32,573 nt of DNA from a virus. The notes beneath the pieces are model-generated. The model had not been told where the DNA came from and made no database searches. It saw only the letters and a list, made by a program, of their open reading frames with translations. Made by a program: the position numbers and the translations under genes. The stretch spans positions 1 through 32,573 of IMG/VR virus record IMGVR_UViG_3300004369_000073. The stretch is one strand, 5' to 3'. The first letter of the stretch is position 1. Every line of letters starts with the position of its first letter. Positions 1 through 32,573 of this stretch are shown in pieces.

Positions 1-233
1 AGGTTGTTGTAACGCATGAAGTTGATGGTAAGACCGGGCATGACGCCGAGTTCGGTCTTCTTGACAGCAAACTGCTCAAAGCGAAGCACGGGCATCGCCT
101 GGAAAAGGATTTCCTTTGACCAGATCTGCTGGATTGCGGGTGAGAGGGTTGAGTCACTGGAGTACCCGGTCGTGGTAATGCTTCCGAGACCGGCTCCGGT
201 AACTGCACCTCCTGTGGGGGCGGGAAATGCCAT
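1..233 (-). CDS. Major capsid protein, N4-gp56-like family (N-terminal part, cut by window edge)
   Basis: The ATG lies at 233-231, behind a good ribosome site (GGAGG, 7 bases upstream), and the frame stays open to the left edge, giving about 77 N-terminal residues. The visible protein has a Gly/Thr-rich start, then SPAIQQIWSKEILFQAMPV at about residues 33-51, then RFEQFA and a stretch ending MRYNN. This pattern of helix, 'A.P.LRF..FA' and 'G.TI.F.RY' is typical of the N-arm region of N4-gp56/HK97-fold major capsid proteins. It directly follows the scaffold gene (37-base gap) and the portal, which is the usual order of head genes. The C-terminal three quarters lie outside the window, so the HK97 core cannot be checked. 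Confidence 0.8.
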   Translation of the reverse strand, partial: MAFPAPTGGAVTGAGLGSITTTGYSSDSTLSPAIQQIWSKEILFQAMPVLRFEQFAVKKTELGVMPGLTINFMRYNN

Positions 234-270
234 TGTTTATCCTCCGATGGATAGTTGTTGGATATGGGGT

Positions 271-1047
271 TTAGAACCGGCCTCGGTTAGGCCGAGCCTG
301 AAGGAGCCTCTCACGCATCTTCACGTATTGATCCATCGGCATACTGCGGATGTCATCCGCTGTCATCGTTTGGTATTCCTGTTGGTTTTCCAGTGGCCCA
401 GTGGGAGGAGCCGTTACCGGTGCCCCCCTCAAACGAGTCTGCTGACCCGCCTGTTGGATTGACTCTATAATAGCACTACTTCGGTCGCGTAGCACGGCAA
501 TAGAGTTTTCAATCTCTTCTTCATTGTTACCAGATACCAAATCCCGTAGTTCAGGGATAATGGTCTCCTGTTCATCATGGAGTCGACGCTGACGGTACGA
601 CTCCAGAGATTGTAGGTACCGCTCCTTCTCTAAGAGCGCTTCCTGTGCCTGGCGCTGTTGCTCTAGGTCATTAAAGCGGCTTTGCCACTCTTCCTCGACC
701 TGATTCAGGCGCTTATTGAATTCGTCCTCACGCTTTGTAAGGAGATCCTTCGCAGACAATTCTTCCATTTCACGCTGACGGAGAGCCTCGGCCTCGGCCT
801 TACTGCGCTCCTCAGCCTGCTTGATGGCCGCTTCACGCTCTTGAGCCAGAAGGGACAACTGTTCCTCCATGCTCTTCACGCGGGTGTCTGCGTCTTCTAG
901 ACGCTTGTACAGTTTGTCCTTTTCCTGCTGACGGACACGCTGGATGTCGTCTTCGGTAAAGAACTTACTGTCCTTTTTCGGAGCCTCATTTACATGGGCT
1001 TCTTCTACGGGTACCTGAATAGCATCAGGAGTGGGGGTATCTGACAT
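271..1047 (-). CDS. Capsid scaffolding protein
   Basis: 258 residues, highly charged and almost wholly helical by appearance. Residues about 30-200 form a long coiled coil rich in Glu, Gln, Arg and Lys, with an acidic N-terminus and a disordered Pro/Gln/Thr-rich stretch (about 205-230) before a basic C-terminal helix (about 230-258, MPMDQYVKMRERL). That architecture matches phage scaffolds, whose C-terminal helix binds the capsid subunit. The start has a GAGG ribosome site 7 bases upstream. Its position between the portal (upstream) and the major capsid gene (downstream) strongly supports the role of assembling the procapsid. No protease domain is visible. The call rests on position and coiled coil, not on a specific signature. 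Confidence 0.82.
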   Translation of the reverse strand: MSDTPTPDAIQVPVEEAHVNEAPKKDSKFFTEDDIQRVRQQEKDKLYKRLEDADTRVKSMEEQLSLLAQEREAAIKQAEERSKAEAEALRQREMEELSAKDLLTKREDEFNKRLNQVEEEWQSRFNDLEQQRQAQEALLEKERYLQSLESYRQRRLHDEQETIIPELRDLVSGNNEEEIENSIAVLRDRSSAIIESIQQAGQQTRLRGAPVTAPPTGPLENQQEYQTMTADDIRSMPMDQYVKMRERLLQARPNRGRF

Positions 1048-1100
1048 TGATTAACCTCGTTTGGTTGGGCGTTTACTAACTTAATTTAGGCGACTTCTAA

Positions 1101-2792
1101 TTATTCCTCGTCAGGTACACGGCGCTGGGCGAACCTGGCTCCGTATGCCCGTTGTACTAACTTGTTCATCGTATCTACCTCTGGGCCGCTAACAGCGGTT
1201 CCAGGCAATGGTCCACCGTCTCCGGTGTCCCCTGCGGCTGTTACATTAGCACCTCCGGCAGACACTACGCCAGCACTGCCCTCGGGGCCGGGCATAACAC
1301 CCGTCATCATCATGACTGCCTGGGTAATCTGAGCACGCAAAAGGTCAAGCGCACCCTGATCCATGGCGTCGTCACGAAGTTCTTCAAATATTTCACCCAT
1401 CTTTTCATTGGGGAATTCTTCACCCAACAAGCGTAGGGCACCACGCTTTGACTCCAGACCCAGGGCCATCTTGGACTGGACCTCGTTGAGTTTGATAAGG
1501 ACATCGACCGGAAGGGGTTCTGGCCAGTGGACCGTAGTCTGGTAAGTCAAGGGGTCAGCCGGGTCCAACTGTGTAAGTTGGTCAGGCTCTGGCACCTCAG
1601 CCAACGACGGGTTGTAGAGCAACATCTCTGGCTGGAATACCGCCGCTGTCTTAATGATTAGTTCATTAACCATCTCTAGGCCCCTAGAGAAATGAATGCG
1701 CTTCATGTTGTAGCGATTCATCAAAGGCTGATACTGGATGGCGAGGGCCACGCCAGAAGTGTTGGACACCGGCTGGAACTGTCCCAGAGCAGTTTCTGGA
1801 ACTCCTGTGATTTCGTGCATGGAACGCTTCAAGAACGTGATGTATTCCAGCGCACCAGACATGTTTCCGCGTGATTCCAGGTTGAACACCTGAGAGTCCT
1901 TTGGTAGACCAGCCCACACCTTCTTCGGGCCACGCTCCAACTGGCTGGCCTTAGCGCCTGTAATGATTGTTACGGGTGCGGCGTGGTAGTTGATGATGTC
2001 CGATACCTCGGTCATCTTTTCGTTTAGTTCACGGTTCAGGGGAATAATGTCCCAGATATCTGACTGACCCCACGGTGAGGACGAGATGGTCATATTGGGA
2101 ATATGGACAATCGGGATTTGACCAATGGGGTTGGGGTACTGGTCGATTAGTTCATCGTTGATGTACTGCTCAATGTTGTCGTCGGTCAGGATTTCAGTGA
2201 AGGTGTATACCTGACGGGTTCCCTCGGGGGCCGTACCCCAGAATCGATACTTTAGTTTGAATCGAAGTAGACGGTTACGGTCGTGTGGGTGGTACTCAGG
2301 GAAGCAGTGCGCTGGGTTGAGTGGGATAACGCGGATACGCCCTTCATGGGGAATACCGAGAGAATCCATATATGGGTCTTCATACGCGATCTTGACAAAG
2401 CAATCCCCGGTAACGCCCGCTAACTGACCCATTTCCCACATCACATGTTGCTTACTGTTGTGCTGTTCCCATACCTTGTGAAGCAGGTGGGGAATGATGG
2501 CCCCATTTTGCTCGGGCACCTTCCACTGGATACCCTTACCAAAGCAGAAGTTCGTGATGTAATCCGACATTGTGCGGACGTAATTCATGGTCACATTGTT
2601 TTCGCCCATCTCGCGACGGTACGACCAGTGGTGACCCAGGTACCAGGCCCAGCAAGAGGAATAGCGGTTTAGGCGAGGACCATGGACTTCAAACTCTTCG
2701 TCCGCCAACTCCACCAAGCCCAGGGGCGAGATGGCAACAGTTAGGTCACTTGATGACGCACGGTAACTTGGTGACCAGAAATCAATAGGCAT
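1101..2792 (-). CDS. Portal protein
   Basis: 563 residues, a normal portal length. Portal-like features include an N-terminal region with YVRTMSDYITNFCFGKG (about 69-85), a mid-region helix with NEKMTEVSDIINYHAAPV, and the segment GVPETALGQFQPVSNTSG (about 342-359) followed by a long helix ending in QYQPLMNRYNMKR, as in the stem and tunnel-loop area of portal proteins. The C-terminal 80 residues are Gly/Ala/Met-rich and probably disordered. The portal forms the dodecameric vertex through which DNA is packaged and ejected. The gene precedes scaffold and capsid in the same operon. A ribosome site (AGGGTG) sits 6-7 bases before the ATG. Confidence 0.88.
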   Translation of the reverse strand: MPIDFWSPSYRASSSDLTVAISPLGLVELADEEFEVHGPRLNRYSSCWAWYLGHHWSYRREMGENNVTMNYVRTMSDYITNFCFGKGIQWKVPEQNGAIIPHLLHKVWEQHNSKQHVMWEMGQLAGVTGDCFVKIAYEDPYMDSLGIPHEGRIRVIPLNPAHCFPEYHPHDRNRLLRFKLKYRFWGTAPEGTRQVYTFTEILTDDNIEQYINDELIDQYPNPIGQIPIVHIPNMTISSSPWGQSDIWDIIPLNRELNEKMTEVSDIINYHAAPVTIITGAKASQLERGPKKVWAGLPKDSQVFNLESRGNMSGALEYITFLKRSMHEITGVPETALGQFQPVSNTSGVALAIQYQPLMNRYNMKRIHFSRGLEMVNELIIKTAAVFQPEMLLYNPSLAEVPEPDQLTQLDPADPLTYQTTVHWPEPLPVDVLIKLNEVQSKMALGLESKRGALRLLGEEFPNEKMGEIFEELRDDAMDQGALDLLRAQITQAVMMMTGVMPGPEGSAGVVSAGGANVTAAGDTGDGGPLPGTAVSGPEVDTMNKLVQRAYGARFAQRRVPDEE

Positions 2793-2816
2793 GCAAACAC
2801 CCTACGTGTAGACGAA

Positions 2817-3125
2817 TTACTTATTTATATTAGCAGGTACCGGGATCACTGTAATGGATTCTATCCACTTGTCAGGAATGTGCACCGGGTTACTCAGCGC
2901 CAAGTCATCATCGTCATAGAGGTATGTTGACACAACGGTGATGTAACCGTCCATGAAGCCGGGTACCAACCACCCAGTTGTTACTGGCTTAGCGGCTTCT
3001 GGCTGGTACTCCTTAGGGTCAAACCAACCATTAGGACCATCAAAAGCATCAACCCATTTGACAACCACCAACTCAAATGAACTTTGTGTATGCTTTTTCT
3101 TGGCCATACGCCAATGATACGTCAT
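2817..3125 (-). CDS. Hypothetical protein between metallophosphoesterase and portal
   Basis: 102 residues if started at the ATG at 3125, whose A-T-G-A junction overlaps the stop of the upstream metallophosphoesterase. A second ATG at 3107 (MAKKKHTQSS) would give 96 residues and is also plausible. The protein is a compact alpha/beta sequence with several Trp and Asp residues (VVVKWVDAFDGPNGW, YDDDDLA) and no membrane segment or cysteine. I do not recognise a named family. Small proteins of this style, starting with a beta strand containing 'V.W.D', are common in phage packaging regions. Location suggests a packaging or head role, but this is inference. Confidence 0.7.
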   Translation of the reverse strand: MTYHWRMAKKKHTQSSFELVVVKWVDAFDGPNGWFDPKEYQPEAAKPVTTGWLVPGFMDGYITVVSTYLYDDDDLALSNPVHIPDKWIESITVIPVPANINK

Positions 3126-4273
3126 TCAGCAGTGTATTCGTTGCCCCGCCAGATAGCCCGGCCATTGCGGATTTGTACAATCTCCTTCGACCAGGACCCG
3201 TCCGGCATAACTGTAACTATGCCGACTCCTTGTTGCCAGTTTTCCCACCGCTTCACAGGTCGTCCTGTGATCGTTGTACCACCCTTGGTGGAGGGTATAC
3301 TGCCGTCAACACGAGACAAACACCCTGGTGACCAGGCATTTACTGTTACTGGCTCACCATCGACCTCAAAGGTCTCGTAGTGATCCTGTATACGATGTAT
3401 ATGACCCTGGACCATCGACTGACGCTCGTTCTTGGCGACCGCTGACACGGTCAGACGCTCTCCGTGTACAGCGTATAGTGGGGTCTGGTGTTCCCCACCC
3501 TGAGCCAACTTGACACGCCCTGCCGGGTAACCATCGTGGTACTTAACACCAAGATCCTCCAGACGCAAGAGTGATTGTAGAGAGAGTACCGGCCACTCCT
3601 CGGGAGCGTTCGCCCGTCGAAGACGTAACGCCGCCATAGCGTTCTTGGTGATCGCAATCGGCAGGCGGTTATCGTGGTTACCTTCCATCATGTGAAGTTC
3701 ACACCCGATGGGGGCCTCGGCCTTCTGCTCAGCCAGATACTGATGCGTACGGTCAATGGTGGGCTGAGTCGTCATGACGAACTCGGGGCTGACCAAGAAC
3801 TTGGACGACCACTCTGGGAAGTCACAGGTGTCCCCCAGGTTGACGATCATTGATGGCTTGGTATCACGCAAGATCTGAAGGGATACGTTGATGGCTACCT
3901 CGTCGTGGAATGGGTCCAAAGTCCCATCCTCATAACGGCGGTATCCGATCTGCGGATCGGGGGCGATAAAGATGACCTGCTCGCCACGCTTAGAGTTCGG
4001 TTTGACCGTCGGCTTGACGATGGTCGGTTTACACGGCTGTACCACGGGCCACTCTGGACCCGTTTCCCAAGATGGGGAAAACGCAATGGCTGTGAGATCA
4101 TGGATCTCTGCCTCACCGTCTTCGTTCTTGGTGATGGTCTGATACAGCGAAACCTTCTGGACCGTACCAATATCGTTGACATCAATATTGTGGCGATCCA
4201 GCAGTTCGGCTAGACGGCCTAGTTTATGGCGCGGGTTATCGGAGTTTTCTAAGTCTTTGCTGAGGTCACTCAC
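3122..4273 (-). CDS. Calcineurin-like metallophosphoesterase
   Basis: 383 residues from a GTG start (4273) with a GGGGAAG ribosome site; it overlaps the upstream HTH gene by 8 bases. All metal-binding motifs of the calcineurin superfamily are present in order: D106-P-Q108, GDTCD at 147-151, GNHD at 198-201, H270 in YAVHGE, and GHIH at 290-293. It should bind a di-metal centre and hydrolyse phosphomono- or diesters; the substrate is unknown. The first ~95 residues precede the enzyme fold and contain a helical segment (HKLGRLAELLDRHNID), possibly a DNA-binding or partner domain. Lying between the HTH protein and the portal, it may process DNA or nucleotides during packaging or late infection (inference). 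Confidence 0.9.
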   Translation of the reverse strand: MSDLSKDLENSDNPRHKLGRLAELLDRHNIDVNDIGTVQKVSLYQTITKNEDGEAEIHDLTAIAFSPSWETGPEWPVVQPCKPTIVKPTVKPNSKRGEQVIFIAPDPQIGYRRYEDGTLDPFHDEVAINVSLQILRDTKPSMIVNLGDTCDFPEWSSKFLVSPEFVMTTQPTIDRTHQYLAEQKAEAPIGCELHMMEGNHDNRLPIAITKNAMAALRLRRANAPEEWPVLSLQSLLRLEDLGVKYHDGYPAGRVKLAQGGEHQTPLYAVHGERLTVSAVAKNERQSMVQGHIHRIQDHYETFEVDGEPVTVNAWSPGCLSRVDGSIPSTKGGTTITGRPVKRWENWQQGVGIVTVMPDGSWSKEIVQIRNGRAIWRGNEYTAE

Positions 4274-4538
4274 AACTGCACTTCCCCGTCATATGCCGAG
4301 CAATAGTGCTGGAACTAATTGCGTAACCGTTCTTCTTCAGAACTTCGGACAGCCATGAGTACGAATACACCTTGGCTCGACCTGCACCAGTATCATTCTT
4401 GATGCGCTCAAGGGCCGCATCTACTGCGGTTTGCTCCTTATCACCTAGTGCCTGGTAGATGCGGGTGAACCCACACTCCATCCTGACGTTCGATGGTTCG
4501 CGCATGAGGAGGTCATCGACCAACCCGCCTTCGGACAT
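4266..4538 (-). CDS. Small helix-turn-helix protein, possible small terminase-like
   Basis: 90 residues. The C-terminal half contains a probable helix-turn-helix, WLSEVLKKNGYAISSSTIARH (about 63-83), ending in the short tail MTGKCSCE. HTH proteins with this 'RH..G.C.C' ending occur in actinobacteriophage packaging regions, where some are annotated as small terminase or simply HTH proteins. The N-terminal part (about 20-55) is helical. The ribosome site TAGGAG is embedded in an inverted repeat just upstream (4547-4561). The large terminase is 3 kb upstream in the same operon, so a role in DNA recognition for packaging is possible but not shown. It could instead be a late regulator. Confidence 0.65.
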   Translation of the reverse strand: MSEGGLVDDLLMREPSNVRMECGFTRIYQALGDKEQTAVDAALERIKNDTGAGRAKVYSYSWLSEVLKKNGYAISSSTIARHMTGKCSCE

Positions 4539-4546
4539 GTGGTACT

Positions 4547-4561
4547 CCTATCATGATAAGG
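4547..4561 (-). promoter_or_regulatory. Near-perfect inverted repeat overlapping a ribosome binding site
   Basis: The 15-base sequence CCTTATCATGATAGG (minus strand) is palindromic except for one central offset. It lies in the gap before the HTH gene and contains the AGG of that gene's ribosome site. It could be an operator for the downstream HTH protein or an RNA hairpin hiding the ribosome site. Only the sequence symmetry is seen. Confidence 0.35.
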
Positions 4562-4562
4562 A

Positions 4563-4724
4563 TTACGCCGCGGTTGCGTTCCTACCATTATAAGAGTTTT
4601 TGACGGAGTTGGCAAGTGTATTTAGTGACTGAATTACTTGAACGAGTTCGCGCTCCTCATCATGACCACGAGGGGCAACGCGGGAAAGGAAATACAAGGC
4701 GACCTGTGCCTCAGATGGTGACAT
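4563..4724 (-). CDS. Small hypothetical protein
   Basis: 53 residues, starting at the ATG at 4724, chosen because AGGAGG lies 5 bases upstream; longer in-frame extension lacks such a site. The sequence (MSPSEAQVALYFLSRVAPRG...) is helical with an acidic middle (HDEERELVQVIQ) and a polar Asn-rich C-terminus. No family recognised. It sits between a 269-residue protein and the HTH gene, with a 63-base gap from the former. The position is reminiscent of small accessory packaging proteins, but nothing in the sequence proves this. Confidence 0.6.
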   Translation of the reverse strand: MSPSEAQVALYFLSRVAPRGHDEERELVQVIQSLNTLANSVKNSYNGRNATAA

Positions 4725-4787
4725 CGTGTCCTCCTGATTATCTACGGAACACGACTTTATCAGAGGCGTCAAATACTTCGATACACC

Positions 4788-5597
4788 TCAGCGGGCTGGT
4801 TTGCGCGTTTTACGGAGTTGGGAGAGAGATTCTTTGACGTACTGCCCAGCACCCTTAACTTTGGCTGGCTTTTCAGTCAAACCCAGGCTCTGGGCGACAC
4901 CTTCGGAATGCACTTCTACTACTTCCTTTAGACCAGGTGTGATGCGTACACGTCGACGACCAGTGGCCGCTTGTACACCTAGGTCTTCAACTTGTGGGTC
5001 ATACCCAAGGGGACCGTGGTATTGGTCCTTCTGAAGATGGTGGGGGATGTTGATGTCACCCTCGTAACCCTTACGACCAAGGTTGCCAATAGCGGCCTGG
5101 TTGCTCTCAACACCGATGTGCATCGCTGATTTCAGACCCTCGGGGGTGCGCGGAGACAACACTGATACGTCCATACCTACGATCCCGGTATCCGGGTCTC
5201 GCCATCCGCCGATACCCATGCTAGATCCACGGGTAGCAAGGGCCGGGTTCTCCATGTTAAACCGTCGAATCTGGTTCGCCGCTGGCTCATTACCCGTTAC
5301 AGCGACCTCCGCCGCGCGGCCAGTATCTGGGGCAAACCCAACAGAAAATACATCGCGGGCAGGTCGCCCTACCCCTGGGCCAGTGGTCCGAACAGTAAAG
5401 CCTTCTCCGGCAACATCAGCGGTTGACTGAACTTCCTCGGGAGTCAACTCACCCCTAAGTAACCCGGGGCGGTCGCTCTTCCGTGCAGATGAAGATGGGT
5501 ACGCATGGGGGCTTGCCATACGGGCCTCAGAGTAATACGGGTCGTTCTGCTTCCCGGTGATTCCTTCGTAGGCTTTGCGGTATCGAGATTTAGCCAT
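4788..5597 (-). CDS. Hypothetical protein, probable virion-associated
   Basis: 269 residues, basic at both ends (MAKSRYRKAYEG; SQLRKTRKPAR) and Gly/Pro-rich in the middle. No transmembrane segment, no recognised motif. Residues about 140-205 contain DVSVLSPRTPEGLKSAMHIGV and HHLQKDQYHGPLGYDP, which resemble phrasing seen in other proteins of this window (HEQ, GHLS) only in composition. The start has AGGAG 7-8 bases upstream. It follows the 428-residue gene after 9 bases, so the two are probably made together. Position between terminase and portal suggests a structural or ejected virion protein (inference). Confidence 0.65.
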   Translation of the reverse strand: MAKSRYRKAYEGITGKQNDPYYSEARMASPHAYPSSSARKSDRPGLLRGELTPEEVQSTADVAGEGFTVRTTGPGVGRPARDVFSVGFAPDTGRAAEVAVTGNEPAANQIRRFNMENPALATRGSSMGIGGWRDPDTGIVGMDVSVLSPRTPEGLKSAMHIGVESNQAAIGNLGRKGYEGDINIPHHLQKDQYHGPLGYDPQVEDLGVQAATGRRRVRITPGLKEVVEVHSEGVAQSLGLTEKPAKVKGAGQYVKESLSQLRKTRKPAR

Positions 5598-5606
5598 GGC
5601 CGTCTC

Positions 5607-6893
5607 CTAGAACAGTGTAGGTTGCTTCTTAACTCGTGGTTGCTTCGGCTCTTTTGGGGCGTTGTGCTGTGTCTGCCATTCGGTCCAGGTAACTGGTTGT
5701 ATACCAATACCAGCCGTGGGGGCTTCTGTGACATCACCCTCATTAGTAAAACTGGTATGAGCAAAATGCTCTGCCGCTTTACGTGTAGCCTGCTCATGGA
5801 ATGAGTGTGCCATTTCGCCTGGAGACATGTCGGCTGGCAACTTCCCAGCCCTACCCTTAGTAGGGGTGGCAATATCCTGTGCTTTTCGTGCTGGAGCACC
5901 CTTCTTGCCCTTTTGACTCGCAACCTCTGCGGATAGCGCATGACCAATGTAGTCCTCTACGGAAATATTGGCCGATTTGCTGGGGTCAAACCCAGAGACT
6001 TCGGAAGCAGAGAATAAGTGCCCCTGTTGCCATTTTGTACCTTCGGCGTCAACTGACCGGTCGTTTGCCCGACGCCAGAAGACCTCTTTGTTATAGGCGG
6101 ATTCGCTGGGGTCAGCAAGGTGTGTTTGGGTTACGTAGTTATGGATCTTTGGGCCATCCTTGATGACCTGATCAAAGTCAGCCCCACGTGCTAAATCTAC
6201 TGCGCGGGCTGAGGCAAGACGACCACTAGAGTCCAACGTCGCTGACGTAACCGCGCGGTCTAGTGATCTACTCCCACCTGTTTGCTTTACGACATCGGTT
6301 TCAGCACGACCGAGCATGGCGACTTGTTCCCCGCTGAGATGACCAATCCGATGTGTACCTTTTGGAACTTCGACCTTACCCCCACTAACAGTGTTGGCCG
6401 CTTCAGACATACGGGGGGTTACATCAACCGTCTCATCGGGGTGGGATGCAATCCATCCAGCAGACCGTGCCGCCCGCAATTCGTGGGTCGGCTTGTTTCT
6501 AATGCTCAATGGACCTGTTGCGTTTATAACACGCCCCACCGACACGGGGTCGGTTGCCTTTTCATTGGCCTTTTCCGTTACCTGACGTACATCCGCCTGG
6601 TGCTGGTCGTACCAGCCAATCCCTGCTGGTACACCGTTTCCTGACCGAGAAATAGCGTCCTCGACGTATTTAATGCGGGTGGCTACGGCGTCTTCCATTT
6701 TAATTGGGTGACCGTAAGCACGGCGACCGGCGTCAGCCATTCGGCTAGCGATAGCGCCCTGTGTTTTCTTGGTCTGGTCGCTGAAACTTGGTGCTGGCGA
6801 GGGAGTCATATCCCCAGGAGAGGCCACGCTTGGCATGGGGCCACGGCGAACCGTGGGCTGAGGCTTAGGTGCCTTATTTTTCTTCGTAGCCAT
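5607..6893 (-). CDS. Hypothetical protein, probable internal or structural virion protein
   Basis: 428 residues. The N-terminus is very basic and Pro-rich (MATKKNKAPKPQPTVRRGP) and the C-terminus again basic (KEPKQPRVKKQPTLF), with a mostly helical middle containing HRIGHLSGEQVAMLGRAETD (about 182-201) and ARKAQDIATPTKGRAGKLPA. No membrane segment and no known catalytic motif. The ATG overlaps the stop of the upstream Cys-rich gene (TAATG), indicating coupling. Such basic-ended helical proteins near terminase and portal genes are often packaged or ejected with DNA; that is inference here. Confidence 0.65.
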   Translation of the reverse strand: MATKKNKAPKPQPTVRRGPMPSVASPGDMTPSPAPSFSDQTKKTQGAIASRMADAGRRAYGHPIKMEDAVATRIKYVEDAISRSGNGVPAGIGWYDQHQADVRQVTEKANEKATDPVSVGRVINATGPLSIRNKPTHELRAARSAGWIASHPDETVDVTPRMSEAANTVSGGKVEVPKGTHRIGHLSGEQVAMLGRAETDVVKQTGGSRSLDRAVTSATLDSSGRLASARAVDLARGADFDQVIKDGPKIHNYVTQTHLADPSESAYNKEVFWRRANDRSVDAEGTKWQQGHLFSASEVSGFDPSKSANISVEDYIGHALSAEVASQKGKKGAPARKAQDIATPTKGRAGKLPADMSPGEMAHSFHEQATRKAAEHFAHTSFTNEGDVTEAPTAGIGIQPVTWTEWQTQHNAPKEPKQPRVKKQPTLF

Positions 6894-7087
6894 TACTTAT
6901 CTCCCCGACAGGACTTAGCGGCTCCATAGAATCCGCAGACACGACAACTACACGACCTGCCATGTGCCATGCCATATACCGGGGCGATAGGAAGGTCTTC
7001 GGTCGTAGTTACATCAGAGGGTGGGGCAACATCCGTTACCCCACCCTCCGCACTACTGGCGACACCTGACCCAGCGTCAGGTCCCAT
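6893..7087 (-). CDS. Small Cys-rich hypothetical protein
   Basis: 64 residues. The first ~40 are low-complexity (Gly, Ser, Thr, Val, Pro), followed by a cluster RSCSCRVCGFYGAAKSC with four cysteines in a C-x-C-x2-C...C arrangement (about residues 46-60) that could bind one metal ion. It starts 2 bases after the stop of the 133-residue gene and its stop overlaps the next ATG, so it is part of one translational chain. No family recognised. The flexible N-terminus and Cys knot might mediate protein contact in the virion; this is speculation. Confidence 0.6.
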   Translation of the reverse strand: MGPDAGSGVASSAEGGVTDVAPPSDVTTTEDLPIAPVYGMAHGRSCSCRVCGFYGAAKSCRGDK

Positions 7088-7089
7088 TA

Positions 7090-7491
7090 TCAGCCGCTGA
7101 CGCGAGTAGCGGCGGGGCGATTCATGCGAGCGCCCGAGTTGTATGCGTACTCAAACGTCGGCATACCGTCGCCAGACATAGAGCCTTGTACGAAGTCACC
7201 GAGCATGGCAGGGGCCTCGACCCACGAGGCCGAGCCGACATGGGCGCGCTCTGCCATGGTCTGCTCTGGGTACTTGTAGAACATCTCGGGGTTGTTGTGG
7301 TTCATACGCATCGGTGATGGTGCAGTGTCAGCGTACGCGCCCTGACCGAAATCACGGGGGACATCAGTATCAGTTGCTACACCTTCAAAGAAGCGCTTTG
7401 GTCCACGGTTCATCGGGATGCTCGGAGCCATGCCTCGCTCAAAGACGTTAGGCGAGCGCTCTGGGAACATCGGGTTGGGGGCCACGTTCAT
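7090..7491 (-). CDS. Pro/Met-rich hypothetical structural protein
   Basis: 133 residues, rich in Pro, Met, Asn and Arg and largely without predicted secondary structure (MNVAPNPMFPERSPNVFERG; PSPMRMNHNNPEMFYKYPEQ). The C-terminus (MSGDGMPTFEYAYNSGARMNR) is slightly more ordered. A strong ribosome site (AGGAGG) precedes the ATG. It is the first gene after the large terminase in transcription order, 62 bases downstream. The composition suggests an extended protein that wraps other virion proteins; no database family is recalled with certainty. Confidence 0.65.
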   Translation of the reverse strand: MNVAPNPMFPERSPNVFERGMAPSIPMNRGPKRFFEGVATDTDVPRDFGQGAYADTAPSPMRMNHNNPEMFYKYPEQTMAERAHVGSASWVEAPAMLGDFVQGSMSGDGMPTFEYAYNSGARMNRPAATRVSG

Positions 7492-7553
7492 AAAGTAATC
7501 CTCCTGATGGGAGTTGTCGTTACATAAAGATTAGCACTTTTTTGTAGACTGTA

Positions 7554-9107
7554 TCAGAAGAACGGGTTCTCGGATACTGAAATGGTCGGCATTGTGTCCT
7601 GCACAGACATAGCACACGCTATGGCTAGGCTGTCTGGGTAGTCGTCAAAAGCCCCACGTTCCTCCGGGGCGGCGGCTAGGAGATATGGTCCTCGATAGAC
7701 TTTCTCCAGGTCAGACATCTGTTGGTTAAAACGCTTCCAATAACGAGTCCTACGGGCCTTGGAATGGCCCGGTACGATCAATTGGTCACGTTGAATTAGT
7801 TCAGTCAGATGTATCCATCGTTCATTCTGAGCCTTAGCGTCAGATGATATGGGGAGTACCTCGATATTGGGTAATAGTATTTGTAGGCGCTCGGCTACAG
7901 CCCCGCCCACACCCTGAGAGTCAACCCCTACACGGAGTACATCATAATTTCTTAGAAAATCAAGGATTTCAAAGTACTGTTGTTCCCACTCCTGGTTATT
8001 GATCTCTAACCAATTAAGTACTCGGTGTTCATAGAAACCGAAACCGTCCGGGTGGTCCCAATCGACCCATACGACTGTCGCTACTGTGGAGTCGTTGGAT
8101 CGGGCTACGTCGATACCAACAACAACTGGAGTACGCCACCACTGTTTGACGAGAGGCATGGACTGGTCGTACATGCGCTCCAGTCGCTCCTCGGTGACAA
8201 ACATACCCTTTTCCAGAATCCACTTATTGCAGTAGGACATCTGAAACTCATCGGAATCCTCACCAATACGGACCTTCTCTTTAGCGATGAACTTCGCGTA
8301 GTTAGGGTTGTATTTAGATGCGGTTCTCCAGTCATACTCAAAGTGCGCTCGCCTATGGCCACGCTTATGGTTAACGTCTCGCCTCTTATTGTATTGAATC
8401 ATCTTATAGAAGTAAGACTTATTCCTAGTGGCCGTACCGGTGAGGGCAATCGATCCGTTGTTGAACGCCAACATGGGCTTAATTGACTTCGTAATCATGA
8501 ACTCGTCGGCTTCTTGAGCCTCGTCCACAAGAACAAAATGGTAGGTCTTCGATTCGATCTTGGCCTTCGGGTTACAGGTCTGCATACGGCAGAGCGACCC
8601 CGAATGCTTCAGGGTGATGATTCGTCCCTTACCCCGAGCACCTCCTGATGTGGCCTTGTCATCAATTTCTGGATCGAGTAGAAAATCCATGGCGTGGTCA
8701 CTTGTCAACTTAGTGACGATACGGCTGAACACTGTGTCGGCCTGGTCCTCAACTGGGGCGAACACCCCACACCAAAACCCCTTCTCAAACTTACCCAGCC
8801 AGGTAGGGTACACCTTGGCCAACTTAGGGAGGATGACCATCATGGATGCCATGACATTAGATAAAACTTCGGATTTACCTGACTGACGAGTGGCAACGAG
8901 TGTCATTTCCTCGCCGTCTCCTAGGACTATTGATTCGATTAGTCGGTAGGCAATAGGTATCTGGTAGGGAAACAACTCTACGTCACAGAATTCCTCTGTA
9001 AACACAATGAGTTTCTTAACAAGCATGTCAACGAACTCAGCAGATGTCTCATCAAGTTCCTCTACCGGGCTGTCGTCCACCCCATTGTCGTCAACAACGT
9101 CTGTCAT
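7554..9107 (-). CDS. terL: Terminase large subunit
   Basis: 517 residues, normal for the family. The ATPase half has Walker A ATRQSGKS (72-79), Walker B FVLVDEA with the catalytic Glu (191-197) and coupling motif ALTGTA (221-226). The nuclease half has the RNase H-like acidic residues: D333 in VVGIDVARSND, D396 in RVGVDSQG, and the DDYPDSLA cluster (488-495). The enzyme cuts concatemeric DNA and powers packaging through the portal. Its ATG overlaps the stop of the upstream 76-residue gene (ATGA). Both halves appear intact. Confidence 0.96.
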   Translation of the reverse strand: MTDVVDDNGVDDSPVEELDETSAEFVDMLVKKLIVFTEEFCDVELFPYQIPIAYRLIESIVLGDGEEMTLVATRQSGKSEVLSNVMASMMVILPKLAKVYPTWLGKFEKGFWCGVFAPVEDQADTVFSRIVTKLTSDHAMDFLLDPEIDDKATSGGARGKGRIITLKHSGSLCRMQTCNPKAKIESKTYHFVLVDEAQEADEFMITKSIKPMLAFNNGSIALTGTATRNKSYFYKMIQYNKRRDVNHKRGHRRAHFEYDWRTASKYNPNYAKFIAKEKVRIGEDSDEFQMSYCNKWILEKGMFVTEERLERMYDQSMPLVKQWWRTPVVVGIDVARSNDSTVATVVWVDWDHPDGFGFYEHRVLNWLEINNQEWEQQYFEILDFLRNYDVLRVGVDSQGVGGAVAERLQILLPNIEVLPISSDAKAQNERWIHLTELIQRDQLIVPGHSKARRTRYWKRFNQQMSDLEKVYRGPYLLAAAPEERGAFDDYPDSLAIACAMSVQDTMPTISVSENPFF

Positions 9108-9334
9108 TTTCTAGACTTTACTACATCTAGTATTTGGTTTAGAGCGTCAAGGTGTTGCTCGACCTCTTCGATAGGTCCGTCGTGGTATCGCCAGCGGTCA
9201 AAAGAAGCGCCCAATCCCATAATCGTGTTGTCAAACCATGACAGTAACGTAGCAGTGTCCGAGCGGTGTATACGAGAAATGGGATAACCCTTTGTATCTT
9301 TAAGGTCTTCGGCTTTACGCATGAACAGTTTCAT
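9104..9334 (-). CDS. Small hypothetical protein upstream of terminase
   Basis: 76 residues from the ATG at 9334, which forms an ATGA junction with the upstream stop and has GGAG about 8 bases upstream; an in-frame TTG at 9340 is less likely. The protein starts basic (MKLFMRKAEDLKDTKGYP) and ends in a helix (IEEVEQHLDALNQILDVVKSRK, first 20 at about 53-72). Being directly upstream of and coupled to the large terminase, it is in the position where a small terminase subunit often lies, but no helix-turn-helix is obvious. No family recognised. Confidence 0.6.
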   Translation of the reverse strand: MKLFMRKAEDLKDTKGYPISRIHRSDTATLLSWFDNTIMGLGASFDRWRYHDGPIEEVEQHLDALNQILDVVKSRK

Positions 9335-9600
9335 CGCCAATCTCCTATCTCCCCTGGTCGCATATCTATAAATCTACCCTGCACAGACATGAGTAGACCA
9401 TCTTCTTCTGTGTTAACACCCGTCTTACGGCACAGGCCGAACTGGAATGAGTACTTGCCGAAGCGGACGTGGGGGCCACGGCCTACTTTCCAGGGCGGAC
9501 TGGTCTGGCGCATAAACCCCCATCCCAGGACTTTGTCGCCCTTCTTACCGTTATCTCGTAGTATCCAATAAAACGGCCCGATGTAGAACAATCGATTCAT
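9331..9600 (-). CDS. Hypothetical protein
   Basis: 89 residues, aromatic-rich (FYIGPFYWILRDNGKKGDK; WKVGRGPHVRFGKYSFQFG) and probably a small beta-rich domain. Two Cys/Met-containing strands near residues 56-72 but no metal motif. Starts 3 bases after the preceding stop and overlaps the next gene by 4 bases, so it is coupled in the tail/terminase operon. There is no clear ribosome site before its ATG, consistent with coupling. No family recognised; a small connector or tail accessory protein is possible. Confidence 0.6.
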   Translation of the reverse strand: MNRLFYIGPFYWILRDNGKKGDKVLGWGFMRQTSPPWKVGRGPHVRFGKYSFQFGLCRKTGVNTEEDGLLMSVQGRFIDMRPGEIGDWR

Positions 9601-9603
9601 GTT

Positions 9604-10116
9604 TTAGATAAGTACTCCAGATGGAACGGTCACCGCTTCTCCATGCCCATACTGCTCTAGGTAGCGAACAGACTTACCCTTAGACACGGAGTTACGGAAG
9701 TTTCGGTATTCAGATAGCGTAATGGGGGTGTACACCCCATACCTCCACAGAGTGTTGTTTTTAATAAACCGGACGTAGATCATTCCAGTTATGTTGAAGT
9801 CGGCAAACTGCGCGCTACTAAGAGTTCCAGATTCGATAGCGTTGCCAATACGTTCTATTATTTGGGGGTCGTCTGGAACAAACTGGTGCGCCCGAACACG
9901 TGTACTACGGGATGGTCCTTGATAGTAGGTGTCTGCCTCGTCCAAGACGTACGGACCAAAATCAGTACCGCCAGGAAATAATGCCCGACGACCAGTAGCA
10001 CCGTACGGGTTGTTACCCGTGGGTAACTCCTGGCCACTGGCTGGCTCACCGTAGAACTCTTCAAGATCCCTTGTTATGTCATCAAAGCGACGACCTAATC
10101 CACGCGCTCTAGGCAT
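9604..10116 (-). CDS. KTSC-domain protein
   Basis: 170 residues from the ATG at 10116, chosen because it forms a TAATG junction with the preceding stop and has AAGGA upstream; an earlier in-frame ATG would overlap 43 bases. The first ~60 residues are basic and Gly/Pro-rich. Residues about 105-160 fit the KTSC pattern: a strand (MIYVRFIKNNTLWRYGVY), a helix beginning ITLSEYRNF, then SVSKGKSVRYLEQYG, matching 'S.G.y.n..Ir..Y'. KTSC domains are small and may bind nucleic acid or partner proteins; in phages they often occur in structural or accessory proteins. Function unknown. Confidence 0.6.
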   Translation of the reverse strand: MPRARGLGRRFDDITRDLEEFYGEPASGQELPTGNNPYGATGRRALFPGGTDFGPYVLDEADTYYQGPSRSTRVRAHQFVPDDPQIIERIGNAIESGTLSSAQFADFNITGMIYVRFIKNNTLWRYGVYTPITLSEYRNFRNSVSKGKSVRYLEQYGHGEAVTVPSGVLI

Positions 10117-10472
10117 TAGAGATCCTTGATACCAGTGACTTCCCGGAGGCCAAGCCACGTACGTGGGGCGACATATGCTTCAATGTCATATGCCTGCCAT
10201 TCCGTACCGTCATGGTATAGGACGAAGTAGTCGAGATCTTTTTTACCCTCAGGCAGTTTTTCGACGAATGGTTCGATAAACATAGCGTACATCTCACGAG
10301 CCGACTCTTCAGCAAACGGGTCAGCCATCATGCCGAATATTCTCGTCTTCTTACTATTCGGCTGGGCAAACGTCAGATCGATATCAAACTCTAGGTTGCT
10401 ACTGTTACCGATCTTGACAACGTAGTATTTGTCCTCTTCGATTACTATCGGTGATGGTGTTGGTGTAATCAC
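10116..10472 (-). CDS. Hypothetical tail-region protein
   Basis: 118 residues from a GTG at 10472 with AAGGA six bases upstream. Beta-rich N-terminal half (YYVVKIGNSSNLEFDIDLTF), a central helix (EESAREMYAMFIEPFVEKL) and a C-terminal strand region with DYFVLYHDGTEWQAYDIEAY. No recognised motif and no membrane segment. It lies directly behind a probable tail fibre/minor tail gene (9-base gap) and is coupled to the KTSC gene. Probably a minor virion protein; function not known. Confidence 0.6.
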   Translation of the reverse strand: MITPTPSPIVIEEDKYYVVKIGNSSNLEFDIDLTFAQPNSKKTRIFGMMADPFAEESAREMYAMFIEPFVEKLPEGKKDLDYFVLYHDGTEWQAYDIEAYVAPRTWLGLREVTGIKDL

Positions 10473-10481
10473 GATACATCC

Positions 10482-11318
10482 TTATAAAATATCTAGTGAA
10501 AAGTTGTTAAGCCCCGATGATGTGTAAACACTGCTGGAACCACGACCGATACCAACACCAGACCACTCCGACAGATCAGAGTTTTGAACAGTATCACTAA
10601 CCGAGTCTCCGGCGTACGATATGGAAGTGGGGGTGACGGTGAGCGTTACTGAACGCGAGGGGTTAGCCTGGTTATTCCTTGATACGGATTTAGGGGTGCC
10701 CACTGTTGTCAACACCCCGTTTTCCATCTTTTCAATGGCTACAAAGTAGTCGTAGTACTGGTAGGCAATATTTACTTCTTGGTATCCATACGAGTACGAT
10801 GACACAAGTTTCCAGGGTAATGACCCGCATTCTGGCTGGTACGCCCATGTCTGGGTGCCGACGACCATGGATGTCCCACACAGTGTTCCGTATATATATG
10901 GATCGTTATTGTTTGAGGTCACACCGTAGCAACCCGTAAAACTACTCCAGTCGGTGGTATATCCCCCTGAGGAGGTAATCCCACAAGAGACCCCCGAAGG
11001 CCCGTACCCGGAGTACTCGCGGATACGCATCCAGTTGTTGGCATCCTTCACGCGGAAATAGATAGCATCCCCGCCAGTTGAACTATCAAACGTGGCAGTC
11101 GCTCTGAACGACTTGTACCCGTTACGTAGAGCGTAAGCCGTATCAGTAGTTGTGGTTGTTGACACCTTGCCGCCCGACGTGCCAAAGGAGTTACCAAATA
11201 ACTTGTACCACGACGAGATGTTATCGGGCGTCGTCTTGCTATCTAGGTCTGCAACTGCGTCAGCAAACGACTCCTCGATCCTTTTCCTAACAGAGGCGGC
11301 GCTGGCTAGGACGATCAT
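10482..11318 (-). CDS. Minor tail protein with lectin-like beta domain (putative)
   Basis: 278 residues. A short N-terminal helix (ASVRKRIEESFADAVADLD) is followed by ~240 residues of beta-rich, Ser/Thr/Tyr/Gly-rich sequence: YKSFRATATFDSSTGGDAIY, then NNWMRIREYSGY and a C-terminal repeat of strands ending NNFSLDIL. The pattern 'F......s..g...fRv.d..n.m.i......g' is that of concanavalin/LamG-like folds found in phage adhesins. Five or more cysteines lie at about 118-165 (CGITSSGG, GCYGV, LCGTS, ECGS). The ATG overlaps the stop of the fibre gene (ATGA). A receptor- or sugar-binding tail tip role is inferred. Confidence 0.6.
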   Translation of the reverse strand: MIVLASAASVRKRIEESFADAVADLDSKTTPDNISSWYKLFGNSFGTSGGKVSTTTTTDTAYALRNGYKSFRATATFDSSTGGDAIYFRVKDANNWMRIREYSGYGPSGVSCGITSSGGYTTDWSSFTGCYGVTSNNNDPYIYGTLCGTSMVVGTQTWAYQPECGSLPWKLVSSYSYGYQEVNIAYQYYDYFVAIEKMENGVLTTVGTPKSVSRNNQANPSRSVTLTVTPTSISYAGDSVSDTVQNSDLSEWSGVGIGRGSSSVYTSSGLNNFSLDIL

Positions 11319-12016
11319 GCAGAAAGGTCTCCGACAACGATGAATTCGCTGGTTGCTCCATCCAGGCAGATCACGGTGGCGATGGAGTACTGGGCACGTA
11401 GGTTCAGACCTGGGGTGGCGTTGACAGTTGCCCCGGCTCCAGCGGCAATGGCCAGTGTCCCGGTCCCCCCACGGAGAACGGACAGTTGCTCACCAGTGGC
11501 AAACACTCCAGATGGGATAGTGACGGTGGACGCAGTTGTGTTGGTGAACTTTATAAGAGAACCTTTGTCGCTTCCAACAAGAGTATACGACCCCGTCTGA
11601 GATGCCACCGATAGGTCAGTAATTAGTTCTTTCCATTCCAAGCCGGTCGCTGTGGCGGAGTTGGCAGATAAGTAATACCCGTCCGTCCCCGCGGCCAGGA
11701 TCGTTGGGGTGTCAGCGGCGGAGCCGACAACAATGTCACCCTTGGCATCGATGATTTCGGGCGAGATAACTGACCCGGTGTCCAAGTCGATGGTGACAAC
11801 ACCACCAGTGCCCCCTCCGGTAAGACCTGTCCCGGCTGTTACCCCCGTAATGGTGCCTGTAGCAGGATAAGCAAGCCCTGACCATACGGTTGAACCGTCA
11901 CCAATTTTAAACTGCCGGGTGTCCGTCTCAAATCCGAATTCTCCAGAAGACAGGATGGGGTCAGCCGTGGTCCACTCAGAGGCGGTTCCACGACGAAACT
12001 GAATACGAACTGCCAT
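11315..12016 (-). CDS. Tail fibre protein with Mtd_N-like N-terminus
   Basis: 233 residues. The first ~55 (MAVRIQFRRGTASEWTTADP, GEFGFETDTRQFKIGDGSTVW) match the small beta domain that starts many phage fibres and hyaluronidase-like proteins (Mtd_N-type). A Gly/Thr-rich shaft follows (GVTAGTGLTGGGTGGV), then a segment with KGDIVVGSAADTPTILAAG and a C-terminal module (about 165-233) that closely resembles the end of the 939-residue fibre at 21011-23830. Good ribosome site (AGGAG). It is the first gene of the left minus-strand operon, behind a candidate promoter. Confidence 0.8.
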   Translation of the reverse strand: MAVRIQFRRGTASEWTTADPILSSGEFGFETDTRQFKIGDGSTVWSGLAYPATGTITGVTAGTGLTGGGTGGVVTIDLDTGSVISPEIIDAKGDIVVGSAADTPTILAAGTDGYYLSANSATATGLEWKELITDLSVASQTGSYTLVGSDKGSLIKFTNTTASTVTIPSGVFATGEQLSVLRGGTGTLAIAAGAGATVNATPGLNLRAQYSIATVICLDGATSEFIVVGDLSA

Positions 12017-12047
12017 GTTATTCTCCTATGGAAATGCGTCCGCACCC

Positions 12048-12055
12048 ATAATACA
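12048..12055 (-). promoter_or_regulatory. Candidate promoter for the left minus-strand operon
   Basis: TGTATTAT on the minus strand, a good -10 box with TG directly before it, 32 bases upstream of the fibre start codon at 12016. No convincing -35 box at 16-18 bases. It is back to back with the plus-strand candidate at 12079, making a divergent promoter region about 105 bp long. Confidence 0.45.
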
Positions 12056-12078
12056 CGCACTTACGGTGTGGGTAGGGA

Positions 12079-12109
12079 TGTATAATGGTCGGTAGCCTAC
12101 ATTCTACCG
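12079..12109 (+). promoter_or_regulatory. Candidate promoter and leader hairpin for the plus-strand island
   Basis: TGTATAAT at 12079-12086 is a consensus -10 box with TG directly before it; no clear -35. It is followed by an inverted repeat CGGTAG (12090-12095) / CTACCG (12104-12109) with an 8-base loop, then the ribosome site GGAGG and ATG at 12123. The start site would fall near 12093, so part of the hairpin may be at the very 5' end of the transcript. Confidence 0.5.
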
Positions 12110-12122
12110 CATGGAGGACTTC

Positions 12123-12350
12123 ATGCCTGCTTTAAGCAAAGTTACCGCTGAAAAGAAACGGATCATTCTGGAAGACGCTATTGTCCTGGCCGAAGAGGCG
12201 GTGTACCGTTCGTGTGTGTTCTTAGGACGTGACCCCTTGTCCATAGGGGATTCCTACACCGTAAATGAGTCGTCTACGGAAATCGAGATTCAACTATCCA
12301 AGGAACTTGAGCGCCTTAACATGCTCAAAGACTTCCTGGCAGAACTATAA
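12123..12350 (+). CDS. Small hypothetical helical protein
   Basis: 75 residues from the ATG at 12123, preceded by GGAGG at 12113-12117; the ATG at 12111 overlaps that ribosome site and is rejected. The sequence is helix (VTAEKKRIILEDAIVLAEEA), a short beta/turn region with YTVNESSTEIEIQ, and a second helix (ELERLNMLKDFLAEL). The next gene encodes a protein of similar length and layout, so the two may be distant paralogues. First gene of the plus-strand island. No family recognised. Confidence 0.65.
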   Translation: MPALSKVTAEKKRIILEDAIVLAEEAVYRSCVFLGRDPLSIGDSYTVNESSTEIEIQLSKELERLNMLKDFLAEL

Positions 12351-12359
12351 GGAGGCGTT

Positions 12360-12572
12360 ATGGCATTGACACAAGTACGAATCGATCAGGCTAAGGCCGA
12401 GGCACGAGAGTTTGTAGAGTACTCCATATTTGCGACGGCGACCCTGCTAAACGTAGCCGTTGAAGATGTGTCGTCCACGATGACTATCCCCGTCCCGGAA
12501 GATGACCTGATGTACAACTCATACGTGGGGCTTAAGCGACAGGCCGCGGTACTGGAGTCGCTCAATGGCTGA
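12360..12572 (+). CDS. Small hypothetical helical protein
   Basis: 70 residues with a strong ribosome site (AAGGAGG, 12350-12356) before the ATG. Layout as in the preceding gene: N-terminal helix (VRIDQAKAEAREFVEYSIF), a beta/turn stretch (DVSSTMTIPVPEDD) and a C-terminal helix (YVGLKRQAAVLESL). The shared plan of helix, 'S.T..IPV.ED', helix suggests a common origin with the 75-residue neighbour, but identity is low. Its end overlaps the next gene by 8 bases. Function unknown. Confidence 0.65.
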   Translation: MALTQVRIDQAKAEAREFVEYSIFATATLLNVAVEDVSSTMTIPVPEDDLMYNSYVGLKRQAAVLESLNG

Positions 12573-12798
12573 ACTGCGGTCTATCCCACTTGACTTCGCT
12601 AAGAGGCGTGGGGTTCCGAACCCTGGTACAAACGCCACCCAACCGCAGGAGCAGGGTATCACTGTCTGGGATTCTGTTAAAGGATGTTTTGTTGTCCGCC
12701 ACGATGATGGTCGTGAAACTCTCCTGTACTGTGAGCAACCCATATTTAAAGAATACACTGACCAAACCGACGTGCCCAACTTCATTGGGTTTGTCTAA
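12565..12798 (+). CDS. Small hypothetical protein
   Basis: 77 residues, starting within the 3' end of the preceding gene. Polar, with a basic patch (PLDFAKRRGVPNPG) and a beta-rich middle, ITVWDSVKGCFVVRHDDGRE (about 32-51), then LLYCEQPIFKEY. Two cysteines but no metal motif. The ribosome site is weak, which fits coupling to the upstream gene. No family recognised; one of a run of four small proteins of unknown role in the plus-strand island. Confidence 0.6.
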   Translation: MAELRSIPLDFAKRRGVPNPGTNATQPQEQGITVWDSVKGCFVVRHDDGRETLLYCEQPIFKEYTDQTDVPNFIGFV

Positions 12799-12815
12799 CA
12801 TTTAAGGAACTACCC

Positions 12816-13130
12816 ATGAGGTCAAAAGAGTCGGGGTCTGCAACCGGAGTGTACAACGCACAGTCTGACATTGAATACCACGAGTATTTGTTGACGGTGC
12901 TTCGGTATTGCTGTGGGCTAGACCCCACTGTGGATTGCACTATTGATGACCTGGTTGGGGCCATTGTTGAGTTACACCCAAAGCGCCCCGTCGAGGGGTC
13001 CCAGGACAACTTGGACATTGAGAAGTACGAGCCGGTTTATCTCTTCACACAGAAATACCGAGTATCACTCCTGCGCTCCGCCCGACGTGTATGGCGGGGC
13101 TACACTATTGCGAAAGCCCAGGTGGCGTGA
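12816..13130 (+). CDS. Small hypothetical protein
   Basis: 104 residues, ATG at 12816 with AAGGA about 8 bases upstream. Mostly helical: IEYHEYLLTVLRYCCGLDP (about 19-37) and a C-terminal basic helix, YRVSLLRSARRVWRGYTIAK (about 81-100). The middle is acidic (DIEKYEPVY). Its stop overlaps the next ATG (TGATG), tying it to the putative methyltransferase-fold gene. The Arg-rich terminus could bind nucleic acid, but no known domain is recognised. Confidence 0.6.
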   Translation: MRSKESGSATGVYNAQSDIEYHEYLLTVLRYCCGLDPTVDCTIDDLVGAIVELHPKRPVEGSQDNLDIEKYEPVYLFTQKYRVSLLRSARRVWRGYTIAKAQVA

Positions 13131-13906
13131 TGTACAATAATCAATGGTTTGAGCGTTCTCGTGTTGCACGGATGTACTCCACCATTTCCTCAGCGTCAGA
13201 TCTACATGCCCGTTCCGAGTTGATGTCCGACTTCGGTGTGTTCGCTCGTAACTTTCTAAACGAGTGCAACGTCGATAAGCGAAACATCGCAACGTCATCA
13301 GACGGTGAGTTGTTCAAATACGACCTCATCTCCAGTAACGCAGACAACGAGGGGTGGGCAGACGGTGTTTGGATGACCCTGTCGTTATCTCGCCTTATCG
13401 CCCTTCTTGGTGACACAGGTACTCCAGAGAACCCCCAGAAGGTGTTGGCTGAGCCGGTGTCACAGATGCACGAGATCATTGACTCACCTAACCGCCCAGA
13501 CCTTGATCTGTACTTCATTAACACTCCTGATTTCTGTATGGTGGAAAAGTTCCTACAGCAAACTCCACACGTGGCTGATTTCTCGCAACTCAGATACACC
13601 GTGGTTGACGCCCAGGAACTTGTCGATGGGTCACTCGACCAGTACTTTGATCTGGTTCGTACGTACAGCCGCGACTTGATGTTTTCGACTCTGTCCTTGA
13701 CAGAAGGAGTATTAAACTCTATAAAGGTTGGAGGTCGTCTATCCATTTCGACCGTATCCGACTTCAGTAGCCTGTATCGTGATAGTTTACGCACACACGA
13801 GAATGACTACAGCATTCTCAACAAGTACCTTGTAAATAGGTCGGACTTTGAAATCATGCACGTACCAGTTGAGTTTGGCTTCGCCATCGGAAAGCGCACT
13901 TCATGA
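13130..13906 (+). CDS. Putative class I methyltransferase-fold protein
   Basis: 258 residues from the ATG at 13130 (TGATG junction); the earlier in-frame ATG at 13091 would overlap 40 bases of the upstream gene. The C-terminal half resembles the second half of a Rossmann-like methyltransferase: an acidic strand end LRYTVVDAQELVDG (154-167), YFDLVRTYSRDLMF (172-185) like 'FDlV.....l', then GVLNSIKVGGRLSIST (193-208) like 'vLkpGGrl.is', and a last strand FEIMHVPVEFGFAIGKR. The glycine-rich SAM loop is not seen; residues 125-135 (DLYFINTPDF) occupy its place. It may therefore be inactive or bind something else. It is coupled to the oxygenase gene by an ATGA overlap. Confidence 0.45.
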   Translation: MYNNQWFERSRVARMYSTISSASDLHARSELMSDFGVFARNFLNECNVDKRNIATSSDGELFKYDLISSNADNEGWADGVWMTLSLSRLIALLGDTGTPENPQKVLAEPVSQMHEIIDSPNRPDLDLYFINTPDFCMVEKFLQQTPHVADFSQLRYTVVDAQELVDGSLDQYFDLVRTYSRDLMFSTLSLTEGVLNSIKVGGRLSISTVSDFSSLYRDSLRTHENDYSILNKYLVNRSDFEIMHVPVEFGFAIGKRTS

Positions 13907-14877
13907 CCACTACGACTGCCTACCCTTACGCCAAGTTGGGCAAGGACCGCATTCATGAGTTACAAAAAATTGAGTACATCAACCATGGTTGCGGTATTGT
14001 ACAGTTTAAAAATGTAATAAACATACCTACTCAAGATGTTATTCCATATATTGACGACAACGTCGAAGTGCCCTCATGTGGAATGCGTATCGAAAAAGAC
14101 GAGTCAGGTAATGTATTTGCGTACCAATACGACGGTACCCCAGTACCATACGAAAACCTTCTCCGTATGCCGCTTAGGTTTTACAACCCACATGGACACG
14201 GAGGGGGTCCAGTAACCCCAACGACCCCATATTACCTTGTTGACTTCTTCTGTGAGGCCGAGGACGTGGCGTACAAGTGCTTGCTGAGGTACGCAGACCT
14301 TCACCCATTTATTGTCGGCACCCTTCAGTGGCGCGCACGCGGGCATGTGTTGAAATACGTTAAAGGCGCGTCCTTGGGACTCCATAACGATAATGACACC
14401 AACACGATGATCATTAACGGTCAACGGTATTTCTCCCAACGAGACATAGCGGTTCACCAAACCGTAAACGCCATTCTGTACTTAAATGATGACTATGAGG
14501 GTGGCGTATTCCGTTTCCCAGTAGCCAATGTGACGCTAAAAGCCGATAAGGGAGACATCGTGTTCTTCCCGGCTAACTACGTTGGTACACACGCCGTGTC
14601 CCCTGTTACCAAAGGTGAGCGTTACGTTTATCTTATTGAGTACGGTAATGGTGGTAATAAGGTAACCGAAATAGCAGAACCAATGGATAGTGGAGAATGG
14701 GGTCTGCTCACTTGGATGCCTTTTGTTCGGCAAGACTATGAGGCGCTGGTAACGGCTGGTCTATCAGACTACGACGACAGTGCAGACGTAGAACTAGGAT
14801 TACATGGCTCCACGCTTGTTAAGCAAAACCGCACGCCAGAAGGACCCCCGGAAGGTACGTTTATACCTTACGATTGA
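13903..14877 (+). CDS. 2OG-Fe(II) oxygenase, prolyl 4-hydroxylase-like
   Basis: 324 residues. The double-stranded beta-helix enzyme core is at about 135-250: iron ligands H161-N-D163 (GLHNDND) and H230 (GTHAVSP), 2-oxoglutarate-binding R240 exactly ten residues later, and the usual strand signatures ILYLNDDYEGGVFRFP and KGDIVFFPANYV between. The first ~130 residues include a His/Gly-rich loop (YNPHGHGGGPVTP) not typical of the minimal enzyme, and there is a ~70-residue C-terminal extension. The substrate is unknown; family members hydroxylate proline or other side chains and small molecules. It is the last gene of the plus-strand island and overlaps the convergent minus-strand gene by 17 bp. 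Confidence 0.85.
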   Translation: MTTTTAYPYAKLGKDRIHELQKIEYINHGCGIVQFKNVINIPTQDVIPYIDDNVEVPSCGMRIEKDESGNVFAYQYDGTPVPYENLLRMPLRFYNPHGHGGGPVTPTTPYYLVDFFCEAEDVAYKCLLRYADLHPFIVGTLQWRARGHVLKYVKGASLGLHNDNDTNTMIINGQRYFSQRDIAVHQTVNAILYLNDDYEGGVFRFPVANVTLKADKGDIVFFPANYVGTHAVSPVTKGERYVYLIEYGNGGNKVTEIAEPMDSGEWGLLTWMPFVRQDYEALVTAGLSDYDDSADVELGLHGSTLVKQNRTPEGPPEGTFIPYD

Positions 14878-15418
14878 GCGCTTCGTACTGGTGGCGCTCC
14901 TCTTTAATTACCTTCCCAGGTTTGTCGGTCTGTATGACGGTGAACGCCGTGTCACTTAAAAGTTCAGCCAACACCCCTGCCCCCTTACCGTAGGCGTACA
15001 CGGTTCTCTCAGTCGTAAATCCTGCGGGTTCAGGGATCGGGTATCCATAAATACCAGCGTCCACGTACTGGCAGATAGGTGATAGTAGGTTACTTACCTC
15101 AACTGCATGATCGGGGGGCACGGAGTTAGCCTCAACGTATACTCCTGAGAACCCCCTCTCGTATGCTTCTCTAGCCAGTGGGTAATACCCACCTCCTGAG
15201 CAAATTGAAAACACAACGTCCGCCATGTCAAATACGTCGGCGCTGGATGGTAGGTCAGCAATGCGTAGTTCTCTTGCTCTGTCCTTGGTGTGTTCAGAAC
15301 GGCCCGTCGTGGATGTGACGACGGTGTAACCATTATTGCGTAATTGGGAGGCAATGGATGAACCCATCTTCCCCATGCTTAACACACCAATTACAAGATT
15401 CTTATAGTTTGTACCCAT
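14861..15418 (-). CDS. 6-phosphogluconate dehydrogenase-like NAD(P)-binding protein, C-terminal domain missing
   Basis: 185 residues. The N-terminus is a Rossmann fold, IGVLSMGKMGSSIASQL (10-26), matching G-x4-G-x2-G of the 6PGDH/3-hydroxyisobutyrate dehydrogenase group. Then come STTGRSEHTKDRARE (36-50), ADVVFSICSGGG (66-77), VYVEANSVPPDHA (93-105) and QYVDAGIYGYPIPEPAG (117-133), the pattern of the subgroup that normally continues into a DUF1932-type C-terminal helical domain. That domain is absent: the protein ends about 60 residues after the core. It may bind NAD(P) without full catalytic competence, or work with a partner. The start overlaps the upstream oxygenase by 17 bases; the end overlaps the convergent gene. 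Confidence 0.78.
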   Translation of the reverse strand: MGTNYKNLVIGVLSMGKMGSSIASQLRNNGYTVVTSTTGRSEHTKDRARELRIADLPSSADVFDMADVVFSICSGGGYYPLAREAYERGFSGVYVEANSVPPDHAVEVSNLLSPICQYVDAGIYGYPIPEPAGFTTERTVYAYGKGAGVLAELLSDTAFTVIQTDKPGKVIKEERHQYEALNRKV

Positions 15419-16196
15419 GGGTCATATACACGTTCGTAGATCTAAGGGCCGCTTCGGGCTGTTCAATGGGGTCAGTAACACTTTCTCGTACCGCGGAGTT
15501 CGGTGTTCCTTGACAGTACCACCCCAGGTAAGAGTACCGCCATCCGGCTGTAATCGGCTGTACCTCGTGGGCCGCTACGTAATTAGAGGGGAAAAACAGG
15601 ATCTGCCCGCGCTTTGGCTTGTGAGTAATACCTAAATACTCAAAGTGGTGGTGGCCACCCATAAAGTTGGTCCCGTCCAACTCATCTTCGGTGTCTACGC
15701 AGTCATTTAGATATGCCACTACAGAAACTGTATTACGTGTAGCAATCTGGTCTGTCGGGTGAGGTTTACCGTATTCGTAGGCAGTCGCTATGTCAGCGTG
15801 CATACCTAGGTATGACCCCGTAGGGTACGCGACTATGTGACTCTTGATCTTCCACCAAATGCAGGTTCCAGCAATTGGGTATTTTCTTAGGTAATCAAGT
15901 AAGCACTTGTCCCGCTGTTCCTCAATATAATTTAGGGTTTGGATTACTTCCGGGTCGGTGTCCTGATGAATCGCTGAACCCCTCCACGGCATGACATCAA
16001 TGGAGTTAGTAGAAAAGAAATACCCGCTCTTATTGATATACCCCATTTCCCCTGTTATCGGATCAGGGCCAGGGGTGTACATCGCATCTCGTTCACGCTT
16101 CAGTACTGTGGTGCAATATTCCCGCATCCACCCCCAATCGATGTTGAAAGCGTCGTCATACACAACGACCCCTGCCCCGAGGTCTTTACCGATCAT
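15402..16196 (-). CDS. 2OG-Fe(II) oxygenase, prolyl 4-hydroxylase-like
   Basis: 264 residues from the ATG at 16196 (GGGGAG eight bases upstream); an in-frame TTG at 16217 is less likely. Iron ligands H133-A-D135 (LGMHADI) and H210 (AAHEVQP), with R220 for 2-oxoglutarate ten residues on. The strands VSVVAYLNDCVDTEDELDG and KRGQILFFPSNYV flank an unusual loop with HHHFEYLG (182-189). The overall plan resembles the 13903-14877 oxygenase (both have 'GQILFFPSNYV/GDIVFFPANYV' and 'H..-P-T-G-R-Y-Y'), so these two are probably paralogues. Overlaps the TauD-like gene by 11 bases. Confidence 0.86.
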   Translation of the reverse strand: MIGKDLGAGVVVYDDAFNIDWGWMREYCTTVLKRERDAMYTPGPDPITGEMGYINKSGYFFSTNSIDVMPWRGSAIHQDTDPEVIQTLNYIEEQRDKCLLDYLRKYPIAGTCIWWKIKSHIVAYPTGSYLGMHADIATAYEYGKPHPTDQIATRNTVSVVAYLNDCVDTEDELDGTNFMGGHHHFEYLGITHKPKRGQILFFPSNYVAAHEVQPITAGWRYSYLGWYCQGTPNSAVRESVTDPIEQPEAALRSTNVYMTHGYKL

Positions 16197-17715
16197 GACG
16201 GTACTCCCCGGACTCAATCATGTATGTAATGTAATCTCGTACACGCTCGACCACCTGTAATCTATCCTGGTCATCCTCCAGGTGATTAAAGCACCCGTAC
16301 ACAGTGTCTATAGCGAACTGTACTAGGAAGTCTTCTGATGGCTCCTGGTTATATCTATAGAACGGCAGATTTCGGTAACTCCATGGGCGTTCTTGTAACG
16401 GTTGGTGGGGGAACCAGTCTGGGTAATGCCATCCGTGTCCAGCATGTCGCATATCTGGGTGCATACTCAGTAGACCATTCACCAGTTCTACTGGGGTTGG
16501 GGTTTCTGGGTCGGTGCGCTCCCATGTAAGCAGGTCATGTTCGGTGTTAAGACCCCGCATAACGTCCCCGTTACGGGACACCAAAAAGGCGTGACTGGCG
16601 TCAATGGGGGCATCAAAAAAACGGTGTGCGTACCTGAACAAGTGTTTGAACAGATGGGGCCTACTTGGGGTAATAACTTCAACGTGGAAATCTTCTTGGT
16701 CTTTAAAGTGCTCGATAAACGCAGTCACCGACGGGGTCAGGTTTGGGGTTATCGATATTAAAGTTACCTTCTGGTAATGCTCTTCCATTTCCGGTAATCC
16801 ATATATACCGTGGGTGAACACTAGAGGGATGTGGTCTGGGTTAGGGCCTTTTGATGAGTCTCTTGAAATACCTTTATATGTAAAGGCATCCCCGAACTCG
16901 TCATTAATGAGGGGGGCAAAGGATGGGTCATAGAAAGGCTTCTCTTGACCTATGTTCCCACGAGTAAACACACGCTCATTGTGGTCCCACCCTGGTCCGA
17001 ATGAGTGTAACAAACACCTGTTATCCCATATCACTAGGTCACCGGCAGACCAACTCCAAGACCACCAATTGTCTGGGTTGAGAAGGTACTTGTTGACCTC
17101 ATGCTTTAGTTCACTAAACCAACCTGAATCTGTCCCGTGGAGAGATACCCCATTATCTTTCCAGTACAGGGCAGTTTCCCCAGTTATTGGGTGAGTGCGT
17201 AGGGCAGGGTGCACTACGGAGTCTGTACCGTTACTATGCTCAAACAAGGCTGTTTGAAGAGCATCTTTTAATGGTTGCGGTAGTGACTCATACAAATCAA
17301 TCAAACTCACAAAGTAGGTCTGACCCCGTTCTTGTGGGCATGTAAACACGGTCATGTGCATTGACAACAGGGACGTTGTGTGTTCGTAAAAGGCATGGTC
17401 TATGTGCCAATTTTGATGAATGAAATAATCCCTATTCATCCAGTCGTTTACGTCGTTGATATACTCGTGGTGCTGTTGCTCATTTAGACCATTAGTAAGA
17501 CTAACTTCTGAGTTGCCACAATACAATGATTGCTGTATGGACAAATGTTCGTTACGAGTAGGTTGCAACCCGGAGAACGCTACAACTTTATACTTAGTTA
17601 GCAGTTCGGAAAAGTACTCTCGGTCATCGATAATCTGTTGCGGTGTAACACCCTTTGTCTTAAAACCTAGTGTTCCTAGTTTTAGACCAACCGCTATTCC
17701 GCCTTTGATTCCCAC
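16186..17715 (-). CDS. TauD/TfdA-like 2OG-Fe(II) dioxygenase with long C-terminal extension
   Basis: 509 residues from a GTG at 17715 (GGGAG upstream). The first ~260 residues are a TauD-type enzyme: H104-I-D106 in NWHIDHAFYE, distal H237 in WDNRCLLHSFG, and R248/R252 in ERVFTRGN; PALRTHPITGETALYW (170-185) is the TauD signature. The remaining ~220 residues (from about 290) are not part of the usual ~290-residue enzyme: a strand-helix region, KVTLISITPNLTPSVTAFIE, then SHAFLVSRNGDVMRGLN and a Trp/His-rich end. I do not recognise that part. The gene overlaps the DUF6065-like gene by 22 bases. The substrate is unknown. Confidence 0.85.
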   Translation of the reverse strand: MGIKGGIAVGLKLGTLGFKTKGVTPQQIIDDREYFSELLTKYKVVAFSGLQPTRNEHLSIQQSLYCGNSEVSLTNGLNEQQHHEYINDVNDWMNRDYFIHQNWHIDHAFYEHTTSLLSMHMTVFTCPQERGQTYFVSLIDLYESLPQPLKDALQTALFEHSNGTDSVVHPALRTHPITGETALYWKDNGVSLHGTDSGWFSELKHEVNKYLLNPDNWWSWSWSAGDLVIWDNRCLLHSFGPGWDHNERVFTRGNIGQEKPFYDPSFAPLINDEFGDAFTYKGISRDSSKGPNPDHIPLVFTHGIYGLPEMEEHYQKVTLISITPNLTPSVTAFIEHFKDQEDFHVEVITPSRPHLFKHLFRYAHRFFDAPIDASHAFLVSRNGDVMRGLNTEHDLLTWERTDPETPTPVELVNGLLSMHPDMRHAGHGWHYPDWFPHQPLQERPWSYRNLPFYRYNQEPSEDFLVQFAIDTVYGCFNHLEDDQDRLQVVERVRDYITYMIESGEYRHDR

Positions 17716-18434
17716 GATGGCTCCCTAAGTGTTGGTAGTCTCTTGTACTTTGGACCTATACGCTTTCCGTTGTGATCCAGACCTGTCTTAATGGTACCCA
17801 CCCACTTCCAGGGTTCTTCAACCCGTCGCTTCTCTTTAAAACGTCTGTAATCGACACGTTCTTTGATAACCGACTCATGATCCCGAGCGTTTTGGACTTC
17901 AAACTCAATTGAGGGCATGATCCTGGTGTCATAAACCTGGAAAAACATGAATGGCATGCCCTTCGGAAACACCACCGGCTCATTTAGTCTAGTAATCTTC
18001 CAATTCATATTAAAATCTTCTGGCCACCAATAGGGTATTGTGGCCGACATCGGGACTGCCCCATCTATAAAGAAATTGGGTGACCCAGTAATCCACAATG
18101 CGTGGTGTTCAGGAAGATTAAAGGTCCACGCTGTCGGGAACGAAATAACACCAGGAATTGTGTTATCTGCAATCTGCTTTTGGTACTTGTGCCCTTCCTG
18201 GGTTGTGAATTCACACATGGACCCAGACAGTATTTGTGGTGGGTTCATGCTCCCATCGTGTTGGACAACTACATCTTGTTGGAGCACTAATTCCCAGCCA
18301 GCAATGTTAGCGTTAGCGATTGGTAAGCATGAGTAAGCGTGACCTCTGTGGGTGTCGTCCATCCAATCACGCTTAAGCGGTGCCCTCCTGATAACCGGGG
18401 GCACATGGTGCATCATTGTGACCTTAGCCTTCAT
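17694..18434 (-). CDS. DUF6065-like protein
   Basis: 246 residues from the ATG at 18434; the longer frame upstream is antisense-like and overlaps the preceding gene by more than 100 bases. The N-terminal RRAPLKRDWMDDT (16-28), AYSCLPIANANIAGWELV (33-50), FPTAWTFNLPEHHALWITG and the Phe/Met-rich PFMFFQVYD match what I remember of DUF6065 proteins (a proline-rich 'R.W.D.t', 'y.ClP..iaN..GWe'). Their function is not established; the fold looks cupin/beta-sandwich like. The basic C-terminus (YRRFKEKRRVEEPWKW) is typical. It lies between two oxygenases and overlaps both neighbours, so it probably acts in the same process. Confidence 0.65.
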   Translation of the reverse strand: MKAKVTMMHHVPPVIRRAPLKRDWMDDTHRGHAYSCLPIANANIAGWELVLQQDVVVQHDGSMNPPQILSGSMCEFTTQEGHKYQKQIADNTIPGVISFPTAWTFNLPEHHALWITGSPNFFIDGAVPMSATIPYWWPEDFNMNWKITRLNEPVVFPKGMPFMFFQVYDTRIMPSIEFEVQNARDHESVIKERVDYRRFKEKRRVEEPWKWVGTIKTGLDHNGKRIGPKYKRLPTLREPSWESKAE

Positions 18435-19068
18435 TGGCAACCTTGTGTTGGTGGTTACGGTCGTTGTAGTCGTACATTGTGACAGCGGAGTACTTAGTAC
18501 CAGTAATAACTGGAAGAGACGAGTGAGCGTACACAAACGTCGACGGGTGGATAAGGAGGTCCCCCATCTCAGGCTTGAATTTCACGTCAAAGTACGGAAG
18601 TACGTATTCTCCACCTGTGTAACCATCATTGATATACCCAATAGTGGACACAACACATGTGTATGAATACCCCGAATCTGGGTGTACTGAGAAGTGTTGA
18701 CCTTCCTGGTACCTAACGAAGTTTGTGGCTTCCTCGTACTCTAGTTTTAGGTTGTTGTAGAGACCACAGTAGTGGGACAGACATTCCCTAACTCCTGTGA
18801 TTACCTCAGTGTAGATCTTTCCTAACTCTTCAAATCCGCCCTCTGTAATCGGTAATTCCGATTCACGGATTTTGTAATCCGAGCAATTACGATAGTCAAG
18901 CATCAACTCAGTGTCTCCCACCATCGAGGTGTGCCACGAGTACCGGTCATGGGTGCTCTCTTGAAGGGTGTTTTCCAATCGCTCAACAAAATTAGAGTCC
19001 TTAGGCCATACGTTCTTATACAGAACAATGCCTGATGAACGATGTCCAATAACGCCTGCTACATCCAT
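18424..19068 (-). CDS. 2OG-Fe(II) oxygenase, prolyl 4-hydroxylase-like
   Basis: 214 residues from the ATG at 19068, which has GGAGAA upstream; 16 further in-frame codons upstream are unlikely to be used. Iron ligands H129-P-D131 (FSVHPDSG) and H182 (YAHSSLP), with K192 ten residues later as the 2-oxoglutarate ligand, as in true prolyl hydroxylases, where Lys is used. FVRYQEGQHFSVHPD and IGYINDGYTGGEYVLPYF are close to the P4H consensus. It is the shortest and most canonical of the set. It starts 14 bases after the glutathione-peroxidase-like gene. Confidence 0.87.
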   Translation of the reverse strand: MDVAGVIGHRSSGIVLYKNVWPKDSNFVERLENTLQESTHDRYSWHTSMVGDTELMLDYRNCSDYKIRESELPITEGGFEELGKIYTEVITGVRECLSHYCGLYNNLKLEYEEATNFVRYQEGQHFSVHPDSGYSYTCVVSTIGYINDGYTGGEYVLPYFDVKFKPEMGDLLIHPSTFVYAHSSLPVITGTKYSAVTMYDYNDRNHQHKVANEG

Positions 19069-19082
19069 GATTTCTCCTGTTG

Positions 19083-19997
19083 TTATACACCTAGGTACTG
19101 GTTGATGTGGGAACACATTATCTCAAAAGACAGTTGAACACCAAACGCCTTGTTCTTCTTGTCAATCTCAGCGGTGGTCATAGCGCGCGGAAGGTGGCTT
19201 GGTTTTCCATTGTCCAGTAAGCCTTCAGGCCACCAAGGGAATGGTTCATTAAGAACGTCGCGCTCCCCAAGGAGAAACCCATTGCCAAACCTTTTAATCC
19301 TTGTCCCGGTTTTGTCTACCAGGAACTTTGTAAAGTTGCCCGACAGTGGGGTCACCGCACGACGGTCCAGGGGAGGATTGGGTTCATTATTACAAGGTGG
19401 TCCGGTGGGTTGGTCCACCCACGGCACATACTCGTCGTGAAACGGGATACCGTCACTACGCAAAGTCGCCGTGGTGTACCCAGTCAACAGTTTCCACAGG
19501 TTATCCGGCTCTTGTTGTATCGACCCACTGGGGACCCACGATGGGTCATACACATGCTTATCGATACGGCTGACCGTCAACTCCGAGTAGGCGTAGGTAG
19601 TGTTGTAGTTGTCTATACCGTACTTTTTGGATAACTGGCCTGGGGTTAGATCAAGGTGGTTTTCATCAATATAGTTCTGTAGACCTTTACTGTATTCCGG
19701 GTAGCCATGGCACACGAAATCGTCGACAACGACTGCTATTACGTCGAATTGGTCATTCTGTAGGTAGTGCTGGTGCACCTTTTCTAGGTGTTGGTGTTGA
19801 GGAATATTGCCACAACCAGCCGCCACGTTAAATAAAAGAGACACTTTTCCTAGCCGGTTATTAAACAGGTTGTTGGTAGTACCGGCCTCTAGCAGGGCGT
19901 TCTCATAAATACTGGTGTCGAGGATGTACTCAATAGGTTGGACGTTCCGTACGTGGGCTACTTCTTGCTCTGTCGATTTCCTGGACAGGGTTTCCAT
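19083..19997 (-). CDS. Glutathione-peroxidase-like (thioredoxin-fold) protein
   Basis: 304 residues from the ATG at 19997 (AAAGG upstream). Residues 54-80, with NVAAGCGNIPQHQHL, match the catalytic-Cys loop of glutathione peroxidases ('NVAS.CG.T.Q...L'), with Cys62, not selenocysteine. Residues 219-236 (SGNFTKFLVDKTGTRIKR) match the 'WNF.KFLVD..G...KR' block. Between them the usual 'PCNQF' is replaced by VDDF (91-94), and the Trp before Asn is Gly220, so two of the four tetrad residues (Gln, Trp) are changed and two (Cys62, Asn221) kept. A ~75-residue insertion lies at about 145-215. It may be a thiol peroxidase, oxidoreductase or binding protein. Large and unusual for a phage. Confidence 0.72.
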   Translation of the reverse strand: METLSRKSTEQEVAHVRNVQPIEYILDTSIYENALLEAGTTNNLFNNRLGKVSLLFNVAAGCGNIPQHQHLEKVHQHYLQNDQFDVIAVVVDDFVCHGYPEYSKGLQNYIDENHLDLTPGQLSKKYGIDNYNTTYAYSELTVSRIDKHVYDPSWVPSGSIQQEPDNLWKLLTGYTTATLRSDGIPFHDEYVPWVDQPTGPPCNNEPNPPLDRRAVTPLSGNFTKFLVDKTGTRIKRFGNGFLLGERDVLNEPFPWWPEGLLDNGKPSHLPRAMTTAEIDKKNKAFGVQLSFEIMCSHINQYLGV

Positions 19998-19999
19998 GT

Positions 20000-20638
20000 C
20001 TACACCTTTGTAATCGTGTAGAAGGCCGGGGTTGTCCACCGCTCTCCGCTTGTCACCTGCCGTACTCCATGAAGGTAATGGATGTCCCCAGGGTGGGCAA
20101 TAGCGGTGCCTGGTTCAATCTCAACCTCAATACCGTGTTGGGGGTAGTACAGTTGCCCGCCCTCAAAGTCAGCGTTCCAATAAAAGATTGAATTGATATC
20201 GTAGTTTAAGAAGGGGTTAGGGGACCCATCGTTCAACTGCTTATCAGCATGTGGTGCCTGCTCAGTACCAGGCAACCACCTAACTAACGTGGGGCTTCGT
20301 CGAGATAGTTCTACCTTGAAGCGTTCCTCTAGGTACCACTTCATCTTGAGTACGTAGAAATCGATAATGGAATACAGGTCTTCGCCCGCCCAGCCACCCT
20401 GAGCGCGTAGGTCGCTACACACCCTCTGGTACCAGTAACTAGCGTTGTATATACACTCGCCATCCTCGTTGAACAGGTCCTCACCAGCGTCATCCCACTT
20501 ATGGATGCGCTTACACAGTTTCTGGACGAGTTCAAGGTCTTCGTCTTTGATGAAGTTGCGAAGAACCACAATATTGTCAGGGGAGTCACCAAAGTGTCCG
20601 GGTTCCACCAGGGACTTTTCAGTTGTCATTGTGTGCAT
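20000..20638 (-). CDS. 2OG-Fe(II) oxygenase, prolyl 4-hydroxylase-like, coupled to Pro-rich repeat gene
   Basis: 212 residues from the ATG at 20638, one base after the stop of the Phe-Pro-Pro repeat gene; a second ATG at 20629 is possible. No ribosome site is seen for either, so translation probably depends on coupling. Iron ligands H130-A-D132 (QAPHADKQ) and H190 (HYLHGVRQ), R200 ten residues later. SIFYWNADFEGGQLYYP (150-166) and EPGTAIAHPGDIHYLHG fit prolyl hydroxylases. N-terminal region 20-60 is acidic. The neighbour upstream ends in (FPPF)n, a conceivable substrate (inference; see findings). Confidence 0.86.
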   Translation of the reverse strand: MHTMTTEKSLVEPGHFGDSPDNIVVLRNFIKDEDLELVQKLCKRIHKWDDAGEDLFNEDGECIYNASYWYQRVCSDLRAQGGWAGEDLYSIIDFYVLKMKWYLEERFKVELSRRSPTLVRWLPGTEQAPHADKQLNDGSPNPFLNYDINSIFYWNADFEGGQLYYPQHGIEVEIEPGTAIAHPGDIHYLHGVRQVTSGERWTTPAFYTITKV

Positions 20639-20639
20639 G

Positions 20640-21008
20640 TTAGAACGCTGGGGGGAAGAATGGGGGGAAGAATGGGGGAAAGAACGGTGGGAAAAATGGT
20701 GGGAAAAATGGTGGAAAGAACGGTGGGAAGAACGGTGGGAAGTGTGGCGGGAAGAACGGGGGGAAGTATGGGTTTGCCACGACATAGTCGATGACTTCAC
20801 CGAATGGTACAACACTGTTAGCAGTATCTACCTGAGAAATAACCTTATCGAGGTTTGCAGTGCCGATTGACCCGTCACTATCGTTAATAGGGCTGTTAGT
20901 TACTGAGCCAGTAAACCCAGCGTTTGTTACCTGTGTAGCGGCAGTACTAGAAGTTTGTCCAACAAGGTTGGGCACTGTCCCCTTTGGGATATCTTCCTTC
21001 TGTGACAT
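20640..21008 (-). CDS. PASTA-domain protein with (Phe-Pro-Pro-Phe)n tail
   Basis: 122 residues. Residues 11-78 form one PASTA domain: VPNLVGQTSSTAATQVTNAG (12-31), a middle strand, then 'VISQ' and VPFGEVIDYVV (67-77). PASTA domains bind peptidoglycan-like ligands. Residues 82-122 are almost pure tetrapeptide repeats FPPF (ten units, one FPPH, last FPPA), a stiff, aromatic polyproline tail. A ribosome site AAGG precedes the ATG, and the gene follows the 939-residue fibre after 2 bases. It is likely a virion appendage or fibre accessory. Similar FPP-repeat tails occur in environmental phages (recollection, not checked). Confidence 0.8.
   Translation of the reverse strand: MSQKEDIPKGTVPNLVGQTSSTAATQVTNAGFTGSVTNSPINDSDGSIGTANLDKVISQVDTANSVVPFGEVIDYVVANPYFPPFFPPHFPPFFPPFFPPFFPPFFPPFFPPFFPPFFPPAF
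20643..20765 (-). repeat. 12-bp tandem coding repeats for FPPF units
   Basis: About ten degenerate 12-base units (TTC CCN CCN TTC/TTT on the minus strand). Codons vary at third positions (CCC, CCA, CCG), so selection acts on the protein, although the purine/pyrimidine strand bias is extreme (Pu-rich plus strand). Copy number is likely variable through slippage. Confidence 0.85.
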
Positions 21009-21010
21009 TG

Positions 21011-23830
21011 CTATACCTTAATGTCTCCTGACAGCAACCAGGTGTTGGCCGCTCTCTTACGTAGCGTAGCAGTCGACCACTGAACGCGCAACCGGTTACC
21101 AATTGCAGTATTAACGGTAGCCCCTGATCCAGCGGCAATTGTGACTTCACCGGCCCCGACACGGACAAATGTGAATGCTGTACCGAGCGGAAAGTTCACT
21201 CCGGCGTCGGCCTCTACAGTAATAGTTACGGCGCTGGCCGAGTTAACCTCGATCACATAATTGAGATCAGTAAGGGCGAGTGAGGTGCTGGCCGTCTTTG
21301 AAAGATAGCGTTCGGGTAGTGTTGTGTTCGCTGGAAGGTTTACAAGACCGGTAAATGTTGCATTTGTTGCATTCACTGCACCAACGTCAATTGTTCCCTT
21401 TGTACCACTAAACACTTCACTGGTGTTTGTAGCGTCCGGGATAAACGTAAAGTACCCAGTGCTGTCATCATACCCGAAGAACCCTGTCTTCGCCTCTAGC
21501 CCGTTGTGCCAACGGAACTCAACACCACGATCCTTGTTGTCGTCAGAAGCGGGAGCGGTGTCTCCACCAAGGGTTATCACGGGGTCATCAACACTAATAG
21601 TCGTGGAGTTGACCGTGGTTGTTGTACCACTTACCGTGAGATCCCCATTGACAGTGAGGTTGGTGAATGTCGGGCTGTCCGCTGATCCAACAGCCTGGCC
21701 AATAGCAATAGTGGGGGTGGCCCCTTCTCCTGAGTTATCAGTGATTGTGACCCCAGTACCGGCAACAAGGGACTGCACATAGTCACCAGTTGTGTCTGTG
21801 CCTAAATCAATTGCGTCTGGTGTCCATGTAGACGCCACACCATCCCATTTAAGGAAATCCCCATTTGAGGGGGTTGCAGAAGAGACATCCCCGATATCAG
21901 AAAGATTGTTAATCGTCGGTATTGACGCCCACTCCACACCATTAGTAGCCCCAGAGTTTGTTTTTAGGTATAGCCCATCTGCGCCTACACTTAGTATTGC
22001 TGGTGTACTAGCAGATGCTCCGACGATTAGATCACCGGTAGCAGTTACGATGGATTTCTGGATAGTGCTTGTCAGATCTACTGTTGAGGTTTCCTTATTG
22101 GTAACACGCCCATAGGAGTCGACTGTTATGTCCGATACGAACGACGTGGTATCTGACCCGGCTGATGTGGTGGAAGCCACCGTGTCCAGGTCAATGTCGT
22201 CGGCATTGACAACAATGCGACCAGCGTTTCCTACAGCGTTAAGGGTGTTCCCTGATTGAACGAGGCCGTTACCAGCAGTGAACGCCTGGGTGCCCGTGAA
22301 CTGTGTGAAAGTTAGGGAATCGGTGTTAAGGACATGGGCACCATCAGTGTCACTACCAACGCTAGTTAATACAAATCCCTGATTGGCGTTGACCGCACCA
22401 GCCGTTGTGAATACGGCCTCACCTGTCTTGATTTCACTTGCCGGGCCTGAATCAAAGTCGATTGCACGGGTCAACACCCAGTATGTGTCAACAGCATTAC
22501 CTTGTTCGGTAACTACATACACACCGTTCTCAGTCGCCGTGGCCTGGTTTTTAACTAAGACGCGGTCTCCGGTAGTAGCGTTGGTACCGTCAACGGACAG
22601 ACGGGCAAAGGCAGTAGCAGTCAGGGTTGCCCCCACCCCACCAGTACCGTTGCTATACGCGGGTGTATCGGGTAGGGCGGCGGCAGTCGTCAGGCGCACC
22701 GCTTGGTGCCAGTCAATGCCAGCGGCTACGTTGTCTACATACGACTTTGTAACTGCGTGGTTGCTGTTTGTTGGTGAAGCAGAAAGGGTAACTGTGTTAA
22801 ACGTTACGTCTGACGTGGTTTCAACAGCCTGGCCGATTGCAACGGTTGGCGTTGCACCTTCACCCGAGTTGTTGGACAAGGTGACACCGGTTCCAGCAAC
22901 CAGGCTTTCTACATAATCTCCAGTGGTGTCGGTTCCGAGGTCAACGGCATCGTTGACCCACAGAGTGCCATTCCATTTTAGAAAGTCACCAGATTGTAGG
23001 CTGGAAAGTGCTACATCATGTATTTCGTCAAGTTCATAACCATTTTGTGTTGCAACATAAATGATTCCGTTGCTTGTTGCCCGCACAACAACACCAACAA
23101 AGACGAGATGTTCTGGAGAAGTTGGCTTTGTCGTCGTAAATGCGCCACTTGTTGACAGCCACAGAATATCACCAGTGGTGTACCCCGTCGACAGGTCGAT
23201 ACCATTAACGTAACCCCTAGTAACGATTGGGCCTGTGGCACCCGATGAAATAGCGCGTGCAACGACTCCAACTGTTTTGGAAGAGGTAGAGTCACTTCCA
23301 TTGTCGGCTCTCTTTACCGAGGCGTGGTTTCCACTGCCACCATACAAATAGACAACTTCTCCAACCTGTAGCGTGGTTGTCTCGGCATTCTCAGCAAGAG
23401 AAACCGTAGTTGGGTACTCGTTGATCCATGCTGAGCCGTCATAAACGAGTGTCTGGAAGGACTCTGGGCTGGTAATAGTTACGTCAGATAGGTCATCGAG
23501 AGTATCTACAGACCCAGCAACACCAGAAGGTGAGAACTTAGTACCATCGAACTTGAGTAGGTCATTTAACGTAGCACCTGTTGTGTCTACCTCAATAGAG
23601 TCGACAAACAGGGCCGCGGCTTTGAGGGTGTCATCAGTCTTGAGGACATCCGCCGTGTCACGGTACAGGTTGACATCACCAGCCTCTGACCCGCTACCCC
23701 AGGTGATGCGACCACCAGCATCAATGGTTACACGAGCATTACTGTCTCCGTTTACGCCAATATCGATGGCTGTATCGGATGGGGACCCAAAGAACCGGGC
23801 TTTTATTGATGTAAAGAACTTGTTAGCCAT
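21011..23830 (-). CDS. Large tail fibre / adhesin protein
   Basis: 939 residues, Gly/Ser/Thr/Asp-rich with few Lys/Arg, a typical fibrous phage protein. It has an N-terminal domain, TVLVYD-type strands, then two copies of a ~60-residue repeat, SGDFLKWNGTLWVNDAVDLG and its partner NGDFLKWDGVASTWTPDAID, each followed by LGTDTTGDYV.SLVAGTG and GEGATPT.AIGQAV. Between the copies lies an SYVD... module similar to that in the 419-residue fibre (23879-25138). The C-terminus (about 880-939) resembles the end of the 11315-12016 fibre. It probably binds the host surface. Ribosome site GAGG; preceded by a hairpin in the gap. Confidence 0.85.
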   Translation of the reverse strand: MANKFFTSIKARFFGSPSDTAIDIGVNGDSNARVTIDAGGRITWGSGSEAGDVNLYRDTADVLKTDDTLKAAALFVDSIEVDTTGATLNDLLKFDGTKFSPSGVAGSVDTLDDLSDVTITSPESFQTLVYDGSAWINEYPTTVSLAENAETTTLQVGEVVYLYGGSGNHASVKRADNGSDSTSSKTVGVVARAISSGATGPIVTRGYVNGIDLSTGYTTGDILWLSTSGAFTTTKPTSPEHLVFVGVVVRATSNGIIYVATQNGYELDEIHDVALSSLQSGDFLKWNGTLWVNDAVDLGTDTTGDYVESLVAGTGVTLSNNSGEGATPTVAIGQAVETTSDVTFNTVTLSASPTNSNHAVTKSYVDNVAAGIDWHQAVRLTTAAALPDTPAYSNGTGGVGATLTATAFARLSVDGTNATTGDRVLVKNQATATENGVYVVTEQGNAVDTYWVLTRAIDFDSGPASEIKTGEAVFTTAGAVNANQGFVLTSVGSDTDGAHVLNTDSLTFTQFTGTQAFTAGNGLVQSGNTLNAVGNAGRIVVNADDIDLDTVASTTSAGSDTTSFVSDITVDSYGRVTNKETSTVDLTSTIQKSIVTATGDLIVGASASTPAILSVGADGLYLKTNSGATNGVEWASIPTINNLSDIGDVSSATPSNGDFLKWDGVASTWTPDAIDLGTDTTGDYVQSLVAGTGVTITDNSGEGATPTIAIGQAVGSADSPTFTNLTVNGDLTVSGTTTTVNSTTISVDDPVITLGGDTAPASDDNKDRGVEFRWHNGLEAKTGFFGYDDSTGYFTFIPDATNTSEVFSGTKGTIDVGAVNATNATFTGLVNLPANTTLPERYLSKTASTSLALTDLNYVIEVNSASAVTITVEADAGVNFPLGTAFTFVRVGAGEVTIAAGSGATVNTAIGNRLRVQWSTATLRKRAANTWLLSGDIKV
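21690..21862 (-). repeat. Internal fibre repeat, copy 2
   Basis: Encodes the C-terminal copy of the FLKWDG...GTDTTGDYV...AIGQAV module of the large fibre. Matches 22824-22990 closely at the protein level and well at the DNA level. Confidence 0.75.
22824..22990 (-). repeat. Internal fibre repeat, copy 1
   Basis: Encodes the N-terminal copy of the FLKWNG...GTDTTGDYV...AIGQAV module. Direct repeat of 21690-21862, about 1.1 kb apart, so recombination could delete the intervening segment. Confidence 0.75.
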
Positions 23831-23860
23831 AGAGCCTCAACCCTTTGGTTATGTAGATAA

Positions 23861-23872
23861 GCCCCTCGGGGC
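23861..23872 (-). terminator. Short GC hairpin between fibre genes, possible attenuator
   Basis: GCCCCGAGGGGC on the minus strand forms a small stem (4-5 bp) with a tight loop 7 bases after the stop of the 419-residue fibre gene and before the 939-residue fibre. It is followed by TTATCT, with no long U-run. It could reduce readthrough between fibre genes, or be chance. Confidence 0.3.
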
Positions 23873-23878
23873 GCTATG

Positions 23879-25138
23879 TTAGCCGGTTACAACAACCCGG
23901 TATGAGTCCGACGCCGGAGCCGACGAGAACCCTACAGTCACGGCTGTTGTACTGGAGCGTACAACATCTGCAATGACGGTATCACTGGTTGCTAGATCGT
24001 AAACCTGAACGATGACATCCTTGGTTCCGAAGTTATGAGTGACGGAATATGTGGTGCTTGCACCGTCACCGATGGTTTGAGAAGCCACGCGAGCCAACAC
24101 TGGTGTGCTGGTGGTGAACCCAGCGGTAGTATCAGCCAGGTTGGTTCGTGCGCTGGCCGCTGTCGATGCTCCAGTACCACCGTGGGCAACCCCAACATCG
24201 GTGGCTTCCCAGGTTCCGGTAGCGATGGTCCCCAGGGTCGTGATGCTGGACTGACCGACATAGGTGCTGGCGATGTCGACAGCGTCTGCGCCAACCGTAA
24301 TACGGTCAGTAGTCCCACCAACATTGAGAGTGTTGCCGGTTTTGGTGAGACCATCACCAGCGGTGATCTGCCCAGCACCTGAGAACTGAGCAAACTCGAT
24401 GGATGATGACCCGATAGTGATCGTGCCATCCGTGGTGACAACCCATCCCGAGTCGGCGTTATCAGTACCTTCTTCGACAAAGACGAACGCCCCCGCAGTT
24501 AGTTCACCGGTTTCGTCGGCATCGGTAGAGCGTGTCCATGCCCCAGAGGTGCTGACAACATAGATACCATTCTGACTAAGTGTCCCCTGGTTCTTGACCA
24601 GGACTCGGTCCCCATCAGCCAGTGTGACACCGTCGATAGAAGTGGTGGTGTTATCAAGGGTGATCGCACCCGTAGTAGCGGCGCGTACTGACTGCTTGAC
24701 ATCGAGACCCGCACGAGCGGCATCGACATACGATTTGGTGGCCACATCCTGGTCCGCAAGTGGGTCTGATGCCTTGAAGTTACCTGAGGCATCACGTAGC
24801 ACCAGCGTATTCGCGGTATTTGAGGCAGTAGCCGCATCAAGTTTGGTCTTGTCGGTCGCTGAGAACAGACCAGACGTTGAGGTAGTGGCATCAGAGATGG
24901 TGAGTGTGACTGTTCCAGCGGACTCAGTGACACCTAGGGCGGTAGTTGCCGATGAGACAGCGTGGAGGGCCACACGCCATGCTGTCCCGTCGTAAACTTT
25001 GATGACCTTATCTGTGCTGTTATAGATAAGTCGACCTTCAAAGTTACTCGTTGTAGGGTCATTGGGGACGACCTCAAAACGACCATTGATGATCTGATTT
25101 TGGAGAAGATCTAAGTTGGTAACGAACTTCGTTGCCAT
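23879..25138 (-). CDS. Tail fibre protein
   Basis: 419 residues, Thr/Ser/Gly-rich. The N-terminus (MATKFVTNLDLLQNQIINGRF) and GRLIYNSTDKVIKVYDGTAW (about 34-53) are typical of phage fibres. An SYVDAARAGLDVKQSVRAAT module (about 137-156) and GDRVLVKNQGTLSQNGIYVV (about 178-197) match a region of the larger fibre downstream. The C-terminal part (about 330-419) has GDGASTTYSVTHNFGTKDVI, a common tail-fibre end domain. Ribosome site GAGG. It is the first of two large fibre genes and probably part of the adsorption apparatus. Confidence 0.85.
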   Translation of the reverse strand: MATKFVTNLDLLQNQIINGRFEVVPNDPTTSNFEGRLIYNSTDKVIKVYDGTAWRVALHAVSSATTALGVTESAGTVTLTISDATTSTSGLFSATDKTKLDAATASNTANTLVLRDASGNFKASDPLADQDVATKSYVDAARAGLDVKQSVRAATTGAITLDNTTTSIDGVTLADGDRVLVKNQGTLSQNGIYVVSTSGAWTRSTDADETGELTAGAFVFVEEGTDNADSGWVVTTDGTITIGSSSIEFAQFSGAGQITAGDGLTKTGNTLNVGGTTDRITVGADAVDIASTYVGQSSITTLGTIATGTWEATDVGVAHGGTGASTAASARTNLADTTAGFTTSTPVLARVASQTIGDGASTTYSVTHNFGTKDVIVQVYDLATSDTVIADVVRSSTTAVTVGFSSAPASDSYRVVVTG

Positions 25139-25150
25139 TGAGTTACCTCA

Positions 25151-25438
25151 CTATGAAAGATACACGAGACCGGACGTAGCGGCTGTAAAACGTACTGTTA
25201 TCTGTTGTGTCCCGGTAAACTGAACTTCTCCAATTAGCACTTCACCTGAGTTATTCACCACCGTAACTGACGGTGTAAAGGTTAAATTATGGTTGACTAC
25301 CCACTCCGTAGACGGAGTGGCCTGCGTATGGGTGTACGCAGATAGACCACCTAATGCGACTGCATTAAGTCTACCATGGTCAACTACGACCGTGTTTTTT
25401 ACTACTTTAGTTACTGTTACAGACCGATTGTTGTTCAT
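25151..25438 (-). CDS. Short fibre/tail protein with C-terminal adhesin-like domain
   Basis: 95 residues. After a basic start (MNNNRSVTVTKVVKNTVVVD), residues about 33-95 form the domain seen at the end of many phage fibres: THTQATPSTEWVVNHNLTFT, PSVTVVNNSGEVLIGEVQF and ITVRFTAATSGLVYLS. This is similar to the C-terminal domain of the neighbouring 419-residue fibre. The ATG overlaps the stop of the baseplate-like gene (ATGA). It is probably a small fibre or tail-tip subunit. Confidence 0.72.
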   Translation of the reverse strand: MNNNRSVTVTKVVKNTVVVDHGRLNAVALGGLSAYTHTQATPSTEWVVNHNLTFTPSVTVVNNSGEVLIGEVQFTGTQQITVRFTAATSGLVYLS

Positions 25439-26202
25439 GACGGCAATACCGAGATAGTTTCCTCAACGGCAACAGTACCCTTAACTAGGACAGTCCAGTC
25501 GCCATTGGAGTCCTGAACGAATAGATCGTATCGGTGGACGCCTGCGGGTACCGGGTTGGTATTAGAGATATGGAGAGTAATCGACCCATTATCATTCTGA
25601 GTTATATAACCACGGCGGACATTCGCGAGAGCGCCGATTTCCCCCTCAGTTAGTGCTGGTTCTGCCCAGCGGATATCAAGAACCAGTGTGCCCGACGAGT
25701 CTTTGGCCTGCATATAGGCGCTCTGGATAGCGATGATGTCACCCTCTTCGTCCGTCCAAGTGAAGGTACGGTAGAAGTCCTCGTACTGGTTAAACCGCAG
25801 TTCCATGTAATCGACCTCCTCCAGAGGTGTGATGGTATTGAGGGCTTCGACTTTGATGGTTCCGCGTGCTACTGGTCGCGTTATTATGTCACCTGTTCCA
25901 GCAGACCCGTACGCTGTAATACTTCCATACGTATAAGGAACATTCTTGTAATGGGTAGCGATTACGTCGAACGACAGATCCCCCACTGGAAGATCCGCTG
26001 TGTCATCCTCCGAAAGACTGAGGAGTATCCCGCCCTCTGAGGTTATCGTACAACGTACTTCTTTAATACTGACATCACCCGTCCTGATGTTTGCCCATGC
26101 ATCAAGAGGTTTGATAATACGGTGCGTCCTACGGTCGCGGACCATAATGAGACGATCCCATGGAATACCCTGTTGGGCAGTGTAAGTAACGTGAGAAACC
26201 AT
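25435..26202 (-). CDS. Tail/baseplate protein with two BppU-like domains
   Basis: 255 residues. Two similar beta-sandwich units appear: residues about 1-110 (IPWDRLIMVRDRRTHRIIKP, WANIRTGD) and about 130-255 (RFNQYEDFYRTFTWTDEEGD, YMQAKDSSGTLVLDIRW, then ITLHISNTNPVPAG). Each has the 'y.r..tw.d..g.......a...ir' pattern of phage upper-baseplate proteins (BppU N-terminal-like). It should link the tail tube or baseplate to fibres. First gene after the 26231-26287 promoter/hairpin. A weak GAAG ribosome site precedes the ATG. Confidence 0.62.
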   Translation of the reverse strand: MVSHVTYTAQQGIPWDRLIMVRDRRTHRIIKPLDAWANIRTGDVSIKEVRCTITSEGGILLSLSEDDTADLPVGDLSFDVIATHYKNVPYTYGSITAYGSAGTGDIITRPVARGTIKVEALNTITPLEEVDYMELRFNQYEDFYRTFTWTDEEGDIIAIQSAYMQAKDSSGTLVLDIRWAEPALTEGEIGALANVRRGYITQNDNGSITLHISNTNPVPAGVHRYDLFVQDSNGDWTVLVKGTVAVEETISVLPS

Positions 26203-26230
26203 TGCTTCTATTGTATCCCATGGAAATGTT

Positions 26231-26287
26231 TAGGGTGGACCATCCGCAGACAGTCCACCCTATGGGGAATTCCGTGTTTATTATACA
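26231..26287 (-). promoter_or_regulatory. Candidate promoter (TGTATAAT) followed by a 10-bp leader hairpin
   Basis: On the minus strand TGTATAAT (26287-26280) is followed by a perfect inverted repeat TAGGGTGGAC / GTCCACCCTA (26262-26253 and 26240-26231), loop 12. Transcription would start near 26273, so the hairpin would lie in the leader of the tail operon. The stem is not followed by a U-run, so a classic terminator is unlikely. It lies directly after the stop of the 73-residue membrane protein. Confidence 0.5.
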
Positions 26288-26292
26288 CCAAA

Positions 26293-26514
26293 CTACTTGA
26301 CTTTGCGAATCCTCGTTGGTTTTGGCTCGTGCAAGTGCCAGTCAATGTGGTCGTTCAACCGATCCTTCACCTCTTCGACATCATCATGGATGTCCTTGAG
26401 CAGATCCATGGATCGTCCATGTTGTTCGGTGTTACGTTTGTCAAAGCGAAATAGCAACCACATCAAGGGGCCGCTGATCAGAGCAACAATGATGGGTACG
26501 TATACCGCTTCCAT
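26293..26514 (-). CDS. One-helix membrane protein, possible holin accessory
   Basis: 73 residues. N-terminal transmembrane segment (VYVPIIVALISGPLMWLLF, about 4-22) followed by a charged helix, DLLKDIHDDVEEVKDRLNDH (about 37-56), likely a coiled coil, and a basic tail. Small phage proteins of this layout, next to endolysins, are often annotated as putative holin or as DUF2746-like membrane proteins. It starts 3 bases after the endolysin stop. It could regulate lysis or span the membrane for another purpose. Confidence 0.65.
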   Translation of the reverse strand: MEAVYVPIIVALISGPLMWLLFRFDKRNTEQHGRSMDLLKDIHDDVEEVKDRLNDHIDWHLHEPKPTRIRKVK

Positions 26515-26517
26515 GGG

Positions 26518-27261
26518 TCACCCAAACATCGCTTTCCAGGTCTTGGGGCCGACAATTCCGTCAGCGGTCAAACCACGGGCACCCTGCCAACGCTTAACCT
26601 TAGCCTCTGTTTGGGGTCCAAAGTTACCATCCGGGATGGCTCCTACGACAGCCTGAACAAGCGCAATTGCCGCCGTATCTGTGCAACCCTTTTTAACAGG
26701 CTGTCCAGGGTAGGAAAATATTAAACTACCACCCGACGCTGGGGATGGTGCGGATGCGGGTGCACTAGCCTTTGGTGCCTCACCGGTGGCCTTAGCAAAA
26801 GCGTCGATGTAGTACTGAGCATCATCAGCGTAGGCCGGGGCGATTTCTACGTGGAACCAGTCTCCGCCGGGTGCTGACCCGATGGTTGGCTTGTTGTAAA
26901 TCCGCCACGACTCACGGTCACAGCGCCATCCGCGACCATACGGCTTGGGGAAATAATCGTGGATTTCCTCAATGAGGAAGAGTTCGGCGTTGGCGACCCA
27001 GAAGTCGACTACCTGGAGGGCGGTGTTGTAGTCACCGAATCCCTTACTACCTAATTTACGCCACGACATGTCAGCGGCGCGCCCAGTTCCGTGCACACTC
27101 GGCTTTCCAGGTCGGTTCTTGTTATTCATGTTACGAACAACCCAGGAGCCATTGTTCCAGACTCCATTACCGAACCGTTCTGAGGTGAGTTTAATAAAGG
27201 TTTCCATACCAGCGCGCTTACCAGCGGCGTTGGAATCCCACCCTGTGTACTTACGCCCCAT
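26518..27261 (-). CDS. Endolysin: M15-type (VanY/D-Ala-D-Ala carboxypeptidase-like) peptidase plus peptidoglycan-binding domain
   Basis: 247 residues from the ATG at 27261 (a GTG at 27264 is also possible); it forms a TGATG junction with the holin-like gene. The catalytic domain has zinc ligands H57-x6-D64 (SVHGTGRAADMS) and H137 (WFHVEI), the M15 pattern. A Pro/Ala/Ser-rich linker (160-180) leads to a peptidoglycan-binding domain, DGNFGPQTEAKVKRWQGARG (211-230) and DGIVGPKTWKAMF. It cleaves peptide stems in peptidoglycan. No signal peptide, so export relies on holin. The lysis order here is holin-like, endolysin, one-helix membrane protein. Confidence 0.9.
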   Translation of the reverse strand: MGRKYTGWDSNAAGKRAGMETFIKLTSERFGNGVWNNGSWVVRNMNNKNRPGKPSVHGTGRAADMSWRKLGSKGFGDYNTALQVVDFWVANAELFLIEEIHDYFPKPYGRGWRCDRESWRIYNKPTIGSAPGGDWFHVEIAPAYADDAQYYIDAFAKATGEAPKASAPASAPSPASGGSLIFSYPGQPVKKGCTDTAAIALVQAVVGAIPDGNFGPQTEAKVKRWQGARGLTADGIVGPKTWKAMFG

Positions 27262-27557
27262 CACTTCACCGCTTTCTTAGCCGGAGTGGCCTTCTTCGCT
27301 GGGGCTTTTTTCTTGGGTGCTTCAGCGGCAGAAAAAGCGGCTTCTACCTCGGCCTTGGTCAACTTTCCGTCAGCCTTAAAGGCCGTGGCAAGACCATAAA
27401 CCACATTCAGAGTGGCTACACCACCAGCCATGACGACCGATTTCCATGCAGAAATATCAAGGGCTGTACCAACCAACACGTTAGGAATAGCACTCGCTAC
27501 AAAAACACTACCCAAACGAACCAATAGGTTCACTGGGTTTACTTTCTTAACTGACAT
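27261..27557 (-). CDS. Holin-like protein with Lys/Ala/Pro-rich tail
   Basis: 98 residues from the ATG at 27557 (GGAG upstream). Two hydrophobic segments, VRLGSVFVASAIPNVLVGTA (about 13-32) and SVVMAGGVATLNVVYGLATA (about 40-59), then a short DGKLTKAEVEAAF helix and a histone-like tail KKKAPAKKATPAKK. The pattern resembles r1t-type phage holins. The 72-79-residue protein at 28168 shares the second helix and DG.L..EV..AF.A.E end, so the pair are paralogues. The stop overlaps the endolysin start. Confidence 0.75.
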   Translation of the reverse strand: MSVKKVNPVNLLVRLGSVFVASAIPNVLVGTALDISAWKSVVMAGGVATLNVVYGLATAFKADGKLTKAEVEAAFSAAEAPKKKAPAKKATPAKKAVK

Positions 27558-27599
27558 ACGATACTCCAATCAAATTGGGACGTACACAAGTCTAGCGTA

Positions 27600-27737
27600 C
27601 TATTGACTTGAGGGGTGGCACTCACCATCATCACAACAAGAATCGCGCTGTCCGCACACTGTACATTTATAATGGGCGTGCTCGGGGCGCATGGGGCCAC
27701 CACACCACATACACTGTGTAGAGGTATCCTTTGTCAT
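27600..27737 (-). CDS. Small zinc-ribbon protein
   Basis: 45 residues: two CxxC knuckles, Cys9/Cys12 (CMWCGG) and Cys25/Cys28 (CTVCGQ), followed by RDSCCDDGEC with three more cysteines. This is a typical mini zinc ribbon found in many environmental phages. The ATG overlaps the stop of the 52-residue gene (ATGA), and no ribosome site is needed if coupled. Found by reading the gap. It probably binds nucleic acid or protein; partner unknown. Confidence 0.65.
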   Translation of the reverse strand: MTKDTSTQCMWCGGPMRPEHAHYKCTVCGQRDSCCDDGECHPSSQ

Positions 27738-27892
27738 TTAGTAACGACTAAGCGGACGTTGTAGTCATTCGGACCAACTTTATCTACGGCTGTAACCGTG
27801 ATACGGCTCCAACCTTCCGCGCGTGCACGGTTGACAGCCTGAGTACGTGCATCGTGCATCATAGGTGTGTGGATGGTGTAGTTAAGAACCAT
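27734..27892 (-). CDS. Small hypothetical protein
   Basis: 52 residues, starting MVLNYTIHTPMMHDARTQAV and ending VRLVVTK. One helix (ARTQAVNRARAEGW) followed by beta strands (ITVTAVDKVG). Read from the gap between tRNA and zinc-ribbon genes; coupled to the latter. No family recognised. The order strand-helix-strand-strand resembles a small dsRNA- or ferredoxin-like unit but this is only impression. Confidence 0.5.
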   Translation of the reverse strand: MVLNYTIHTPMMHDARTQAVNRARAEGWSRITVTAVDKVGPNDYNVRLVVTK

Positions 27893-27909
27893 ATACCCAG
27901 TGTACCAAG

Positions 27910-27983
27910 TGCCGGGTACGGGAGTTGAACCCGTCTACGAGTGTTTATAAGACACCTTGCGTCAACCGGACGCACCACCCGGC
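27910..27983 (-). tRNA. tRNA-Ile (anticodon UAU)
   Basis: A complete cloverleaf folds on the minus strand: acceptor GCCGGGT/ACCCGGC (7 bp), D stem TGCG/CGCA with a GG-containing loop, anticodon stem GGTGT/ACACT with loop CTTATAA (anticodon TAT), 5-base variable region, T stem ACGGG/CCCGT with loop TTCAACT, discriminator A. The 3' CCA is not encoded. It reads AUA codons. A UAU anticodon avoids the lysidine-modified CAU tRNA that bacteria normally use. It sits inside the lysis region. Confidence 0.93.
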
Positions 27984-27990
27984 TTGATGA

Positions 27991-28164
27991 TCAAGCGACT
28001 TCGGGGCGTGTCTTTTTAGCAGGTATTATTCGGGACCGAAGGACCTGGTGGCCCAGTAATGGTTGGCGGTCGCGCTTCGACCATTTGGCCTCTAAGCGCT
28101 TGCGGGGGATGCTCGGTTGTTTTCTGGAATCCATCTTTTTCCCACGTTGATGGATCTCACCCAT
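27991..28164 (-). CDS. Small basic protein
   Basis: 57 residues, very rich in Lys and Arg (RGKKMDSRKQPSIPRKRLEA, then KWSKRDRQPLLGHQ and IIPAKKTRP). It starts 3 bases after the stop of the second holin-like gene and ends 7 bases before the tRNA. An inner ATG at 28134 is an alternative start. No family recognised; the charge suggests nucleic acid contact. The existence of the gene rests on the open frame and tight spacing. Confidence 0.5.
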   Translation of the reverse strand: MGEIHQRGKKMDSRKQPSIPRKRLEAKWSKRDRQPLLGHQVLRSRIIPAKKTRPEVA

Positions 28165-28167
28165 CAA

Positions 28168-28407
28168 CTACTCGCTAGCCTGAAAGGCTTTGTTTACTTC
28201 GTTCTCATCTAGAACGCCGTCCGTAAGGTAGGCATGGGACAGTGCCTCTACAACGCTGGCAACTCCTCCGATGCCAGCCATCAAGGCGGCTTTCCAGAGT
28301 TCAACTCCGGCTAAGGCACCAGCACCAACTACACCAAGTGCAGAGGCGGCAAACTTAGCGGCCATACGTGTAAGGATTGATTTCATACTAAGGAGATTAT
28401 ATCCCAT
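28168..28407 (-). CDS. Second holin-like protein (paralogue)
   Basis: 79 residues from the ATG at 28407, or 72 from the ATG at 28386; the upstream hairpin covers the first start and its GGGAG. Two hydrophobic segments (KFAASALGVVGAGALAGV and KAALMAGIGGVASVVEALS) and an end DGVLDENEVNKAFQASE. It matches the 27261-27557 protein over W-K-(A/S)-x2-M-A-G-G-V-A-x-V-V and DG.L..EV..AF. It lacks the Lys-rich tail. One of the two could act as holin and the other as antiholin; which is which cannot be told. Confidence 0.7.
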   Translation of the reverse strand: MGYNLLSMKSILTRMAAKFAASALGVVGAGALAGVELWKAALMAGIGGVASVVEALSHAYLTDGVLDENEVNKAFQASE

Positions 28408-28422
28408 ATCTCCCAGTATACA
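28392..28422 (-). promoter_or_regulatory. Candidate promoter (TGTATACT) with hairpin over first start codon
   Basis: On the minus strand TGTATACT (28422-28415) is followed by GGAGAT (28413-28408) and ATCTCC (28397-28392), which pair across a 10-base loop containing the first ATG (28407). The stem includes the ribosome site for that ATG. A second -10-like TATAAT lies inside. It could control which start of the holin-like gene is used. Confidence 0.4.
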
Positions 28423-28434
28423 GTTTTTGTATAC

Positions 28435-28689
28435 TTAATATTTACGCCAGTTTGATGGGGAGTGATTGTATTCAACCATACTGCGCTCTTCCTCTGATTC
28501 ATAGATTCTAAAAATAGGAACGCACGGATCAAATCCTTCATCAAAATCTGCCTCTTGACCCTCGGTTAGAGGTAGACCATCGTGTATTGCACACAATTGT
28601 GGCCCAATCCAACCCTTGTCCATGCCGTGTCTAACCCAATCGTGGTATTCCATGAGACGGAGAGTACCTGTACTCGATTTGAGTTGCAA
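28435..28689 (-). CDS. Conserved-type hypothetical phage protein
   Basis: 84 residues from a TTG at 28689 directly after the stop of the small membrane protein, or 72 from the ATG at 28653 (MEYHDW). The protein has MEYHDWVRHGMDKGWIGP, then HDGLPLTEGQEADFDEGFDP and CVPIFRIYES, acidic overall. I recall near-identical phrases in proteins of environmental phages, but no function. The TTG start has GAAG upstream; the ATG has none. Position before the holin-like gene suggests a late role. Confidence 0.65.
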   Translation of the reverse strand: MQLKSSTGTLRLMEYHDWVRHGMDKGWIGPQLCAIHDGLPLTEGQEADFDEGFDPCVPIFRIYESEEERSMVEYNHSPSNWRKY

Positions 28690-28863
28690 CTATTCTTCGT
28701 TAGAATCTTCCGGCATGGCAGTCCCAATCATGTGTAGCACGAAAGAGGCCACGAATGTGTATGTTGCGAGTTTTAGAGTCTGCCCTGTTAGGGTATATAG
28801 AACTAATAGAGTTCCGCACACAGTCCATATTTGTGCGTGTAGTTCTTTAATAAACTTCATCAT
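28690..28863 (-). CDS. Small two-helix membrane protein
   Basis: 57 residues, read from the gap. Two hydrophobic segments (IWTVCGTLLVLYTLTG, about 12-27, and ATYTFVASFVLHMIGTA, about 33-49) with a short acidic end (PEDSNEE). The ATG overlaps the stop of the secreted Thr/Pro-rich gene (ATGA), which supports it being real. Probably a membrane protein of the lysis or host-envelope region; function unknown. Confidence 0.6.
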   Translation of the reverse strand: MMKFIKELHAQIWTVCGTLLVLYTLTGQTLKLATYTFVASFVLHMIGTAMPEDSNEE

Positions 28864-30425
28864 TTGACCTTTCGACTGGACGTGGGGCTAGGCATCACAA
28901 AGATCGCCGCTGTTGCGACAATGATGACTCGACGTGTACCTACAGGAACCTTGGAGTCAATAGGCACATAGGAGTCGAATTGACCACTAAAGATGTTCAC
29001 ACTTTCCTGAAACTCCTGTTTGACCTCTTTTGGTGCGTCAGATAGTGCAACTGCAATGTCTTCTGCTTCCTCATCAGATAAGTCAGCGGTTGCTACTTCT
29101 TCAATGAGTTCACTGATCTCATCGTCTGTTAGGTCGGATAACTGGTCAGGCGTGATCTCTGTTATATAAGAGACCAGTTGTTCACTCGTGGGTGTTTCAG
29201 GAATTACGGGAACCGCAGACGTTGCAACTGCGGTCACAGTAGTCGCAGGAGCAGATTCCGGTGTCACAACACTCGTGACCACAGGTTCCGTCGAGGGCGG
29301 CAAGGAAGTCGTCAATACTGTCGTAGGTGGGGCGGTTGTCTGTGGGGCGGTTGTCTGTGGCGGTGTGCTCACTACTGTTGTCGTGACAGGCACAGTCGTT
29401 GTCGGTGCAGTAGTAGTAGGCGTCGTCGTCGGGGGTGTGGATGTTGTAGTTGGAACCCATGTCGTTGTTACCTCCGTGGGCGGGGGGATGTAGATGGGAG
29501 GAGGGATATAAACCGTTGTCGTCGGAGGGACCGTCGTTGTTGTCGGAGGGACCGTCGTTGTTGTCGGGGGGACTGTGGTGCTTGTGGTCGTTGTAGCAGT
29601 CGGCGTAGACACCAGTATTTCTACGGCGTTCGACCAACTAGAGTACAATCTCAAAGAGTCATTGTCAGATCGAATCTTAAAAACATAAATTTGGTCAAGA
29701 CCGCCAGTGCTTTCCAGAATGGAGTAAGGCACGGTGATTTCAGTGATAAGCGCGGTTTCGTCACCTACATTGCCTGTAGCCCAACCCCAGCCTCCGATGC
29801 CCTCAACACTCCACGAAATTGCATACCGCTCGGGGCTGACGTTGCCGTCAGTTGGTTCGTCCCAGTCTAGGAAGAATCCGGTTTCAATCTCGGTTACTGT
29901 GAGATTTAGTGGTGCACCTATCGACTGGGGGACTGTCGTGGTGGTCGTGGGAGGTTCCGTCGTGGTACTGGTGGTACTGGTGGTGCTACTGGTCGTCGTC
30001 GTTTCTTCAACCGTTGTAGTAGTTTCGGGTGGGGCATTAGTGGGTATTGCATTAAACTCAATTGTATACCCATTGTTTTCTTCCCAGTATGACCAGGCAT
30101 TTGGGTCACCACAACAAACCCCTGCACGGAGACGATATGACCCCGTCCCAACCTCTATCTCGATCCACGAGTCCAAGCCGAACCAATCGTCATTTTGAGT
30201 GATGAGGTTGTCGCTTTCGTCGTACAACCATAGGTGTGTGTCATACCCAACGTCTTGACCGTATGCACGAGCCTTGATTGTTGACGGCTCTTCAAACGTG
30301 AAATAGAAGTCCGTTGGCTCAGGGACGCTTAAGGTTGTCGAAGCACTAGCAGACGGTGCGAACCAGGCAATGACCAAAACAGAAACGAGAAGTAGTCGAG
30401 CGCTATTCAGTAAAGTGCGTCTCAC
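28860..30425 (-). CDS. Secreted, Thr/Pro-repeat protein with PPC-like and FnIII-like domains and C-terminal anchor
   Basis: 521 residues from a GTG at 30425, preferred because GGGAGGG lies four bases upstream and the product then begins with a clean signal peptide (RRTLLNSARLLLVSVLVIAW...ASA, cut near residue 29). Residues about 32-125 are a PPC-like beta domain (YDTHLWLYDESDNLITQNDD); 130-165 and 265-395 are Thr/Pro-rich linkers with TTTTVPP repeats; 165-260 is an FnIII-like domain (FFLDWDEPTDG, ISWSVEGIGGW). An acidic helical region (about 405-480) precedes a short C-terminal hydrophobic segment VIIVATAAIFVM and basic tail. This is the layout of actinobacterial surface proteins. It may be exposed on the infected cell or be host-derived. 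Confidence 0.78.
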   Translation of the reverse strand: MRRTLLNSARLLLVSVLVIAWFAPSASASTTLSVPEPTDFYFTFEEPSTIKARAYGQDVGYDTHLWLYDESDNLITQNDDWFGLDSWIEIEVGTGSYRLRAGVCCGDPNAWSYWEENNGYTIEFNAIPTNAPPETTTTVEETTTTSSTTSTTSTTTEPPTTTTTVPQSIGAPLNLTVTEIETGFFLDWDEPTDGNVSPERYAISWSVEGIGGWGWATGNVGDETALITEITVPYSILESTGGLDQIYVFKIRSDNDSLRLYSSWSNAVEILVSTPTATTTTSTTVPPTTTTVPPTTTTVPPTTTVYIPPPIYIPPPTEVTTTWVPTTTSTPPTTTPTTTAPTTTVPVTTTVVSTPPQTTAPQTTAPPTTVLTTSLPPSTEPVVTSVVTPESAPATTVTAVATSAVPVIPETPTSEQLVSYITEITPDQLSDLTDDEISELIEEVATADLSDEEAEDIAVALSDAPKEVKQEFQESVNIFSGQFDSYVPIDSKVPVGTRRVIIVATAAIFVMPSPTSSRKVK

Positions 30426-30440
30426 CGACCCTCCCATTAA

Positions 30441-30507
30441 TGAATTAAACAACAATACTTATTTGTTGTACAAATTCATCACGGGTGGTTACTGTATAAG
30501 TATACCA
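30441..30507 (-). promoter_or_regulatory. Candidate promoter and stem-loop upstream of the secreted-protein gene
   Basis: On the minus strand TGGTATACT (30507-30499) is an extended -10 box. About 25 bases later, ACAACAA and TTGTTGT (30469-30463 and 30455-30449) form a 7-bp stem with 7-base loop, extended by outer arms TGAATT/AATTCA (30478-30473, 30446-30441). The ribosome site of the GTG start follows. An upstream TGTATAAA (30523-30516) is a weaker alternative. Confidence 0.4.
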
Positions 30508-30573
30508 CTCCGGTTTTTATACAAAGATTAGCAAGGCGCTACATGTGACATTAGTAACATCGATGATAGTGAG

Positions 30574-30616
30574 TTATCCACAGGCTGACGCCGTGTAATA
30601 CCTGTTATATGGATAA
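30574..30616. other. DnaA-box-like sites in the longest intergenic gap
   Basis: TTATCCACA (30574-30582, plus strand) is a perfect DnaA box. On the other strand TTATCCATA (30616-30608) differs by one base. They lie 25 bases apart facing each other in the 236-bp non-coding gap 30456-30691, which holds no open frame and also contains a small hairpin TGGGT/ACCCA (30644-30657). Possible origin or DnaA-regulated site; could be chance. Confidence 0.3.
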
Positions 30617-30691
30617 GGAATGAACCATTGCACGCACGCATTTTGGGTAACCACCCATGTTACAGCCTATAAGGCAATACAGGGTTGGATG

Positions 30692-30826
30692 CTAATTGTA
30701 AGTTCTGTTTGCTATTTCTCGTTGTTCTAGTGCAATAGCAACAAGAACATAGCCAACAAACAACACGGCACCGGCGGCGTACGAAGCGGCGACGAATCCA
30801 ACGCCTTTAATAAACTGTTTAAACAT
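30692..30826 (-). CDS. Small membrane protein
   Basis: 44 residues, read from the gap. One hydrophobic helix (GVGFVAASYAAGAVLFVGYV, about 8-27), basic start (MFKQFIK) and polar end (LEQREIANRTYN). AAGG lies 9 bases upstream, and its ATG overlaps the stop of the 52-residue gene (TAATG). Such tiny single-span proteins are common in phage late regions; function unknown. Confidence 0.6.
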   Translation of the reverse strand: MFKQFIKGVGFVAASYAAGAVLFVGYVLVAIALEQREIANRTYN

Positions 30827-30984
30827 TATCTAACCTTGTCATGTGTACGAAGGGGGTGACCAGAGGGCAACATCGTCCTCTTCTTTCCTGCCTTGGTACC
30901 ACTAACAGTTTCTTCTCCGCCTGTCAAGGGGTTAATTCTCGTGCGGGTGTTTGAACGCGACGACGATCCTTTTTTCTTACCCAC
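30826..30984 (-). CDS. Small basic protein
   Basis: 52 residues from a GTG at 30984 (AGGGGG seven bases upstream). Ser/Thr/Arg/Lys-rich: GKKKGSSSRSNTRTRINPLT, then GTKAGKKRTMLPSGHP. No hydrophobic segment. The stop overlaps the start of the small membrane protein, which supports a real gene. No family recognised; an unstructured basic protein that may bind DNA or join the virion. Confidence 0.55.
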   Translation of the reverse strand: MGKKKGSSSRSNTRTRINPLTGGEETVSGTKAGKKRTMLPSGHPLRTHDKVR

Positions 30985-31016
30985 AACAACCCCCTGGTCG
31001 TACAGACGTAACGAGA

Positions 31017-31160
31017 CTAATCATCGGGGGTCCACATGGGGTCTACATCCCAGGGACCAGACATGCGCTTCTTCTGCATAGGAGGAGTAGGGCGCTCAGC
31101 CTCTTCCTGACGTGAGCGCTTTCCAGCATGAAGCGGACGGTTGCGATGATCATTTGCCAT
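31017..31160 (-). CDS. Small hypothetical protein
   Basis: 47 residues: MANDHRNRPLHAGKRSRQEE, then Pro-rich ERPTPPMQKKRMSGPWDVDP and an acidic end. No ribosome site is visible. It fits the gap between the ART-like gene (28 bases away) and the next small gene (32 bases), and similar short basic-to-acidic proteins lie around it. Existence is less certain than for the coupled genes. Confidence 0.45.
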   Translation of the reverse strand: MANDHRNRPLHAGKRSRQEEAERPTPPMQKKRMSGPWDVDPMWTPDD

Positions 31161-31188
31161 GGACCAAGTTTAGCAAATGGGTGTGCGC

Positions 31189-31611
31189 CTAGCCCTGAAA
31201 TGGGTGCTCGTCAGGGCGACCGCCTCTGGTTCTCCAGGCGTTGACTTGTTCACGAGCCTCGCCCGTAATGCGTTGCACACGTTCAGGGGGGATCGAACCG
31301 GGTATAAACCGTGACCGATGGGCGCGATCAATGGCACTGGACTCATCAGGCACTGACGGCAAATTTTGTGTATCAACAGCGTACACGTCATAGTCAGGGC
31401 TGTGCTGACTACCTGCGAGAAGTAAAGGTTCCTCAGACACGTATACGCCACGAGCACCGGGTAGGGCTGGCTCGTTCACTCCTAGAGCAACGGACAACCC
31501 AGCCCGCAACCCCTCAGTCTCAATACTTTCACGGTTCTCAACACCACTGACGTGGAACATCTTCCCGCCCGGACCCCAGAACTGCCCACCTAACGAGTCT
31601 CTAGCGGCCAT
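31189..31611 (-). CDS. ADP-ribosyltransferase-fold-like protein
   Basis: 140 residues. The order of motifs resembles ART/KptA-like folds: FHVSGVENRESIETEGLRAG (about 19-38, with His20 at the end of strand 1), GARGVYVSEEPLLLAG (about 52-67, Tyr), DVYAVDTQNL (about 75-84) and SIPPERVQRI (about 105-114, Glu in the last motif), giving a possible H-Y-E set. It may transfer ADP-ribose from NAD to a target or be a non-catalytic relative. The ATG overlaps the preceding stop (TAATG) and AGGG lies upstream. The family call is from pattern memory and needs structure comparison. Confidence 0.5.
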   Translation of the reverse strand: MAARDSLGGQFWGPGGKMFHVSGVENRESIETEGLRAGLSVALGVNEPALPGARGVYVSEEPLLLAGSQHSPDYDVYAVDTQNLPSVPDESSAIDRAHRSRFIPGSIPPERVQRITGEAREQVNAWRTRGGRPDEHPFQG

Positions 31612-32294
31612 TATTGCCCTAACTCAGGTTGATGCCAGGTTACGTCAAGATCAGGGTGGTTGAACTGTGGTCCGATATGGTCTTTCTTACTCGCCCGGTG
31701 CTCTTTGACGATGCCACGAATCGTTTCCCGCCCAGCCTTGGCTTCGTCTGCTGACGCGGGGTCGTAGTCGACTAGGGCGTCGCGGTACATACGATGCTCG
31801 TAGTTGCTCCTACCCTCGATGGCAATGTTGTTCTGCTGTTCGGCATCGGGGTTACCGGGGTTACGAGACACGACGCCAGCCTCGATGCCCTTTTGGGCGA
31901 TCTTAGAACTGTGTTCTGACAGGTCGGCACTGTACGTCAGGCCCATCCCGATCTTTTTGGCCTCGTTGATCGCCATCCCGAGAACGGTGGGCGTGTTGGC
32001 CTGCATACGGTGATCGGCAAACGCTTCCTCAATCCTGGACGGTACGGCCCCGAACATCTTCAACTGCTCGCCAGGGTCCTTAAATCGATTGGCGGCCACA
32101 CGGTCGGTATCATGAGAACCATCTCCGCGGGTGTCCCCGTAGTCGTAATAGCCCTTGTACAGAGACACCGTGGCGGTTGGGTGGGAAGGACTGTCCATCC
32201 AACCCTTCTTCTCAGTGATGTCTTCATTGACAGCCAGGAACTCCACGGACGAAGCGTGTGGGTTCTCTGGTGTTCTGTAGTACTTAGCGGCCAT
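31611..32294 (-). CDS. Hypothetical protein, possibly leaderless
   Basis: 227 residues from the ATG at 32294; no ribosome site is seen. TGGTATTAT, an extended -10 box, lies at 32308-32300 just upstream, so a transcript from it would start about at the ATG. The protein is polar, helical, with TVLGMAINEAKKIGMGLTYS (about 101-120), DLSEHSSKIAQKGIEAGVVS (about 122-141) and a His/Asp-rich end (DHIGPQFNHPDLDVTWH). No family recognised. It is flanked by two ART-like genes and may belong with them. Confidence 0.6.
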   Translation of the reverse strand: MAAKYYRTPENPHASSVEFLAVNEDITEKKGWMDSPSHPTATVSLYKGYYDYGDTRGDGSHDTDRVAANRFKDPGEQLKMFGAVPSRIEEAFADHRMQANTPTVLGMAINEAKKIGMGLTYSADLSEHSSKIAQKGIEAGVVSRNPGNPDAEQQNNIAIEGRSNYEHRMYRDALVDYDPASADEAKAGRETIRGIVKEHRASKKDHIGPQFNHPDLDVTWHQPELGQ

Positions 32295-32318
32295 GTCTAA
32301 TAATACCAAACCGAGAAA

Positions 32319-32573
32319 TTATTGGCCCCAGCGGGAAGTCTTATGAAGAGCGTAGTCGTTGATGGGATAATCAACGGCTTCTTGTACTTGTAAGCCTTTA
32401 GAATCTACAACGTAGTCCTCAGCACCCTGATTCAAGACTGTCGGATTTTTGGAGAGTGGTTTTACTCGATACACCGTACCGAACAATCGTCCCTGTGATC
32501 GTGCTTTCTGTTGTGCAAAGTGCTGAGCAGTATAAATACTGGTCGAACCATAAGCACCAAATGTTGACCACTG
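32319..32573 (-). CDS. C-terminal part of a second ART-like protein (cut by window edge)
   Basis: 84 residues of an open frame ending at TAA (32321-32319) and running off the right edge. Visible: FGAYGSTSIYTAQHFAQQKA, then RLFGTVYRVKPLSKNP, and QEAVDYPINDYALHKTSRWG. The Gly-x-Tyr-strand followed by a helix, a 'G.VY.V' strand and 'YPI' is the style of phage ADP-ribosyltransferase domains such as those fused to head proteins. Without the N-terminal His motif this stays a suggestion. The sense of the frame is supported by its fit to the downstream gene (24-base gap). Confidence 0.5.
   Translation of the reverse strand, partial: QWSTFGAYGSTSIYTAQHFAQQKARSQGRLFGTVYRVKPLSKNPTVLNQGAEDYVVDSKGLQVQEAVDYPINDYALHKTSRWGQ

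Follow-up and report, generated by a model that had tools for sequence, protein, structure and literature searches.

A conserved 2OG-Fe(II) oxygenase cassette linked to a Phe-Pro-Pro-x tract on tail-type proteins of uncultured phages

Across uncultured phages, a tract of Phe-Pro-Pro-x (FPPx) units on tail-type proteins and a set of 2OG-Fe(II) oxygenase genes travel together, and the linkage is specific. The best explanation, which we regard as probable, is that these phages possess several enzymes dedicated to hydroxylating the FPPx tract of their own tail fibre. In the window analysed here (the whole IMG/VR record, 32,573 bases), the cassette should be taken to reach upstream to position 21008, so that it includes the gene for a PASTA-domain protein carrying the tract.

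Background

Aquatic phages commonly carry 2OG oxygenase genes whose presence is unexplained. The prolyl hydroxylase of a chlorella virus reportedly has substrates that include proline-rich repeats of viral proteins. This enzyme is a precedent for viral prolyl hydroxylation, and 4-hydroxyproline is reported in chlorella virus proteins, in the passages of PMC9301287 that cite Eriksson 1999; the viral use of prolyl 4-hydroxylase has been called cryptic (PMC9301287). EGLN3-like folds in marine phages appear in the Phold paper (PMC12774648). Our literature search, which left most subscription journals and all preprints outside its reach, found neither FPPFFPP nor DUF6065.

Results

The window holds one block of overlapping genes, surrounded by tail genes, in which four genes of 2OG-Fe(II) hydroxylase type are combined with a TauD-type gene and with genes for a GPx-like, a DUF6065 and a Rossmann protein (Table 1). 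P0001 and P0002 lie on the plus strand and are convergent with the other seven of the nine genes. The original prediction had read all nine as a single block; the overlaps bear this out, but the reading passed over the convergent pair and overlooked the PASTA-(FPPx)n gene. Its open frames and coordinates were right, with corrections to the likely starts of P0007 (19068) and P0009 (20638). A DNA comparison of the block with cultured phages found nothing similar. The window's terminase shares about 46% identity with the terminases of Streptomyces phages, BRock and LuckySocke among them, and an actinobacterial host is therefore plausible from sequence. Elsewhere, the window encodes a tail protein (11315-12016) whose Mtd_N domain, the N-terminus of the major tropism determinant, matches PF18454 at 3e-15, and has a minus-strand tRNA-Ile gene (anticodon TAT) at 27909-27983. 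A 531-residue protein encoded at 28860-30455 contains a long stretch rich in Thr and Pro (TTTTVPPTTTT) and stands apart from the remainder of the genome.

Table 1. Genes of the cassette and the adjoining tract carrier in the window
Gene	Product	Position	Strand	Basis
	Tail-type protein of 122 aa; PASTA domain, then (FPPx)n tract at the C-terminus (~20643-20765); proposed substrate	20640..21008	-	PASTA PF03793 3e-5
P9 (P0009)	2OG oxygenase, prolyl 3-/4-hydroxylase-like	20000..20638	-	phrog_61; family profile; H, D, H, R conserved
P0008	GPx-like thioredoxin-fold protein; Cys kept, GPx Trp lost	19083..20039	-	Pfam, family profile
P7 (P0007)	2OG oxygenase, prolyl 4-hydroxylase-like; core member	18424..19068	-	PF13640; profile; H, D, H, K invariant
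P0006	DUF6065 protein, dUTPase-like fold (predicted); core member	17694..18434	-	PF19541 4e-34; model
P0005	TauD-type 2OG oxygenase, C-terminal extension ~240 aa	16186..17715	-	PF02668 1e-25
P4 (P0004)	2OG oxygenase	15402..16196	-	PF13640 3e-10; H, D, H, R conserved
P0003	Rossmann NAD(P)-binding protein	14861..15418	-	PF03807, PF03446
P2 (P0002)	2OG oxygenase, convergent	13903..14877	+	PF13640 1e-9; H, D, H, R conserved
P0001	Protein of no recognised family; methyltransferase fold unproven	13130..13906	+	homologues in cassette loci

The gene directly upstream of P9 encodes a PASTA domain and then FPPFFPPHFPPFFPP... through to the C-terminus, and the P9 start codon lies one base past its stop. 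The tract contains neither Lys nor Arg. The same PASTA carrier and tract occur in the related locus L001 and in 39 other loci. A DNA pattern for four FPPx units matched at least 119 viral stretches. The 135 distinct tracts make up 1757 units with a median of 12, and a tract typically has about 12 and up to about 34 Phe-Pro-Pro-(Phe/Tyr/His/Trp) units. Positions 2 and 3 are Pro by construction of the search; position 1 is Phe in all 135 tracts, though F, Y, H or W was permitted there, and the fourth position is Phe in 58%, Tyr in 19%, His in 15% and Trp in 1.5%. Synonymous codons vary across tracts, and hence it is at the protein level that the tract is conserved. The carriers are unrelated (PASTA, Fn3, and one with a Peptidase_S74 chaperone). 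His stands at x in 91% of the tracts whose cassette has TauD versus 24% of those without it (73 tracts), an association confounded by lineage that may reflect either lineage or a match of enzyme to residue. A Hint-like (self-processing) sequence such as CINEDTLILTSEGYKMAKDIKIGD follows the tract in some phages (L046:517-1863, L090:3560-6478, L007).

The tract is all but missing from bacterial genomes, where the FPPx pattern gave 17 matches in 257 Gb, only three of them of phage type, and these three are probably phage contigs in MAGs. No PASTA-FPPx or Fn3-FPPx protein was found in cultured phages, where a low-complexity filter may hide the tract. Many metagenomic contigs start or stop inside the tract (L204, L207, L209, L235, L244 and others), and since assemblies break there, the tract-enzyme gene pair is likely to be missed often.

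Fifty contigs of 22 kb or more were chosen for the tract alone. PF13640 oxygenases were present in 46 of them, mostly in 5-11 copies each, and DUF6065 in 40; three others (G005, G035 and G043), possibly fragments, yielded no PF13640 or PF13759 gene. Contigs picked by random 15-mer had PF13640 in 0/36 and the tract in 0/36; this set is unmatched for environment, and the Fn3 test described below serves as the matched control. The closest of the oxygenases listed lay downstream of the tract in 42/45 cases and on the same strand in 41/45, and P9, P7 or GPx was no more than 150 bp from the tract gene in 56 cases. Taken by itself, nearness within contigs says only a modest amount (combined p 6e-4), because oxygenases are so numerous on tract contigs.

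Of 80 loci fetched with P7, 61 had the tract, in every case upstream of the enzyme and in the same direction; most of those lacking it, by a wide margin, had little upstream sequence, with L261 as the clear exception. Taken alone, this reverse test is biased, because the P7 alignment came mostly from tract-bearing loci. Less biased are tests with the Fn3 and PASTA carriers, whose queries contain neither tract nor enzyme. Among relatives of the Fn3 carrier, P7, P9 or DUF6065 was found in 57/57 with the tract versus 0/22 without it (Fisher 5e-20, which presumes independent loci, whereas these phages are related and their counts are not independent). When only relatives at 56% identity or less were considered, the cassette was present in 9/9 with the tract versus 0/21 without, and despite kinship the contrast is close to absolute. 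Relatives of the PASTA carrier with the tract had cassette genes in 33/39, the other six having less than 1.6 kb left downstream; where at least 1.65 kb remains, the figure is 33/33.

The gene set, predicted to be a coupled one, recurs with the same genes in the same order in many phages. L001, found via P0002 (79% identity), holds the same block in the window order of FPP, P9, GPx, P7, DUF6065, TauD, P4 and DH with convergent P2 and P0001, and the order is near-identical in L084, L205, L207, L208, L213 and L217. L193-L195 have a window-like order with P0001 and P2 turned round. A core of FPP, P9, P7 and DUF6065 is widespread among the loci; in one large group of them, P9 is encoded on the other strand. 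Among the additional 2OG genes of L001 lies an FAD-dependent Trp halogenase (PF04820; L001:4390-5898), which also occurs in G037, G044 and G047; with 3/50 tract contigs, it was rejected as a member of the cassette.

The four prolyl-hydroxylase-like proteins of the original prediction hold up. P0002, P0004 and P0007 scored above the PF13640 cut-off, and P0009 was recognised in family searches by phrog_61 only and is further placed by its family profile. All four (P2, P4, P7 and P9) have the HxD...H motif with Lys/Arg exactly ten residues past the distal His, and the triad and this basic residue, predicted to bind 2OG, are essentially invariant in the 43-135 homologues of each family (P7, n=135; P9, n=120). 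Scattered genes in unrelated orders or unconserved catalytic residues would have counted against the original prediction, and neither was seen. Among solved structures, the best match to the P9 family profile is prolyl 3-hydroxylase 1 (7e-7), followed by prolyl 4-hydroxylase, and the profile of P7 matches the Bacillus anthracis prolyl 4-hydroxylase (2e-6) as well as collagen lysyl hydroxylase LH3. This suggests that P7 and P9 are peptidyl-prolyl hydroxylases, a prediction from sequence in which the nearest solved structures are prolyl 4-hydroxylase and prolyl 3-hydroxylase 1, respectively. The P2 and P4 families matched no solved structure, hydroxylases included. P0005 is TauD-like, as had been proposed (PF02668, 91.4 bits, above the cut-off), with H, D and H in 23/23 homologues and R or K in 23/23. 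Single-protein scans of viral contigs returned no close relatives of P0005 or P0008.

Of the partner proteins, the DUF6065 assignment of P0006 was upheld at 118.6 bits against a cut-off of 26.6. A structure model from 13 sequences (pLDDT 40) was discarded and one from 79 sequences (pLDDT 92.9) was used; it matched dUTPases at Z ~11, and a dUTPase-like fold can be predicted confidently. The predicted fold is shared with dUTPases, yet the active-site motif (Asp and Tyr of motif 3) was not evident by inspection of conserved columns in the 79 DUF6065 sequences, and the DUF6065 protein has about 100 additional residues. At the one bacterial DUF6065 locus inspected, the gene stands between housekeeping genes with no 2OG gene.

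The GPx-like identity given to P0008 is right in part. Its Pfam match to GPx (7e-5) falls below the cut-off, while the family profile matches GPx at 4.7e-18. Measured against the GPx tetrad (Cys, Gln, Trp, Asn), the family keeps Cys in 24/24 and Asn in 25/26 and has Gly for Trp in 26/26. With its Trp replaced, the tetrad is incomplete and glutathione peroxidase was rejected; P0008 would at most work like a thioredoxin-fold relative. P0003, described as a truncated 6PGDH-like protein, matches the Rossmann N-domain only (F420_oxidored, NAD_binding_2), and membership of the 6-phosphogluconate dehydrogenase family was rejected since the C-terminal catalytic domain is not matched. L045, L193, L194 and L198 encode the Rossmann protein as a fusion with another 2OG domain, and P0003 is shorter than these fused homologues; the fusions tie the Rossmann protein to the same pathway, in keeping with the proposed coupling of an NAD(P)-binding partner to the set. 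The methyltransferase fold suggested for P0001 gained no profile support, as Pfam, PHROGs and NCBIfam gave no family match; homologues of P0001 co-occur with the TauD-containing form of the cassette.

Discussion

We infer that the tract is the substrate, and likewise which residues are modified, what the accessory proteins do and what the resulting arm is for. The cassette would serve virion-protein maturation, with the gene of a tail-fibre-type protein bearing a C-terminal tract and the enzyme genes directly behind it. In the infected cell, several 2OG-Fe(II) oxygenases would hydroxylate this tract, either ahead of tail assembly or as it proceeds. The prolines would be the targets of enzymes of the P9 type (prolyl 3-hydroxylase-like) and the P7 type (prolyl 4-hydroxylase-like), and P2, P4 and the TauD-type enzyme would act at other positions, perhaps on aromatic residues. 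The DUF6065 protein, with its predicted dUTPase fold, may serve as a carrier or scaffold, with accessory roles for the GPx-like protein and the Rossmann protein. The outcome would be an extended arm for adhesion, hydroxylated and polar, comparable to collagen, extensin and mussel adhesive proteins; whether it provides adhesion or stiffness is a guess. We see an even chance that in uncultured aquatic phages P9, P7, DUF6065 and more oxygenases put different hydroxyls on the tract and so make a hydroxyproline-rich adhesive arm like extensin or mussel adhesive protein, with aromatics also modified in some lineages.

The original prediction had left the target among fibre proteins, glycans and metabolites. 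Fibre proteins are strongly favoured, because the enzyme genes lie behind genes for tail-type proteins that bear a proline-rich tract; glycans and a small-molecule pathway found no support. It is unlikely that the enzymes act on a different tail protein or on a molecule of the host surface while the tract and cassette merely share a hot spot for tail and accessory genes. Such a hot spot would account for the position of the block among tail genes, for cyanophage 2OG genes that stand beside tail genes without a tract, and for the three tract contigs without enzymes. It does not sit well with carriers of the same family, which have no cassette when they have no tract (0/22 versus 57/57), or with a cassette that lies behind PASTA, Fn3 and Peptidase_S74 chaperone carriers alike, provided that the tract is present.

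An auxiliary metabolic pathway, with the oxygenases working on a small molecule or host metabolism and taking the GPx-like protein and the Rossmann protein as redox partners, would suit the TauD-type enzyme, a class whose substrates are mostly small molecules. Phage 2OG or prolyl hydroxylase genes are also usually classed as auxiliary metabolic genes (PMC9301287). The tight linkage to a structural repeat in position and in presence or absence, the match of the core profiles to peptidyl hydroxylases, and a Rossmann protein that is truncated here and, in relatives, part of a fusion with a 2OG domain make this pathway quite improbable. Active sites with essentially no variation across the 23-135 homologues of each family and a conserved gene order render it barely credible that these are decaying or non-catalytic passenger genes with no common role, even though the GPx-like family has lost the GPx Trp and P0003 is shortened relative to its fused homologues.

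Hydroxylation of the tract by the cassette, the reading we prefer, has partial parallels in known systems. The chlorella virus likewise encodes its own prolyl hydroxylase, but there it is one enzyme in a eukaryotic algal virus, whereas here it is a conserved multi-enzyme bacteriophage block bound to a Phe-Pro-Pro-aromatic tract on tail-type proteins. The collagen machinery (prolyl 4-hydroxylase, prolyl 3-hydroxylase 1 and LH3) is matched by the P7 and P9 families by profile, at low identity, and also links several oxygenases to a single repetitive proline-rich protein; the collagen repeat is Gly-X-Y, in contrast to a period of four with aromatics in the phage tract, and the phage partners are DUF6065, GPx-like and Rossmann proteins. 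The 2OG oxygenases of T4-like cyanophages (phrog_61) belong to the same superfamily and are often near tail genes, but no FPPx tract was found in the stretches inspected. Neither the DUF6065 protein nor the GPx-like one was matched in the cultured phage collection.

Conclusions

With a candidate substrate beside the enzymes, the role of these oxygenases becomes a question open to a direct mass-spectrometry test. If the proposed modification is true, phage tails would carry a collagen-like chemistry for which the host supplies the oxygen, iron and 2-oxoglutarate. DUF6065 would then have a context, and a compact enzyme set for producing hydroxylated repeat proteins might be gained.
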